Below are positions 1 through 64,000 of a DNA stretch of 64,000 bases, piece after piece. A model generated the notes under the pieces. The model was not told the DNA's origin. It searched no databases and worked only from the letters and a program-made list of their open reading frames with translations. Source of the DNA: Tessaracoccus massiliensis (GTDB taxonomy: Bacteria > Actinomycetota > Actinomycetes > Propionibacteriales > Propionibacteriaceae); contig NZ_LN623537.1 in NCBI RefSeq assembly GCF_000826065.2, positions 1 through 64,000 of the forward strand, given 5' to 3'. The position numbers and the translations under genes are program-made. How positions within the stretch are numbered: position 1 is the stretch's first letter; each line of letters opens with the position of its first letter.

Positions 1-732
1 CCACGGGGGGAGGGGCGGGGTGTCGCCGACGACGGTCAGCTCGAAGGGGGTGGCGGTGCGTCGTAGCTCCTCGCAGACCCGGATGACGTCGGGGCCGCCC
101 TTCCGATTCCAGTCGCTCGACACCATGAGGATGCGAATCGGTCCGGGGGGAAGCGACTTGGGTGACACGGGTTTGGGCGGCGCGACTGCGGGGCCGAATG
201 GCGCGACGGTGACCGAGTCTGGTGGGAGCCTGTCGTCGCGGATGAGGGCATCGCGCGCCCAGTCCGTAGCTGCGAGCGTGTGCGTGGCCCGCTGCGCTGA
301 TCGGGACGATTGAATACTCGCCTGCCAGGCGCTCACCGGATTGAGGTTCGAGAAGATGGGGTAGAAATCGCGAATGGCCTTGAGCGTGGTGTCCGAGACC
401 TGGATGACGGGGATGCTCGTGTTGAGGAACGCGAGGTCCTGCGAAGCCGCGATGGCAACAATGACGTCCACCGGGCGGGACTCGAGGCGCTTGCTCAATG
501 ATCGTCCGCGTTTGATGGCAGTTGCAAGAGCGTGACCGACGAGGTAGCGACGACCGAATCGCCCGTCGATGAGCCGCGCCAACCCGCGGTCAACCACAGA
601 ATCGGGCACACCCCCGGTGACGAACGGGACAACCTCCCCCAAGCCACGCAGGGCATCGACCATCGGCTTCACGACCCCAGACCATGATCTGGGGTTCTCG
701 GCCTCCCAAGGCGTGACAACGCCGATTCGCAT
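1..732 (-). CDS. Glycosyltransferase family 4 protein, N-terminal 244 residues (runs off the left edge)
   Basis: The reading frame is open from an ATG at 732 down to base 1 with no stop, so the C-terminus lies outside the window. The protein begins MRIGVVTPWEAENPRSWSG, the usual first strand and loop of a GT-B fold, and near residue 205 has RILMVSSDWNRKGG, which matches the start of the C-terminal nucleotide-sugar-binding domain of GT4 enzymes. GT4 enzymes are retaining transferases that act in the cytoplasm on capsule, exopolysaccharide or glycolipid acceptors; donor and acceptor cannot be read here. It is divergent from the GT4 gene starting at 786, with 53 bp between the starts, so the two probably share a promoter region. 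The family call is firm; the specificity is unknown. Confidence 0.85.
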   Translation of the reverse strand, partial: MRIGVVTPWEAENPRSWSGVVKPMVDALRGLGEVVPFVTGGVPDSVVDRGLARLIDGRFGRRYLVGHALATAIKRGRSLSKRLESRPVDVIVAIAASQDLAFLNTSIPVIQVSDTTLKAIRDFYPIFSNLNPVSAWQASIQSSRSAQRATHTLAATDWARDALIRDDRLPPDSVTVAPFGPAVAPPKPVSPKSLPPGPIRILMVSSDWNRKGGPDVIRVCEELRRTATPFELTVVGDTPPLPPW

Positions 733-785
733 GGGCCAACCTTACCGAGGCATCCACGGGCAATGTCGCCTTCCCCGGGGATCGG

Positions 786-1902
786 ATGGTGGACACTCTC
801 GTGGTGCTGGTTCCCGGCCCTGTCGTGATTCGGGATGGCATGATCCGAACCGCGGGCAAGACTCTTTCCGGGTTGGAGTCCTTCGCGAGGCGTTGGCCGG
901 GCGACGTGGTCTACGTGACCGAAGTGACGACCCCCAACGCTCCTGAGCACCGTTGCCCGCAGCATTGCTGATCTGCCCTTCCGGGTACTTGGGACGGGTG
1001 ACCGGCTCAGAGCAATTGAGGCGATCAAACCGGCCGTGGTCTTGGCGAACCTAGCGATGTCAGAAGTTCCTGTCATCAAGGGCGTGCGTGCACCTGTGGT
1101 TCTCAACGTCGAGAACGACTTCCGCAACAGGCTGACGTGGGCCCGGATCGAGGGTGGTGCTGGCATGTCGCCCAGAGTCGTTGCTGGCCTGCTCAAACTC
1201 GAGGCGCATTATCTGGCCTTGATCGGGAGAGCCGCAGGGGTCCAGTTCAATGGTTGGCCGGCGTGGAGTACGTACCACCGTCACAACCGCAAGCCGCTCC
1301 TCACGTTTGACTCACGGATTTCTAGGGAACAGCTCGTGACTCCCGAGGCAAAGACAGAGATGCGAAGAAGCAGCCGAGAGTTTTCCTTCGCGTTCTCGGG
1401 TCGTTGGTTGAAGCAGAAGGGCTTCAACGAAGCGCTGGAGGCCCACCGTCGAGTCCGGTCAAGGGGCGAATCGATTCGTCTCCACGTTTTCGGTGCCGGT
1501 CCCCTCGCACTCCCAGACAATGTGGACGCAAGCGTCACGGTTCATGGCGCCGTCGACTTTGAGAAAGAATGGCTGGCTCGGGTCACCGCCGACGTTGACG
1601 CGATGCTGCTGCCGTATCCCCAATCTGATCCCGCGGGCACCTATCTGGAAGGCGTCAGTTGTGGTGGGCCGATCGTCGCCTTTGACAACCGCCAGGCGTC
1701 CTACCTAGCAGACCAGGGTCTGGGCTGGACCGTCCCTGTGAGCAGGGTCGACGATCTTGCCGACCTCATGGTGCGCGTTGCTCGGGATGGCACGGCACTG
1801 CGTGTGGCGCGTGAGAAGGGTTTCGCGTTCATGCAGGAGCACTCGATGGAGCGAGAGTTCGAGCGCCGGACGCAGCACCTCGTCGACTGTGCCGCTTTGT
1901 AG
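786..1902 (+). pseudogene. Glycosyltransferase family 4, split by a one-base frameshift
   Basis: Two frames together make one GT4 protein of about 371 residues. The first starts at ATG 786 and reads through GDVVYVTEVT. The second continues from about 936 as TLLSTVARSIADLPFRV and runs to the stop at 1902. The frames join if one C is removed from the run of five C at 931-935. The C-terminal half carries typical GT4 features: FSGRWLKQKGFNEAL, a GAGPL segment, and a donor-sugar region near DMLLPYPQSDPAGTYLEGVSCGGP, read in two parts. Without the upstream frame the downstream part would lack most of the acceptor-binding domain. It is either a sequence error in a homopolymer or a recent inactivating mutation; nothing else in the gene looks degraded. 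Confidence 0.75.
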
Positions 1903-1931
1903 GCCGTGCCCCGGCATTCTGGAGGGCAGTG

Positions 1932-3856
1932 CTAGCCGAGGGCGTCCCGAAGCTGGGGACTCCGCTGGAGTGCGTGGATGAGGAGTTGTTGCGCTCCCTC
2001 CGCCGTGACGTGATCCTCGTCGGAGTAGAGCGGGGTGCTCGCGGAAGCCCTCATGCACGTGTTGTCGTCGCAGAAGGCTCCATGGACGGATACGACCTCG
2101 GCCTCCGAACCGGCGACTACGGCCTCGAGGTCTGCGGTGATGGCGGCGTGACGCGGCTCGAAGTAGCTGGCATCCCACGCGCACAGCGTGTCGGGGAGTA
2201 TGAATGCGTGGCGGTGCGTGCAACTCGCCATGTCAACCGGCCACAGCGGATTGTCGTCGAGGACGAACACGTCTCTGTTGAGTTCAGTCAGACCGTTCAA
2301 CGTTGACTCCATGCCCAAGCGCTCATCGGGTGAGAGCCCTCCGCCGTCGCGTCCCAGTCCCCTGCTGTAGATCACGTTGGTGAGCTGTGGATTCCTTTCC
2401 ACATAGTCCAGCAACGCAGCCACGCCCTGTTGGGAGCCGAACGGCTTCGGCGAACGGACCGTGATGACCTCGATGTTTGTCTTGGGAAACTGTGCCTCGA
2501 AAGCAGGGAGGAGGTGCTCCGCGTGGCTGTCCCCGATGAGGAGCACCGACGCCTCACCGTCCAGGGTGGTGCCACACAGCCCATTGCTCAGCGCAGCCAT
2601 TGCCTCGTCCCGGCATGGAAGGAGTTGTCGGTCAACGTCGGCGGATTCGACGGAACCGAACCGGGAGGCCAAGGCCCCGCCCGGGGCCATGGCGGGTTGC
2701 ACCAGCAGTGCGAGGGCGAGCCAAGCAGCGGTGGCCACCGCCAGAGGCGGAGCGAGGATGCCGACGACCAGACGCGTCACGCCCTTGGCGCCGGTGACCG
2801 TTTGCGCCCTGAACGGCTGCTCCACGTAGCGGTAGGTGAAGTAGGAGGGGATCACCGATGCGAGCCCAGCGATCACTGGGGCCGCGGTCGAGAATGGCCA
2901 GATGGCCGCAGCCGTGACGATGAAGGGCCAGTGCCACAGGTAGAGGGAGTAGGACAGGTCTCCGATCCACACCATCGGGGCGGTGCCGAGGAGTCTCGAG
3001 ACCAGAGTCGGCGCACCGCGCCCTGCGGCGAGGGCTAGGACTGTGCCTGCCACCGGCAGGATCGTCCACTTGCCGGGGAAGGGTGTGTCAGGGGTGATGA
3101 GCACGAAACTCGCCGCCATTGCGGCGACGCCGACGAGTCCACCCAGGCTGAGGATCAGGTGGGGAAGCCGCCGGACGACTCTTACTGACAGCGCCAGCAG
3201 CGCGCCGGCCAAGATTCCCAAGCCCGGGGCAACGGTCCGTAGTAACCGAAGGGGAAGGCGGTTCCCAGCCGGGTCGAGTAGATCGACACCACTGCCAGGA
3301 GCGCCAAGCACACGAAGGGGAGAACGGCGACGACCCGTCGACGGCTCTTCGCTGCCACCCACAGGACCGCCCCCATGACGGCGGGCAGGACGAGGTAGAA
3401 CTGCTCCTCGACGGAGAGTGACCACGTGTGCAGGAGGGCGTTCTTGGCGGCGTCGGTGCCGAAGTAGTCACCGGATTGGAGGGCGATGACGCCATTGGCG
3501 ACGGCGACACTGGCACCCAGCGCGCTCTGATACGTCACTTGTTGAGGGCCTAAGGGGGAGAGGAACAGGAACGCCATGATGACCGTGGCGATGGACACGA
3601 CGGCTAGCGCAGGGCCGAGGCGCTTGAGCCGACGAATGTAGAACTCCTTGAACCGGATGCGACCGTATTTGCTGTGTTCCCGTACGAGCATCGACGTGAT
3701 GATGAAGCCGGAGATGACGAAGAAGATGTCGACTCCGACGAAGCCACCCGGGAGGGGAAGACCAGCATGGGCCGCGATCACCGACAGGACGGCAACGGCC
3801 CGTAGGCCTTGGACATCCCGCAGGATGGTCGTTCCCTGATGTTGCTGCGCAGACAT
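1932..3856 (-). pseudogene. OafA-like acyltransferase with C-terminal SGNH domain, one-base frameshift
   Basis: This would be a protein of about 641 residues. The N-terminal acyltransferase-3 domain starts LRDVQGLRAVAVLSVIAAH and includes FVGVDIFFVISGFIIT and TWSLSVEEQFYLVLP, all family signatures, and about ten membrane helices. The C-terminal periplasmic SGNH hydrolase-like domain has GDSHAEH as the block with the catalytic serine and DEDHVTAEGA as the DxxH block. Such enzymes move acetyl or similar groups across the membrane onto surface polysaccharides. The frame breaks near 3215: reading ...YYGPLPRAWE passes to ILAGALLALS if one T is added to the TT pair at 3215-3216. A shorter paralogue lies at 8394-8943. 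Sequence error and true inactivation are both possible. Confidence 0.8.
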
Positions 3857-3964
3857 GATCCCCCCTTCGGCCGAATGCTATCCGCTTTGCTCGGTGCCGA
3901 TGGGTCGAGAGCGCTTGACTAACTGTCAGGCAGCGATCCTGCTGTGGCGGGGGCTAGTGGACGC

Positions 3965-4714
3965 TCAGGGTTCTTTCTTGGCTGAAGTGCCACGGAGCCC
4001 CTTGAGTCTTTGGATGCAGGTGTACCGAAGATTCTTCAGCCTGTGGTAAGCACGAACTGGACGGTGCCACCACCGTGCTCCGTCCAGTTCCTGCATCATC
4101 CTGTGGAATGGAATCCTCTCCGCATCCCACAGTGCCTGGAACTCTGGGGACCTCGTGGTCGTCGACATGTCGGTGACGAACGGCGTCCGGATAAGCACGG
4201 CGTTGGGGCGCCGTTGTGCCCACCACAGCATGTCGTCGCCACCCCAGATCAACATGTCGCCCGGGATGGGGATGTAGTCGGAGCGACGCAGGGCCATGAA
4301 GACGCCCATGAACTTGTTGTTGGATACGGCGAGGCGGTGCGAGATGGGCTTGTCCCACGAGGATTGCGCGAAACAAGACCGGTCCGCGCTCACCATCGCG
4401 AACCAGCCGCGCTTGAGTACGCGGGCCGCCTCGTAGAAGGCTTCGTCCTTGAAACGGACGTCGTCGTTGACGATGGCCAGCCACTCCGCCTTGGCCTCGC
4501 GTGCGCCAAGGTTCCACGCGGGGTTGACGAAGATGTTCTCCGCTTGCTGGAGCACTCGGACTTTGGGTGACTCCCACGTCAGCGGCTCGGGCGAGTTGTT
4601 GATGACGAGTACCTCTGCGACCAAGGGGTGGGACGCGCACTGGTCAACCAGCGCCCACAACTCGGCGGCCCGCTGAAGGGTTGGGATGATGACTGAGAAC
4701 TGCCCTCTGATCAT
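3965..4714 (-). CDS. Glycosyltransferase family 2-like protein
   Basis: The protein has 249 residues and begins MIRGQFSVIIPTLQR, the standard first strand of a GT-A fold. VLVINNS and LAIVNDDV follow, the latter carrying the acidic pair expected to hold the metal-nucleotide complex. WGGDDMLWW lies further on, in the position of the family's catalytic acidic region. No membrane helix is seen, so it should be a soluble or membrane-associated cytoplasmic enzyme. It lies between the acyltransferase and the GT11 gene in the polysaccharide locus, and is divergent from the latter. The family assignment is good; donor and acceptor are unknown. Confidence 0.85.
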   Translation of the reverse strand: MIRGQFSVIIPTLQRAAELWALVDQCASHPLVAEVLVINNSPEPLTWESPKVRVLQQAENIFVNPAWNLGAREAKAEWLAIVNDDVRFKDEAFYEAARVLKRGWFAMVSADRSCFAQSSWDKPISHRLAVSNNKFMGVFMALRRSDYIPIPGDMLIWGGDDMLWWAQRRPNAVLIRTPFVTDMSTTTRSPEFQALWDAERIPFHRMMQELDGARWWHRPVRAYHRLKNLRYTCIQRLKGLRGTSAKKEP

Positions 4715-4806
4715 GGCGTCATACTAGAGTCTCGCCGCACGGTGGACCTCCTGCGTGCGGAAGGCTGGTAGTCATGGAAGGCGGGCACCGTTGCTAGGAT
4801 CCGGAC

Positions 4807-5613
4807 ATGGGGATGAAGGCGCGTGTACTTGATGTGTTGCGTCGTGGACGGCCCGTGGCTTGGACGCCTGAGTGGATGAATCTTGGAAACCTGCTGTTCC
4901 TCGGTCAGTGGTCCTACGAGGAACCGGGCGGACGGGTGCTGCTCCACGAGCGTCACGTGACCGCGCTACGTCGGCTGGCACCCCGTCTCCTGGATGAGAA
5001 GTTCATCGCTCGGAAGGATGTTCCCTTCACAGCGCGCCGCGCGATGCCGTGGCGCGAAGACACCCGGCCGGAGTTCTACGAGCCCGCGCAACTCGATGGC
5101 TTCGTAGGGGACCTTGTGCTGCCGGGGTCGGAGGTGGCCAGCGTCCCGGATGGTCTCGCTGGCGCGTTGGTGGTCAACGTCCGGAGGGGCGACTACTACT
5201 CGGTGCCGGAGCATCGCGCAGAATTCGGGATGAACCAGATCGGCTACGTGCGCGAGGCGGTTGAGCGCTCGCTTGCCGACAACGGGGTGCCGGCCCGGTT
5301 CGTCGTGGTGTCTGACGACTCGGAATGGTGCCGTCGACACCTCGCCCCCATGCTGGCGCCGATCGCGGCGGTGGAGGTGCGCGACGGCGACGTCGCGCAC
5401 GACCTGGCCACCGTCGTGCATGCGCAACGGCTCGTTCTTCCGAACTCCACCTTCTCCTACTGGGGCGGGTACATCGGGGACGTGCTGTATCCGGGGCGGG
5501 AGGTGACGGCCCCGTGGTTCTGGGCGCGGAGTTCGAACGGGGGTCGCGCGCACCTGCTGCGTCGGCACTGGCGGGTCGTCGGAGACGGCGTACCCGAGAT
5601 CATCGACGACTAA
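4807..5613 (+). CDS. GT11-type alpha-1,2-fucosyltransferase-like protein
   Basis: The protein has 268 residues. Two GT11 motifs are clear: VVNVRRGDYY, which matches the HxRRGDY GDP-fucose-binding block, and LPNSTFSYWGGYIG, which matches the second conserved block with its N-S/T-F-S-W/Y-W core. The N-terminal MNLGNLLFLGQW resembles the GNQ/GNxxF start of the family. Enzymes of this type add fucose or a related sugar to galactose residues of surface glycans. The gene ends 9 bp before the left inverted repeat of the IS3-family element, so the insertion spared it. Donor specificity is inferred from the family only, and no GDP-fucose synthesis genes are visible here. Confidence 0.8.
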   Translation: MGMKARVLDVLRRGRPVAWTPEWMNLGNLLFLGQWSYEEPGGRVLLHERHVTALRRLAPRLLDEKFIARKDVPFTARRAMPWREDTRPEFYEPAQLDGFVGDLVLPGSEVASVPDGLAGALVVNVRRGDYYSVPEHRAEFGMNQIGYVREAVERSLADNGVPARFVVVSDDSEWCRRHLAPMLAPIAAVEVRDGDVAHDLATVVHAQRLVLPNSTFSYWGGYIGDVLYPGREVTAPWFWARSSNGGRAHLLRRHWRVVGDGVPEIIDD

Positions 5614-5622
5614 CGGGAATTT

Positions 5623-5647
5623 GGGTCTGCTGCACGAGTAGGTGACA
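5623..5647 (+). repeat. Left terminal inverted repeat of the IS3-family element
   Basis: It reads GGGTCTGCTGCACG inward and pairs with 8369-8393 over 25 bp with two mismatches (AG here against GA at the matching place). It starts 9 bp after the stop of the GT11 gene. Confidence 0.9.
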
Positions 5648-5697
5648 TCTGATCTGGCTTGCCCCCAACTATGGGGCAGGTCTGGAAGGATGCCATC

Positions 5698-6006
5698 GTG
5701 CCCAAGCCCTACCCCGACGAGTTCCGCAACGACGTCGTTCGAGTCGCTCGGAACCGTGAACCCGGAGTGACGATCGAACAGGTCGCCAAAGACTTCGGAG
5801 TCCACCCGATGACCCTGCAGAAATGGCTGAAACGAGCCGACGTCGAGACCGGCTCCAAGCCCGGCCAGACCCGCGCCGAGGCCACGGAGTTACGGGAGGC
5901 CCGCAAACGGATCCGGTTGCTGGAGCAGGAGAACGAGGTCCTGCGCCGCGCAGCGGCGTATCTGTCCCAGGCGAACCTGCCGGGAAAAGGTACTACCCGC
6001 TCGTGA
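5698..6006 (+). CDS. IS3-family transposase OrfA (helix-turn-helix subunit)
   Basis: The protein has about 102 residues from a GTG at 5698, chosen because it gives the usual family start VPKPYPDEFRNDVV and has GGAAGGA just upstream; a TTG at 5659 is a possible earlier start. It carries the helix-turn-helix region VTIEQVAKDFGVHPMTLQKW and a C-terminal coiled coil with RKRIRLLEQENEVLRRA, the leucine-zipper that pairs OrfA with OrfAB. Near its end the sequence GGGAAAAGG could allow the -1 slip that makes the OrfAB transposase. The gene itself is intact, but its partner OrfB is broken. Confidence 0.9.
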   Translation: MPKPYPDEFRNDVVRVARNREPGVTIEQVAKDFGVHPMTLQKWLKRADVETGSKPGQTRAEATELREARKRIRLLEQENEVLRRAAAYLSQANLPGKGTTRS

Positions 6007-6572
6007 AAGAGCTCGCCGCCGACGGTATCCCCGTCACGGTGACGTGCCGGGTCCTCAAGCTCGCAAGACAGCCCTACTACCGGTGGCTGAACGCACCCAT
6101 CCCCGAAAGCGAGGTCGTGGCTGCCTACCGCGCCAACGCCCTGTTCGACGCCCACAAGGATGATCCGGAGTTCGGGCACCGGCTGCTCGCCGACGAAGCC
6201 CGTGAGGCCGGCCAGGCGATGGCCGATCGCACCGCGTGGCGGCTGTGCCGCTCAAACCGGTAGTGGAGCAGGTTCGGGAAGAAGAAGGGCAAGAACCAGC
6301 GTCCAGGCCCCGCCGTCCACGACGACCTCGTCAAGCGCGACTTCTCCGCCCGGGCGGCCAACGAGCTCTGGCTGACCGACATCACCGAACACAAGACCGC
6401 CGAAGGCAAGCTCTACCTCTGTGCGATCAAGGACGTCTACTCCAACCGAATCGTCGGCTACTCGATCGACTCCAGGATGAAGTCCCGGATCGCGGTGAAC
6501 GCGCTCGACAGTGCCGTTGCCCGCCGCGGCGACGTCGCCGGCTGCATCGTCCACTCCGACCGCGGATCGCAA

Positions 6573-6600
6573 GGCGGATTCAATCGGTCGTCGCAACACC
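6573..6600 (+). repeat. Left inverted repeat of the IS30-family element
   Basis: It pairs with 8042-8069 over 28 bp with about five mismatches; the inner eight bases GCAACACC are identical. It lies 22 bp upstream of the transposase start. Confidence 0.85.
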
Positions 6601-6622
6601 TTGATCTCGGAGGTGTTCAACG

Positions 6623-8062
6623 ATGGCAACGGCGGACTGGAGCAGGAAGACCAGTGATGTTCTGGAGAGACTGCGCCGGCAGTGGCGCGCCGACCGGGCG
6701 TTGCGTCCGGCGATGCGCTCTCCGGGGCGGCCGGATCCGTCGCGTGCGGTGCAACGCCAGTTCTGGCGCATGATCGCGACAGGCGTCACGACAGCGGAAG
6801 CGTCGTTAGCGGTCGGCGTGTCGGTTCCGGTCGGCACCCGCTGGTTTCGGCACGCTGGCGGCATGCCTCCGATCTCACTGGCAGAACCCACCGGCCGATA
6901 CCTGTCGTTCGAGGAGCGTGAGGAGATCGCGATCATGCGCGCCAAGGACAAGGGCGTGCGGGAGATCGCCCGTGTCCTGGGGCGGGATCCGGGGACGATC
7001 TCACGCGAGTTGCGTCGCAATGCCGCCACGCGTGGCGGCACGCAGGAGTACCGGGCGACGGTGGCGCAGTGGAAGGCGCAGCAGGTGGCCAAGCGTCCGA
7101 AAGTCGCCAGGCTCATCGTCAATGATCGTCTTCGCGAGTATGTCCAGGAACGCCTCGACGGGTCTGTGAAGCGTGCTGATGGAACGGTCGTTGCTGGGCC
7201 GGTGACCGCGGATTGGAAGGGTCGCAATAAGCCGCACCGGCAGGATCGTCGGTGGGCGACGGCGTGGGGTCCGGAGCAGATCTCTCATCGGCTGCGGATC
7301 GACTTCCCCGATGATGAGTCCATGCGCATCAGCCACGAGGCGATCTACCAGGCCCTGTTCATCGAGGGACGCGGAGCGCTCAAACGGGAGATGGTCGCGT
7401 GCCTGCGCACCGGCCGTGCACTGCGCCAGCCGCGGGCACGGTCTCAGAACAAGCCGCAGGGGCACGTCACCGAGGACGTCGTGCTCAGCGAGCGACCCGC
7501 TGAGGCCGCGGATCGGGCGGTTCCCGGGCACTGGGAGGGAGATCTGATTATCGGCACCGGCCGGTCCGCGATCGGCACGGTGATCGAACGCTCCAGCCGG
7601 GCCACGCTGCTGGTGCATCTGCCTCGACTGGAAGGCTGGGGCGAGAGCCCACCCGTGAAGAACGGCGCGTCCCTGGGCGGATACGGTGCCCTCGCGATGA
7701 ACAGCGCCTTGACCGCGTCGATGACGAAGCTTCCCATTCAGCTGCGCAAGACGCTCACCTGGGACCGCGGCAAGGAACTGTCAGGACATGCCGCGTTCAC
7801 TCTTGCCACGGGCACGAAGGTGTTCTTCGCCGACCCGCACTCGCCCTGGCAGCGACCCACGAACGAGAACACGAACGGGTTGCTGCGCCAGTACTTCCCC
7901 AAGGGCACCGATCTGTCCCGCTGGTCCGCTGAAGACCTCGAAGCCGTCGCTCTTGCGCTCAACAACCGGCCCCGCAAAGTCCTCGGCTGGCGCACCCCGG
8001 CCGAGGTCTTCGACGAGCAACTACAGTTGCTCCAAACAGGCGGTGTTGCATCGACCGGTTGA
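6623..8062 (+). CDS. IS30-family transposase
   Basis: The protein has 479 residues from ATG 6623. The N-terminal HTH region includes YLSFEEREEIAIMRAKDKG and VLGRDPGTISRELRRN, the signature of the family. The DDE catalytic core shows GHWEGDLIIG with the first Asp, KTLTWDRGKELSGH with the second, and PWQRPTNENTNGLLRQYFPKG with the Glu. Nothing is missing, and the stop lies within the right inverted repeat, which is common in compact elements. It would catalyse movement of its own element and probably does so, given the clean 3-bp target duplication. Confidence 0.95.
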   Translation: MATADWSRKTSDVLERLRRQWRADRALRPAMRSPGRPDPSRAVQRQFWRMIATGVTTAEASLAVGVSVPVGTRWFRHAGGMPPISLAEPTGRYLSFEEREEIAIMRAKDKGVREIARVLGRDPGTISRELRRNAATRGGTQEYRATVAQWKAQQVAKRPKVARLIVNDRLREYVQERLDGSVKRADGTVVAGPVTADWKGRNKPHRQDRRWATAWGPEQISHRLRIDFPDDESMRISHEAIYQALFIEGRGALKREMVACLRTGRALRQPRARSQNKPQGHVTEDVVLSERPAEAADRAVPGHWEGDLIIGTGRSAIGTVIERSSRATLLVHLPRLEGWGESPPVKNGASLGGYGALAMNSALTASMTKLPIQLRKTLTWDRGKELSGHAAFTLATGTKVFFADPHSPWQRPTNENTNGLLRQYFPKGTDLSRWSAEDLEAVALALNNRPRKVLGWRTPAEVFDEQLQLLQTGGVASTG

Positions 8063-8069
8063 ACTCGCC
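8042..8069 (+). repeat. Right inverted repeat of the IS30-family element
   Basis: Reverse complement of the left end with about five mismatches; it contains the last codons and stop of the transposase gene and is followed by the CAA target duplicate at 8070-8072. Confidence 0.85.
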
Positions 8070-8368
8070 CAATTCCGCTCGAGGAAATTCCTGCGGGCCC
8101 TGACCCGTCACGACCTGCTCGGGTCGATGGGCCGGGTGGCCGCGGCTGGGGACAATGCCGCCATGGAATCGTTCTTCAGCCTGCTGCAGAAGAACGTCCT
8201 CGACCGGCAATCCTGGGCCACCCGTGAGGAACTGCGAATCGCGATCGTGTCCTGGATCGAACGCACCTACCACCGCCGACGACGCCAGTCCCGACTCGGC
8301 CGCTTGACCCCTGTTGAATTCGAGACAATCATGACCACACCAGCCGACCTGGCTGCGTGACTAGAAAC

Positions 8369-8393
8369 TGTCACCTATCCGTGCAGCAGACCC
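8369..8393 (+). repeat. Right terminal inverted repeat of the IS3-family element
   Basis: Reverse complement of 5623-5647 with two mismatches. The truncated acyltransferase frame runs directly into it from the right. Confidence 0.9.
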
Positions 8394-8943
8394 GCAGACC
8401 CGGGAGGGCTTTTACCAGTTTGATCTTGCTTCGCGCGGACACCCATAGGAGCACGGCCATGAGCGCTGGCAGCACAAGGTAGAACTGCTCCTCAACGGAG
8501 AGCGACCAGGTATGGAGGAGTGCATTCTTCTCAGCAGCGGTCCCGAAGTAGTCGCCTGTGTTCCAAGCGATCACCGCGTTGGCCAAGCCGAAGGTTGCTC
8601 CAAGGGCTGTCTGGTAGGTGACTTCCTGCGGTCCCAGTGGCGATAGGAAGAGGGACGCGAGGATGACTGTGACGATGGAGGTGACCGCCAGAGCTGGGCC
8701 GAGTCTCTTGATCCTTCGCAGGTAGAAGCGGCCGAATCGGATACGCCCGTAATTACTGTGTTCGCGCAGCAACATCAGGGTGATGATGAAGCCAGAGATT
8801 ACGAAGAAGATGTCGACGCCGACGAACCCTCCTGGCAGGGCGAGCCCAGCATGAGCGGCTATCACGGAGAGAACGGCAACCGCGCGCAATCCTTGAACGT
8901 CACGAAGTAGCGTCGGCGCAGACTTAGCGTCTTCAGCGGTCAT
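8394..8943 (-). pseudogene. OafA-like acyltransferase, N-terminal fragment cut off at the IS3-family element
   Basis: The fragment has about 183 acyltransferase-3 residues starting from ATG 8943, with LRDVQGLRAVAVLSVIAAH, FVGVDIFFVISGFIIT and TWSLSVEEQFYLVLPA. It is very close to the N-terminus of the acyltransferase at 1932-3856, so the two are paralogues. After VKALPGL the frame enters the IS inverted repeat and ends on a stop inside the element. The missing transmembrane and SGNH parts are not found on the other side of the element. The family's catalytic region would be incomplete, so no activity is expected. Confidence 0.88.
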
Positions 8944-9216
8944 CCCCAGGTCCTCCCCCTCGGCCTCGATGATCCTATCGCTGGGTGTCAGGGAGATGTC
9001 TGCCCTGACCTGGGGGGAATGTGCATAAGGGGATCGGCTAGCCTTCCGGAGCCTCTATGCCTGCCTGGGCTCCGGTGCTGGACATTCGTGGAGGGCTTGC
9101 CCCGCGTCGCGCCTCACGGATGCGCACTAGGCCAAGCGGTCGAGTGGCCCTTGTCAATGCCTGGCGGGCGATGTGTAGCTGAGAGAAAGGGTTTTCTATC
9201 GACGAAGGAGTCGAGC

Positions 9217-11473
9217 ATGACTAGTCCAACCCAGTTCCCGTCCCTAACTCTTTCCCGCCGCGCCGCCATCGGTGGCGGCCTCGCCGTCGCTGCCGCCGGC
9301 AGCCTCGCGTGGAGTGATCCGGTCGCCGCCCGCGCGGTCACCAACATGCTGCTCAACCCCGGCTTCGAGGAAGTGGTCGACGGGGCGGCCGCGCACTGGA
9401 CGCCGTTCGGTGCGTCCTCGGTGGGCAAGGCCGTTCCCTCCACCGAGCGGGCGCGCCCGGGAAGCTACGGGCTCAAGCTCGGCGACGGCGCCACCGGCGG
9501 CATCGGCCTGCGCAGCTCCTCGGTGGACGCCACCGTCGGCGAAACCTACGAGGGCTCCGTGTTCGCCTACGTGGAGAGCGGCGCCCAGTTCTCCGTTTAC
9601 CTCGAGTTCTGGAACGCGGCGGGCGCCCGCATCGCCACGTCGTTCAAGACCTTCAGCCTGCCGGGCGTCTGGCAGCGGGTTGACCTCCGCGCCACCGCCC
9701 CTGAGGGCACCGTGCGGGCCACCCTGCTCCTCTACGCCCCCGCGAATACCCGCGGGGTGGCGTCGCCACCGGCGAGATGATCTCCATGCATGACCTGGAC
9801 GTGGGCGGCCCGGCGGGCAGCAAGGCCACCGCGGATGACCGCTACGTCTACATCGGCCCCGCCGGCAGCCCGTACATCTGGCGCTTCGATCCGGCCACGG
9901 GCACGGTGGAGGCTTGGACCGAGATCGGGCCCGCCACCACCTGGGCCTACGCCATGGATGTCCACGACGGGTACCTCTACGTGGGCACCTACCGTGACGC
10001 CACCGTGCGTCGCATCAACCTGGAGACCGCCGAAGTGGAGGTCTACGGCCGCGTCTCCACCTCGCTGTACGCCACGGGCGTGGCCATCGACGAGCAGTAC
10101 GTCTACGGCGGCTCCGCCGCACCCGGCAAGCCGCTGCGCTGGGACCGTGAGGGAGGCGGCAACCAGCTGGACCTCACGCAGTACCTCAGCGATTCGCCCG
10201 TCGGCATCCTGGACATGGTCAAGGCCGGCGACAGGCTCTACATCGCCAGCGGCCGCCAGGTCATCAGCATCCACCCCGACGGCTCGGGCCGCTACTCCCA
10301 CAGCATCCCGGAGGAGGATCGCTACGTCGATCAGCTCGCCGTCGGCCCCGACGGCGAGGTCTACGCCCTGGCCCGCCTCACCACCAACCTCTACCGCGTC
10401 ACCGAAGCCGGCCTGGAGAAGATCACCCAACCGTTCGACAACGTGGAGAACATCCACCTCGAAGTGCTCGACGACGGGCGCATCGTCGGCGTCAGCGCCC
10501 TGGGCCACTTCTGGATCCACACCATCGGCGGCGAGACGCAGCTGTATGACCCGGCCATGCTCGGCTACGGCTACCCGGATCAGGCGCAGGCCATGCTGCT
10601 GAGCAGCCGCCAGCGCGTATGGGTGGCGGGCCACTACTCGATCACGGTGCACCACCCGCCGTCGGGCACGCAGCAGCGCATCCACGTCAACGGCGAGGCC
10701 AAGGCCCTGGCCGAGGGTCGCGATGGCACCATCTACGCCGCGCTGTATCCCAGCGCCAGCATCATCGCCATCAACCCGAACACGCTCGAGGTCACCGTGC
10801 TGGGGCTCATCGGCAACGGCCAGATGCGCGCCATGGACATGGTCTACGACAGGCCGCGGCACCAGCTGGTGGTGGCCACCGGCCCCACGGGCGGGCAGCA
10901 CACCGGCGCCCTGACCTTCGTGGACCTGCGCACCGGCACCTTCGACGTGCGGAGGGACTACCTGCCCGAGCAGCGGGTGATGAGCATCTCCATCGAAGGC
11001 AACGTGGCCTACATCGTGGGCGACACCTACGGCGAGAGCACGCCTGGCCCGCTGCGCCCCGTCGGGCAGGTGGCAGCCGTCAACCTGGATACGCGCGAGC
11101 TGATCTGGCGTCGTGAACTGATGCCGTGGGAATCCTACGAGCAGGTGGAGGTGGTCGACGGCGTGCTCTACCTGGTGGGGCGGCGCCCCCGCGGCCAGTG
11201 GGTGGCCTATGACCTGGCCACCGAGCAGATCATCCACGCCGGGGACCTGGCCGGCTACGGCGGCCTCGATTCGGTGGGCGGCCGGGTGTTCAGCTGGTGC
11301 ACTGGGCTCTGGAGATGCGTGAACTGCCCAGCAAGAAATCCGACGGCGGGCTGCTGTACGCGGGTGTGCCCAACGGGTGGTACAACAACCCGATGTTCGC
11401 CTTCGTGCCCAACGGGAAGTCGACGTGGGGCATGTGGGGCCAGGATCTGGCTCGCATCCCGCTTCCGAAGTGA
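9217..11473 (+). pseudogene. Tat-exported carbohydrate-binding and beta-propeller protein, two frameshifts
   Basis: ATG 9217 follows a good ribosome site, GAAGGAG. The N-terminus has LSRRAAIGGGLAVAAAG, a twin-arginine signal ending near ARA. A jelly-roll domain resembling the CBM4/9 group follows, starting NMLLNPGFEEVVDG. From about residue 185 come repeated strands such as DRYVYIGPAGSPYIWRFD and DGYLYVGTYRDATVRRI, which look like a six- or seven-bladed propeller. Two one-base losses break the frame: one in the G4 run at 9754-9757, and one near 11294, where VF passes to QLVHWALEMRELPS. With both restored the protein is about 752 residues and ends ARIPLPK at 11473. Its substrate is unknown; it lies next to the polysaccharide locus. 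Confidence 0.75.
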
Positions 11474-11486
11474 CCTGAGGTGGTGA

Positions 11487-11517
11487 GGGGTCGCGCATCC
11501 GGTGGATGCGCGGCCCC
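11487..11517 (+). terminator. Stem-loop terminator after the Tat-exported protein gene
   Basis: A 14-bp stem with one G-T pair (arms 11487-11500 and 11504-11517) and a 3-base loop lies 14 bp after the stop at 11473. There is no T-run, which is usual for high-GC actinobacteria. Confidence 0.65.
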
Positions 11518-11625
11518 TCCGTCGTGTCTGTGCCACTAGGGAGATGCATTCGCCTCCAAAACGTCTTCTGTGGATAACTCTGGATCCGTCCGGTTTTGTC
11601 AGAGTGGCCGTTTAATATCGGTTGT

Positions 11626-13053
11626 ATGAACGAGACGCGGGATCTGACACAGCGGTACATCGCCGCGCTGTGGGACACCGCGCGCTCACTCGGAACCGAC
11701 GAAGCCGCTCACGAGGTGTTGGCGGGGCTGGTTGAGGATGTGGCCGAGGCTGAGGCTCAACTGGCCGGGTTGAAGCTGCATCTGTTGCACGAGGCCCGCC
11801 TCTCCGGTGCCGACGGTGTGTTGGCGAGGGTGAAGGAATCGGTACGTACCACCACAGTGCAGGCCACCTCCACGCTGAAACTTTCCGTCGAGCTGGGTGA
11901 GCGATTCGAGGTGATCGGTGCCGCGTTGAACGAGGCCAGGATCTCGCTGGCGCAGGCCGAAGCGATCGTCTCCGGGCTACGGAAACTCCCTACGCGGCTC
12001 ACCGGCTCGGAGATGGTCCGGTGTCAGGAAACGATCCTGGAGTACACCGACACCTTCGGCCCCACTCAGCTGCGCATCCTTGCGGCGCGGTTACTGGAGG
12101 TCATCGACCCGGAACAGGCCGAGACCGAGGAAGCCAAGCGCCTGGCTGCGGAAGAGCGGGCGGCGCGGCGGGGCCGGTTCCTGCGGCTGTCCCCGGACTT
12201 TCATGGGTCGATGCGCATCACCGGGCAGTTGCCTGTGGCTGATGCCGCGCAGCTGTCTGCCCAGTTGGAGGCGTTGATGCCGTCGATCTCGTCGTATGCG
12301 GAGACCGGTGAAGTCCCGGGCCCGGACGTGCGGCGCGCTGACGCGCTGGTGCTGTTGTGCCAGGCAGCGGCGAACGCCGGTGAGTTGCCGGCCCATGGTG
12401 GGGACCGTCCCACGGTGCACATCACCATGGACTTCGACACGCTCGTCTCCGGCCTGGGCCGCGTCGGGATGCTCGGTCATGATTCCGTTGACGGGATCTC
12501 GGCCGGTGAAGCCAGGCGGCTGGCCTGCCATGCGGGGATCGTGCCCATGGTCCTGGATGGGGAATCCCTCTCACTGGATGTGGGGCGTGAGAAGCGGTTG
12601 TTCACCCCGGCGATGATCGCCGCGCTGGCTGAACGGGACAAGGGATGTGCTTTCCCCAACTGTCACGTCCCGCCAGCGTCGTGTCACGCGCACCACATCG
12701 TGCCGTGGTGGGCATGGGGCCCTACTTGCGTCTCGAACGGGGTGTTGTTGTGTCCGCATCATCACAGGGTGGTGGAACCAGACCCCACCCAGTCGCCAGA
12801 ATCGCAGTGGCAGGTGCATCTCGACGAGGTGACAGGGTTGCCGTGGTTCACCCCACCCACGCATGCTGATCCGCGGCGAAGGCCCCGGCAGAACGCCAGA
12901 TTCATCCTCCACCACATCAAACTCGAACCCGCCGCTGGGACACCACCATGCCCACCCGAGAGCAGAGAACTCATCCTCGAGGACCTGCTCAAGCACGCCT
13001 CCCCGGCCTGGGCCAGCAGCGGCGGAGCGAGGGAAAGCAGCTTCCCAACTTAA
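11626..13053 (+). CDS. DUF222 / HNH endonuclease domain protein (13E12 repeat type)
   Basis: The protein has 475 residues from ATG 11626. The N-terminal two thirds form the helical DUF222 domain, with LVEDVAEAEAQLAGLKL and GRFLRLSPDFHGSMRITG. The C-terminus has an HNH nuclease fold: CAFPNCHVPPASCHAHHI holds a Cys pair and the first His residues, and NGVLLCPHHHRVVE supplies the final zinc and catalytic His. Many actinobacteria, including Propionibacteriaceae, carry several copies that differ little, and their biological role is not settled. They are often near mobile or repeated DNA, as here. All expected HNH residues are present, so the nuclease may be active. Confidence 0.88.
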   Translation: MNETRDLTQRYIAALWDTARSLGTDEAAHEVLAGLVEDVAEAEAQLAGLKLHLLHEARLSGADGVLARVKESVRTTTVQATSTLKLSVELGERFEVIGAALNEARISLAQAEAIVSGLRKLPTRLTGSEMVRCQETILEYTDTFGPTQLRILAARLLEVIDPEQAETEEAKRLAAEERAARRGRFLRLSPDFHGSMRITGQLPVADAAQLSAQLEALMPSISSYAETGEVPGPDVRRADALVLLCQAAANAGELPAHGGDRPTVHITMDFDTLVSGLGRVGMLGHDSVDGISAGEARRLACHAGIVPMVLDGESLSLDVGREKRLFTPAMIAALAERDKGCAFPNCHVPPASCHAHHIVPWWAWGPTCVSNGVLLCPHHHRVVEPDPTQSPESQWQVHLDEVTGLPWFTPPTHADPRRRPRQNARFILHHIKLEPAAGTPPCPPESRELILEDLLKHASPAWASSGGARESSFPT

Positions 13054-13075
13054 CTTCCCACATGACATGCCACCT

Positions 13076-13105
13076 GGTAAGTGGGGTGGTAAGTAGGTGG
13101 TAAGT
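13076..13105. repeat. Three GGTAAGT direct repeats between convergent genes
   Basis: GGTAAGT occurs at 13076, 13088 and 13099, spaced 12 and 11 bp, in the 144-bp gap between the HNH gene and the end of the dehydrogenase gene. The spacing is about one helical turn. No function is evident. Confidence 0.4.
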
Positions 13106-13197
13106 CCTTCCCGCTGGTTGCTTCAGTGGGCACGAAGATCACTTCGGCCGGGGCGTGAACCCGGCCGAGGGGCATGACGTGGCGACGGAGGAGAGGG

Positions 13198-14382
13198 TCA
13201 GGGTTTGAGGACCACCTTGATGCAGCCGTCGTCCTTCTTCTGGAACATCCGGTAGGCATCAGCCGCCTCATCGAGAGGGACATGGTGGGTGGCCAGCGTT
13301 TCCAGGCCCATCGGATCATCGTCTTCGAGCGCGACGGCCAGGAGACCGTCGGTCCACTGCTGCACGTGGCACTGGCCCATGCGCATGGTGATGCCCTTGT
13401 CGAACATCTGCATCAGCGGCATGGGGCTGGCCATGCCGCCGTACACGCCCGACAGCGAGACGGTGCCGCCGCGCTGCACCGCGTCGATGGCGGTGTGGAG
13501 GGCGTCGAGGCGGTCGATGCCCACGGTCTCGATGGCCTTGCGCGCCAGGGGCTTGGGTAGGCGGGTGGTGGCGCCGATTACCTTCTCCGCCACCGGGTTT
13601 CCGTGCGCCTCCATGCCCACGGCGTCGACGACGGATTCGGGGCCGTGGCCGTCGGTGAGGTCGCGGAGGGCTTGGGCCACGTCGTCGACATCGCGGACGT
13701 CGACCGTTTCGGCGCCCGAGGCCCTGGCGAGAGCGAGCCGCTCGTCGACCAGGTCGACGGCGAGGATCCGCTGCACGCCCTGGCGGTGGGCGCTGCGGAT
13801 GGCCAACTGCCCGACGGGTCCGAGGCCGAGGACGGCGAGGGTCCCGCCGTCGGGGGTGGCGGCCCACTCGACGCCCTGCCAGGCGGTGGGGAGGATGTCG
13901 GAGAGGTAGAGGAACCGCTCGTCGGGGAGCTCGTGGGGGAGTTTCACGGGGCCGAAATCGGCGTGCGGGACGCGGACCAGTTCTGCCTGTCCGCCCGGCA
14001 CGCGGCCGTAGAGGCTGGTGTAGCCGAAGAGGGCGGCACCGTTGTCCTGCTCATGATCGCGCGTGGTGTCGCACTGGGAGTAGAGGCCCTTTGAGCATGC
14101 AAAGCAGTGGCCGCAGGAGATGGTGAACGGGACGACGACGCGGTCACCGGGCTTGAGGTTCTCGACGGCGGAGCCCACCTCCTCGACGATGCCCATGAAC
14201 TCGTGGCCGAGCACGTCGTCGGGATGGAGGTAAGGCGCCAAAACGCCATACAGGTGCAGATCCGAACCGCAGATGGCGGTGGATGTGACGCGGACGATGG
14301 CGTCGGTGGGTTGCTGGATCGCGGGATCCGGGACGCTCTTCACTTCGACCTTCTCGAGGCCCTGCCACGTGAGTGCTTTCAT
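13198..14382 (-). CDS. Zinc-dependent alcohol/formaldehyde dehydrogenase (MDR family)
   Basis: The protein has 394 residues from ATG 14382, chosen because MKALTWQGLEKVEVKSVPDP is the normal family start; longer in-frame starts upstream are not supported. It has the catalytic zinc ligands in TAICGSDLHLYG and VLGHEFMG, the four-cysteine structural zinc loop CGHCFACSKGLYSQC, and a Rossmann motif GLGPVGQLA for NAD(P)H. The long loop near residues 115-150 and the D-x-V-D-AVGMEAHG region resemble the glutathione-independent formaldehyde dehydrogenase branch. It would oxidise an alcohol or aldehyde in the cytoplasm. The precise substrate cannot be deduced. Confidence 0.85.
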   Translation of the reverse strand: MKALTWQGLEKVEVKSVPDPAIQQPTDAIVRVTSTAICGSDLHLYGVLAPYLHPDDVLGHEFMGIVEEVGSAVENLKPGDRVVVPFTISCGHCFACSKGLYSQCDTTRDHEQDNGAALFGYTSLYGRVPGGQAELVRVPHADFGPVKLPHELPDERFLYLSDILPTAWQGVEWAATPDGGTLAVLGLGPVGQLAIRSAHRQGVQRILAVDLVDERLALARASGAETVDVRDVDDVAQALRDLTDGHGPESVVDAVGMEAHGNPVAEKVIGATTRLPKPLARKAIETVGIDRLDALHTAIDAVQRGGTVSLSGVYGGMASPMPLMQMFDKGITMRMGQCHVQQWTDGLLAVALEDDDPMGLETLATHHVPLDEAADAYRMFQKKDDGCIKVVLKP

Positions 14383-14532
14383 AAAACCAAAGTAAGGGAT
14401 GCGCGCAGGATCATGGCGGGTTTCTATGGGTCGCCTCCGTAAGGGTGAGGGCGCGAAGTGGCGCATGAGTGACGATGTGCAGGATCGACGTCGCGGAGAT
14501 CGAGCGCGCCGTCGCCGAGAGTGAGAAGGAAT

Positions 14533-15729
14533 TCAGGCTATCTGGCCGGATCGCGCAGGGCGTTGTCGGGTGTTGGTCCGTAGCCATACCCGCTCAGTGC
14601 CCGTGTCGTGCAAGACGACATGAATCAGGGCCTCCTCAGCTGCCTTACAGCCCGCCCCGTTGAAGAACTTCTCTCGTACCTCGTCCTCGGTCATCGGAGA
14701 TGCGGGGTCGTTGTACCAGTAAATGATTAGCTCAGGGCGGTACGTGCAACGCTGGTGGTCAGTGTTCGGGCACCTGTCGCTGGGCCCATGGCTGAACTGC
14801 TCTTGGCTGAGCGCCTCGGCGATGTTTCGCCACCACCATCGGTCCACCGCTCCGAGGGAGGACCCGAAGATGATGAAGAGGGCAGTGTCCTCGAACAGAT
14901 GGCCGTAGCGGGGCCTGGTTTGCGCCCAGAATGGCTTCGCCAGGCGCAGCCGTGGGTCGTGATTGTTGCTCGACGTAGCGGGTTCATCGATGCCGAAGAG
15001 TAGAGACCTGGGGATGCTGTGTTGTCCATGAGGATGGACCACCTCCGCAATCACGTACGACGAGGACAGATCTCCAGGGCGGACGGCCGCGTTCGTGACT
15101 CCTCGAGGGTTGTTGTGGAACGTGCAGTTGCGGTCCTCCCGTTTGTTCGGCAGAGGATCAAACTGTTCCTGATCCAGGTAGATGTAGTCATCGAGGAGTG
15201 ACGTGTAGTTGAAGTTGACGAACACGAAGTTGTACAGCTCCTGATTCACATACGTGGGGAATCTGCTTGCACGGTATGCGTCATCAGGAAGGTCATACAA
15301 GAATGCCATCAGTGATTCTCGCGCCCACATGTTCCGAGATGAATCTCGTCCAAGGTCGGTGAGCAGAGTGCTAGGGATGACTCTATCGAGAAACTCCGCG
15401 AACTGGCCCTGCAGTTTCCGCAGCGCAGTGCTTAACTCGGCTATTTGCTGTTGCCAGCCTGGCTGCTCTAGCAGGCGATCGACCGCGCCTTCAACGTCGC
15501 TCCAGTCACTTACACCTTCTTTCTTGAGCCTCTGCATTTTCTTGAGGATGGGGTCATTCGGATCGAAGTGCCGCTGCTCGAGAAAGTCATGGAAGTGTGT
15601 GTACCGGGTGTCGACTCTCGACTGATAGTCGTTCAACGTCTGGATGTCGAAGCCGTTGCCGACGAACGCCATCACGTTGCGCTGGACAGTAACATCTCCG
15701 AAGGCCTGACTGTAGTCAGTGTGACCCAT
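14533..15729 (-). CDS. AbiH-like putative phage abortive-infection protein
   Basis: The protein has 398 residues from ATG 15729, which sits six bases after a strong AGGAGG. An in-frame opening continues upstream but has no comparable ribosome site. It carries the AbiH family marks in order: an N-terminal VMAFVGNGFDIQTLNDYQ, a central FVFVNFNYTSLLDDY, AEVVHPHGQHSIPRSLLFGI, and near the C-terminus LFIIFGSSLGAVDRWWW. AbiH was first described in Lactococcus as a phage abortive-infection determinant and its mechanism is not known. The gene stands alone between a dehydrogenase and a VanZ-like gene, near hipBA. Its base composition looks less GC-rich than that of its neighbours, which suggests transfer. 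The family call rests on motifs only. Confidence 0.75.
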   Translation of the reverse strand: MGHTDYSQAFGDVTVQRNVMAFVGNGFDIQTLNDYQSRVDTRYTHFHDFLEQRHFDPNDPILKKMQRLKKEGVSDWSDVEGAVDRLLEQPGWQQQIAELSTALRKLQGQFAEFLDRVIPSTLLTDLGRDSSRNMWARESLMAFLYDLPDDAYRASRFPTYVNQELYNFVFVNFNYTSLLDDYIYLDQEQFDPLPNKREDRNCTFHNNPRGVTNAAVRPGDLSSSYVIAEVVHPHGQHSIPRSLLFGIDEPATSSNNHDPRLRLAKPFWAQTRPRYGHLFEDTALFIIFGSSLGAVDRWWWRNIAEALSQEQFSHGPSDRCPNTDHQRCTYRPELIIYWYNDPASPMTEDEVREKFFNGAGCKAAEEALIHVVLHDTGTERVWLRTNTRQRPARSGQIA

Positions 15730-15917
15730 TCTCGACCTCCTGTAACTTCGCTGCGCATTCTTTGGTGTCACTGTATAGCTCCGACGCGGCAGACCAGCGG
15801 CGACCGCAGCGCATGAGCAAAACGGACGTATCACATTGACAGGATCTGTGATTGACCAGCAGAGCGGGTCGTTACGGCAGGGTGGGCCGCCGTCGTGGGA
15901 TGGCTGCTGCGGAAGCG

Positions 15918-17009
15918 CTAACGGTCGCGGGCATCGCGCATCTCTGCGCCCGTGACCAGGCCGGCGATGCCCCGCGACCGGGTGAAGGGCACGACGATGA
16001 ACGCCGCCGCCACCAGCGGGAGCGTGAGGACGTCGAGCTCCGAGGGGCTGATCGAGTTGACCAGTAGCAGCAGCGCGCACATGCCCGGGATTACGGAGGC
16101 GTGGGCGAGTCGCTGCAAGCGGCTGCCGTCGGTCCACTGACCTCCCTTGCGCCACTTCGGGGTGAGCCACACCGCCGTCTGGCCGATCGACGCGCCGGAG
16201 CCGCTCCACGCGGGCCACAGGAACACGATCACCCATGCGCCGATGAACGCCCAGGGGAGCAGTCCGTTGACGCTGGTGCCCATCCCGAGGATGCCGCGGG
16301 CGATGGCGAGGGGCGCCTGCAGGACGAGGGTGAGGGTGACGATGAGGATGAGGTCGACGAGCATGCCGAGCCACCGTCGCATGGTGGTGACCTTGCGCGG
16401 GTTGAGCCTCTGCTCGCGGAGTTTGTGGGCGTGGGGCATCCAGAACAGCGCCGCCGGGGCCAGGAGGATGCCGAGTGCGGCGCCGAGGGTGTTGGCCATG
16501 AGGTCGTCGACGTCGGCGGCGCGGAACGCGCAGGGGTAGAGGCCCCACAGGCCGGTGAGCTGGGTCGCCTCGATGAGGAGCGAGACGAGGAACCCGACGA
16601 CGATGGTGGTGATGACGGAGCGGTGGAAGTAGCGCCGCACGATCACGCCCAGCGGCACGAACAGGAGCACGTTGAACGCCACCTGGAGCACGGCGAAGCT
16701 CTTGACGATCTGCAGGGGAGTGAGGCCGACGGTCTCGCGGCGGATGTCGTCGAGGAACTGGAACGGCCGGAGGTTCATGTGGGCGGCGTGGGCTTCGCAC
16801 CATTGCTGCGAGATCTCCGGCAGCGGGAAGAACGTGTAGGTGAACAGCGCGGTGCCGTAGAGGCAGATGGCCGCGAGGCCGAGCATGCGGGGGAAGCTGA
16901 ACCCGCCGTAGCGGCGGTACTGCCACAGCAGGCCAGGCAGGAAGCAGGCGAGGAAGAACATCCCGCCGATCACCACGGCGATCACGCCGTTCTCAACCCA
17001 TGAAGTCAT
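15918..17009 (-). CDS. VanZ-like and RDD-like integral membrane protein
   Basis: The protein has 363 residues and about nine hydrophobic segments. The N-terminal half is VanZ-like: ALFTYTFFPLPE, a long loop with NLRPFQFLDD, then VAFNVLLFVPLGVIVRR and LIEATQLTGL, the conserved core of the family. After residue 225 a second set of helices begins with RRWLGMLVDLILIV, and GQTAVWLTPKWRKGGQWT resembles the RDD domain. VanZ proteins are linked to teicoplanin resistance in enterococci, but most bacterial relatives have no known role, so resistance should not be assumed. It is divergent from hipB. Confidence 0.8.
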   Translation of the reverse strand: MTSWVENGVIAVVIGGMFFLACFLPGLLWQYRRYGGFSFPRMLGLAAICLYGTALFTYTFFPLPEISQQWCEAHAAHMNLRPFQFLDDIRRETVGLTPLQIVKSFAVLQVAFNVLLFVPLGVIVRRYFHRSVITTIVVGFLVSLLIEATQLTGLWGLYPCAFRAADVDDLMANTLGAALGILLAPAALFWMPHAHKLREQRLNPRKVTTMRRWLGMLVDLILIVTLTLVLQAPLAIARGILGMGTSVNGLLPWAFIGAWVIVFLWPAWSGSGASIGQTAVWLTPKWRKGGQWTDGSRLQRLAHASVIPGMCALLLLVNSISPSELDVLTLPLVAAAFIVVPFTRSRGIAGLVTGAEMRDARDR

Positions 17010-17177
17010 CGTGGTTTTGACGGTAGTGCGGCCCGGGGGTCGGTTTCCAGCGGAAATGCCCCCGGTTGAGGGGTTTGGGGGATGGGGTGCACTGGGGTCG
17101 CGCGGGGTTCAGGGCCACGGGCTCGGGCCGGGCTCAGAAGGGAAGCCGAGCGCGCATCCACTGGGCGGTCGGTGGGC

Positions 17178-17217
17178 GGTGCAAGTTGTGCATCGAGTCC
17201 GCTGCACAACTTGCACC
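17178..17217. repeat. Perfect 15-bp inverted repeat with 10-base spacer
   Basis: Arms 17178-17192 and 17203-17217 are exact reverse complements (GGTGCAAGTTGTGCA). The repeat stands in the 385-bp gap between the VanZ-like gene and hipB, 168 bp upstream of VanZ start on its own strand. It has no T-run on either side. It could be an operator or a structured leader. The rest of the gap up to 17313 shows no gene. Confidence 0.7.
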
Positions 17218-17313
17218 TGCTGGGTGGTGGGGGACTGGCTTCCGCCGTCTCCATGGCGTGAGGAGTTCCGGGGCGCACGAAAGCCCCCCCGCGTACGTGG
17301 GGGTAGACGCTGT

Positions 17314-17381
17314 GTGGTCGTTCGGCTACATTAGGGAATGTTGGCGTTCGACCACATTGCAGAATGTGGTCGTTCGACTAC
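17314..17381 (+). promoter_or_regulatory. Putative hipBA operator: palindrome between two direct repeats
   Basis: A perfect 10-bp palindrome CGACCACATT-gcag-AATGTGGTCG lies at 17349-17372. Two 16-bp direct repeats, GTGGTCGTTCGRCTAC, begin at 17314 and 17366, 52 bp apart or about five helical turns. The second overlaps the right arm of the palindrome and ends 13 bp before the hipB ATG. HipB antitoxins repress their own operon through such sites, so autoregulation is the likely purpose. The binding itself is inferred. Confidence 0.65.
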
Positions 17382-17394
17382 TTGAGGAGTTTCC

Positions 17395-17658
17395 ATGCAA
17401 CTCGCGACGATGGCCCAGGTTGCGGCCGCTGTTCGGAGCGCTCGTGTGGAACTGGGGTGGACGCAGTCCCAACTTGCTGAACGCCTGCACGCATCTCGGG
17501 ACTGGGTCATCCGGCTCGAGCAGGGGAACCCTCGGCTTGAGGTGCAGCGGGTGCTGGATGCCCTGACAGTATTGGGGATCAGCCTCGTTGGTGAGTCAGG
17601 TGCAGTTGATGAACTGGAATCGGCCCCCTTCGCTGATGTCTTCCAGGCACTGTCATGA
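17395..17658 (+). CDS. hipB: HipB-like antitoxin, XRE-type DNA-binding protein
   Basis: The protein has 87 residues from ATG 17395, preceded by GAGGAG. It consists of a single Cro/XRE helix-turn-helix: MAQVAAAVRSARVELGWTQ, then SQLAERLHASRDWVIRLEQG, with a short C-terminal tail rich in acidic residues. The stop overlaps the start of hipA by four bases (ATGA), so the two are made together. It should neutralise the HipA kinase and repress the operon at the palindrome just upstream. Confidence 0.88.
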   Translation: MQLATMAQVAAAVRSARVELGWTQSQLAERLHASRDWVIRLEQGNPRLEVQRVLDALTVLGISLVGESGAVDELESAPFADVFQALS

Positions 17659-18920
17659 GCAAGGAACTCCGGGCTTACCTCGATGGACAACCAGTGGGGA
17701 CCTTCCGCAACTCCAACGGTTCCTTGTCCTTTAGTTACGACCCCGAATATGTCGCCGGGTCCATCGGGCGTACACCGATGTCCCTGTCAATGCCGCTGAA
17801 CGCGCCGCGGCACAGCAATAAGGTGGCTCACCCGTATCTAGAAGGGCTGCTGCCGGACAATGATGCGGTCCGCCAACGGTGGGCCAAGCAGTTCGGCGTG
17901 TCATCTCACAGCGCCTTCGCGCTGCTGAGGCACCTCGGGCGAGATGCCCCCGGGGCCGTGCAACTCTTGCCCCCAGGTGAGGATGCCGACGATGCCGCTA
18001 TGCGCGACGGGGACATCGAATGGATTTCGGATGAACAGTTCGAGGCACTTCTTCTGGACCTGGCTGACCATGCCGGCACCTGGGGAGCAGGTCGGCATGC
18101 TGGACGATGGAGCCTGCCAGGGGCGCAATCCAAGGTGGCCCTCTATCGAGATGACGCCACTGGGCGATGGGGTATTCCAAGAGACTCGACGCCCACGACG
18201 CATATCGTGAAGCCCGCGCTCAGTTGGCTTCCTGACCACCACATCAACGAGGCGCTCTGCCAAGGTGCTGCAGCGAACCTCGGACTTCCCGCCGCCACCA
18301 CCGAGCTCTTGGAGTTCGGACGGGTCCGCGCAATCGTGTCTGTCCGCTACGACCGCCGTCGTGACGAAGCGGGGAGATTGCGTCGGCTACACCAGGAAGA
18401 CCTGTGTCAGTCGTTGGCCGTGCCTCCTACGCACAAGTATCAGTCCGACGGGGGGCCTGGTGTGGCGGCCATCGCCGACCTGTTCGCGCGGCTCGGTATC
18501 CGAGACCGCGAGGTTAACGCCAGGCGCTTCTTCGATGCGCTGGTCTACAACGTCCTCATCGCAGGCACGGACGCACACGCCAAGAACTACTCTCTCCTCT
18601 TGGCGGGGGATCGGGCGCAGTTGGGGCCGTTGTACGACTTGGCTTCAGCCATCGATGACGATGGCCGGCCCTATTCGATGGCCATGAGCATCGCTGGCCA
18701 CTGGACCACACGATCGATAGGGCGCACGGCCTGGGCCGCGTGCGCAAGGCGGTTGGGATTGGGTGAGAGTCACATTGATCGAGTCAGCGAGATGGCTGAC
18801 CAACTCAATGATGCATTGAATCACGCGGTCGCCTCGCTGCCTGCGGACGCCAGGGACAGGGCCAGTCGGTTGGCCGAGCGGATCAGCGCGCATGCGAAGT
18901 CGCTCCCGCGAGTCTCATGA
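17655..18920 (+). CDS. hipA: HipA-like serine/threonine kinase toxin
   Basis: The protein has 421 residues, near the usual size. The N-terminal domain reads LRAYLDGQPVGTFRNSNGSL and includes YLEGLLPDN. Kinase features follow: LPGAQSKVAL (Gly-rich region), THIVKP with the nucleotide-binding Lys, NEALCQ, VRYDR, HQEDLCQSLAV, the catalytic loop GTDAHAKNYSLLL, and the metal-binding LYDLASAID. In Escherichia coli, HipA phosphorylates glutamyl-tRNA synthetase and causes growth arrest and persistence; the target here is inferred by family. All active-site positions that I can check are present, so the toxin appears functional. Confidence 0.92.
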   Translation: MSKELRAYLDGQPVGTFRNSNGSLSFSYDPEYVAGSIGRTPMSLSMPLNAPRHSNKVAHPYLEGLLPDNDAVRQRWAKQFGVSSHSAFALLRHLGRDAPGAVQLLPPGEDADDAAMRDGDIEWISDEQFEALLLDLADHAGTWGAGRHAGRWSLPGAQSKVALYRDDATGRWGIPRDSTPTTHIVKPALSWLPDHHINEALCQGAAANLGLPAATTELLEFGRVRAIVSVRYDRRRDEAGRLRRLHQEDLCQSLAVPPTHKYQSDGGPGVAAIADLFARLGIRDREVNARRFFDALVYNVLIAGTDAHAKNYSLLLAGDRAQLGPLYDLASAIDDDGRPYSMAMSIAGHWTTRSIGRTAWAACARRLGLGESHIDRVSEMADQLNDALNHAVASLPADARDRASRLAERISAHAKSLPRVS

Positions 18921-18977
18921 CCTGGTCCATACGCGGGGCGGCGGGCTGCTTGGGCGACGTTGAGTGAGGTTGTCTTG

Positions 18978-19002
18978 ACGCTGCGGGGGCCCTTCGTCGT
19001 CG
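18978..19002. repeat. Dispersed intergenic repeat, copy A
   Basis: ACGCTGCGGGGGCCCTTCGT and the next five bases match 38861-38885 in inverse orientation over 25 bp. Similar shorter sequences (CTGCGGGGCCCTTCG at about 19057) follow nearby. The 18921-19244 gap otherwise contains only repeats and a terminator, and no gene. Confidence 0.7.
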
Positions 19003-19119
19003 CTGGCTCGTTCCTCGTCGGCGACGCTCAGGGACCGGGATGGGCTGGTCTGAATGCTGCGGGGCCCTTCGACCTGTCGCGGTCCTCCTTCGTCGGACGC
19101 GACAGGCTTAGGGAACGAG

Positions 19120-19148
19120 AAGGCCCGCCCCGTGGTGGGGCGGGCCTT
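19120..19148. terminator. Bidirectional stem-loop terminator between hipA and mutB
   Basis: A perfect 12-bp stem AAGGCCCGCCCC (19120-19131) pairs with 19137-19148 around a 5-base loop. It separates the convergent hipA and mutB genes and carries A and T ends on both strands, so it can work in both directions. Confidence 0.8.
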
Positions 19149-19158
19149 CAGGCTTAGA

Positions 19159-19243
19159 GGTTTCGACACTGCTCGCAGGGCTCGCAGGCTCAACCAGCGT
19201 CGGGTTTCGACACTGCTCGCAGAGCTCGCAGGCTCAACCAGCG
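19159..19243. repeat. Two 41-bp direct repeats before the mutB stop
   Basis: The units 19159-19199 and 19203-19243 differ at one base and begin GGTTTCGACACTGCTCGCAG, ending GGCTCAACCAGCG. They end directly before the mutB stop codon. A related CGCTGGTTGAGCC occurs at about 43638, in inverse sense, so this is a dispersed family in this genome. Confidence 0.8.
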
Positions 19244-19244
19244 A

Positions 19245-21425
19245 TCAGTCGTCGAGGCGCTCGGTCAGCTTCGTGAGCAGGTCGATCGCCGCGTCGGGGA
19301 TGATCGTGCCGGGCGGGTAGATCGCGTCGGCGCCGTTCTCGCGGAGCTCGTCGAAATCCTGGCTCGGGATCACGCCACCGACGACGACCATGATGTCGTC
19401 CCGACCCAGCTTGTCCAGCTCCTTCCGCAGCTCGGGCACCAGGGTGAGGTGACCGGCCGCGAGGGAGGAGGCGCCAACCACGTGGACGTCGGACTCGACG
19501 GCCTGGCGGGCGGTCTCCTCAGGAGTCTGGAACAGCGGGCCGACGTCGACGTCCATGCCGAGATCGGCATAGGCGGTAGCGATGACCTTCTGGCCACGGT
19601 CGTGACCGTCCTGGCCCATCTTCGCGATCAGGATACGAGGACGACGGCCTTCCTTCGTCTCGAACTCCTCGACCAGCTTGCGGGCCTTGTCAACGGATTC
19701 GTTGCTGCCGGATTCCTTACTGTACACACCAGAGATCGTACGGATCTGCGCGGTGTAGCGCCCGTAAACCTTCTCGAGCGCATCGGAGATCTCGCCCAGC
19801 GACGCCTTCGCGCGGGCCGCGTCGATCGAGACCTTCAACAGGTTGCGATCGGGATCCGTCGGATCCGGGTTCGCGGCCGCCCAGGTGACGCGCTCCAGCA
19901 TCTGCTGGGTCTCCTCCTCGTTCCGCTCGGCGCGCAGGCGCTCCAGCTTGGCGATCTGAGACTCACGCACATGCTTGTTGTCGACCTTCAGCACCTCAAG
20001 CTGCTCATCCTCATCGAGGGTGTACTTGTTGACGCCGATGACCGGCTGGCGGCCGGAATCGATACGGGCCTGCGTGCGGGCCGCGGCCTCCTCGATGCGC
20101 ATCTTCGGGATGCCCTGTTCGATGGCCTTGGCCATACCGCCGGCCTGCTCCACCTCCTGGATCCGCTCCCACGCACGACGAGCCAGCTGATCGGTCAGCT
20201 TCTCGACGTAGGCGGAACCGGCCCACGGGTCGACGGTCTGGGTGGTCTTCGACTCCTGCTGGATGAACAGCTGGGTGTTACGCGCGATGCGGGCCGAGAA
20301 ATCCGTCGGCAGCGCGATGGCCTCATCCAGGGCGTTGGTGTGCAGCGACTGGGTGTGACCCTGCGTCGCCGCCATCGCCTCGATGCAGGTGCGGGCCACA
20401 TTGTTGTAGACGTCCTGCGCGGTCAGCGACCAGCCAGAGGTCTGCGAGTGCGTACGCAGCGACATCGACTTCGGGTTCTTCGGCCCGAACTGACGCACCA
20501 GGCGCGCCCACAGCATGCGGGCCGCGCGCATCTTGGCCACCTCCATGAAGAAGTTCATGCCCACCGCCCAGAAGAAGGACAGGCGCGGCGCGAACTGGTC
20601 CACGTTGAGGCCCACGGACTCGCCGGCACGGATGTACTCCACGCCGTCGGCCAGGGTGTAGGCCATCTCGATGTCCGCCGTGGCCCCGGCCTCCTGCATG
20701 TGGTAACCCGAAATGGAGATCGAGTTGAATCGCGGCATGTTGGCGGAGGTGTAGGCGAAGATGTCCGCGATGATCTGCATCGACGGCGCAGGCGGGTAGA
20801 TGTAGGTGTTGCGGACCATGAACTCCTTCAGAATGTCATTCTGAATGGTTCCGGCCAGCTGCTCGGGCTTCACGCCCTGCTCCTCAGCCGCCACGACGTA
20901 CAGCGCCAGCACCGGAAGCACCGCGCCGTTCATCGTCATGGACACAGACATCTGATCCAGCGGGATGCCGTCGAACAGCTGACGCATGTCCAGGATGGAA
21001 TCGACGGCGACACCGGCCATGCCGACGTCTCCGGCCACGCGGGGGTGGTCCGAGTCGTAGCCACGGTGGGTGGCCAGGTCGAACGCGATCGACAGGCCCT
21101 TCTGGCCGGCGGCCAGGTTGCGTCGGTAGAACGCGTTGGACTCCTCAGCGGTGGAGAAACCCGCGTACTGGCGGATGGTCCACGGCTGGTTGACGTACAT
21201 CGTCGCGTAGGGGCCACGCAGGAACGGCGGGATGCCGGGCGCGGTCTCCAGAAAATCCACGTCAGCCAGATCCGAACCGCGGTACAGCGGCGGCACCAGG
21301 ATGTGCTCCGGCGTCTGCCACCCGGCCGAATGCCCGATGTGATGGTTGATCGAATCGAACGTCTCCTCAGCGTTGGCCGCGACGGCCGCCGAGAAGTCGA
21401 TATCGGTAAAGCGGGGGATGGTCAT
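19245..21425 (-). CDS. mutB: Methylmalonyl-CoA mutase large (catalytic) subunit
   Basis: The protein has 726 residues, matching the Propionibacterium large subunit. It converts succinyl-CoA and R-methylmalonyl-CoA with adenosylcobalamin, the central step of propionate formation. The N-terminal barrel has [20 protein letters not shown] and [19 protein letters not shown], the CoA and substrate-binding blocks. The C-terminal cobalamin domain has [16 protein letters not shown] with the DxHxxG motif whose His binds cobalt, then [11 protein letters not shown]. It starts one base after the mutA stop, so the two are co-translated. All key residues are present. Confidence 0.97.
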
Positions 21426-21426
21426 A

Positions 21427-23298
21427 TCAGGCTCCCAACTTGCTGAGGGTGGTTTCGAGCAGCTCGACCACGTTCATGCCGTCGAACACGTTGCCGTCGA
21501 CGGCGGCCTCGCCGCCCTCGCCCAGCTCCTTGACCTGGCCGGCCACGAGCACCGTCTCCGCGCCGGCCGCACGAAGCGCCTCAGCGACGGCGACGCCCTG
21601 CTCGGCGTAAACCTTGGCGGACGAACACAGCACCGCAACCGTGGTGCCCTGCTCCTTGAGCTGACGCGCGAAGTCCTCCGGCGTGGTGCCCTCCGCGATG
21701 GGGGTGTCGATGCCGCCCACGTGGAACAGGTTGCCGGTGAAGCCCTCGCGGGCGCCGAAGTCGCGCCGCGTGCCGAGGCAGGCGAGCAACACCTTCGGGG
21801 CATTGCCGTCGAAGCGGGCCTTCTCAGCGCGGTCGCGCAGCTCCTCGAAGATCTGCGAGTCGCGCACCAGCGTGAGGCCACCCAGCTCGGGAGCCTCCGG
21901 GCGGGCCTTGGCCTGCACCGGCTTCTCCGTGTGGTTGGGGAACATCGACACACCGGTCAGCGGCAGCTTGCGGGTGGACAGCGCCTTGGCACGCTCGGCG
22001 TTCAGCTCGTCGAGCTGCGCCTTGACCGTGCCGTCGGACAGCGCCTTGACGAAACCCTCGGCGTCGAGCTGCTGGAACACGCCCCAGGCGGCTTCGCTGA
22101 GCTGCTTGGTCATTGACTCGACGAACCAGGCGCCGCCGGCGGGATCGTTGACGCGCCCCACGTTGGACTCCTCCGCCAGGAGGAGCTGCGTGTTGCGCGC
22201 GATGCGGCGGGAGAACTCCGACGGCAGGCCCCAGGCCACGTCGAAGGTCTGCACCGTCTGGATCTCGGCGCCGCCCACGGCCGCGCCGAACGACGACATG
22301 GTGCCGCGCAGCAGGTTGACGTAGGCGTCGTCACGCGAGATCTGACGCTCCGAGGTCACCGCATGCTGGATGGCGCCGCGCTTGGCCTCGCTCACCTCGA
22401 GCACCTCGCCCACCCGGTTCCACAGGCCGCGCAGCGCGCGGAGGCGGGAGATGGTGGCGAACTGGTTGGTGGTGGCCGAGACGCGGAACATGATGGCGCC
22501 GAACGCCTCATCCGCGCTGAGCCCGGCGTCGACCAGGGCTCGGACGTACTCGACGCCCGCGGCGATGGCGTAGGCCAGCTCATGCACGTCGCCGGCGCCC
22601 GCGTTGTGGAACACGGTGGCGTCCACGACGATGGGCCGCATGTTCGGGAACGGCTTGGCCAGCTCCACGGCCTCCTTCAGGACGCTCAGATCCGGCTCGG
22701 TGCCGGCGAGGGCCGCCGCGCCGATCGGGTCGATGCCGAAGCTGCCGGTCATGCCGGCGCTGTCCTTCTCGCTGTCCGCGAGGAACGCGGCCAGGGCCTT
22801 GGCGGCCTCCAACTGCTGCGTCTTCGACGTGAGGTAGACGGGGGCGAGGTCCAGTAGGACGTCGGCCAACACCGTCGGGATGTCTTCAGGCTTGATGGCA
22901 TCGGGATCCACGCGCAGGTACACGGCCGTGCCGCCGCGCTCCAGATCCTGCAGCACGAGACGACGGGTCTCCGCCGCGTCGGGATCCTCGTGCAACTGGG
23001 CGACATGCCAGCCGCCCATCTCTCCGGAGCGCACCGTTGTGCCGCGCACGAACGGGGCCACGCCCGGGAAACCGAGCTCGTCTGCGCCATCGCTCTTCAC
23101 GTACAGCGGCTTAGTAGTCAGGCCGTCGACAGTGGTGCTGGTGAGGCGCTTGTACGCCTGCTCAATGTCCAGCTCCTTACCTTCGGGGCGCCTTCGGTTG
23201 AGGACCTTCAAGACCTCCTTCTCCCAGTCAGCCTGGGAGGGGGTGTCGAAGTCCGCGGCCAGGCTGAGATCGGCCGCACTGGTGGCTTGATCGCTCAT
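21427..23298 (-). CDS. mutA: Methylmalonyl-CoA mutase small subunit
   Basis: The protein has 623 residues from ATG 23298; the frame stays open upstream, but [18 protein letters not shown] is the natural start and an AGAGCT lies before it. It is homologous to MutB along its whole length but lacks the cobalamin His: the C-terminal domain reads [17 protein letters not shown] where MutB has DGHDRG. That is normal for the non-catalytic subunit of the heterodimer. It shares recognisable blocks such as [19 protein letters not shown] and [20 protein letters not shown]. It is the first gene of the pair and is divergent from the cytidylyltransferase at 23415. Confidence 0.96.
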
Positions 23299-23414
23299 AG
23301 CTCTCCGTCTTTCTAGGGGGTCAGACCCGCTTTCCAACCCTAGACCAGACGCTGTTCGCATCTGAGCGCGGGGCTCGAATAGCTGAGGGATCGCTTTCGG
23401 GGGAGAATGTCCAC

Positions 23415-24083
23415 ATGACCACTCTGGCCGTGATCCCCGCCCGTGGCGGCTCCAAAGGCATCCCGCGCAAGAACCTTCTTCCCATCGGCGGGAAACCGCT
23501 CATCGTGTGGACCATCGAGCAGGCGTTGGCGCTTGACGACGTGATCGTCGCCGTCTCGACGGAGGACGCCGAGATCTCTGCGGTCGCGCGCAACGCGGGC
23601 GCGTGGGTGATCCGCCGCCCAGTGGAGTTGGCGCAGGATGAGACGCCCACCGAACCGGTCGTCGTACACGCCATCGCCACCTGCGAGGCGCAGTACGGCC
23701 GCCCGGAGCGGGTGATGCTGCTGCAGGCCACTTCGCCCGTGCGGAAGCCCGGCACGCTGGCGCGGGCCTTGGCCGAGTTCGACGAGACCGGCGTGGACTC
23801 GCTGGTGGGCGTGGTACCGAACCCGCCGTTCCTGTGGTCCGTCGAAGGGGAGCAGACGGTGGCGCACTGGGACTGGGAGCACCGCCGTCGCCGCCAGGAC
23901 ATGAGGCCGGAGCAGCTGCGCTACCGGGAGACAGGCTCGGTGTACGTCACCAAGCCCGACATCTACGAGACGCTGGGAAACCGGATGGGCGGCAAGATTG
24001 GCCTGTTCGTGATGGACGAGGCCGAGGGCGTCGACATCGACACGCTGCACGACGCGTCCCTGGCGGAATCGATGCTGTTGTAG
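23415..24083 (+). CDS. Acylneuraminate cytidylyltransferase-family protein
   Basis: The protein has 222 residues. The nucleotide-binding start LAVIPARGGSKGIPRKNLLP is the NeuA family mark, followed by GGKPLIVWTIEQAL, VAVSTEDAEI and LLQATSPVRKPG. RETGSVYVTKPDIYE matches the sugar-binding part. Such enzymes form CMP-activated acidic sugars for surface glycans. No sialic-acid synthase is seen in the window, so the true sugar is open (sialic acid, pseudaminic/legionaminic acid, or KDO-like). It is a single gene, divergent from mutA. Confidence 0.85.
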   Translation: MTTLAVIPARGGSKGIPRKNLLPIGGKPLIVWTIEQALALDDVIVAVSTEDAEISAVARNAGAWVIRRPVELAQDETPTEPVVVHAIATCEAQYGRPERVMLLQATSPVRKPGTLARALAEFDETGVDSLVGVVPNPPFLWSVEGEQTVAHWDWEHRRRRQDMRPEQLRYRETGSVYVTKPDIYETLGNRMGGKIGLFVMDEAEGVDIDTLHDASLAESMLL

Positions 24084-24199
24084 CCTCTGCGCTGGCATCC
24101 TTGTCGGAACCGACGAGGAGCAGGATGGATTTTGGCGAAGCGTTCCGACAGTGGCTGTCAGAGCCGGAACCGGAGCGGTATCGAAACCTGGGGCGGTTC

Positions 24200-24310
24200 A
24201 TCCCGCCGACCTGGCCGTTGCCGCCGAGGGGGGTGTTCTTCCACAGGGATCTGGGTGAGGCCTGTAGGTGAGGTTGTTGAAGGCCCAGCCCGGGGTGAAG
24301 ACTCCGTTTG
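24200..24310 (-). pseudogene. Remnant of the C-terminal repeat domain of a dimethylformamidase-like protein
   Basis: On the minus strand the sequence reads FTPGWAFNNLTY and then, after a one-base frameshift, ASPRSLWKNTPLGGNG. This matches NGWAFNNLTYKASPRPLWKG and NPLGQTG in the intact protein encoded at 43681-45525. Only about 35 residues remain, without a start or stop of their own. The rest of the 24084-24421 gap holds no gene other than the ribosome site for the next one. Confidence 0.65.
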
Positions 24311-24421
24311 TTTCGGCGGTCGTGGCTTTGTGGCTCCGCGCCGTCCAAGCAGCGCCGGGATGGCGAAGTGCCGCACCTCTGGCGGTATCCTTCGGCATGT
24401 GTCCCTGGTAGGAGGAACAAG

Positions 24422-26014
24422 GTGAGTCGGCTGATTCCGCGCGGTGCGGTCGTCGCTGGGCTGGGCAAGCGTGTCCTGGCAGCGGTGATCGACGCCCTGC
24501 CGTTCCTGCTCATCGGCGGCCTGAGTTGGCTCGCCACGCGGCTGTCAGACCAGCCGACGGTGGTGTTGGTCACCAGCATCGCCGCGGGTGTGCTCAGTTT
24601 GGCGTTCGCCCTGTACCAGTGGTGGGCATACGCCAGCCGCGGAGCCGGCCTCGGCGCGCAGCTCACGGGCCTGAGGCTCGTCTCGATCAAGGACGGCCAG
24701 CCCATCGGCTGGTGGCGCGTGTTCCTGCGCTATCTGATCTTCGGCGCGCTGATGGGCACCGTGGTGGGCGGCATCGCGATGCTGGTGTTCCTCGTCATCC
24801 ATGAGCGTCGCCAGGGCTGGCACGACATGGCCACGAAGGCCGTGGTGGTGCAGCCCAAGAAGTCTGAGGCCCGCGCCACGGCCAGCGAGAAGAAGAAGAC
24901 GGCGAAGGCCACCACCGTCGGCCTGCCGCCGCACCTGGCCAGCTCGTTCAGCCCCCAGGCGGGCACCACCTCCGCCCCCAGCCAGAGCCGGGATTCGTTT
25001 GCTCCCAAGGGCGGGCAGCCTTCCTCGGCTCCCAGCGCGGCGCCCCAGCCGTCGGCCCCGGATTGGCTGCCCGGTGTGCAGTCGGAGCCCGTGCAGCCCG
25101 CCGCGCAGCAGCCCTACCCTCAGCAGCAGGCTCAGCCGCCCGCCACCGGCCAGTGGCAGGCACCCACCGGGTTCCAGCAGTCCCCGCAACCGCAGACCAC
25201 CCAGTTCCCCGCGCCGCAGCCTTCGGCTCCGCAGCCGCAGCCCTCGCCCTGGAACTCGCAGCCGCCCACCCCACCCGTGCAGCCCTCGAAGCCGCAGGCC
25301 CAGTGGATCCCGCTGCCCACCCCCGCGTCGGTCATCGAACCCTCGGTGAAGGTGCGCCCCCGCAACTTCGGCGAGGGTTCGATGACCGACGCGGGGGTGG
25401 GCAGCGGGATCCACTGGGCCTGCGGCTTCGAGGGCTGCACGGGTGGGGGGTTCCAGCAGTCCCCGCAACCGCAGACCACCCAGTTCCCCGCGCCGCAGCC
25501 TTCGGCTCCGCAGCCGCAGCCCTCGAAGCCGCAGGCCCAGTGGATCCCGCTGCCCACCCCCGCGTCGGTCATCGAACCCTCGGTGAAGGTGCGCCCCCGC
25601 AACTTCGGCGAGGTGGACGACGACGAGGGCACCAGGATCGCCAACGTGCCCGCGCGGGCCGGCCGCGCCGGCGACGAGGGCTGGTATGTGCGCCTCGACG
25701 ACGGTCGCGAGGTTGACCTCAAGGTCACCGTGCTTCTCGGCCGCAACCCGCAGAAGGGTGCGGACGACGACGAGGTGCAGCTTGTGCCCGCCTCCGGCGA
25801 CGGCCGGATGATCTCGCGCACGCACGTACAGATCGGCACCGACCCGCGAGGCGTCTACGTCGTCGACCGCGGCTCCACCAACGGCACCGCCGTGGTGACC
25901 GCCGGCGGCGAGCTGGAGCCCTGCCCCGCCGGCACTCAGGTGCGCGTCCGCGAGGGCCAGCAGGTCAGTTACGGAAACCGCTGGTTCACCGTGCTGCGCC
26001 GCCCCATCGTCTGA
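24422..26014 (+). CDS. RDD membrane domain and FHA domain protein with a rearranged linker
   Basis: The protein has about 530 residues from GTG 24422, placed four bases after GGAGGAAC. The N-terminal RDD domain (residues 1-130) has GLGKRVLAAVIDALPFLLIG, three or four helices, and GWHDMATKAVVV. A long Pro/Gln-rich linker follows. The C-terminal FHA domain shows VTVLLGRNPQ, ISRTHVQIG and VVDRGSTNGT, the phosphothreonine-binding loops. Proteins of this layout are probably phosphorylated or read by Ser/Thr kinases at the actinobacterial membrane. The linker carries a 77-bp inverted repeat and a 78-bp direct repeat, so part of it is encoded by the inverted copy (for example SMTDAGVGSGIHWACGFEG). 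The frame stays open through it all. Confidence 0.85.
   Translation: MSRLIPRGAVVAGLGKRVLAAVIDALPFLLIGGLSWLATRLSDQPTVVLVTSIAAGVLSLAFALYQWWAYASRGAGLGAQLTGLRLVSIKDGQPIGWWRVFLRYLIFGALMGTVVGGIAMLVFLVIHERRQGWHDMATKAVVVQPKKSEARATASEKKKTAKATTVGLPPHLASSFSPQAGTTSAPSQSRDSFAPKGGQPSSAPSAAPQPSAPDWLPGVQSEPVQPAAQQPYPQQQAQPPATGQWQAPTGFQQSPQPQTTQFPAPQPSAPQPQPSPWNSQPPTPPVQPSKPQAQWIPLPTPASVIEPSVKVRPRNFGEGSMTDAGVGSGIHWACGFEGCTGGGFQQSPQPQTTQFPAPQPSAPQPQPSKPQAQWIPLPTPASVIEPSVKVRPRNFGEVDDDEGTRIANVPARAGRAGDEGWYVRLDDGREVDLKVTVLLGRNPQKGADDDEVQLVPASGDGRMISRTHVQIGTDPRGVYVVDRGSTNGTAVVTAGGELEPCPAGTQVRVREGQQVSYGNRWFTVLRRPIV
25169..25613. repeat. Direct repeats in the RDD-FHA linker
   Basis: Segment 25169-25246 is repeated at 25448-25525 (78 bp), and 25281-25376 is repeated at 25518-25613 (96 bp). 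The second set lacks the 42 bases that separate the two in the first set. Joins share short matches (GGG and CCCTCG), as in template switching. Confidence 0.9.
25269..25448. repeat. Perfect 77-bp inverted repeat inside the RDD-FHA gene
   Basis: Arm 25269-25345 is the exact reverse complement of 25372-25448, with a 26-base spacer between them. The right arm is therefore an inverted copy of coding sequence and is itself translated in frame. Confidence 0.95.
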
Positions 26015-26101
26015 CCGGCCCCGATGATGTGGGCGGTGAGCGCCCATTGACGGGCTCTGGTCGCACGAATTGTCTGCAGCTCTGACCATTAGGATCGACC
26101 C

Positions 26102-26677
26102 ATGCTGCTGAGCGACCGCGACATCCGTGCCGAGATCCACTCGGGCAACATCGTCCTCGACCCGTGGGATCCGGAGATGGTGCAACCAGCCTCCGTCGAC
26201 GTCCGGATGGACAGGTGGTTCCGCGTCTTCGAGAACCACCGCTACCCGTCGATCGATCCTGCTGAGGACCAGCCGGAGCTCACGCGCATGATCGAGGTGG
26301 CCGACGGCGAGCCGTTCGTGCTGCACCCGGGAGAGTTCGCGCTGGCCTCCACCTACGAGAAGATCACCCTCGGCAGCGACGTGGCCGCCAGGCTCGAGGG
26401 CAAGAGCTCGCTGGGGCGCCTCGGCCTGCTCACCCACTCGACGGCGGGCTTCATCGACCCGGGCTTCTCCGGCCACGTCACGCTCGAGCTGTCGAACATG
26501 GCCACGCTGCCCATCAAGCTGTGGCCGGGGATGAAGATCGGCCAGTTCTGCTTCTTCCGCCTCAGCTCGGCCGCCGAGCATCCGTACGGGTCGTCGCAGT
26601 ACGGGTCGCGGTACCAGGGGCAGCGGGGCCCCACGCCGTCGCGGTCCTTCCTCAACTTCCACCGCACCCAGATCTGA
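26102..26677 (+). CDS. dcd: dCTP deaminase
   Basis: The protein has 191 residues, a standard length. It begins [17 protein letters not shown], and has [21 protein letters not shown] and the core [18 protein letters not shown] with the catalytic and nucleotide-binding residues, then TLELSN and [11 protein letters not shown]. It converts dCTP to dUTP, or directly to dUMP in the bifunctional enzymes known from Mycobacterium; which one applies cannot be read with certainty. The ABC exporter starts 8 bp after its stop, so the two may share a transcript. Confidence 0.95.
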
Positions 26678-26684
26678 GGCGCCC

Positions 26685-28550
26685 GTGAGCGTCGGGAGGG
26701 GAATGGGCGGCGGCCGCGTGTTGGGCCGGCTCGCCACCGGGTCTGAGATCCGTGACCACAAGCTGGGCAGGGGCACCGCACGCCGCGTGCTGGCCTACGG
26801 TAAGCCGTTCGGCTGGCTCATCGTGCTGTTCCTGGTGACCGTGACCGTCGGCTCGGCACTGTCCGTCGTGCCGCTGCTGCTGTTCCAGCGGATCATCGAC
26901 GACGGCGTGCTCGCCGGCGATGTGCGCCTCATCGTCATCCTGTCCTCAGCGGTGGCGGCGATGGCGTTGGGCTCGGCGCTGATCTCGATCCTGGAACGCT
27001 GGACCTCAGCCCGTATCGGCGAGGGCCTCATCTACTCGATGCGCACGCAGATCTTCGACCACGTGCTGCGCATGCCCATCGCGTTCTTCAGCCGCTCGCA
27101 CACAGGCAAGCTGGTCTCGCGCCTCCAGTCTGACGTCAACGGGGCTCAGCAGGCGTTCACGTCCACATTGTCGTCGCTGGTGTCCAACGGCGTCACGCTG
27201 ATCCTCGTGCTGGGCTCCATGCTGGTGCTCTCCTGGCCGCTGACGCTCGGCGCGCTGGTCCTCCTGCCGGTGTTCATGGTGCCCGCCGCGCTGGTGGGAC
27301 GCCGGCTGGCCGATCTCTCCAGAGACCGGATGCAGTACCAGGCGGAGATGTCGGCCACCATGACGGAACGGTTCTCCGTCTCCGGCGCGCTCCTGGTCAA
27401 GCTGTTCGGCAACCACGACACGGAGAACTCCACCTTCGCGGGGCAGGCGAAGAATGTGGCGGACACAGGCGTGAAGATCGCCATGACGTCGCGGGTGTTC
27501 ATGACGGCGCTCACGTTCGTCGGGGCGCTGGCCACCGCGCTGTTCTACGGCTTCGGCGGCTACGGCGCCGTGCAGGGCCAGCTCACCGTCGGCACCCTCA
27601 CCGCGTTGGTCGCTCTGCTGGCCCGGCTGTACGGACCGCTGATCCAGCTCAGTTCGCTGCGCGTCGACATCATGACGGCGCTGGTCAGCTTCGAGCGGGT
27701 CTTCGAGGTGCTCGACCTCAAGCCGCTCATCGTCGACGCACCCGACGCCAAACCCGTCTCGGGTAAGCCGAGCGTCACGTTCAGGGACGTCTGGTTCACC
27801 TACCCCGATGCGGAGCAGGTCTCGCTGGAATCCCTGGAGCCGACGTCGGCCGTGGGGGAGTCGGCCAACGAGCCGGTGCTCCGCGGCGTGACGTTCGATG
27901 CGCAGCCCGGCCAGACCGTCGCTCTCGTCGGCCCGTCCGGCGCGGGCAAGACCACCATCACCCACCTGTTGGCCAGGCTCTACGACGTGGATTCGGGCAG
28001 CGTGGAGATCGGCGGCGAGGATGTGCGCAAGCTCACTCTCGCGTCGCTGCAGGACGAGATCGGCTACGTCACGCAGGACGCGCACCTGTTCCACGACACC
28101 ATCGGCTCCAACCTGCGCTACGCCAAGCCGTCGGCCACCGACGAGGAGCTGTGGGCCGCGCTCGAGGCCGCCCAGATCGCCGGGCTGGTGCGTCGGCTGC
28201 CCGACGGCATGGGCACCGTCGTCGGCGAGCGCGGCTACCGGTTGAGCGGCGGCGAGCGGCAACGGTTCGCTATCGCGCGCCTGCTGCTGAAGGCCCCGCC
28301 CATCCTGGTGCTCGACGAGGCCACCGCCCACCTCGATTCCGAGTCTGAGCACCTCGTGCAGCAGGCCCTCGACAACGCGCGCGAGGGACGCACGTCAATC
28401 GTGATCGCGCACCGCTTGTCCACGGTGCGCCACGCGGATCAGATCCTCGTGGTGGAAGGGGGCCGCATCGCGGAGAGTGGCACGCACTCGGAGCTTCTCG
28501 CCGCCGGCGGACATTACGCCACGCTGTACTCCACCCAGTTCGCCGAGTAG
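26685..28550 (+). CDS. ABC exporter, fused membrane and ATPase domains
   Basis: The protein has 621 residues from GTG 26685. Residues 30-340 form a six-helix type-I exporter domain, with GKLVSRLQSDVNG as the coupling-helix region. The ATPase follows with Walker A GPSGAGKTT, Q-loop YVTQDAHLF, signature LSGGERQR, Walker B ILVLDEA and the switch His in IVIAHRLS. As a half-transporter it should form a homodimer that moves lipid, peptide or drug out of the cell; the substrate cannot be told. It overlaps no other gene and is followed by a truncated secreted-protein remnant. Confidence 0.9.
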   Translation: MSVGRGMGGGRVLGRLATGSEIRDHKLGRGTARRVLAYGKPFGWLIVLFLVTVTVGSALSVVPLLLFQRIIDDGVLAGDVRLIVILSSAVAAMALGSALISILERWTSARIGEGLIYSMRTQIFDHVLRMPIAFFSRSHTGKLVSRLQSDVNGAQQAFTSTLSSLVSNGVTLILVLGSMLVLSWPLTLGALVLLPVFMVPAALVGRRLADLSRDRMQYQAEMSATMTERFSVSGALLVKLFGNHDTENSTFAGQAKNVADTGVKIAMTSRVFMTALTFVGALATALFYGFGGYGAVQGQLTVGTLTALVALLARLYGPLIQLSSLRVDIMTALVSFERVFEVLDLKPLIVDAPDAKPVSGKPSVTFRDVWFTYPDAEQVSLESLEPTSAVGESANEPVLRGVTFDAQPGQTVALVGPSGAGKTTITHLLARLYDVDSGSVEIGGEDVRKLTLASLQDEIGYVTQDAHLFHDTIGSNLRYAKPSATDEELWAALEAAQIAGLVRRLPDGMGTVVGERGYRLSGGERQRFAIARLLLKAPPILVLDEATAHLDSESEHLVQQALDNAREGRTSIVIAHRLSTVRHADQILVVEGGRIAESGTHSELLAAGGHYATLYSTQFAE

Positions 28551-28674
28551 CCCTGTGGCGGACATGGCAGCGTCTGTGCCAACCGCAACGTTCACGTGGT
28601 GTTTCCCTGGGTAGGGAGCTCCGTTCACGTGCTGGGGGCAGCATCGGAGCCGCCCTAGTCAGTGGAGGTTCCCG

Positions 28675-28945
28675 ATGCGCAAGCCGTTCGTCGCGCTGCT
28701 CACCGCGATGTCGTTGATCGCCACCCTGGTGGCGGCCGTCGCCGCCCCAGCCCGCGCGGTGGAGCCGCCTGCCATCGTCGTGACGGAGATCGCCGCGGAC
28801 CATCCAGGCGTGGACAACTTCGAGTTCTTCGAGCTCACCAACACCTCTGCCCGTGCTGTTCCCGTAACTGCGTGGCGTCGGTGCCGTCGGGCGATGTGTC
28901 CACCGATGACAGCGTCGATGCTGGATGCGGCCGCGCCCGGAGGGC
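28675..28945 (+). pseudogene. N-terminal remnant of a secreted lamin-tail-domain protein
   Basis: ATG 28675 follows GGAGG. A Sec signal of about 30 residues (MRKPFVALLTAMSLIATLVA, cleavage near ARA) leads to PPAIVVTEIAADHPG and NFEFFELTNTSARAV, which is the start of a lamin-tail domain as found in secreted nucleases and surface proteins. After about 62 residues the frame loses any recognisable sequence and runs into the 3' end of deoC. The rest of the gene has been deleted. Signal and ribosome site look intact, so a short secreted peptide could still be made. Confidence 0.7.
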
Positions 28946-29632
28946 TCAGTAGTCGTCGCCAGCCTCGACGTCGGCACCGTCGGCGCCCTCGAGAACAGCC
29001 GCGCTGCCGCTGAGACCCAGGCGCGTGGCGCCGGCCTCGACCATGGCGTTGGCGGAGGCGAAGTCGCGGATGCCGCCGCTGGCCTTGACACCCAGGCGGT
29101 CGCCCACGGTCTCTGCCATCAGCTTCACGGCGTGCGCGGAGGCGCCGCCGGAGGGATGGAAGCCGGTCGACGTCTTCACGTAATCGGCGCCCGCTGCCTC
29201 CGATGCCTTGCAGGCGGCGACGATCTCGTCGTCGGTGAGGGCGGCGGACTCGATGATGACCTTCAACAGAACGTCCGGGGCGGCCTCGCGGACGGCGCGA
29301 ATCTCCTCTTCCACGAGGTCTGCCCGGCCCTCCTTCAGCAGCCCGATGTTGATGACCATGTCCACCTCGTCTGCGCCCAGTTTGGCGGACTCGGCGGCCT
29401 CGGCAGCCTTGGCGGCGGGCGTGTGGTTGCCGGAGGGGAAGCCGCACACCGTGGCCACCTTGACCTCGCCGAGTTCCTCGGTGATGGGGAGCATCGAGGG
29501 GGAGACGCACACCGAGAAGGTGCCCAGTTCGCGGGCCTCTGCCACGAGCGCCGCCACCTGGGCGCGCGTCGAATCGGTCTTCAGGAGGGTGTGGTCGATC
29601 ATCTTGGCGAGCGCCGAGCGGGTGATCTGCAT
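28946..29632 (-). CDS. deoC: Deoxyribose-phosphate aldolase
   Basis: The protein has 228 residues from ATG 29632; AAAGGAAC lies just upstream. It splits 2-deoxyribose-5-phosphate to glyceraldehyde-3-phosphate and acetaldehyde in deoxynucleoside breakdown. Family blocks are present: [53 protein letters not shown] and [11 protein letters not shown] with the Schiff-base lysine. It has no nucleoside phosphorylase neighbour here. Its stop lies directly against the end of a truncated secreted-protein remnant on the other strand. Confidence 0.95.
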
Positions 29633-29804
29633 GGTGTTCCTTTCGTCCCCTGCATCGTAGCCGTCGGTTTGATCCTGCCATGCGCCAGAAACTCTGGACG
29701 CTGACCCCATCGACCAGCACGACGTGCGAACGGGTAGCACGTTGCGACACCTCCGTGGGCGGTCCCGGAACAAACCCGGCGGCCATGTCGCGCCGAGGTC
29801 GTGA

Positions 29805-31280
29805 TCAGATCGGCTGCGGGGGCCCTTCATCGTGCCGAGGTCCTCGTTTCTCGGACGTGCCACTCTCAGGGGCCAAGGGGAGGGTCACGGTGAACGCCGT
29901 CCAGCCTGGGCGGCTGCTCACCATCGCTGAGCCGCCGAAGCCCTCGGCGATCGCGCGGACGATCGCCAGGCCCAGCCCCGTCGAGGGGATGGGGGAGTGG
30001 GCGCGGGAGTCGTCGGCCTTCGAGAACCTCTCGAACACGCGCGACAGGGTCTCTTCCGGGATCCCCGGCCCGTTGTCGGCGACCTCGATGACCGCCCGGT
30101 CCCCGTGCCGACGCACGCAGGTGCGCACGACGGTGCCGGGCGGGGTGTGGGTGCGGGCGTTGCTGAGCAGGTTGATCATCACCTGATGCAACTGGTCCGC
30201 CTCCGCCAAGACGATCACCTGCGGCTCCGGCAGGTCCAGTTGCCAGACGTGCTCCCGGCTGGAGGCCTGCGCGTCGCTGACGGCGTTGAGGACCACCTCG
30301 ACGGCGTCGACGGGTCGCGCCTCCACCTGCGTGTCGGCATCCAACCGGGCCAGCAGCAGGAGGTCGTTGACGAGCTTGGTCATGCGCTGCGACTCGGAGT
30401 CGATGCGCTGCAGCGCGAACGACTTCTCGCCCTCCGGGGCCCGGTCGGCAAGTTCGCTGTAGCCGCGGATCGCGGCCAGGGGGTTGCGCAGTTCGTGCGA
30501 CGCGTCGGCCACGAAGCGGCGCAGCTTCACCTCGGAGCCCTCGCGGGCGGCCAGGGCGCTCTCCACCCTGTCGAGCATCTCGTTGAAGGCCGTGGCCAGG
30601 CGGGTGACCTCGTTGTTCTCCGGCAGCGGGCCCACGGCCACACGGGGCACCTCGACGCGGCCCCGGTCCAGTTGGAGGCGGCTGACCTGGTCTGCGGTGT
30701 TGGTGAGCGCGGACAGCGGGCGGGTCGCCCGGCCCAGCACCTCTCGGGTCACCATGGCGGTGATCGCGACGGCGGTCAGGGAGATGCCCATCGCGAAGAG
30801 TGTCAGCCACATCAGGGAGCGGTCGATGTCTCCGGTGGGGAGGCCCACGGACACCTTCCCGAGGCGGGTGTTGCGCGCCTCGACGCGGTACTTGCCCATC
30901 CCCGGCAGCGTGACGGTGCGCTTCTCACCGTCGGCGGGCAGCTCGATGAGGATCACCATCGCCTGCGTGGTCACCTTGTCGACCACGCCGTCCTCGATGA
31001 CGCTGCCCACCCCGTCGCCGTAAGGGAGTTCCAGCGCGATCACGGTGCCCATCCGCATACCGGGGGTTTCGATGCCGGGCACGGAGTCGCCGCTGACCTG
31101 CCCCGGCACGCGACTCTGGCGCACCTGTGCGCTGTCCAGCTCGTTGTCGAGCTGGTTATACAGGATCGTGCCAGCGGCGAACACTGTCACCAGGCCCACC
31201 ACGATGGCCAGCACCGCGACGGTGATGACCACGCGGGGCTGGATCTGGGCGGCTAGCGAGCCGCGTCGCTGTGGGCTCAT
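29805..31280 (-). CDS. Sensor histidine kinase
   Basis: The protein has 491 residues from ATG 31280, overlapping the response-regulator stop by four bases. A first membrane helix (about residues 17-38) and a second (about 155-178) enclose an external sensing domain of about 115 residues. A HAMP linker follows, then HisKA with [18 protein letters not shown] (phosphorylated His) and a HATPase with N-box [20 protein letters not shown] and [13 protein letters not shown]. The layout is that of the MprB/TrcS-type actinobacterial kinases. It phosphorylates the regulator made just before it. The signal is unknown. Confidence 0.93.
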
Positions 31281-32002
31281 CCCGCCGCCGGGCGCAGCAC
31301 GTAGCCCGCGCCGCGCATGGTGTGGATCATGGGCTCGCGGTTCGCGTCGATCTTCTTGCGCAGGTAGGAGATGTACAGCTCCACGACGTTGGCCTGGCCG
31401 CCGAAGTCGTAGTTCCACACGCGGTCGAGGATCTGCGCCTTCGACAGCACCCGCTTCGGGTTGCGCATCAGGAACCGCAGCAGTTCGAACTCGGTGGCCG
31501 TCAGGCTGATGGGCTCGCCAGCGCGGGTGACCTCGTGCGACTCCTCGTCGAGGATCAGATCCCCGACGACGATCTGCGTGTCCGGGCGGATCGTGGTGGC
31601 CCCGGAGCGGCGCAGCAGCCCGCGCAGCCGGGCGATGACCTCCTCCAGGGAGAAGGGCTTGGTGACGTAGTCGTCGCCGCCGGCGGTGAGCCCTGCGATG
31701 CGGTCTGTCACGCCGTCCTTGGCGGTGAGGAAGATCACCGGCACATCGGGATCCTCGGTGCGGATGCGTCGCATCACCTCGAGGCCGTCGAAATCCGGCA
31801 GCATCATGTCGAGCACCAGGGCATCGGGCTGCGCCTCGCGGGCGACCCGTACGGCTTCGGCCCCGGTGGTGGCCGTGTACACATCCCAGCCCTCGTACCG
31901 CATCGCCATCGACAGCAGTTCGATGAGGCTGGGCTCGTCGTCGACGGTGAGGATCCGGATGGGCGTGCCGTCCGGGCGGGTCAGGGGTTCTGCGTGGACC
32001 AT
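31277..32002 (-). CDS. OmpR-family response regulator
   Basis: The protein has 241 residues from ATG 32002; a start seven codons earlier at 32023 is possible. The receiver domain has ILTVDDEPSLIEL, the phospho-acceptor in ALVLDMMLPDFDG, the Thr in IFLTAKD and the Lys in YVTKPFS. The C-terminal winged helix has LTATEFELLRFLMRNPKRVL and VVELYISYLRKKID, followed by IHTMRGAGYVLR. It should bind DNA as a dimer when phosphorylated by the kinase encoded next. It resembles the TrcR/MprA group of actinobacteria. Confidence 0.93.
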   Translation of the reverse strand: MVHAEPLTRPDGTPIRILTVDDEPSLIELLSMAMRYEGWDVYTATTGAEAVRVAREAQPDALVLDMMLPDFDGLEVMRRIRTEDPDVPVIFLTAKDGVTDRIAGLTAGGDDYVTKPFSLEEVIARLRGLLRRSGATTIRPDTQIVVGDLILDEESHEVTRAGEPISLTATEFELLRFLMRNPKRVLSKAQILDRVWNYDFGGQANVVELYISYLRKKIDANREPMIHTMRGAGYVLRPAAG

Positions 32003-32065
32003 GCCCCTACTCTTCCACCCCACGGTGGGTGAAAGCTATGGGGTTCCTGTGTGAACCTTGTGCGC

Positions 32066-32650
32066 TCAGGGTCCAGGGCGCTCGATGACCTGGGTGTGGG
32101 CATCCTCGTCGACCGGGTCGACGCGGGTGCTGCCGGAGAGGTCCGTCTCCGGGTACGACGTGGGGCGCGGCTCGCGGGGCGCCCGCACGGCGCGGTCCCG
32201 CGGGTCGGTGGCGATGAGTGGGCCGCTCTTGTCGTCCTTGGGGCGCAGGAACAGGTGGTCGAGCCCGGCGCGGCCGGAGCCGAAGGCCAGGAACAGCAGC
32301 CCCGCAGCCGCCAGGACGGCGTTGTACTCCCACCCGCCGTCGTGCTGGTAGAAGCCCTCATCGATGCGGGCGGTCAGCGCCACAGCGACGTTCTGGATGA
32401 TCATGCCCAGCCCCACCAGCGGCGTGGCGAGGCCGAAGATCAGCAGCGCGCCGCCGATCAGCTCGAAGGCGATGGTGGCGATGACGAGGCCCTCCGCGCT
32501 GGGCAGGCCGACACCCTCGAGGATGTTCGACTGGCTCTCGAGCCCCGTGAGCGTCCAGCGGTACCAGCCGTGCGCGATCAGCGTCACGCCCACCACCAGC
32601 CGGGCCACCAGCAGCGCAAGATCACGCACCACCTTCAGAAAGGCTTCCAT
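32066..32650 (-). CDS. DoxX-family membrane protein
   Basis: The protein has 194 residues and four helices. VARLVVGVTLIAHGWYRW and IATIAFELIGGALLIFGL are the typical first and second DoxX segments, and the soluble C-terminal tail is polar. In mycobacteria a DoxX protein takes part in oxidative-stress defence together with other membrane proteins. It lies two bases after the end of the NDH-2 gene, which is transcribed ahead of it, so the two are probably co-expressed. Confidence 0.85.
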   Translation of the reverse strand: MEAFLKVVRDLALLVARLVVGVTLIAHGWYRWTLTGLESQSNILEGVGLPSAEGLVIATIAFELIGGALLIFGLATPLVGLGMIIQNVAVALTARIDEGFYQHDGGWEYNAVLAAAGLLFLAFGSGRAGLDHLFLRPKDDKSGPLIATDPRDRAVRAPREPRPTSYPETDLSGSTRVDPVDEDAHTQVIERPGP

Positions 32651-32652
32651 CT

Positions 32653-34008
32653 TCAGCTCCTAGCGTCGTCCTCGGCGATCGCCTCGCCGTGGATCAGCTT
32701 GCCAGATGATCCCCGCCCGAGGTGCTCCAACGCGAGGCGTCCCACCATTTGCTGATTGGTGACCGCGCGCTGGGCGCGACCGTTGGTGACGAAGCTGATG
32801 AACCAGCTCAGCAGGGTGGTGATGCGCTGCTTGAACCCTGCGATGTACAGCAGGTGCAGGAACAGCCAGGCCAGCCACGCGACGAAGCCCGTCAGCTGCA
32901 GCTTGCCGATCTGGGTGACGGCCGCGAACTTGGAGATGGTGGCCATCGAGCCCTTGTCCCGGTACCGGAAGGGGCCGGGCGGCGTGGTGTGGCTCGCCCG
33001 GGCCTTGATCTGCGCCGCCACGTGCTGGGCGCCCTGGATCGCGCCCTGAGCCACGCCGGGGACGCCGGGCACCGCGGCCAGGTCGCCCACCACGAAGACC
33101 TCGGGGTGGCCGGGGATGCTGAGGTGCTCGTCGACGACGACCCGCCCCGCCCTGTCGAGCTCCGCCTCGGACTGGTCCGTCAGCACCTTTCCGAGCTCGC
33201 TGCCCTGCACGCCTGCGGCCCACACCTTGCAGAACGACTCCACGCGGTGGGTGGCACCGTCCTTCGTGCGGTACGTCAGCCCGTCGTCGTCGACATCGGT
33301 GACGATGGCTCCCAACTGCACCTCGACGCCCAGCTTCTCCAAGGTCTGCTGCGTCTTCTGGCCCAGCCGGGGGCCGAAGGGTGGCAGCACCTGGTCTGCG
33401 CCGTCGATCAGCACGACGCGTGCGGCGGACGGGTCGATGGAGCGGAACTCGTTGCGCAGGGTGGACACGGCCAGTTCGCGGATCTGGCCGGCCATCTCGA
33501 CGCCGGTGGGGCCAGCGCCCACCACGGCGAACGTCAGCAGCTTGCGTCGTTCCTCGGGGTCGACGGTGAACTCGGCCACCTCGAAGGACTTGAGGATGCG
33601 CGCCCTGAGCTCCAGCGCGTCGTCGATGGTCTTCATGCCGGGGGCGAAGGTGCGGAAGTGGTCGTTGCCGAAGTAGCTCTGGCCGGCGCCGGCGGCGACG
33701 ATGAGCGTGTCGTAGGCCGTCTCCTGATAGGTGTTGTGGAAGCGCCACTTGACCACGCGGTTGGTCAGGTCGATGTCCTCCACCAGGCCCAGCAGCACCT
33801 GCACGTTCTTCTGGCGGCGCAGGATCTCGCGGGTGGGTGGGGCGATCTCGCCCTCGCTCAGCACGCCCGTGGCCACCTGGTACAGCAGTGGTTGGAACAG
33901 ATGGGTGTTGGTCTTGGCGATGAGGGTGATCTCCACGTCTGCGCCCTTGAGCGCCTTGGCTGCGAAGAGCCCGCCGAAGCCGGACCCGATGATGACGACA
34001 CGATGCAT
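32653..34008 (-). CDS. ndh: Type II NADH dehydrogenase (NDH-2)
   Basis: The protein has 451 residues. The FAD-binding motif VVIIGSGFGGLFAAKAL starts it, followed by TNTHLFQPLLYQVATG, a family mark for the quinone site, and a second Rossmann motif FAVVGAGPTGVEMAGQI for NADH. EVFVVGDLAAV closes the FAD site. The C-terminal GFVAWLAWLFLHLLYI region forms the membrane-anchoring helices. It passes electrons from NADH to menaquinone without pumping protons. It is followed by DoxX on the same strand. Confidence 0.94.
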   Translation of the reverse strand: MHRVVIIGSGFGGLFAAKALKGADVEITLIAKTNTHLFQPLLYQVATGVLSEGEIAPPTREILRRQKNVQVLLGLVEDIDLTNRVVKWRFHNTYQETAYDTLIVAAGAGQSYFGNDHFRTFAPGMKTIDDALELRARILKSFEVAEFTVDPEERRKLLTFAVVGAGPTGVEMAGQIRELAVSTLRNEFRSIDPSAARVVLIDGADQVLPPFGPRLGQKTQQTLEKLGVEVQLGAIVTDVDDDGLTYRTKDGATHRVESFCKVWAAGVQGSELGKVLTDQSEAELDRAGRVVVDEHLSIPGHPEVFVVGDLAAVPGVPGVAQGAIQGAQHVAAQIKARASHTTPPGPFRYRDKGSMATISKFAAVTQIGKLQLTGFVAWLAWLFLHLLYIAGFKQRITTLLSWFISFVTNGRAQRAVTNQQMVGRLALEHLGRGSSGKLIHGEAIAEDDARS

Positions 34009-34077
34009 TCACCCAGACTAATCGGTAGAGAGTTGTGGCGGAAAAGTGTCGACTCCCCGTGGGAGTACGCTTACGCG

Positions 34078-35478
34078 GTGCGAAACTGGCTGTGGGTGTT
34101 GGCGGGGCTGCTGAGCGTTCTGGTTCTCGTCGGCGCGGCCTTCCTCGACGCACGGGGCCTGTTGGAGGGCGGCGCGCCCTGGTGGCGCGTGTTCGTCTCC
34201 CTCACCGCCCACGTCGTGCTCCTCACCGCCTGGTGGCAGTTGGGCCCGCGCTGGCACCGGCCGGTGACGACGGCGGCGCTCTGGTCGCTGCCCATGCTCG
34301 CCGCCCTGCCGCTCCATTCCCGCGATGCGTACGCCTACGCCGCCACCGGCTGGCAGGTGGCCCGCGGCATCAACCCGTACGAGACGCCCATCGGGCAGGC
34401 GGGGCAGCCCGGCCTGCTGGTGGGGGTCCACTGGCATGAGACCACGTCGGTCTACCCGTCCCTGCAGTTGGACATCTTCGGGCTCCTCTCCCGTCTCACC
34501 GGCGGCGACCTCTTCTGGACCCCGGCGGCGATGCGCCTCCAGAGCGTCCTGGCGCTGGTCATCCTGGCCTGGGTGCTTCCGCGCCTCGCCCGTCAGTTCG
34601 GGGTCGACGAGCGGCTGGCGCTGTGGGCGGGCCTGCTGAACCCCGTCATCCTCGTGCAGTGGATCGGCGGCGCGCACAACGATTCGCTGATGGTGGCCCT
34701 GGCCGTCGCCGCGTTCCTGGCGGTCACCGACCTGGGCTGGCGCGGCTGGCGGGGGCTCATCGTCGCCGGCCTGCTGCTGGGTACCGCCATGGGGATCAAG
34801 CAGTCGGCCGCGCTGTTCGGACTGGGTGTGGTGGCGGTGGCGTGGCGCCTCCGTCGGCCCGCACGCTCCTCCTGGTGGCAGCTCGCCGCAGTGGCGGTGG
34901 TGCCCGGCGCCATCACGGTGCTGACCTTCCTGGCGACCTCCGTGAACTGGGGGCTCGGCTGGCGCAACCCCACGGCGGGCAACCCGGTGGGTGCCTCCAG
35001 CAACGCGCCGCTGTCCTGGGTGGCGTCCTTCTTCCGCTACCGCCAGATCCTCCCGGAGGGGGTCTCCGACGGCGCGATCGGGCTGGTCTCCACCATGCTG
35101 GTGGCCGTGGCGGTGGTGCTGTGCTGGGTGAAGTGGGGGCCCAAGGGCAGGGCGACGGGGGACGAGCCGTGGATCTTCACCGTGGCGGTGCTGGTCTCGT
35201 TCATGTTCTTCGCGCCCGCGCTGCAGCCCTGGTACCTCACGTGGGTGCTGCCGCTGTACGTGTTCCTGCCGCGCTCGGAGTTGGCGGACAAGATCTTCCT
35301 CACCGTCGTAGCGGCGTTCGCGCTGCTGCCCGCGTTGCAGGATGCACTGGCACCGTACGTCGCGATGATGATCGTCGCCGTCCCCCTGTGGTGGCGGTGG
35401 CGGCGCAGCATCGTCGGCCCACCGGCCGAGGTGACGCGAGACCCTGGGACGATGCCCTTCCCGCGCCAGTTCCGTTAG
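34078..35478 (+). CDS. MptB-like polyprenol-phosphate-mannose mannosyltransferase
   Basis: The protein has 466 residues from GTG 34078 and about twelve membrane helices. SRDAYAYAATGWQVARGINP, near residue 90, carries the acidic residue and the family's loop found in GT-C mannosyltransferases such as MptB. Later segments include LQWIGGAHNDSLMVALA in the form VQWIGGAHND and LQPWYLTWVLPLYVF, both usual for the group. These enzymes extend the alpha-1,6-mannan of lipomannan or lipoglycan outside the membrane. It is divergent from ndh, and the start is not certain because the frame stays open far upstream. Confidence 0.8.
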   Translation: MRNWLWVLAGLLSVLVLVGAAFLDARGLLEGGAPWWRVFVSLTAHVVLLTAWWQLGPRWHRPVTTAALWSLPMLAALPLHSRDAYAYAATGWQVARGINPYETPIGQAGQPGLLVGVHWHETTSVYPSLQLDIFGLLSRLTGGDLFWTPAAMRLQSVLALVILAWVLPRLARQFGVDERLALWAGLLNPVILVQWIGGAHNDSLMVALAVAAFLAVTDLGWRGWRGLIVAGLLLGTAMGIKQSAALFGLGVVAVAWRLRRPARSSWWQLAAVAVVPGAITVLTFLATSVNWGLGWRNPTAGNPVGASSNAPLSWVASFFRYRQILPEGVSDGAIGLVSTMLVAVAVVLCWVKWGPKGRATGDEPWIFTVAVLVSFMFFAPALQPWYLTWVLPLYVFLPRSELADKIFLTVVAAFALLPALQDALAPYVAMMIVAVPLWWRWRRSIVGPPAEVTRDPGTMPFPRQFR

Positions 35479-35487
35479 GTTCGAGCC

Positions 35488-36450
35488 ATGTCGAGCGTCC
35501 CCTGGTCTGAGCGTGCCACCGAATGGGCCGTGCACGTCCACGGGCTGGTGAAGAGGTTCGGCCACAAGAGCGTCCTGAAGGGGCTGGATTTCCACGTGCC
35601 CCGAGGCGGCATCCACGCGCTGCTGGGGCCCAACGGCTCGGGCAAGACCACCTCCATCCGCATCCTGTTGGGTCTCGTGCGCGCCGACGCGGGCGAAGTG
35701 CATCTGCTGGGCCACGAGGTGCCGCGTGAGCTGCCCGCGGTGATCGGCCGGGTGGGTGCCATCGTCGAGAGCCCCAAGTTCGCCCCCCGGATGACTGGGC
35801 GGCACAACCTCGACGTGCTCGCCGATTCGATCGGCGTGCGCCGCCGCCGGGTCACCGAGGTGCTGCTCGAGGTGGGGCTGGGGGAGGAGGCCGATCGCCC
35901 GTTCGCCACGTACTCGCTGGGCATGCGGCAGCGCCTCGCGATCGCCGCGACGCTGCTGAAGAGCCCCGAGCTCCTGATCTTCGACGAGCCCACCAACGGG
36001 CTCGACCCCGTCGGTATCCGCGACATCCGCGCCACGATGCGCCAGTTGGCGGATGCGGGGCGCACGGTGCTGCTGTCGTCGCACATCCTCAGCGAGATCG
36101 AGCAGTTGGCGGATTCGGTCTCCGTCATCGGTCGCGGCCGCATCCTGGCGGAGGGGACGATGGACGAGATCCGCGGGGGCGCGGAGCCGCACGTCTACGT
36201 GGGTGTCGACCGTCCCACCCTGGCCGCAGACATCCTGCGTGCGGGGGGTTGGCGCGCGGAGGCCGCCGACGGTGGCCTGAAGGTGACCACCCGCAACGGC
36301 ACCGCGCCGGACGGGGCTGCGGTGGCCGAGGCGCTCGGCACCCACGGAATCTGGCCGTACCGTCTGACCAACGAACGCACTTCCCTGGAGGCGGCGTTCC
36401 TCGAGCTCACCCGGGGAGAAGATCTCATCGGGGCTCAGGGCGGTGGCTGA
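35488..36450 (+). CDS. ABC transporter ATP-binding protein
   Basis: The protein has 320 residues. Walker A reads GPNGSGKTT, the signature is YSLGMRQRLAIA and Walker B is LLIFDEPTNGLDP; the switch His is in LLSSHILSEIEQL. After residue 225 a C-terminal extension, as in the CcmA/NatA/bacitracin-exporter type, probably contacts the permease or regulates it. The permease starts at the base after the stop, so both make one transporter. The likely role is export of a lipid-like or antimicrobial compound; this is inferred from the subfamily only. Confidence 0.9.
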   Translation: MSSVPWSERATEWAVHVHGLVKRFGHKSVLKGLDFHVPRGGIHALLGPNGSGKTTSIRILLGLVRADAGEVHLLGHEVPRELPAVIGRVGAIVESPKFAPRMTGRHNLDVLADSIGVRRRRVTEVLLEVGLGEEADRPFATYSLGMRQRLAIAATLLKSPELLIFDEPTNGLDPVGIRDIRATMRQLADAGRTVLLSSHILSEIEQLADSVSVIGRGRILAEGTMDEIRGGAEPHVYVGVDRPTLAADILRAGGWRAEAADGGLKVTTRNGTAPDGAAVAEALGTHGIWPYRLTNERTSLEAAFLELTRGEDLIGAQGGG

Positions 36451-37341
36451 GTGAGCTTCTCCCATCTTCTGTTGGCCGAGGTGTCCAGACTGCGGTACCG
36501 CTCGCGAGCGCTGCTCGGCGCGCTGGCCATGCTGCTCCTGAGCCTGGTCGGACCACCCATGTGGATGCGCAACACCGCACCGGTCAGCCCGGCGGAATAC
36601 GAGGAGGCCGCCGCCGCCTACGAGGCGAGCCTGCCGGACTGCGGCAACTGCACCGTCGAGACGTATCTGCGCGAAAGCTGGGATTTCTCGGACGTGGTGC
36701 ACATCGGGATCGCGCCGTGGATGCTCATCCTCGCGGTGCTGGTGCTCATGCTGGTGATGGTCTACGTCGGCAGCGACTTCTCGTCGGGCGTGATCACCAC
36801 GCAGTTGACGTTCACCCCCAACCGGATGCGGCTGCTCGTCGGCCGGGTGCTGGTCTCGGGCCTGCTGGGCGCGATCCTCATGGGCATCGCGGTGCTGGCC
36901 TCGTCGGCGTTGAGCATCGTGTGGTTCGTGGCCCTCAACGGGTATGCGTCGCTGCCGGTGGGATCCGGGCTACTGGGTGTCATGGGAGCATCCCTGCTCC
37001 TGGGCCTGATCGTCGGAATCCTCGGCGCGCTGCTGGTGTTCCTGTTCCACGGCGCCGCGGTGGCGATGTCGCTGGTGGCGGCCATCCTCGTGGGCACCAC
37101 CCTCTTCGAGATCCTCGCCATCGACAGCACCCTGCCCCCGCACTGGCTGTACCACCTCATCCCCACGCGGCACGCGGAGTCGCTCGTCGTCGGCATGTCC
37201 CGCCGGAGCTATGACCAGTACCCGCTGGGCTCCACGACGGCGCTCACGCCGGAGGAGTCGCTGCTGTTCTTCGTCGGCCTGATAGTGCTGGGGGCCGTGT
37301 TGGCAGCGGTCGTGTTCCACCGTCGCGACATCAAGAACTGA
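36451..37341 (+). CDS. ABC-2 type transporter permease
   Basis: The protein has 296 residues from GTG 36451, directly after the ATPase stop. It has six hydrophobic segments, the first at residues 15-35 and a large external loop (36-85) that contains a cysteine pair in DCGNC. VGSDFSSGVITTQLTFTPNR is the cytoplasmic loop typical of this family of exporters. It should pair with the ATPase encoded at 35488-36450. Confidence 0.87.
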   Translation: MSFSHLLLAEVSRLRYRSRALLGALAMLLLSLVGPPMWMRNTAPVSPAEYEEAAAAYEASLPDCGNCTVETYLRESWDFSDVVHIGIAPWMLILAVLVLMLVMVYVGSDFSSGVITTQLTFTPNRMRLLVGRVLVSGLLGAILMGIAVLASSALSIVWFVALNGYASLPVGSGLLGVMGASLLLGLIVGILGALLVFLFHGAAVAMSLVAAILVGTTLFEILAIDSTLPPHWLYHLIPTRHAESLVVGMSRRSYDQYPLGSTTALTPEESLLFFVGLIVLGAVLAAVVFHRRDIKN

Positions 37342-37401
37342 CCGATCTGGCGCTTCGGTCAGCCGGCGGACGGCAAAGGGGCATGCCCTAGACTCCACCC
37401 C

Positions 37402-38832
37402 ATGCGTTACGTCTCCACCCGCGACCTGACGGGCGCGCCCGGGCTGCCGTTCAGCGACATCCTCCTCGAGGGGCTGGCGGCCGACGGCGGGCTGTACCTG
37501 CCGGAGAGCTACCCGCAGGTCAGCACCGAGCAACTCGACGCGTGGCGCACGCTGCTGGCCGAGGAGGGCTACGCGGCGCTGGCGTTCGAGATCGTCTCGC
37601 TGTTCATCGACGACATCCCCGCCGAAGATCTGCGGGGCATCGTGCAGCGGGCCTACGAGCCGTCGAAGTTCCTCGACCCCGCCGTCGTCCCGGTCACGCG
37701 GCTGGAGGACGGGCTGTGGCTGGCGCACCTGAGCAACGGTCCGTCGGTCGCGTTCAAGGACATGGCCATGCAGTTGCTCGGGGAGCTGTTCGCCTACGAG
37801 CTGGGCCGCCGCGGCGAGACCATCACCATCGTCGGCGCCACCAGCGGCGACACCGGCTCCTCCGCCATGTACGCGCTGCAGGGTAAGCCCGGCGTGCGGG
37901 TCTTCATGCTGTCGCCCAAGGGACGGATGACCCCGTTCCAGCAGGCGCAGATGTTCTCCCTCGACGACCCGGCGATCGTCAACATCGCCGTCGACGGCGT
38001 CTTCGACGACTGCCAGGACATCGTCAAGGCCCTCAACTCGGATGCGGACTTCAAGACCCGCCACCGCGTCGGCGCCGTCAACTCCATCAACTGGGCCCGC
38101 CTGCTGGCACAGGTGGTCTACTACTTCGCCGCCTGGCTCCAGGTGACGGATCATGAGCCCGGCCCCGTCAGCTTCGCCGTCCCGTCGGGCAACTTCGGCA
38201 ACATCGCCGCCGGCCACATCGCGCGCCAGATGGGGCTGCCCATCCACCGCCTGATCCTCGCCACCAACGAGAACAACGTGCTGGAGGAGTTCTTCCGCAC
38301 CGGTGTCTACCGCGTGCGCTCCGGTGCCGAGACGCTCGCCACGAGCTCACCGTCGATGGACATCTCCAAGGCCTCCAACTTCGAGCGGTTCGTCTTCGAC
38401 CTGCTGGGCCGCGACGGGGAGCAGGTGCGCTCGCTGTTCGTCGACTCCCTCGCCGAGGACGGCTCCTTCGACCTCAGCGGCACCCCCGAGTTCCGGAGCC
38501 AGGAGGAGCGTTTCGGCTTCGTAGCCGGACAGTCGACGCATCAGGACCGGCTGACCGAGATCCGCCGGGTGTACGAAGCCGACGGCGTGATCATCGACCC
38601 GCACACCGCTGACGGGGTGCACGTGGCGAGGGGGAGCGGCGTCGACGGCACGATCATCGTGTTGGAGACCGCCCTGCCGGTGAAGTTCGCCGAGACCATC
38701 GTCGAGGCGATCGGCGTGGTCCCCCCGCGTCCCGAGCGCTTCGAAGGGATCGAGGACCTGCCCCGCCGCGTCGTCGACGTCCCCAACGACCCCGCCGCCG
38801 TCCGCGAGATCATCGAGGCATCTGGTCCCTGA
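37402..38832 (+). CDS. thrC: Threonine synthase
   Basis: The protein has 476 residues, the size of the longer (E. coli-like) type. MRYVSTRDLTGAPGLPFSDI and GLAADGGLYLP are family blocks, and SVAFKDMAMQLLG has the lysine that holds pyridoxal phosphate. ATSGDTGSSAMYALQG is the phosphate-binding loop and VPSGNFGNIAAG a further cofactor block. It forms threonine from O-phosphohomoserine. It stands alone and is not next to hom or thrB. Confidence 0.96.
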   Translation: MRYVSTRDLTGAPGLPFSDILLEGLAADGGLYLPESYPQVSTEQLDAWRTLLAEEGYAALAFEIVSLFIDDIPAEDLRGIVQRAYEPSKFLDPAVVPVTRLEDGLWLAHLSNGPSVAFKDMAMQLLGELFAYELGRRGETITIVGATSGDTGSSAMYALQGKPGVRVFMLSPKGRMTPFQQAQMFSLDDPAIVNIAVDGVFDDCQDIVKALNSDADFKTRHRVGAVNSINWARLLAQVVYYFAAWLQVTDHEPGPVSFAVPSGNFGNIAAGHIARQMGLPIHRLILATNENNVLEEFFRTGVYRVRSGAETLATSSPSMDISKASNFERFVFDLLGRDGEQVRSLFVDSLAEDGSFDLSGTPEFRSQEERFGFVAGQSTHQDRLTEIRRVYEADGVIIDPHTADGVHVARGSGVDGTIIVLETALPVKFAETIVEAIGVVPPRPERFEGIEDLPRRVVDVPNDPAAVREIIEASGP

Positions 38833-38860
38833 GCGTCGCCCCGGGAGCTTGCGAGCCAGG

Positions 38861-38885
38861 CGACGACGAAGGGCCCCCGCAGCGT
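38861..38885. repeat. Dispersed intergenic repeat, copy B
   Basis: This is the inverse of 18978-19002 over 25 bp, and the flanks (GAGCGTCGC, GCGAGCCAGGCGACG) also agree in part with the other locus. It lies just after thrC. The rest of the gap up to 39082 has no gene. Confidence 0.7.
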
Positions 38886-39082
38886 GTCTGTTACCTGATG
38901 CACAGGTCGTATCCGCTGTCTCTGATGGAGGCCTTCGTCGCCCAAGCAGAAGGCACTTGCGTACCTCCGATCCGGCCACTCCTTCGCGTTTCGCTGATCC
39001 CTCGAGCGGGCCGTTTCGTGGGCCGACGATCTTGCCGTGCCTGCGGGTGGGATACTGCCGTTAGAGACTTGGGGGGGTTGCG

Positions 39083-40512
39083 ATGAACAAGTGCCGGGCG
39101 TGTGGCAGGCCGACCGTCGTGGAGGTGTGCGCGGACTGCGCGCGGTGGATCAATCCGCCCGGTCAGCAGGCAGGACCCCAGCAGATCCCCACTCCTCAGG
39201 CGCAGCCCACCGCGGCTGGCGCCCCGGCGACCACAGCTGGGCCTGGCGCCCCGCCTGAGGGCTGGTACCGCCAGCCCACGCAGCAGATGCCTCAACCGCA
39301 GCATCAGGTTCCTCAGCCGCAGTATCAGACATCACCGCACGGGTGGCAGGAGGCGCAACCCATGGCGCCTGAAGAGAAGCGCAACCGCTGGCTGCTGCCC
39401 ATCGGGATGGGCGTGGCGGTGTTCCTCGTCGGCGGGCTCCTGGCGGCGCTGTGGTTGCTGGGCGGTGAAGGCGACGACGTCGCCGCGCCGGCCCCCGTGA
39501 CCCCGGTGGCGACAACGGAGGAACCCACCGAGGAGCCGAGGCCCGAGCAGACGACCCCCGCACCGGCGGCACCCTCGCCCACCGAGGTGGCGCCCGAGCC
39601 CGTCGTCGAGACGGTCTTCGTCACCGCGCAGCCGGAGCCCAGCACCCCGCAGCCGGTACGCACCGTGGTGGTGACCGCCGCCCCCCCCAGACGGTCTTCG
39701 TCACCGCGCAGCCGGAGCCCAGCCCCCCGCAGCCGGTACGCACCGTGGTGGTGACCGCCGCCCCCCCCGCCGCCCCACCCGCCGACGGCGAACGCATCTC
39801 GGCGGCCGACGCCGCGGCCGGCCTCAACCACTACCTCGCCACCGTGGCGGGCGACCCGGGTGCAGGCTGGGAACTGCTCACCTATCGCCGCCAGGCGGTG
39901 GAGGACTGGGACAGCTACCAGGAGTTCTGGAGTTCCATCGCCTCGGCCCGCGTCTCAAACTGCACCGTCGACGAACAGGTGGGCCGCGCACAGTGCACGA
40001 TCCACACCACCACCAAGTCCGGGAAGAGCAACAGCGCGAAGACCACGCTGTGGGTGACCCGCGAGGACGGCGTCGTGAAGATCGACGTCGCAGGGGGTGG
40101 CAACCCGGCCCACCTCGACGCCGAGGCCAGGCTGGAGTCCTACCGCGCCGACGACCTGCCCTGGCTCTCGCACGACGGGCGCTGGGTGCTGGTGCTCTCC
40201 GCGAAACGGCCCGGCATCACCGACGAGTTGCAGACCGCAGCCAACGGGACCCACACCTTCTATTTCCCCGACATCCTCGCGGAGTATGAGTCCCTGGCCA
40301 GCCGCCTCTACGACGTGGACGTGCTGATGCTGCGGACGGCCGACTTCGGCAAGCAGGGTGGCACGGACCTGTGGTTCACCGTCGCCGATCCGGGAGGCCT
40401 CAACTCGGAGGAGGACGCCAAGGCCTGGTGCGCGGCGGCGTTCCCCGAGCTGTCGGGCAAGGCGCTGAGCAACCAGTGTCTGCCGCGGAAGATGACGGCA
40501 CCCCACTGGTGA
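39083..40512 (+). pseudogene. Zinc-ribbon, single-helix membrane protein frameshifted by an 80-bp tandem duplication
   Basis: ATG 39083 gives MNKCRACGRPTVVEVCADCA, a short zinc ribbon with two CxxC pairs, then a Pro/Gln-rich stretch and one membrane helix (LLPIGMGVAVFLVGGLLAAL). A Pro/Thr/Glu-rich linker leads to an extracellular domain of about 240 residues starting DGERISAADAAAGLNHYL and ending KMTAPHW at 40512. The linker holds two 80-bp units. With only one unit the whole reads as a single frame of 449 residues; with two, the first frame stops at 39754. The external domain is not one that I recognise. Confidence 0.8.
39609..39768 (+). repeat. 80-bp tandem duplication, each copy ending in eight C
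   Basis: Units 39609-39688 and 39689-39768 differ at one base (A or C in the middle). Each begins AGACGGTCTTCGTCACCGCG and ends in a C8 run. Because 80 is not a multiple of three, the second copy shifts the reading frame. Confidence 0.95.
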
Positions 40513-40586
40513 CGGAGGGGCCGGGTGCCGGCCTGCTTTAGCAGTTTCCCTTCCGAGATAACCGCTTGTCGGGTACTAATAGGTGC

Positions 40587-41411
40587 GTGACAGCATTTGA
40601 GTTTGTCGGAGATTGGTCCGGCCAGTTGATCGCCACGTCGATCCACGCCGGGCATGACCTGAGCGCCGAGATCGCCGAGCTGATGATCCTCGATGAGGAC
40701 GATCGCTTCCGCGAGGAGGACCCGTTCACCGACATCATCGCGTCGCGTGCGCCGGCCCGCGTCGTCGTGCACCGGTCCCGCTTCGAAACCGACCTCAACC
40801 GCATCCGCTCCAAGGCCGTTTACCGGAAGCCGGAAGACTGCTGGGGCCTCGACGTCTGGGAGACCGGCGAGCTCCCCGACGACGCGGTCGACATTGCGCT
40901 GGCGGGCTACGACGAGTTCTTCGTCGAGTTGGCCAAGCGTCTCGACGTGGTGGCCGAGCGCGGTCCGTTCGTGCTGTACGACGTGCACTCCTACAACCAC
41001 CGCCGCAACGGCGCCGACGCCGATCCGGAGCCCGAAGAAGACAACCCCGAGGTCAACCTGGGCACCGGCTCGGCGGATCACGTCACGTTCGGCGCAGTGA
41101 TCGGCGCCTTCCGCCAGACGATGATCGATCAGGGTTTCGACGTGCGCGACAACGTGAAGTTCAAGGGCCAGAACCTGGCCTGGTTCATCCACGACCGCTA
41201 CCCGGGTGTCGGCTGCGTGCTCGCCATCGAGTTCAAGAAGACCTTCATGGACGAGTGGACCGGCGAGCCGGATCACGCCCGCATCGAGGAACTGGCAGAC
41301 GCGCTGGAGAAGACCTTCGGCCCCGTCCAGGAGGCCCTCGCCCAGATCCCCGAGCGGCACATCCCCCAGTTCCGCGACCCCGAAGAGGCTGAGGAGGGCG
41401 ACAGCCAGTGA
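40587..41411 (+). CDS. N-formylglutamate amidohydrolase-like protein
   Basis: The protein has 274 residues from GTG 40587 (TTG 40566 is possible). It belongs to the FGase family, related to zinc-dependent carboxypeptidase-like folds: ATSIHAGHDLSAEIAEL has the first His block, RFREEDPFTD the acidic block, and VLYDVHSYNHRR another zinc or substrate block. The usual role is cleavage of N-formylglutamate in histidine breakdown, but no hut genes are nearby. It is instead joined by GTGA overlap to the DUF1704 gene, and through it to an ATP-grasp gene. A related amide substrate is therefore likely. The exact reaction is inferred. Confidence 0.82.
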   Translation: MTAFEFVGDWSGQLIATSIHAGHDLSAEIAELMILDEDDRFREEDPFTDIIASRAPARVVVHRSRFETDLNRIRSKAVYRKPEDCWGLDVWETGELPDDAVDIALAGYDEFFVELAKRLDVVAERGPFVLYDVHSYNHRRNGADADPEPEEDNPEVNLGTGSADHVTFGAVIGAFRQTMIDQGFDVRDNVKFKGQNLAWFIHDRYPGVGCVLAIEFKKTFMDEWTGEPDHARIEELADALEKTFGPVQEALAQIPERHIPQFRDPEEAEEGDSQ

Positions 41412-42577
41412 GCCCCAATCCGCTCGCGATGGTCGACCAGGCCATCGACCTGCAGTTGTCCCAGCTCAGCACCAGCTTCCGCTTCATCCTCGACATCACC
41501 CCGATCGACGCCGACGACGTCAAGGATGCGTTCCTCGCCGGCGATGTCGACGAGCCGGAGTTCACCTACCGCGACTACATCATCGAGCCAGAGGTGCTGC
41601 TCACCGTGCTGCACAGCATCGACGTGAGCCGAGTGCAGGACACGACGGTGGCCGCGCTGCTGCGCAACAAACACCGCGAGCTGGACCTCCAACTGTCGAT
41701 GCTGCGGTGCCGCGGCTCCGAGGATTTCCGCAACCTCAGCATCGAACTGTTCGGCAGCGTCCACCAGGAGTTGCTCACCGCGGCCGAATCCATCCTCGCC
41801 CGCGTCGAGCCCCAGGCCTGGACGGGGGACCGGCTCTCGGCCGAGGAGTTCCTCGGCCTGGCCAACGAGGAGCTCAACTACTACCGTTCGCTGGAACCCC
41901 AGGTGGACATCCACGCGGAGATCCGCCCGGATTCCACCGGCGTGATGGTCTCCGACAACGTGCTGATCATCGGGCCGGAGGCGGGGGTCTCGGCAGACCG
42001 CGCCAACGCGCTGATCCAGCACGAGGTGGGCACCCATCTCGTCACCCAGGTCAACGGGTCCCACCAGCCCCTGCAGGTGATGGGCACCGGCCTCGCCGGC
42101 TACGACGAGACCCAGGAGGGCCTCGCCGTCCTGGCAGAGCTGGCCTGCGGCGAGCTCACCGCGTCGCGGCTGCGGCAGTTGGCGGGGCGCGTGATCACCG
42201 TGTCGCGGATGCTGGGCGGCGCGTCGTTCCGCGAATGCTGGGAGGGCCTCGTGGAGGCCGGCTTCCGGCCCGGCGGCGCGTTCTCCACCGTGATGCGCAT
42301 CTTCCGCTCAGGCGGCCTCACCAAGGACGCCTGCTACCTGCGTGGCCTGCTCGACCTCCTCGGCCACCTCCGCAGCGGCGGCGAGCTGGGGGCCTTCTTC
42401 CTCGGCAAGTTCGCCCTGCAGGATCTCCCCCTCATCGAAGAGCTGAACGCGCGTGGCGTGCTCAGCGAGCCCGTCGTCCTGCCCCGGTGGTTTGACGACG
42501 ACACGGGACGCGAGCGGCTCGTCGCCGCCTCCAAGTCCACCGACCCCACCGAACTCATCCAAGGAGTTGCAGCATGA
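41408..42577 (+). CDS. DUF1704-family HExxxH metallopeptidase-like protein (QEGLA motif)
   Basis: The protein has 389 residues. IQHEVGTHLVTQVNG gives the HExxxH zinc site and YDETQEGLAVLAELA the QEGLA block with the third ligand. These are the marks of DUF1704, called flavohaemoglobin expression-modulating QEGLA protein in older records. In animals the family includes MATCAP, a carboxypeptidase that removes the terminal tyrosine from tubulin. No signal or membrane helix is seen. The start overlaps the amidohydrolase stop, and the stop overlaps the next start (ATGA), so the three products are made together. I expect a peptide or amide hydrolase; the substrate is unknown. Confidence 0.85.
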   Translation: MSPNPLAMVDQAIDLQLSQLSTSFRFILDITPIDADDVKDAFLAGDVDEPEFTYRDYIIEPEVLLTVLHSIDVSRVQDTTVAALLRNKHRELDLQLSMLRCRGSEDFRNLSIELFGSVHQELLTAAESILARVEPQAWTGDRLSAEEFLGLANEELNYYRSLEPQVDIHAEIRPDSTGVMVSDNVLIIGPEAGVSADRANALIQHEVGTHLVTQVNGSHQPLQVMGTGLAGYDETQEGLAVLAELACGELTASRLRQLAGRVITVSRMLGGASFRECWEGLVEAGFRPGGAFSTVMRIFRSGGLTKDACYLRGLLDLLGHLRSGGELGAFFLGKFALQDLPLIEELNARGVLSEPVVLPRWFDDDTGRERLVAASKSTDPTELIQGVAA

Positions 42578-43617
42578 AGATCGGATTCGTCGTCAACGAC
42601 GTCAGCACCGAACTGCCCCAGTACACGACCACGAGGCTGGCCATGCAGGCCACCAACATGGGCCACGAGGTCTCCCTGATGGGCATGGGCAACTTCGCCT
42701 ACGAGCCCGACGGTTCCCTCAGCGCCCGCGCCCGCGGCGTGGCCGGCAAGAACTACCGCTCGCTCGAGCGCTACCTCGAGGAAGTGCAGAAGCCCGTCTC
42801 GGAGGAGCGCACCCCGCTCAGCGAGTACGACGTGGTGATGCTGCGCTCTGACCCGGCGGACGACGCCAACGAAGCCGCCTGGGCCAACAACGCCGGGGTC
42901 GCCTTCGGGCAACTCATCGCGTCGACGGGCGTGCTGGTCGTCAACGACCCGGGCAGCCTGGCCAACGCCCTGTCGAAGGCGTACTTCCAGCACTTCCCGG
43001 AGATCGTGCGCCCCACCACCCTGATCTCGCGCGACGAGGATCAGATCACCTCCTTCATCAAGGACCTCGGCGGCAGGGCCGTGCTCAAGCCCCTCCAAGG
43101 CTCCGGCGGCAGCGGGGTGTTCCTCGTCAACACCGACGAGTCGCCCAACCTGAGCCAGATCATCGAGGCCATCGCCCGCGACGGCTACATCGTCGCCCAG
43201 GAATACCTCGAGGAGGCGAAGAACGGCGACGTGCGGATGTTCGTGATGAATGGCAAGCCGCTCGAGATGAACGGCAAGTACGCGGCGTTCCGCCGCAAGT
43301 CCTCGGGCTCCGACATGCGTTCCAACATGTCTGCCGGCGGCAAGGCGATGGCCGTGAAGGTCACCGACGAGATGCTCGCCATGGTCGACGTGGTGCGGCC
43401 CAAGCTGGTGGCAGACGGCATGTTCCTCGTCGGCCTCGACATCGTCGGCGACAAGCTGATGGAGGTCAACGTGTTCAGCCCGGGCGGCCTGGGCTCCTGC
43501 CAGCACCTCTACGAGGAGAACTTCGCGGTCAAGGTGATCGAGGACCTCGAGCGCAAGATCGCCATAAGGGGTCACTACACCGGCCAGATCAAGAACATGG
43601 ACCTGGCCACCGTCTGA
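42574..43617 (+). CDS. ATP-grasp ligase, glutathione-synthetase-like
   Basis: The protein has 347 residues and starts MKIGFVVNDVSTELPQY. It has the three-part ATP-grasp layout of the GshB/RimK type: VMLRSDPADD, VLVVNDPGSLANALSKAY, VLKPLQGSGGSGVFLV as the ATP-binding loop, VAQEYLEEAKNGDVRMFVMN, and a metal site in MEVNVFSPGGLG. Such ligases join a carboxyl group to an amine with ATP. Actinobacteria normally use mycothiol, not glutathione, so true glutathione synthesis is not likely, and there is no gshA. The partner genes point to an amino-acid linkage that the upstream hydrolase may remove. Confidence 0.85.
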   Translation: MKIGFVVNDVSTELPQYTTTRLAMQATNMGHEVSLMGMGNFAYEPDGSLSARARGVAGKNYRSLERYLEEVQKPVSEERTPLSEYDVVMLRSDPADDANEAAWANNAGVAFGQLIASTGVLVVNDPGSLANALSKAYFQHFPEIVRPTTLISRDEDQITSFIKDLGGRAVLKPLQGSGGSGVFLVNTDESPNLSQIIEAIARDGYIVAQEYLEEAKNGDVRMFVMNGKPLEMNGKYAAFRRKSSGSDMRSNMSAGGKAMAVKVTDEMLAMVDVVRPKLVADGMFLVGLDIVGDKLMEVNVFSPGGLGSCQHLYEENFAVKVIEDLERKIAIRGHYTGQIKNMDLATV

Positions 43618-43680
43618 TCGCTGGCTGAGCCGCCCCGCTGGTTGAGCCCGCCCTTCGTCGCTCGTAGAGCTCGCGATCAG
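43618..43680. repeat. Intergenic repeat of the GGCTCAACCAGCG family
   Basis: The 63-bp gap between convergent genes contains CGCTGGTTGAGCC (about 43638), the inverse of the end of the 19159-19243 units, and GAGCTCGCGATCAGT, also seen in part there. It contains no gene. Confidence 0.55.
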
Positions 43681-45525
43681 TTAGCTGAAGCGCACCATGT
43701 TGTTGAAGCGGAACTCGCGCACCCACTCGTAGACCTTCGCGCCGTCGGGCTTGGTGACCAGTGCGATGGCGTCTGACTCCGTGTAGCTGCGGCACCCGTT
43801 GCGACCCGTGGCGGCGGTGTCGCACTCCGTGCGCCACTTGCGGCCGTCGGCCGCGGTCCAGGCCCCGGTCTGGCCCAGCGGGTTGCCCTTCCACAGCGGC
43901 CTGGGGGAGGCCTTGTAGGTGAGGTTGTTGAACGCCCACCCGTTGCTCTGCACGAACCGGCCGCCCGTCTGCGTCACCGTGGTGGCCCAGATCTCGGTGC
44001 GGCAGCGCTCTGTGCGGGAGTAGGGCTCGCACGTGGTCTTCCAGCGGCGACCGTTGACGTTGTGCTCGCCCGGCGTGATGTAGATGTCCAGCGGCGCGGG
44101 CTTGGCCGGGGCCGGGTACACGTCGAGGTAGTTGCCGCGCTCGGTGTGCCGGTTGCCCAGCGGGCCCTTGGCGGCGTCGACGATCACGTTGCTGATGACC
44201 TGCTTGGCGAACGCCACGGAGCGCGCGTCGTACGTGATGCCGGGGGCGAGTGCAAAGGCGAAGCCCATGGTGCCCAGGTTGAACACGCCTGCCGTGGACG
44301 GGGCGACGTAGTAGGTGATGTCCGAGATGCCCTGACGGGTGGCGCAGTTGAACGACGAGTGCGCGCCGATGTGGACGCCCTTGGGAGAATCCGGGCCGGC
44401 CTTGTCCACCTCGTGGCCGATCAGCTGCGGATACCGGGCGCCCTTCTTCGCGCCGGTGCCCTTGAAGGCCCAGAAGTTCGGGTCGAAGACAACAAGATCC
44501 GTCTGCGGGTTGGAGCCGTCGCAGTCGTACTGCGAGCCCAGCAGCTTGGCCTCCGGGTTGGGATACGGCTCGGAGCGGAACGTGCCGGTGGAGGTGCGGT
44601 CCTGCACCGGATCCAGGTGGCTCAGCTTGTAGGAGGTCACCTCGGTGAAATCCGAGTTGAACCGGGTGCGGTAGTACATGGCGTTGGAGCCCAGCGAGAC
44701 CAGGTTGGTGCCGCGGGCCACGAGCGTCTCGGCGTGCTGGCGCATCTCGACGGACCAGTACTCGTCGTGACCCAGCAGGACCAGTGCCCTGGAGCCGCGG
44801 AAGGAATCAGCGCCGCGGTGCAGTTCGGAGTTGGTGGTGTAGCTGAGCTTGACCCCCTGCTCCTCCAGGGAGGACAGGTACTGCAGCAGCCCCAACTCGT
44901 AGCGGTAGAACTTGTCCGCGCCGTTGCCGCGGTTGGGGCGGTGCATGCTCACCGTGTAGGAACGGTTCAGGGCGCTACCATCGGGCAAGCCCACATACAG
45001 GGAGTAGCCGCCGACGCTGTTGTAGGCCGCGTGCGTCGAGGTGGCGAACATCACGGTGACCGCCCCGTCGTGGCTGGGGGAGCGCAGGAACATCGACGCG
45101 TAGCGCTGCCGGCCCTTGTTGTCGGTGAGCTTCGCGAGGTACGCGCCCGGCTCCCAGCCCGTCGTGTCGAAGCGGTGGGTCACCTTCCATCCTGAGCAAT
45201 CCACCACCTTGTTGCGGGTGACGCAATCCGGCTGGTCCACCAGCGCCTGCGGCGGGGCCTGGGCCACCAGCTTGGCGCCAGCGCCGTCGTAGTGGCCCAT
45301 GCGGAACACATCGACGGCGACCGTGGCCGCCGTGCCGTCCACCTTCAACTGGAACTGGTCTCCGGGCAGCAGCGACTCGCCCACGGCGTAGCCGGAGAGC
45401 ACCCACCAATCCGCGGGCGTCCCGCTGATCCGCCACTGCGGATCTGCGGCGGAGGCCTGCTGCGCCGGGGCGATGGCCCCGGCGAGCGAGACCATCAGGA
45501 CAACGATCAGCAACTTCATCTTCAT
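43681..45525 (-). CDS. Secreted N,N-dimethylformamidase large-subunit-like protein with C-terminal repeat domain
   Basis: The protein has 614 residues from ATG 45525, seven bases after AAGGAG. A Sec signal (MKMKLLIVVLMVSLAGAIAP) ends near ASA. Residues 40-460 resemble the DmfA2 large subunit: VFRMGHYDGAGAKLV, GAYLAKLTDNKGRQRYASMF, VLLGHDEYWSVEMR and GSNAMYYRTRF. That fold is shared with some carbohydrate-active proteins, so amidase action is uncertain. The C-terminus has two copies of an unrecognised cysteine-bearing motif: RRWKTTCEPYSRTERCRTEI and RKWRTECDTAATGRNGCRSY. Remnants of this domain occur at 24200-24310 and 45767-45949. It would act outside the cell. Confidence 0.75.
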   Translation of the reverse strand: MKMKLLIVVLMVSLAGAIAPAQQASAADPQWRISGTPADWWVLSGYAVGESLLPGDQFQLKVDGTAATVAVDVFRMGHYDGAGAKLVAQAPPQALVDQPDCVTRNKVVDCSGWKVTHRFDTTGWEPGAYLAKLTDNKGRQRYASMFLRSPSHDGAVTVMFATSTHAAYNSVGGYSLYVGLPDGSALNRSYTVSMHRPNRGNGADKFYRYELGLLQYLSSLEEQGVKLSYTTNSELHRGADSFRGSRALVLLGHDEYWSVEMRQHAETLVARGTNLVSLGSNAMYYRTRFNSDFTEVTSYKLSHLDPVQDRTSTGTFRSEPYPNPEAKLLGSQYDCDGSNPQTDLVVFDPNFWAFKGTGAKKGARYPQLIGHEVDKAGPDSPKGVHIGAHSSFNCATRQGISDITYYVAPSTAGVFNLGTMGFAFALAPGITYDARSVAFAKQVISNVIVDAAKGPLGNRHTERGNYLDVYPAPAKPAPLDIYITPGEHNVNGRRWKTTCEPYSRTERCRTEIWATTVTQTGGRFVQSNGWAFNNLTYKASPRPLWKGNPLGQTGAWTAADGRKWRTECDTAATGRNGCRSYTESDAIALVTKPDGAKVYEWVREFRFNNMVRFS

Positions 45526-45577
45526 CGACGGGCTCCTTGTCTAGGTCACCTCAGACTAGCTGCCGGGTGCGACAGTT

Positions 45578-45766
45578 TCAGGCGTGGGTGGTGTGCAGCT
45601 GTTCCTGCTTGTCCTGGAAGGCCTTGGTGGCGAGGATGCTGATCAGCAGGATGAGCTCGAAGGCGTTGGTGATCGCGCCGCTCTCGATGGGCAGCTCGAT
45701 GGCGCTGCCGATGGTCATGATGACAGCGCCGACGAACAGCCAGGGCCACTTCTGCTTCCACCACAC
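45578..45766 (-). CDS. Small two-helix membrane protein
   Basis: The protein has 62 residues from GTG 45766, starting MWWKQKWPWLFVGAVIMTIG and followed by a second helix (AFELILLISILATKAF). The gene begins exactly where the remnant of a repeat domain starts on the other strand, so its own upstream part may have been replaced. There is no clear ribosome site. I do not recognise the family. Confidence 0.5.
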   Translation of the reverse strand: MWWKQKWPWLFVGAVIMTIGSAIELPIESGAITNAFELILLISILATKAFQDKQEQLHTTHA

Positions 45767-45949
45767 ACGGCGGCCGATGGCACCAAGTGGCGCACCGAGT
45801 GCGACACCCCTGCTACGGGTCGCAACGGTTGCCGGACCTTCCGCTGGACCACCGTGTACGACGCGGTGCTCTCGGAGAAGGGCGGCTACGACTTCAGCCA
45901 GAAGAACATGTGGGTGCTGAACAACATCGTGATGTTCCGCCCCTACTGA
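45767..45949 (+). pseudogene. C-terminal remnant of the same repeat domain as in the dimethylformamidase-like protein
   Basis: In frame it reads TAADGTKWRTECDTPATGRN, then GCRTFRWTTVYDAVLSEKGG, ending NMWVLNNIVMFRPY and a stop at 45949. It matches the C-terminal repeat of the 43681-45525 protein (AADGRKWRTECDTAATGRNG and the final FNNMVRF). No start is visible, and left of 45767 the sequence belongs to the small membrane gene on the other strand. It is the tail of a lost gene, next to a terminator. Confidence 0.75.
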
Positions 45950-45965
45950 GCATCAGCTGAGTAGG

Positions 45966-45998
45966 AAGGGCCCCGCCGCGTCACGCGGCGGGGCCCTT
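45966..45998. terminator. Strong bidirectional terminator
   Basis: A perfect 15-bp stem AAGGGCCCCGCCGCG (45966-45980) pairs with 45984-45998 around TCA. It stands between the repeat-domain remnant and the convergent DUF1801 gene. Confidence 0.85.
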
Positions 45999-46012
45999 CG
46001 TCGTGTCCGCCC

Positions 46013-46366
46013 TCAGCGGCCCTCCGCGCGCTGCTGTTCGACGCGGAAGGCCACGATCCGTGGGACCAGGCCGCGGAGGAGCGGCTTGCCCAGCGGGAAC
46101 TGGATGGCGCCCTTGCTGCGCTTCAGGCCGAGCTGGTCGAGCTCGTCGGCCACGAGCTCGACGCCGGCGGGCCCGGGGTAGAGCCCGACGTGGTTCCTGC
46201 CTGCCGCGAAGTGGACGAGGTTGCCGGTCAGCTTGTAGGTGGGCATGTCCCACGAGATGGCCTGGGTGGCCTCCGGCGCGCCCTCCTCGATGAGCGCCCG
46301 CAGCTCGACCATCAGGGTCCGATGCGGGCCGCCGTAGCCTGCCAGGCAGTCGTCGATCACCGTCAT
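46013..46366 (-). CDS. DUF1801-family protein
   Basis: The protein has 117 residues from ATG 46366. VMVEL-type start (MVELRALIEEGAPEATQAIS), then WDMPTYKLTGNLVHFAAGRN and HVGLYPGPAGV, and near the end GAIQFPLGKPLLRGLVPRIV, are the blocks of the YdhG/YjbR-like DUF1801 fold. Some members act as iron chaperones in Bacillus; the role here is unknown. It is divergent from the PRC-barrel gene with 188 bp between them. Confidence 0.85.
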   Translation of the reverse strand: MTVIDDCLAGYGGPHRTLMVELRALIEEGAPEATQAISWDMPTYKLTGNLVHFAAGRNHVGLYPGPAGVELVADELDQLGLKRSKGAIQFPLGKPLLRGLVPRIVAFRVEQQRAEGR

Positions 46367-46554
46367 GTGCTCACAGCACAGAGCGCGGCCCGGCCGCGGC
46401 CGACCATCCAAAGGGGTGGTTTGGGAACTTTCATCTCGCCCGCCCTTGAATATCACGTACTGTCAACTATGTTTAAAAGGTGGGACGACGCGAGATGCTC
46501 GCAGAGGTTTCGAGCCTCAGTCGTCCTGAGAAACAGTCCAACGAAAGGGAGCGC

Positions 46555-47370
46555 ATGTTCAACGACAAGGACTTTGATGTCATCCTCAACGCCACGGTCT
46601 TCGACCGCGACGGCGAGAAGGTCGGCAAGGTGGGCCAGCTGTATCTGGACGACCAGACCGGCCGCCCCAACTGGATCACCGTCAACACGGGTCTCTTCGG
46701 CATGTCCGAGAGCTTCGTCCCTCTGGATGACACCATGAGTCTGAACGGCGATCGCATTGAGGTCCCCTACGAGAAGGCTCTCATCAAGGATGCCCCGCGC
46801 ATCGATGCGGATGGCCACATCGATCCCGCCCAGGAGCAGGAGCTCTACAACTATTACGAGCGCGATTACGGAACCACCGATCGTGACCTCGACCGCGACG
46901 CCGGCGTGCTCAGCACCGACCGTCGTGACGAACTCCACACCGATCGTGACGGCCGCGGTCTCCGTACCGACCGTGAGCACGTCACCGAGGGCGAGTCGCT
47001 GACCGCTTCTGAGGAGCGCCTGAACGTGGGCACCGAGGAGCACGAGGCTGGGCGCGTCCGTCTCCGGAAGTACACCACGACCGAGCAGCAGACGGTCACC
47101 GTCCCCGTGGAGAAGGAAGTCCTCACGGTCGAGCGCGAGGCCGTCACGGGCGACTCCGCCCGTCCCGGGGCCCTTCGTGACCACGGCGACATCGAGGAGG
47201 AGATCGTGCTCCGAGAGGAGCGGCCGGTCGTCTCCAAGGAGGTCCACGACGTCGAGCGCGTCAACGTGGGCAAGGAGACCGTCACCGAGCAGCGCCAGGT
47301 GACCGAAGAGGTCGCCAAGGAGCACATCGAGATTGAGGGCGACACCGATCGCGTCCGCGACGACCGCTGA
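46555..47370 (+). CDS. PRC-barrel and DUF2382 domain stress-type protein
   Basis: The protein has 271 residues from ATG 46555, after GAAAGGGA. Residues 1-75 form a PRC barrel (VFDRDGEKVGKVGQLYLDD and NWITVNTGLFGMSESFVPLD). A charged linker of Asp/Arg repeats follows. The C-terminal DUF2382 domain has ERLNVGTEEHEAGRVRLRKY, with VPVEKEVLTVEREAV and EEIVLREERPVVSKE. Members are common in actinobacteria and are linked by expression to stress, without a known reaction. A decayed copy of the PRC part follows at 47505-47983. Confidence 0.88.
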   Translation: MFNDKDFDVILNATVFDRDGEKVGKVGQLYLDDQTGRPNWITVNTGLFGMSESFVPLDDTMSLNGDRIEVPYEKALIKDAPRIDADGHIDPAQEQELYNYYERDYGTTDRDLDRDAGVLSTDRRDELHTDRDGRGLRTDREHVTEGESLTASEERLNVGTEEHEAGRVRLRKYTTTEQQTVTVPVEKEVLTVEREAVTGDSARPGALRDHGDIEEEIVLREERPVVSKEVHDVERVNVGKETVTEQRQVTEEVAKEHIEIEGDTDRVRDDR

Positions 47371-47388
47371 TCAATCTCTGTCCAGAGT

Positions 47389-47418
47389 AGGCGGTGGGTC
47401 CTGAGGGGCCCACCGCCT
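47389..47418 (+). terminator. Terminator of the PRC-barrel gene
   Basis: A 13-bp stem with one G-T pair (arms 47389-47401 and 47406-47418) lies 18 bp after the stop at 47370, followed by CTTCTT. Confidence 0.75.
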
Positions 47419-47504
47419 TCTTGCGTGCCTGTGTGATCCCAAATGGTGAAAGCGAAGCAAAGTCCGGTCGCTCGGGGGGGGGATCCGCATAGCGTCGGCC
47501 TCCG

Positions 47505-47983
47505 GGGCGCTACCCATGAGGGTGGCGGGAAGCCTCCGTAGTCCCACCGAAGCAACTGTCCCTCGACGACGCGACGGGTGAACCCAGTTGGGTGACCGTC
47601 CACACCGGTCTCTTCGGCCTGCCGGAGAGCTTCGTGCCGCTCGACGGCGCGCGATCGGTGACGATCGCATCGACGCCTTCTACTCCAAGGGTGCCATCGT
47701 GGACGCCCCGAGGACCGACGAGCACGGACACCTCAGCCCCGCCGATGAGCGGGCGCTCTACGAGCACTACGGGCGCGACTACCCCGAACCGCCGAGCGGG
47801 GCCGCGCACACCGAACTGCACGGCGACGTGTTCAGCACCTCCACCCGGGAGGCCTATTCGCCAGATCGCGCGGCCGACGACGGCTGGATCGAGCGGGGCC
47901 CGGGCCAGAACTGGGACGAGCGCGAGTCCGAGTCGGCCGTCGAACGGGCGCGCCTGCGCCGGTTCCGACGCAACGACCTCTGA
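47505..47983 (+). pseudogene. Decayed PRC-barrel paralogue
   Basis: In one frame it reads KQLSLDDATGEPSWVTVHTG, LFGLPESFVPLDGARSV, and in another, from about 47660, DDRIDAFYSKGAIVDAPRTD and ALYEHYGRDYPEPPS, ending RRFRRNDL at 47983. These match the neighbouring PRC protein (GQLYLDDQTGRPNWITVNTG and LYNYYERDYG). It has no start codon, its first strands are eroded, it has at least one frameshift, and it has lost DUF2382. It is a partial tandem duplicate. Confidence 0.8.
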
Positions 47984-47993
47984 CCGGCCCCCG

Positions 47994-48437
47994 TCAGGAA
48001 GTCGGGCTGGCGGGGCGCACCATGCGGACGTGCGGGATGCCGTCCTCGAGGAAGTCGTCACCCACCCGCCCGTAGCCGAACCGGGCGTACCAGTGCTCCA
48101 GGTGGGCCTGGGCGTCGAGCACGCTCGGCCGATCACCGATGATCGTCAGCGCCTCCTCGGTCAACCGGGCGGCCAGGCCCCTCCCTCGATGCCGGTGGTC
48201 GACGACCACGCGCCCCACGCGGAGGGTCCCGGCGTCGTGGAGCACCCTCAGGTAGGCCGTCGGCACGCCGTCGCTCTCGATCCAGAGGTGCAGCGCGTCG
48301 TCCTCGAGGTCGCGACCGTCGAGGTCGAGGTAGGCGCACTCCTGCTCCACCACGAAGATCTGCGAGCGCAACTGCCACAGCAGGTAGGCGGTGCGGGGGT
48401 CGAGGTCGGCGAAGCCGGCGCGGCGAACGGTGTCCAT
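47994..48437 (-). CDS. GNAT-family N-acetyltransferase, ElaA-like
   Basis: The protein has 147 residues from ATG 48437. LLWQLRSQIFVVEQECAYLD is the ElaA start. RVGRVVVDHRHRGRGLAARL is the acetyl-CoA loop (Q/RxxGxG/A), and YARFGYGRVGDDFLEDGIPH closes the fold. It should transfer acetyl from acetyl-CoA to an unknown amine. It ends 10 bp from the PRC remnant on the other strand. Confidence 0.9.
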   Translation of the reverse strand: MDTVRRAGFADLDPRTAYLLWQLRSQIFVVEQECAYLDLDGRDLEDDALHLWIESDGVPTAYLRVLHDAGTLRVGRVVVDHRHRGRGLAARLTEEALTIIGDRPSVLDAQAHLEHWYARFGYGRVGDDFLEDGIPHVRMVRPASPTS

Positions 48438-48441
48438 GGCC

Positions 48442-48770
48442 CTATTCTCCCTGGCTGCACTCTCTCCCGCTGCGCAGCGCCAGCAGCGCCGACTCCTCCT
48501 GGGCGGTGAGCCCGGAGCGCCGGGGGCGGTCGAGGCCGCGCGCCACCTCGTCCACCCTGGCCCGCTCGGTCGTCTCGCGCAGAGGGCGGAGCCTGCCGCC
48601 CGCGCCGAGGAAGGCGGAGACGTCGCGACGACGGGCCACCGGAGCGTCGGCGGGCAACCAGAGCGGCAGCGACCTCGGCCCGGCCCAGTACCGGACGTCG
48701 TGCTCCAGCAGCCACTCGTCCGGGGCCTGCTCGATCTCACCCTCGAAGCCCGCCGCCGCCGCTGCCGTCC
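48442..48770 (-). pseudogene. C-terminal fragment of an NAD-dependent epimerase/dehydratase-like protein
   Basis: About 105 residues remain: AAAAAGFEGEIEQAPDEWLL, YWAGPRSLPLWLPAD and RRRDVSAFLGAGGRLRPLRE are the C-terminal part of an extended SDR protein of an actinobacterial type. The N-terminal Rossmann fold is absent. At its upstream end it runs into the end of the small acidic protein gene, in another frame, so a deletion has joined the two. No independent start is convincing. Confidence 0.6.
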
Positions 48771-48949
48771 GTGCCGTCGGCGTCCCCGCCGTCGACGCCG
48801 TCAGCATCGTGTCCGACGGCGCCCGCAGGGTTGTTGCGGTCCGCAGTGGCGGCGAGGTCGCCCTCCCGGCCTTCGGGGGCGGTGCCTGCGGGGTTGTTTT
48901 GATCGGCGGTGAGGATCTCGTCGTCGGTGAGGTGGCGCTTGTCGATCAT
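48737..48949 (-). CDS. Small acidic protein
   Basis: The protein has 70 residues from ATG 48949, placed after AAGGAG with good spacing. It starts MIDKRHLTDDEILTADQNNP and contains two copies of a short motif, TADQNNPAG and TADRNNPAG, then a Gly/Asp-rich tail (DGVDGGDADGTDGSGGGG) that may result from fusion with the downstream fragment. There are no membrane helices. I do not recognise it. Confidence 0.6.
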   Translation of the reverse strand: MIDKRHLTDDEILTADQNNPAGTAPEGREGDLAATADRNNPAGAVGHDADGVDGGDADGTDGSGGGGLRG

Positions 48950-49088
48950 GCGGAACTCCTTGGGGTGGGGGCGTGACTGCCCGCGGGTTTGCCGTCGGGA
49001 TGGCGACGTATCGAGGCTAGCCGCGCACGGAATGTCGCGCAGGTTTTCGCACCATCCGCGACCCCGGAATAAACGAGGGTTGACGAGG

Positions 49089-49109
49089 GTTGAGTCTATT
49101 GAACTCAAC
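49089..49109. promoter_or_regulatory. HAIR-type HspR operator 1
   Basis: GTTGAGT-7-ACTCAAC is a perfect palindrome that differs at the outer base from the HspR consensus CTTGAGT-N7-ACTCAAG. TTGACT at 49111-49116 just after it fits a -35 box; the -10 box is not clear. Confidence 0.85.
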
Positions 49110-49142
49110 TTTGACTTGAGCATCAGCCGCATGTGTGGTTAG

Positions 49143-51652
<2,510 letters not shown>

Positions 51653-51661
51653 CCCGGACGC

Positions 51662-51780
51662 TCCCTGAGCCAGCCGCCTGCGGCTGGTCGAAGGGCGCCA
51701 TGCGAGGTCGCCGCCCCGGCGAGGATAACTCGGTGACCCTTCGGCCTGCCGGGCTCGCAAGCTCGGTAGGCAGGCTCAAG
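51662..51780. repeat. Intergenic stem-loop repeats between grpE and dnaJ
   Basis: CAGCCGCCTGCGGCTG at about 51673 and GCCTGCCGGGCTCGCAAGCT-type sequence at 51748-51778 form hairpins. The wording CTTCGGCCTGCC...GGCAGGCTCAAG is like other intergenic repeats in this window. It lies within the operon and could modify expression of dnaJ and hspR. Confidence 0.5.
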
Positions 51781-51811
51781 GCACGAAACGTGGAGAGGAG
51801 ATGAACCAGAG

Positions 51812-52978
51812 ATGAGCACGAAGGACTGGCTGGAGAAGGACTACTACAAGGTTCTCGGCGTCTCCAAGAACGCGACGGCCGACGAGATCAAGAAGGCCTT
51901 CCGCAAGATCGCGCGCGACAACCACCCTGACCAGAACCCCGGCGACAAGAAAGCCGAGGCGAAGTTCAAGGAGGCCTCCGAGGCCAACGCGGTGTTGTCG
52001 GACGCGGACAAGCGCAAGGAGTACGACGAGGCCCGCAGCCTGTTCGGCGGCGGTTTCCGGTTCAACCGTCCCGGCCAGCCGGGCGGTGGGGGATCGCCGT
52101 CGTTCGAGGATCTGTTCCGCAACGCGGGCACCCCGGGCGGGGCCCAGCCCGGCTTCGGGGACCTCTTCGGCGGGTTGTTCGGCAACGCCGGGGGCGGGGC
52201 CACGCGTCGGGCGACGCAGCGCGGCCCCCGTCGAGGTGCTGACATCGAGGGCGACGTGACGATCAGCTTCGAGCAGGCCGTCGACGGCGCCACCGTGAGC
52301 ATGCGGACCGTCTCGGATCAGCCCTGCCCGTCGTGCCGGGGCACCGGCGCGAAGGCGGGCACGCTCCCGCGGGTGTGCCCCACCTGTGAGGGCTCCGGCA
52401 TGCAGTCGTCGCAGTCCGGTGGCGTGTTCCACATGAGCGAGCCGTGCGTCGACTGCCTGGGTCGCGGCCTGATCGTTGACACGCCCTGCCCCGATTGCGC
52501 CGGCTCGGGCCGGGGCAAGTCCACCAAGACGATGAACGTGCGGATCCCCGCAGGCGTCGAGGACGGGCAGCGCATCCGGCTCAAGGGCAAGGGTGCGGCC
52601 GGTGAGAACGGCGGCGCCCCGGGTGACCTGTACGTCACCGTCCACGTCACGCCGCACAAGTTGTTCGGCCGCAGCGGCTCCAACCTCACGCTGGAGGTGC
52701 CCGTGACCTTCACCGAGGCGTCGCTGGGTGCCGACATCCAGATCCCCACGATGAACGGCCCCAAGGTCAAGCTGCGGATCCCGCCGTCGACGCCCAACGG
52801 GCGCACGATGCGCGTGCGTGGCAGGGGAGCGCGGAGGCCTGACGGCACCAAGGGCGACCTTCTGGTGACCATCAAGGTCGAGGTGCCCGACGACCTCAGC
52901 GAGGAAGCCAAGGCGGCACTGCAGGAGTACGCGGAGAAGGCCCACCAGGTCAACCCGCGCGACGCGCTGTTCGGGTGA
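51812..52978 (+). CDS. dnaJ: Co-chaperone DnaJ
   Basis: The protein has 388 residues. The J-domain has KDYYKVLGVSKNATADEIKK and the HPD motif in DNHPDQNPGDKK. A Gly/Phe-rich part follows, then four CxxCxGxG zinc repeats (CPSCRGTGAKAG, CPTCEGSG, CVDCLGRG, CPDCAGSGRG), and the C-terminal substrate domain. It stimulates DnaK. This is the operon-type DnaJ of actinobacteria. Confidence 0.97.
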   Translation: MSTKDWLEKDYYKVLGVSKNATADEIKKAFRKIARDNHPDQNPGDKKAEAKFKEASEANAVLSDADKRKEYDEARSLFGGGFRFNRPGQPGGGGSPSFEDLFRNAGTPGGAQPGFGDLFGGLFGNAGGGATRRATQRGPRRGADIEGDVTISFEQAVDGATVSMRTVSDQPCPSCRGTGAKAGTLPRVCPTCEGSGMQSSQSGGVFHMSEPCVDCLGRGLIVDTPCPDCAGSGRGKSTKTMNVRIPAGVEDGQRIRLKGKGAAGENGGAPGDLYVTVHVTPHKLFGRSGSNLTLEVPVTFTEASLGADIQIPTMNGPKVKLRIPPSTPNGRTMRVRGRGARRPDGTKGDLLVTIKVEVPDDLSEEAKAALQEYAEKAHQVNPRDALFG

Positions 52979-52984
52979 TGAGCC

Positions 52985-53401
52985 ATGAGCCAGCACCTGC
53001 AGCCGTTCGACCCTGACGCCGCGGTCTTCCCCGTCTCGGTGGCCGCGTCGCTGGCGGACATGCACGCGCAGACCCTGCGCGGTTACGACCGGCTCGGCCT
53101 CGTCGTCCCCCAGCGGGCGCGGGGCCGGGGCCGGCGGTACTCGCTGCGCGACGTCGCCAAGTTGCGGCACGTGCAGTACCTGTCGCAGACCGAGGGCATC
53201 AACCTCGAGGGCATCCGCCGCATCCTCGCCTTGGAGGAGCAGGCCGACGCGCTGCGTGAACAGGTGGACAAGCTGAGCGACATGGTGCGTCGGCTTCAGT
53301 CGGCAGACCAGGTCGCCCGCGTCTTCACCGCAGAGTCGAGCGGCCGCGTGCATCATGGCCGCTACCGCCCCGAGCACCGCTTGGCGCTCCCTCCCGGCTG
53401 A
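52985..53401 (+). CDS. hspR: Heat-shock repressor HspR (MerR family)
   Basis: The protein has 138 residues. It has a MerR-type winged helix: FPVSVAASLADMHAQTLRGY, DRLGLVVPQRARGRGRRYS and RDVAKLRHVQYLSQTEGINL, followed by a coiled coil EEQADALREQVDKLSDMV. It binds HAIR sites such as those before dnaK. It is the last gene of the operon, six bases after dnaJ, so it regulates itself. Confidence 0.95.
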   Translation: MSQHLQPFDPDAAVFPVSVAASLADMHAQTLRGYDRLGLVVPQRARGRGRRYSLRDVAKLRHVQYLSQTEGINLEGIRRILALEEQADALREQVDKLSDMVRRLQSADQVARVFTAESSGRVHHGRYRPEHRLALPPG

Positions 53402-53654
53402 CCCGAGCGCCAACCGTCGAGCACAATCGCCAACGCAGCGCACCAAACGCCAACGCACATCGACGAACGCCGCCGAAAGGTGCCGCCGCCCTTGTTATAG
53501 CGGGGGCGAGGGCACTGAGTGGAGGCCGATTGGAATCTGCGTTGGCGTTGATCAGCGAGATGGGGGGGGCGCGGGCAATCCCAGTTCGACGAACTGCGCG
53601 TGGCCCGCCCCGCTGGAGGGCATACTGGCCAGACCGAAACAAAGGAGCCCAACG

Positions 53655-53828
53655 ATGACTGACGAGCCCATCCCCTCCGGTGGCGAGGAACTCTACGAGG
53701 AGGGTGCTGCCCACCCTGGCGATGCTGCCGAGCCCACCGGCGACGAACTGAACGAGACGGTGGAGCGCTCTGTCGACGACCTCATCGGCGGCGACGACAA
53801 CACCGACGCTGAGCCCAAGGGGGAGTGA
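53655..53828 (+). CDS. Small acidic protein
   Basis: The protein has 57 residues from ATG 53655, following AAAGGAG with good spacing. It reads MTDEPIPSGGEELYEEGAAH and then is mostly Asp/Glu, and likely disordered. It lies after hspR by 253 bp of sequence without a gene. I do not recognise a family. Confidence 0.6.
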   Translation: MTDEPIPSGGEELYEEGAAHPGDAAEPTGDELNETVERSVDDLIGGDDNTDAEPKGE

Positions 53829-53839
53829 ACCCAACGCAG

Positions 53840-53995
53840 ACTGGCTGACGCACCCAAGGTCTCGACGCCCCGCGGCCCTGCGGTGCCCTTCGTCGTGCCC
53901 CGGCTCCTTCGTCGCGGGGCACGCTGAGGGCGCGGGGGGCCTCGTCGCGGGGCGCGCTCAGTGCGCGGCCTGTTGTTGCCGCCCGAGCGGGGGCT
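53840..53995. repeat. Intergenic repeats before pntA
   Basis: TCGTCGCGGGGCRCGCT occurs twice, at about 53908 and 53943, and GCCCTTCGTCGTGCC is similar to the elements at 18978 and 38861. No gene is seen between 53829 and 54044. Confidence 0.6.
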
Positions 53996-54044
53996 AGGGC
54001 ACCCCGCGACTCCCTGAGGGGATCGGTAACGGTACGGTTCGGGC

Positions 54045-55553
54045 ATGGATATCGGTGTGCCCAGGGAGGCCGACGACACGCGCGTGGCCGCAACTCCCAA
54101 GACGGTGGAAGCCCTCCTGAAACTCGGATACCAGGTGCTCGTCGAGAGCGAGGCAGGAGCTCTCGCCTCGTTCGACGACCAGCAGTACCTCGACGCCGGG
54201 GCGCGGGTGGTCGACACCGCCAGCGCCTGGGGCGCCGACGTCGTGCTGACGGTCAACGCACCGCTGCCGCAGCAGCTCGACCTGGTGCGGCCCCGCGCCA
54301 TCCTCTTCTCGTTCCTCTTCCCAAGGCAGAACGACGGCGTGGCCACCCAGTACGCCGAGCGCGGCATCACCGCCCTCAGTATGGACATGGTGCCGCGCAC
54401 GTCCCGCGCGCAGGCCCTCGATGCGTTGAGCGCGTTCGCCAACATCTCCGGCTACCGGGCCGTCGTCGAGGCCGCGCACGCGTTCGGCCGTTTCTTCACC
54501 GGCCAGGTCACCGCGGCGGGCAAGGTGCCACCGGCGAAGGTGCTCGTCGCGGGCACCGGCGTGGCGGGCCTCGCCGCCATCGGCGCCGCGAACTCGATGG
54601 GCGCGGTGGTCTCCGCCACCGACGTGCGCCCCGAGACCGCCGAGCAGGTCGAATCCATGGGCGCGAAGTTCCTCCACGTCGCCACTGCCGACCAGGGCGT
54701 CTCCTCCGACGGCTACGCCAAGGAGGTGGGCGCAGATTACGCCGCCCGCGCGGCGGAGTTGTACGCCGAGCAGGCGCCCGTCACCGACATCATCATCACC
54801 ACCGCCGCCATCCCCGGCCGCCCGTCGCCGAAGCTCATCACGGCGGACATGGTGGCCTCGATGAAGAACGGCTCCGTGATCGTCGACCTCGCCGCCCAGG
54901 GTGGCGGCAACTGCGAGCTCACCCGCCCCGGCGAGGCCTACGTTACCGACAACGGCGTGACCATCATCGGCTGGACGGATCTGGCCTCCCGCCTGCCCGG
55001 CCAGTCGTCGCAGCTCTACGGCACCAACCTGGTCAACGCGCTGGGCCTCATGACGCCGGAGAAGGACGGCGTGGCAGTCGTCGACTTCGACGACGAGGTC
55101 ATCCGCACCATGACGGTGGCCCGCGACGGCGAGGTCACCTTCCCGCCGCCGCCCGTCCAGGTGGCCGCCGCCCCCGCTCTGGCGGTGCCCGAGCCCAAGG
55201 CCCCCCGCCCCTGGTGGCACCAGGTGCTCGCCGTCGGCCTCGGCTCCCTCGCGATGATCGCCGCGCTCACCTTCGCGCCGCAGGGCCTGGTGGGGCTGTT
55301 CGGCATCTTCGTGGTGGCCGTGGTGGTGGGCTACTACGTGGTCTGGAACGTCACCCACGCGCTCCACACCCCGCTCATGTCGGTGACCAACGCCATCTCC
55401 GGCATCATCATCGTGGGCGCCATGACACAACTGGCCAGCGACTCCTGGACAGTCAAGATCCTCGCGTTCGTCGCGGTCCTCATCGCAAGCATCAACGTGT
55501 TCGGTGGCTTCACGGTCACGCACCGGATGCTCAACATGTTCCGGAAGGCCTGA
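54045..55553 (+). CDS. pntA: NAD(P) transhydrogenase alpha subunit
   Basis: The protein has 502 residues, matching the fused E. coli-type alpha subunit. The NAD-binding domain I has [40 protein letters not shown] and [14 protein letters not shown]. After a linker, four helices (from [19 protein letters not shown]) form the membrane part. With PntB it moves hydride between NADH and NADP+, driven by the proton gradient. The next gene begins one base after its stop. Confidence 0.96.
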
Positions 55554-55554
55554 A

Positions 55555-56961
55555 ATGCTGAGCAACTTCATCGACGCCACCTACATCGCAGCCGGCCTCA
55601 TGTTCATCCTGGCGCTGGCCGGGCTGAGTAAGCACGAGACCGCCAAGAAGGGCAACGCCTTCGGCATCATGGGCATGGCCTTCGCACTGATCGCGACGAA
55701 CTTCGCCATCGCCTACACCGATTACGCCAACCACAACCTGCAGCCCGTCTCGGCCGCCCTGCTGTACGCGGCGATCGGCATCGGCGCGCTCATCGGCATC
55801 TGGCGCGCCCGCAAGGTGGAGATGACCGGCATGCCGGAACTCATCGCGCTGCTGCACTCCTTCGTGGGCGCCGCCGCGGTGCTGGTGGGCTACAACGTCT
55901 ACCTCGACAACCCCGGTGCTGACGCCTTCCACACCGTCGAGGTCTACCTCGGCGTGTTCATCGGCGCGGTCACCTTCACCGGCTCGATCGTGGCGTGGGG
56001 CAAGCTCAACGGCCGCTTCGCCTCCAAGCCGCTCACGCTGCCCGGCCGCCACTGGCTCAACCTCGGCATCGTCGTGGCGCTGGCGTTCCTCGGCTGGTGG
56101 TTCGTCGCCACCCACTCGATCATCCCGCTGATCATCGCGACGGTGCTCTCGCTGCTGCTGGGCATCCACCTGGTGGCGGCCATCGGCGGCGCCGACATGC
56201 CCGTGGTGGTCTCCATGCTCAACTCCTACTCCGGCTGGGCCGCGGCGTTCTCCGGCTTCATGCTGGACATGAGCGTGCTGGTCATCACCGGCGCCCTCGT
56301 CGGTGCCTCCGGCGCGATCCTGTCCTACATCATGTGCAAGGCCATGAACCGCTCCTTCATCTCGGTGATCCTGGGCGGCTTCGGCGACGACAGCGCCGCC
56401 GCCGTCGCAGGGGCCGACGGCGAGCACAGGGAGGCCTCCACCGCTGAGGTCGCGGCGCTGCTGGCCGACGCGGAGAGCGTCATCATCGTGCCCGGCTACG
56501 GCATGGCCGTCGCGCAGGCGCAGTACCCCGTCGCGGAGATGACCGAGGCCCTGCAGAAGAACGGCACGCGGGTGCGCTTCGGCATCCATCCCGTCGCCGG
56601 CCGCCTGCCCGGCCACATGAACGTGCTGCTCGCAGAGGCCCACGTGCCCTACGACATCGTCGAGGAAATGGACGAGATCAACGACGACTTCTCATCGACC
56701 GACGTGGTGCTCGTCATCGGCGCCAACGACACCGTCAACCCCGCCGCGGAGGAACCGGGCCTGCCGATCTCCGGCATGCCGGTGCTGAAGGTGTGGGAGG
56801 CCGGCACCGTCGTGGTGTTCAAGCGCTCCATGAGCGCGGGCTATGCGGGCGTGCAGAACCCGCTGTTCTTCAAGGAGAACACGGTGATGTGCTTCGGCGA
56901 TGCGAAGGCCAGCGTCTCGGCGATCAACGCCGCGCTGCCCGCCCCCGCCATCACCGCCTGA
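55555..56961 (+). CDS. pntB: NAD(P) transhydrogenase beta subunit
   Basis: The protein has 468 residues from ATG 55555. Nine or so helices include [19 protein letters not shown] and [20 protein letters not shown]. The NADP-binding domain III has [57 protein letters not shown] and [18 protein letters not shown]. It completes the proton-translocating transhydrogenase, which supplies NADPH. Confidence 0.97.
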
Positions 56962-56962
56962 T

Positions 56963-57349
56963 CTACGGCTGGGCGAAGCCGGCGATCAGCAGCACGCACG
57001 CGCCGGCCAGGATGATCGGCGTCACGCCGGCGGCGATGAACATCCCGGCGCCGGTGCGGCGGGATTCCGGGCGCACGGTGAAGAACGTCGCCAGGCCCAG
57101 CCAGATGGTGAACGTCAGATAGGGCAGCCAGCGAAACGGGTTGCCCCAACCGCTCGGCAAGGCGAACGTCAGAACGACCGAGCCGAAGGCGATCGCCGCA
57201 GCGATGGCGATGCCCAGCCAGATCGAGCCGCCCGACGGCGGGGGTGGCGGCGCGTTCTCCGGCGCCCAATGCGGATACCGCGGATAGCCCCCTCCCGGTG
57301 GGGGAGGGCCGTGGCCGCTCCTTCCGGCACGGCGCGCGATTCGCGCCAC
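56963..57349 (-). CDS. Proline-rich, three-helix membrane domain (own gene or C-terminus of the Lgt-like protein)
   Basis: Taken from GTG 57349 it has 128 residues: a short Pro/Gly-rich part (GHGPPPPGGGYPRYPHWAPE) and three hydrophobic segments (SIWLGIAIAAAIAFGSVVLT, WLPYLTFTIWLGLATFF, MFIAAGVTPIILAGACVLLI). There is no good ribosome site. Adding one base to the five-G run at 57300-57304 fuses it to the Lgt-like frame as TALPPPGGGYPRYP, giving one protein of about 374 residues. Which is right cannot be decided from the sequence. Confidence 0.55.
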   Translation of the reverse strand: MARIARRAGRSGHGPPPPGGGYPRYPHWAPENAPPPPPSGGSIWLGIAIAAAIAFGSVVLTFALPSGWGNPFRWLPYLTFTIWLGLATFFTVRPESRRTGAGMFIAAGVTPIILAGACVLLIAGFAQP

Positions 57350-58086
57350 ATGCGCACCATTCTCCACGCCAACAAGGGCAGCGTCAGGAGACAGAACAAC
57401 TGGGGGCCGGACAGCCCGAACGCGAACTCGCGGTTCCCGCGCACGAACTCGACCCCGAAACGGAACAGCGCGTAGGCGCTGACATAGAGGATGAACAGGT
57501 CGCCCGGACGGGGCAGCCGGCCCCGCAGGCGCATCAGCGCGAAGAAGGCGACGACGTGGAACACCGCCTCGTACAGCAGCGACGGGTGGTGCCCACACGA
57601 GGGACATTCGTCGACGTGGCCGCCCACCGCGTCGACGAACCCTGCGGGCATCGTCACGCCCCAGTTGCCGCCGGTGCGCGTGCCCGGGTACTCCGTGAGG
57701 AAGCAGCCGATCCGCGCGATCCCGATGGCCAGGGCCGCGGCGGGCGCGAACAGGTCTCCGGTCTTCCAGCGGTAGCCGGTGATCCACTTGCCGAAGTAGA
57801 CGCCCACCCAGGCGCCGATCATGCCGGAGACGATGCTGCGGTTGCCGCTGAGCCACCACTCCAGCAGCCCTGCCGGTTCGCCCTGGTCGACGCTGGTCAG
57901 CCAGGTGCCGAGCCGCCCGCCGACCGCCCCGAACGCCAGGGTGCAGCCGACGATGGCCCAGAGCCTGTCGTCGCGCAGGTTGAGGCGGCGCTTCTCGGAC
58001 AAGAACACGATCATCGCGGCGATGAGGCCCAGCGCGGTGAACAGCCCATGGACGACATCGTTGTTCGGGTAGGGCAACTCCATCAT
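57169..58086 (-). CDS. Prolipoprotein diacylglyceryl transferase-family (Lgt-like) membrane protein
   Basis: The protein is 305 residues long as it reads, but the last 45 or so lie antisense-free in the frame of another domain and are probably not native. Seven helices are expected. Lgt blocks can be recognised but differ: SGMIGAWVGVYFGKWITGYR, ARIGCFLTEYPGT where true Lgt has GRIGNFINxE, CGHHPSLLYEAVFHVVAF (HPxxLYE) and YALFRFGVEFVRGNRE. The signature Asn is Cys. The start overlaps the stop of the upstream gene (TGATG). I expect a membrane transferase acting on a lipid, not the housekeeping Lgt. The radical SAM gene upstream supports this. Confidence 0.75.
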   Translation of the reverse strand: MMELPYPNNDVVHGLFTALGLIAAMIVFLSEKRRLNLRDDRLWAIVGCTLAFGAVGGRLGTWLTSVDQGEPAGLLEWWLSGNRSIVSGMIGAWVGVYFGKWITGYRWKTGDLFAPAAALAIGIARIGCFLTEYPGTRTGGNWGVTMPAGFVDAVGGHVDECPSCGHHPSLLYEAVFHVVAFFALMRLRGRLPRPGDLFILYVSAYALFRFGVEFVRGNREFAFGLSGPQLFCLLTLPLLAWRMVRMWRESRAVPEGAATALPHREGAIRGIRIGRRRTRRHPRRRAARSGWASPSLRRSPSARSF

Positions 58087-58448
58087 CAGGCGGCACCGAA
58101 GAGCCGCATGCCCCACCACACGGCGCCGGCGACCCCGGCGAGCGTGAGCAGCCCCAGGTAGGCCAGCACGAGGCGGGTGTCGCGCAGGTAGCAGCGGGAC
58201 CGACGCAGCCCGGCCTGGTGCGCCTTCCAGTAGCCCGCGAAGGCGACCCCGGCGAACACCAGCAGTGCGAACGGCCCGAAGATCCAGCCGAGCAGTGCCA
58301 CCGTGGAGAAGATGCACAGCTTCAGCGGGTCGAAGGCTGGCTCCTCCCGGCTGGCCTCGCCGGCGGGGTCCGCGGGGGGAGGGGTGCTCCCGATCATCGA
58401 CGACACCGTGGGCCCGGCGGCGAACTCGCGCGCGCTCTTCTCGCTCAC
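58086..58448 (-). CDS. Small membrane protein of the radical SAM operon
   Basis: The protein has 120 residues from GTG 58448, after GGAGAGGAG, overlapping the radical SAM stop by four bases. After a soluble N-terminus it has two or three helices: LKLCIFSTVALLGWIFGPFA and LVLAYLGLLTLAGVAGAVWW, with a short basic loop. It may help the other two proteins at the membrane. I do not recognise the family. Confidence 0.75.
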   Translation of the reverse strand: MSEKSAREFAAGPTVSSMIGSTPPPADPAGEASREEPAFDPLKLCIFSTVALLGWIFGPFALLVFAGVAFAGYWKAHQAGLRRSRCYLRDTRLVLAYLGLLTLAGVAGAVWWGMRLFGAA

Positions 58449-60034
58449 CGCCGGCTCCTCTCCATCAGCTTCAACGGCTGCGCCTTCTGGGTGAAGCCGA
58501 GCCGCTGCGCGCCCAGTTCTGGCCAGGCCTGCACCGCGCAGAACGGGGCGCACTGGTGGAGGTCTGCGGCCGACTTCGTGCCGACGTGCACGCAGCATTG
58601 CGTGAGCCGCTCCTCCAGCATGGTGTTGATGTCCATGAACGGCTTGACGGTGATCCGCTTGACGCGTTCAGCGAGCAGCCGGCGCATCCTGTCGCCCTGG
58701 CCGGGCAGCCGGCTGGCTGCGAGGGTGGCCATGGTGGAGATGCCCAGGTCGCAGGCGGTGCAGATGTCGCGCCACACCTGGAAGGTCCGCGGGTGGGTCA
58801 GGGAGGTCTGCTCGCTCATCAGGTCCAGCAGGGAGGTCTTCATCAGCTCCCGGAACTGTTCAGGGATCTCCGTGTCGACGAGCCGGTTGGCGATCAGTTC
58901 CGGCTCCAGCTGCAGCCACTCGGCCAACTGGTCGTGGCCCATGATGCTGACCAGCGAGCGCCAGGTGCCGTCGTCGCCCTTGATCATGTAGCCGACGGAG
59001 GCGCAGTGGGGGTGGGAGCACGGCAGGCCGATGAGGTCGTGCCAGTTGACCACGCCGCCGGTCTGTTCGCCCATCCGGGCCAGGGTGCCGCCGTGCGTGA
59101 CGCGGCTGTTCGGGTCGACGCCGGGGTTGCGCCCGGAGCCGAACACGGGCTGGAGTGCCACGCCGCCGACGAAGGGGGTCTCGAGCGCCTTGGTGAGGAC
59201 GGCACCGATGTCTGCGTCGTTGAGGCCCTTGACGATCGTCATCACGAGGGTGACGAAGACGCCCGCGCCTGCGAGTCGTTCGATGGTGCGGTCCTTGCGG
59301 GCGCGCAGGTCCCCGCCGCGCAGCGCGACCCCGGCCTCCTTGGACGGCCCGTCGTACTGCAGGTAGACCTCGGCGCGCTGCCGGTGCTTCTTCAGCACGG
59401 CGAGCAGCGCGTCGTCCTCGGCCAGGACGAGGCCGTTGGTGTTGACCATGATCCGCACGATGGGGCGCGCCACGAGTTCGTCCATGAGTTCGGCGAACTG
59501 CGGGTGGAGGGTGGGCTCGCCGCCGCTGAGCATCAGCACGTCGAGCTTGCCGCCCTCCCTCTCCAGGCGGGTGTCGACGGAGGCGAGGATGTCCTCGACG
59601 CTGGCCACGCCCTTCAGCGCGGGGCCGGAGGCCGTGAAGCAGGTGGGGCACCGCAGGTTGCAGTGCTCGATGACATCCTCCAGCAGGATGCAGGTGTGCT
59701 GCGTCTGCGTGGGCGGCAGGCCGTAGGCGTAGGCCTCGGGGATGGGGCGGAAGTTGGTGGGGTCGTCCGGCACGTGCTGCTTGGTGGGCGCCTGCCAGCG
59801 CTCCAGGTAGCCGACGATGTCCGCGCGCTCGTCGTAGAGCGTGCGCACCAACCCGTGCTCCGGGCAGCCTCGCTGCAGCCACAGTTGGCCGTCCTCGTTG
59901 AGGAGCACTCCCGCCAGCCGCTCGGCGCCGGTCAGCGAGCCGTCGGCCGCGTGGCAATGGGGGCACCAGGCGGTGACGTACTTGTGCACCCGGTCTGTTC
60001 TCGTGGGGCGCCCCGGCCCATAGGCTGTCTGCAT
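58445..60034 (-). CDS. Radical SAM enzyme of the MJ0619 / tetraether lipid synthase (Tes) type
   Basis: The protein has 529 residues. An N-terminal metal-binding part has CPHCHA and CPEHGLVRTLYDER, as in MJ0619-type proteins. The radical SAM core begins ILLEDVIEHCNLRCPTCF with the CxxxCxxC cluster site, then MLSGGEPTLHPQF for SAM binding, VYLQYDG, FVTLVMTIVKGLNDADIG and ALQPVFGSGRNP. The C-terminal part has further Cys, CSHPHCASVGY, ICTACDLG and CCVHVG...CAPFC, likely to hold extra clusters. The archaeal Tes enzyme joins lipid chains at unactivated carbons. Here the partner genes are a membrane protein and an Lgt-like protein. The lipid role is inferred from the family. Confidence 0.82.
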   Translation of the reverse strand: MQTAYGPGRPTRTDRVHKYVTAWCPHCHAADGSLTGAERLAGVLLNEDGQLWLQRGCPEHGLVRTLYDERADIVGYLERWQAPTKQHVPDDPTNFRPIPEAYAYGLPPTQTQHTCILLEDVIEHCNLRCPTCFTASGPALKGVASVEDILASVDTRLEREGGKLDVLMLSGGEPTLHPQFAELMDELVARPIVRIMVNTNGLVLAEDDALLAVLKKHRQRAEVYLQYDGPSKEAGVALRGGDLRARKDRTIERLAGAGVFVTLVMTIVKGLNDADIGAVLTKALETPFVGGVALQPVFGSGRNPGVDPNSRVTHGGTLARMGEQTGGVVNWHDLIGLPCSHPHCASVGYMIKGDDGTWRSLVSIMGHDQLAEWLQLEPELIANRLVDTEIPEQFRELMKTSLLDLMSEQTSLTHPRTFQVWRDICTACDLGISTMATLAASRLPGQGDRMRRLLAERVKRITVKPFMDINTMLEERLTQCCVHVGTKSAADLHQCAPFCAVQAWPELGAQRLGFTQKAQPLKLMERSRR

Positions 60035-60080
60035 TCGGCCTCCTCAAGCGTGCAGCCTAGCCGGTGGAGGAGACCATCCC

Positions 60081-61031
60081 TCAGAAGCCGAGGCGGCGGG
60101 CGGCCTCCCGGATGTGCTCGGCGGAGTCCTTGAGGCTCTGGAGTTCGTGCTCGTTGACGGGCAGCGCCAGCGCGCGGCCCACGCCACGCCCGTCGACGAC
60201 GCGGGGGACCGACATGCAGACCTCCGAGATGCCGTGCCAGTCGTCGAGCTGCGCCGAGACGGGCAGCACCGTGTGCTCGTCGCGCAGCACAGCCTGGATG
60301 ATGCGGGTGCCGGCCAGGCCGATGGCGTAGTTGGTGGCGCCCTTGCCGTCGATGACCTCGTAGGCGGCGCGCACCACCTGATCGGCGATCCGGTCCCGCG
60401 CCTCCGGGCTCAACTGGCCGGTCTGCTGCTCCCACTTCTTGAGGGGCACCCCGCCGATGGTGGCGGTGCTCCACAGCGGGGTCTCGGTGTCGCCGTGCTC
60501 GCCGGCGATGTAGGCGTGCACGTTACTGACCGCCACCCCGCACTCCTGCGCGACGAGCCAGCGCAGCCGCGACGAGTCGAGCACCGTGCCGGAGCCGAAC
60601 AGCTGGTGTGCGGGCAGCCCAGAGATCTTCAGCGCGGCCTGCGTGGTGACGTCGACGGGGTTGGTCACCATGATGAACACCGCGTCGGGCGACTGCTCCA
60701 CCAGCGGTGGGATGAGCGTCTTCATCATCTCGACGGTTTTCGCAGCCAGGTCCATCCGCGTCTCGCCCGGCTGCTGCTTGGCGCCGGCAGCCACCACCAC
60801 GACGTCGGACTTCGCGGTGACCGCAACGTCGTCGGAGCCCTCCACGGTGACGTGTGGAGGGAGGAACTGGCTGCCGTGTGCCATGTCCAGGGCCTCGGCG
60901 CGTACCTTGGTGGCGTTGATGTCCTGCAATGCCACGTGGGTGGCAGCTCCATTGATCAGGGCCGCGTAGGCCAGGGACGTGCCGACGGCGCCCGCGCCGA
61001 CGACCGAGAGTTTCGTGCCGCGCATCTTCAT
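60081..61031 (-). CDS. ldh: L-lactate dehydrogenase
   Basis: The protein has 316 residues. KLSVVGAGAVGTSLAYAAL binds NAD, and AAGAKQQPGETRMDL carries the substrate loop with the catalytic Arg. TNPVDV, GSGTVLDSSRLRWL and AGEHGDTETPLWS with the catalytic His complete the site. It turns pyruvate to lactate with NADH or, as in propionic fermenters, feeds lactate into pyruvate. A second ATG two codons in is possible. It is a single gene. Confidence 0.93.
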   Translation of the reverse strand: MKMRGTKLSVVGAGAVGTSLAYAALINGAATHVALQDINATKVRAEALDMAHGSQFLPPHVTVEGSDDVAVTAKSDVVVVAAGAKQQPGETRMDLAAKTVEMMKTLIPPLVEQSPDAVFIMVTNPVDVTTQAALKISGLPAHQLFGSGTVLDSSRLRWLVAQECGVAVSNVHAYIAGEHGDTETPLWSTATIGGVPLKKWEQQTGQLSPEARDRIADQVVRAAYEVIDGKGATNYAIGLAGTRIIQAVLRDEHTVLPVSAQLDDWHGISEVCMSVPRVVDGRGVGRALALPVNEHELQSLKDSAEHIREAARRLGF

Positions 61032-61166
61032 GTCCCCACCCTGCCATGCCGCCGAGGGGCGGTCATCCTCAGGGGTGAATCCGGGCAGGTTCCAGGGTCA
61101 AACCCCTCGTGACGACCCGCTCGACACGGCACACTGGAGGAGTACCGAGAGATCCAGGAGGGTCCC

Positions 61167-61808
61167 ATGACCGAACACATCAATGAGCGCCCCGACGAGC
61201 AGGACAAGCACTTCGGCGACGAGGACGACTTCGCGGCCAACAACTCGACCAACCTCAACGACACCGCAGACTTCGTGGCGGAGGATGCCACGTCGGTCAC
61301 CGACGACGCCACCGACGCGGCGGCGGATGCTGCGGGCGAGCCGCACCACTCCGTCGACGGGCCGGAGCCGAAGGTGACCGCCGCCGATCAGATGGGCCAG
61401 AACTTACGTAAGGCAGCCGAGGACACCGCCTACGCGGCCGTCGGCTTCGTCGGCCTCGTGGCAGACAAGGCCAAGGAGTTCTACGAGGACCAGAAGCGGC
61501 AGTACGCCGATTCGCACCCGGAGTCCGACAGCGATACCGGCGCCAAGAACTTCCTCGCTCAGCTGCGCGAGCAGCTCGACAAGTTCATCGATGAGGTCAA
61601 CCGCGGTTTCCGCGACCTCGCGGAGCGCGGCCGCGCCTCCGCCAAGGACGGCGACAGCAGCTTCGAGGACAAGGCTGACCGCTTCGCCGAGAATGTCGCG
61701 GACAAGGGGGACAAGGCCGCCGACGACGTGGCTTCGGCCGTAGACCGGGCCGCGGAATCCGTCGAGGACTTCGCCGAGGGCTTCCAGCGCCCCACGCACG
61801 AGGCCTGA
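61167..61808 (+). CDS. Acidic, helical protein of unknown function
   Basis: The protein has 213 residues from ATG 61167, after AGGAGG. The first 75 residues are acidic and probably disordered (MTEHINERPDEQDKHFGDED). The rest is helical with Ala/Asp/Lys patterns, such as KAAEDTAYAAVGFVGLVADK and ADKGDKAADDVASAVDRAAE, similar to apolipoprotein- or phasin-like amphipathic helices. It could coat a surface or a granule. It precedes a terminator and converges on glgP. I do not recognise the family. Confidence 0.75.
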   Translation: MTEHINERPDEQDKHFGDEDDFAANNSTNLNDTADFVAEDATSVTDDATDAAADAAGEPHHSVDGPEPKVTAADQMGQNLRKAAEDTAYAAVGFVGLVADKAKEFYEDQKRQYADSHPESDSDTGAKNFLAQLREQLDKFIDEVNRGFRDLAERGRASAKDGDSSFEDKADRFAENVADKGDKAADDVASAVDRAAESVEDFAEGFQRPTHEA

Positions 61809-61829
61809 CCCCTCACCGGGAACAACAAC

Positions 61830-61861
61830 AAGCGGCCGGCACCCTCGGGTGCCGGCCGCTT
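61830..61861. terminator. Bidirectional terminator before glgP end
   Basis: A perfect 15-bp stem AAGCGGCCGGCACCC (61830-61844) pairs with 61847-61861 around a 2-base loop (likely opened to four or more). It serves the acidic-protein gene and glgP, which converge here. Confidence 0.85.
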
Positions 61862-61875
61862 GGCTGTGTGTCCGA

Positions 61876-64000
<2,125 letters not shown>

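What the first reader, a model, noticed from the sequence alone, without database searches (positions are those of the whole stretch)
56963..60034. Tes-type radical SAM enzyme in an operon with an Lgt-like transferase
The radical SAM protein has the cluster layout of MJ0619/Tes, the archaeal enzyme that joins lipid chains, and is encoded with four-base overlaps with two membrane proteins, one a diverged Lgt in which the signature Asn is Cys. Lgt takes a diacylglyceryl group from phosphatidylglycerol. The pair suggests radical modification of a membrane lipid or a lipid head group in an actinobacterium, not known to me as a described pathway.
Basis: partly seen in the sequence, partly recalled or inferred. 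Interest (0 to 1): 0.8.

Follow-up and report, generated by a model that had tools for sequence, protein, structure and literature searches.

The report
Tes-like radical enzyme paired with Lgt-like transferase
A small gene cassette shared by soil actinobacteria, some mycobacteria and a second bacterial phylum pairs a radical enzyme related to the archaeal lipid-tail coupler with an altered lipoprotein lipid transferase, and so probably makes or remodels an unknown membrane lipid.

Summary
The operon is real. The radical SAM protein (58445-60034, -) is nearest among solved structures to the tetraether lipid synthase Tes, but falls far under the NCBIfam cut-offs for Tes (145 of 450 bits) and TrsS (196 of 490) and forms its own long-stemmed clade. 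It keeps the radical cluster, the rubredoxin-like site and the C-terminal cluster cysteines (in Tes that cluster holds the lipid radical), but Tes's N-terminal cluster motif is absent in 64 of 64 rows. The Lgt-like protein keeps residues that hold phosphatidylglycerol in Lgt, yet lacks catalytic His103 and has Cys for Asn146 in 67 of 67 rows; a genuine Lgt lies elsewhere. The two genes go together: 66 of 68 named loci (two are cut by contig ends) and the same 10 of 396 actinobacterial genomes. A second, more Tes-like lineage has such a neighbour in 2 of 3 genomes. Most likely this is an undescribed membrane-lipid pathway: radical chemistry on a lipid plus transfer from phosphatidylglycerol to a non-lipoprotein acceptor. 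Substrate and product are inferred, not shown.

The parts
58445..60034 (-). Tes/TrsS-superfamily radical SAM protein, 529 aa: C24xxC27..C57xxH60 (rubredoxin-like site), C125xxxC129xxC132 (radical SAM cluster), C344/C480/C481/C499 (C-terminal cluster region), C339 (shared with 11 of 12 distant homologues, not with Tes), and family-specific C425xxC428 and C495
   Evidence: Pfam Radical_SAM 1.1e-19 and Zn_ribbon_HMPTM 2.7e-10; NCBIfam TrsS 195.9 bits, Tes 145.3 bits; PDB Tes 6.9e-32; conservation in 64 rows
58086..58448 (-). small membrane protein, 120 aa, two hydrophobic stretches (42-75, 92-114), two invariant Cys (C45, C86); 4-base overlap with the radical SAM gene
   Evidence: found in 49 of 68 named loci and in the 6 window-type loci of the second phylum; C45 and C86 in 50 of 50 rows
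57169..58086 (-). Lgt-like membrane protein (ORF 305 aa; roughly the last 50 residues lie beyond the part shared with relatives and overlap the next ORF); His103 is Val86, Asn146 is Cys128; PG-site residues R125, S169, E173, Y205, R209, E213, R216 kept
   Evidence: PF01790 2.1e-28; residue mapping to E. coli Lgt; genuine Lgt elsewhere in the genome at 273.4 bits
56963..57367 (-). fourth ORF: Pro-rich N-terminus then hydrophobic stretches; start uncertain (candidate start codons at 57367, 57349 and others)
   Evidence: tblastn matches in 8 of 9 same-family relatives (10 regions searched), E 2.7e-8 to 8.2e-5, and in 13 of 68 named loci; no Pfam family at E 1; candidate starts

Best explanation
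The cassette encodes an undescribed membrane-lipid pathway. The radical SAM enzyme binds a lipid and abstracts hydrogen from it, as Tes does, holding the radical on its C-terminal cluster; the outcome could be C-C coupling of tails or another C-H functionalisation. The Lgt-like protein binds phosphatidylglycerol with the Lgt residues and transfers its diacylglyceryl (or glycerophosphate) part to an acceptor other than a lipobox cysteine, because the residues that serve the lipoprotein reaction in Lgt (His103, Asn146) are gone. The small protein probably holds the two together at the membrane. Shown: the genes, their residues, their pairing and kinship. Inferred: substrate, cellular place, reaction order, product.
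For: Tes is the only PDB sequence found at E 0.001 (6.9e-32) and its two chains head the fold search (1.1e-17 and 1.5e-17; next 4.8e-06, low-confidence model). SAM- and 5'-dAH-contacting residues of Tes (F106, G145, Y195, D199, R210, Q268, R275) and the C-terminal cluster cysteines are kept in 63-64 of 64 rows; in Tes that cluster carries the S-C lipid intermediate (PMC9433317, sections 5, 7 and 8 read). Lgt residues R143, E202, Y235, R239, E243 kept in 67 of 67 rows, R246 in 66 of 67; these are in the PG site (PMC8689077 and PMC4728403, passages read). Pairing: 66 of 68 named loci, same strand in all 66, within 1.3 kb in 65 and 3.1 kb in one; same 10 of 396 genomes; all 6 window-type loci found in a second phylum; distance matrices r = 0.93, 0 of 2000 permutations as high, 62 rows. 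The adjacency also occurs in a separate radical SAM lineage (G677 and G774).
Against: The N-terminal cluster motif of Tes is absent (0 of 64) and Met439 and Tyr459, invariant in archaea, are Lys and Val in 63 of 64; variants at those two positions stayed active in Tes. Of the SAM contacts, S271 is Phe and T273 is Ser. The best NCBIfam model is TrsS, of a role unknown to me. No further gene was shared by most of the 12 loci printed (24 compared), so no lipid gene supports the reading from outside the cassette. The Lgt-like AlphaFold model matched no Lgt structure (mean pLDDT 66). One relative of the second lineage (G646) has no Lgt-like gene in the 14 kb fetched. 14 loci of distant homologues in the phylum have none either.
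Confidence: 0.55

Rival explanations
1. Self-contained protein lipidation: the Lgt-like enzyme attaches diacylglyceryl to a dedicated thiol such as invariant Cys45 of the small membrane protein, and the radical SAM enzyme then modifies the attached lipid or the protein.
For: C45 and C86 in 50 of 50 rows; C45 near the start of the first hydrophobic stretch, 42-75; the charged loop after it would put C45 on the outer side, where Lgt works (inference).
Against: C45 is not in a lipobox-like setting (my reading of the sequence); 15 mycobacterial loci hold the other two genes but no small protein that the profile finds; the Lgt-like protein lacks His103.
Confidence: 0.15
2. Not a lipid enzyme: the radical SAM protein shares the (to me unknown) role of TrsS, and the Lgt-like protein is a membrane anchor or has a different transferase role.
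For: TrsS model scores higher than Tes (195.9 against 145.3 bits); long stem and changed cluster ligands.
Against: Under the TrsS cut-off of 490 bits; no in-frame TGA in the gene; PG-site residues of the partner kept in 66-67 of 67 rows.
Confidence: 0.17
3. An ordinary bacterial membrane-spanning lipid synthase (Mss/Tes function) that happens to sit with a head-group enzyme.
For: Tes superfamily; Mss is reported to couple fatty-acyl tails (PMC13274423 and PMC11868695, passages read).
Against: The 8 distant homologues scanned score 189.5-331.7 bits to the Tes model, more than the window protein, and 14 loci of such homologues have no Lgt-like neighbour in the stretches fetched; the window clade is separate on a long stem.
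Confidence: 0.08
4. The Lgt-like gene is a second ordinary prolipoprotein diacylglyceryl transferase.
For: Over the PF01790 cut-off.
Against: His103 lost and Asn146 replaced by Cys in 67 of 67 rows; mutants at each inactivate E. coli Lgt; 60 bits against 118.9 for TIGR00544; a genuine Lgt exists in the genome.
Confidence: 0.03

Closest known systems
Tetraether lipid synthase Tes / GDGT-MAS (MJ0619; PDB 7TOL, 7TOM)
   Same: radical SAM core, rubredoxin-like CxxC..CxxH site, cysteines of the C-terminal cluster region, most SAM-contacting residues; best fold match
   Different: no N-terminal [4Fe-4S] cluster motif; Met439 is Lys, Tyr459 is Val; further invariant cysteines C339, C425xxC428, C495; 145 bits against a cut-off of 450; constant Lgt-like partner
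Radical SAM (seleno)protein TrsS, NCBIfam NF045646
   Same: best-scoring curated model (195.9 bits)
   Different: far below the 490-bit cut-off; no in-frame TGA; role of TrsS not established here (paper not held)
Prolipoprotein diacylglyceryl transferase Lgt (PF01790; PDB 5AZB, 5AZC)
   Same: family match and PG-pocket residues R143, S198, E202, Y235, R239, E243, R246 in the window protein
   Different: His103 is Leu/Val/Ile, Asn146 is Cys; a genuine Lgt is encoded elsewhere in the genome
Lgt paralogs with a GRLGCFxNGCC motif (loci L169-L172, L174, L176-L180)
   Same: Asn146 is Cys and PG-site arginines kept in these 10
   Different: Tyr at His103, Cys-rich motif; of their genomes only G506 has a radical SAM match at 1e-20, on another contig
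Bacterial membrane-spanning lipid synthase Mss
   Same: said to keep the catalytic architecture of Tes (PMC13274423, passages read)
   Different: not compared: no Mss sequence was obtained

Membership tests
Tes / GDGT-MAS | score over the curated NCBIfam cut-off (450 bits) | tested here: not met
   145.3 bits
Tes / GDGT-MAS | CX3CX2C radical SAM cluster and SAM-contacting residues | tested here: met
   cluster cysteines 64 of 64; F106, G145, Y195, D199, R210 64 of 64; Q268 and R275 63 of 64; but S271 is Phe and T273 is Ser in 63 of 64
Tes / GDGT-MAS | rubredoxin-type C9xxC12..C33xxH36 site | tested here: met
   C24, C27, C57, H60 in 64 of 64
Tes / GDGT-MAS | N-terminal [4Fe-4S] cluster, C73, C77, C80 | tested here: not met
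   0 of 64; present in 11-12 of 12 distant bacterial homologues
Tes / GDGT-MAS | C-terminal auxiliary cluster cysteines (C338, C455/C456, C470 by alignment; the exact ligand set was not in the text that I read) | tested here: met
   63 of 64 at each position
Tes / GDGT-MAS | Met439 and Tyr459, invariant in 1000 archaeal homologues | tested here: not met
   Lys 63 of 64, Val 63 of 64
Tes / GDGT-MAS | couples lipid tails | not testable with these tools
   needs an enzyme assay or lipid analysis
TrsS (NF045646) | score over the curated cut-off (490 bits) | tested here: not met
   195.9 bits
TrsS (NF045646) | selenocysteine codon (the model's name says (seleno)protein, so not in every member) | tested here: not met
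   no in-frame TGA before the stop
Lgt | PF01790 gathering score | tested here: met
   99.7 against 24.9 bits
Lgt | equivalog score TIGR00544 (118.9 bits) | tested here: not met
   60 bits
Lgt | catalytic His103 and essential Asn146 | tested here: not met
   Leu/Val/Ile and Cys in 67 of 67 rows
Lgt | PG-binding residues R143, Y235, R239 | tested here: met
   67 of 67 rows each
Lgt | Lgt fold by structure comparison | tested here: inconclusive
   model from 8 rows, mean pLDDT 66, no match at E 0.001 or better
Mss | sequence clade with proven Mss enzymes | not tested
   no Mss sequence was obtained

The most novel reading that the evidence does not exclude
The two enzymes build a new class of lipid by joining their two chemistries: the radical SAM enzyme fixes sulfur on a lipid chain (Tes already forms an S-C bond to its C-terminal cluster as an intermediate), and the Lgt-like enzyme alkylates that thiol with the diacylglyceryl group of phosphatidylglycerol, giving a thioether-linked, possibly membrane-spanning lipid in actinobacteria.
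Probability: 0.06. Interest if true: 0.92.

Novelty: new variant of a known kind. Interest (0 to 1): 0.66.

Why it matters
The authors of the Tes structure leave the reactions and roles of bacterial Tes homologues open (PMC9433317, passages read). Here such a relative comes with a constant membrane partner whose lipid donor can be guessed, in named soil strains and mycobacteria. That makes a possible new lipid-modifying pathway directly testable by a gene deletion and lipid mass spectrometry, and it would give a role to an Lgt paralog without the catalytic histidine; I know of none with a described role (recalled, not searched).

Tried and rejected
Two AlphaFold jobs were run on alignments of only 9 and 8 rows: mean pLDDT 52.3 and 66.3. 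The first still ranks Tes first; the second gave no match at E 0.001 or better.

A RiPP reading was considered and thought less likely: no further ORF was shared by most of the 12 loci printed (24 of the 68 compared), but that survey took open frames of 60 codons or more only, so a short precursor peptide is not excluded. A second ordinary Lgt was rejected on His103, Asn146 and the genuine Lgt elsewhere. An 'empty site' was sought in congeners: of 11 ldh loci examined (1.5 kb flanks), only L183 (G693) showed ldh, a homologue of the 61167 gene and pntA together, without the cassette, but in another order than the window, so no clean empty site was shown. Literature: the nine searches listed no paper that seemed to describe the pair (listings seen; passages of one of the four papers read, unrelated); only open-licence PMC papers are covered, and the TrsS paper (PMC12013261) is not held.
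Full report
What is there. On the minus strand between pntB (ends 56961, +) and an L-lactate dehydrogenase gene (60081-61031, -) lie four ORFs: a radical SAM protein (60034-58445), a small membrane protein with two hydrophobic stretches (58448-58086), an Lgt-like protein (from 58086) and a small Pro-rich hydrophobic protein ending at 56963. The radical SAM and small-protein genes share GTGA (4 bases); the small-protein stop and the Lgt-like start share one base. The names of the flanking genes are my recognition of their sequences, from no call. In same-family relatives the genes are likewise packed, with 4-base overlaps at several junctions.

The radical SAM protein. Pfam gives Radical_SAM (1.1e-19) and the HMPTM N-terminal zinc ribbon (2.7e-10). 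The two best NCBIfam models are TrsS (195.9 bits, cut-off 490) and Tes (145.3 bits, cut-off 450), so it is a curated member of neither. Tes is the only PDB sequence match at E 0.001, and Tes chains head the fold search at 1.1e-17 and 1.5e-17, the next being 4.8e-06, on a model of low confidence (mean pLDDT 52). I aligned the window protein and 63 relatives from named loci (those over 480 aa of the 68) with 12 distant actinobacterial homologues and residues 26-507 of M. jannaschii Tes. Numbering of Tes is that of PMC9433317 (chain number minus 20, my offset). Kept: the rubredoxin-type site (64 of 64), the radical SAM cluster (64 of 64), most SAM contacts, and the cysteines of the C-terminal cluster region (63 of 64). 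Lost: C73, C77 and C80, the ligands of Tes's N-terminal cluster (0 of 64, but 11-12 of 12 in the distant set). Changed: Met439 to Lys, Tyr459 to Val, S271 to Phe, T273 to Ser (63 of 64 each). New, and in 63 of 64: C425xxC428 and C495. C339 is equally conserved (63 of 64) and is shared with 11 of 12 distant homologues, though not with Tes. PMC9433317 (abstract, sections 5, 7 and 8, part 1 of section 29, and passages) reports that the C-terminal cluster carries the S-C bonded lipid intermediate, that the N-terminal cluster and rubredoxin domains lie on the surface, and that Met439 and Tyr459 variants stay active. So the part of Tes that does the chemistry is the part kept here. PMC8941075 (passages) names two CxxxCxxC motifs as a mark of Tes; the window family has one.

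Kinship. In a quick maximum-likelihood tree of 44 rows (21 of the family, 22 distant, Tes) the family is one side of a branch (SH-aLRT 100) with a stem of 2.65 changes per column; the program warns of long branches. The 8 distant homologues that I scanned score 189.5-331.7 bits to the Tes model, more than the window protein, and all 8 are under its cut-off too.

The Lgt-like protein. PF01790 99.7 bits; TIGR00544 60 bits, under its 118.9 cut-off. The genome has a genuine Lgt (273.4 bits) on another contig. Mapped to E. coli Lgt in 67 rows (window and 66 named loci): R143, E202, Y235, R239, E243 and G154 kept in 67; R246 in 66; S198 is Ser in 63 and Thr in 4; His103 is Leu, Val or Ile in 67; Asn146 is Cys in 67. 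E151 fell one column off in that alignment; it aligns with the invariant Glu132. PMC8689077 and PMC4728403 (passages) say that His103 is the proposed base for the lipobox thiol and that its mutants are inactive, that Asn146Ala is inactive, and that R143, N146, S198, E202, Y235, R239 and R246 accommodate the PG head group. So most of a PG-binding pocket, without two residues of the lipoprotein reaction, is what the sequence shows; that it still binds PG is inference.

The pair goes together. The genome-contig scan gave 68 loci: Arthrobacter, Pseudarthrobacter, Sinomonas, Mycolicibacterium/Mycobacterium, Micropruina, Propionicimonas, Propioniciclava, Kineosporia, Amorphoplanes, Phycicoccus, Amnibacterium, unclassified actinobacteria, and one Gemmatimonadaceae bin. 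The Lgt-like gene lies on the same strand as the radical SAM gene in 66 of 68; in the other two (L071, L084) the contig begins 317 and 114 bases before the radical SAM match. The space between the two genes is at most 1.25 kb in 65 and 3.1 kb in one (L102); it is under 500 bases in 43. In 65 the Lgt-like gene lies upstream; in one (L055), as in the window, downstream, so the order has been permuted. The small protein was found by profile in 49 of 68; of the 19 without it, 15 are mycobacterial, 3 end with the contig inside the radical SAM gene (L116, L118, L122) and one (L121) matches only the start of that gene. In 396 genomes drawn from the phylum, the radical SAM family proper (best piece 415.6 bits or more; next best genome 224) and the Lgt-like family (206.7 bits or more; next best 114.2) occur in the same 10 genomes; only the top few candidates per genome were scored, so misses are possible. 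Protein distances of the two families correlate at r = 0.93 over 62 rows (window included), 0 of 2000 permutations as high. Outside the cassette no gene was shared by most of the 12 loci printed of 24 compared (open frames of 60 codons or more). In the window's own family 10 of 147 genomes hold a full-length match (one of them split over two contigs), and 1 of the 14 same-genus genomes listed does; the other 35 genomes with a hit match only in part and weakly. That is patchy, as for a cassette gained and lost.

A second phylum and a second lineage. In 298 genomes of the phylum of G542 (the genome of the Gemmatimonadaceae locus L108; the phylum's name rests on that record title), at least six hold the window-type radical SAM gene, and all six found have the Lgt-like and small genes beside it; an earlier draw of 150 showed two. 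Three others hold a different, more Tes-like lineage that keeps the CPxxCGxC motif (G677, G774, G646); G677 and G774 have an Lgt-like gene with GRxGC directly upstream, with Leu at His103 in G677 and, read by eye, Val in G774. G646 has none in the 14 kb fetched. A fifth Lgt-like hit (G581) has the GCFLAGCC motif and no radical SAM match at 1e-40. The 14 loci of distant actinobacterial homologues have no such neighbour in the stretches fetched, several of them short contigs. Thus the association is seen with two radical SAM lineages, which argues for a joint function.

How it most likely works. Shown: the genes, their residues, the pairing. From established knowledge: Tes draws hydrogen from lipid tails; Lgt takes diacylglyceryl from PG. 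Inferred: the enzyme pair modifies a membrane lipid, the Lgt-like protein using PG as donor and a non-lipobox acceptor. I put 0.55 on this. The boldest version, sulfur placed on a lipid by the radical enzyme and alkylated by the Lgt-like one, is not excluded but rests on analogy alone.

Limits. No protein-database search could be made. No Mss sequence was compared. No lipid data exist here. That the pair is not in print is stated only for the nine literature searches named under Tried and rejected, in an open-licence library.

Noticed in passing
L169-L172, L174, L176-L180: Ten Lgt paralogs with a GRLGCFxNGCC motif, Cys at Asn146 and Tyr at His103, all in one actinobacterial family (f26), apart from the radical SAM cassette; role unknown to me.
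   Followed up: partly
L157 6136-8388; L194: Second pairing of an Lgt-like gene (GRxGC) with a more Tes-like radical SAM gene that keeps the N-terminal cluster motif, in two genomes of the phylum of G542.
   Followed up: yes
L139 1981-5373: Two divergent Tes/TrsS-superfamily radical SAM genes in tandem in genome G506.
   Followed up: no
L114 (Mycolicibacterium septicum), L121 (Arthrobacter sp. UNC362MFTsu5.1): L114: the radical SAM gene matches in two frames; L121: a match to the first part only, on another contig than the full copy L070 of the same strain.
   Followed up: no
L183 983-2442: In congener G693 ldh is followed by homologues of the 61167-61808 gene and of pntA with no cassette, in an order unlike that of the window.
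   Followed up: partly
L173 1435-2280: An Lgt paralog (G240) read with one in-frame TGA.
   Followed up: no
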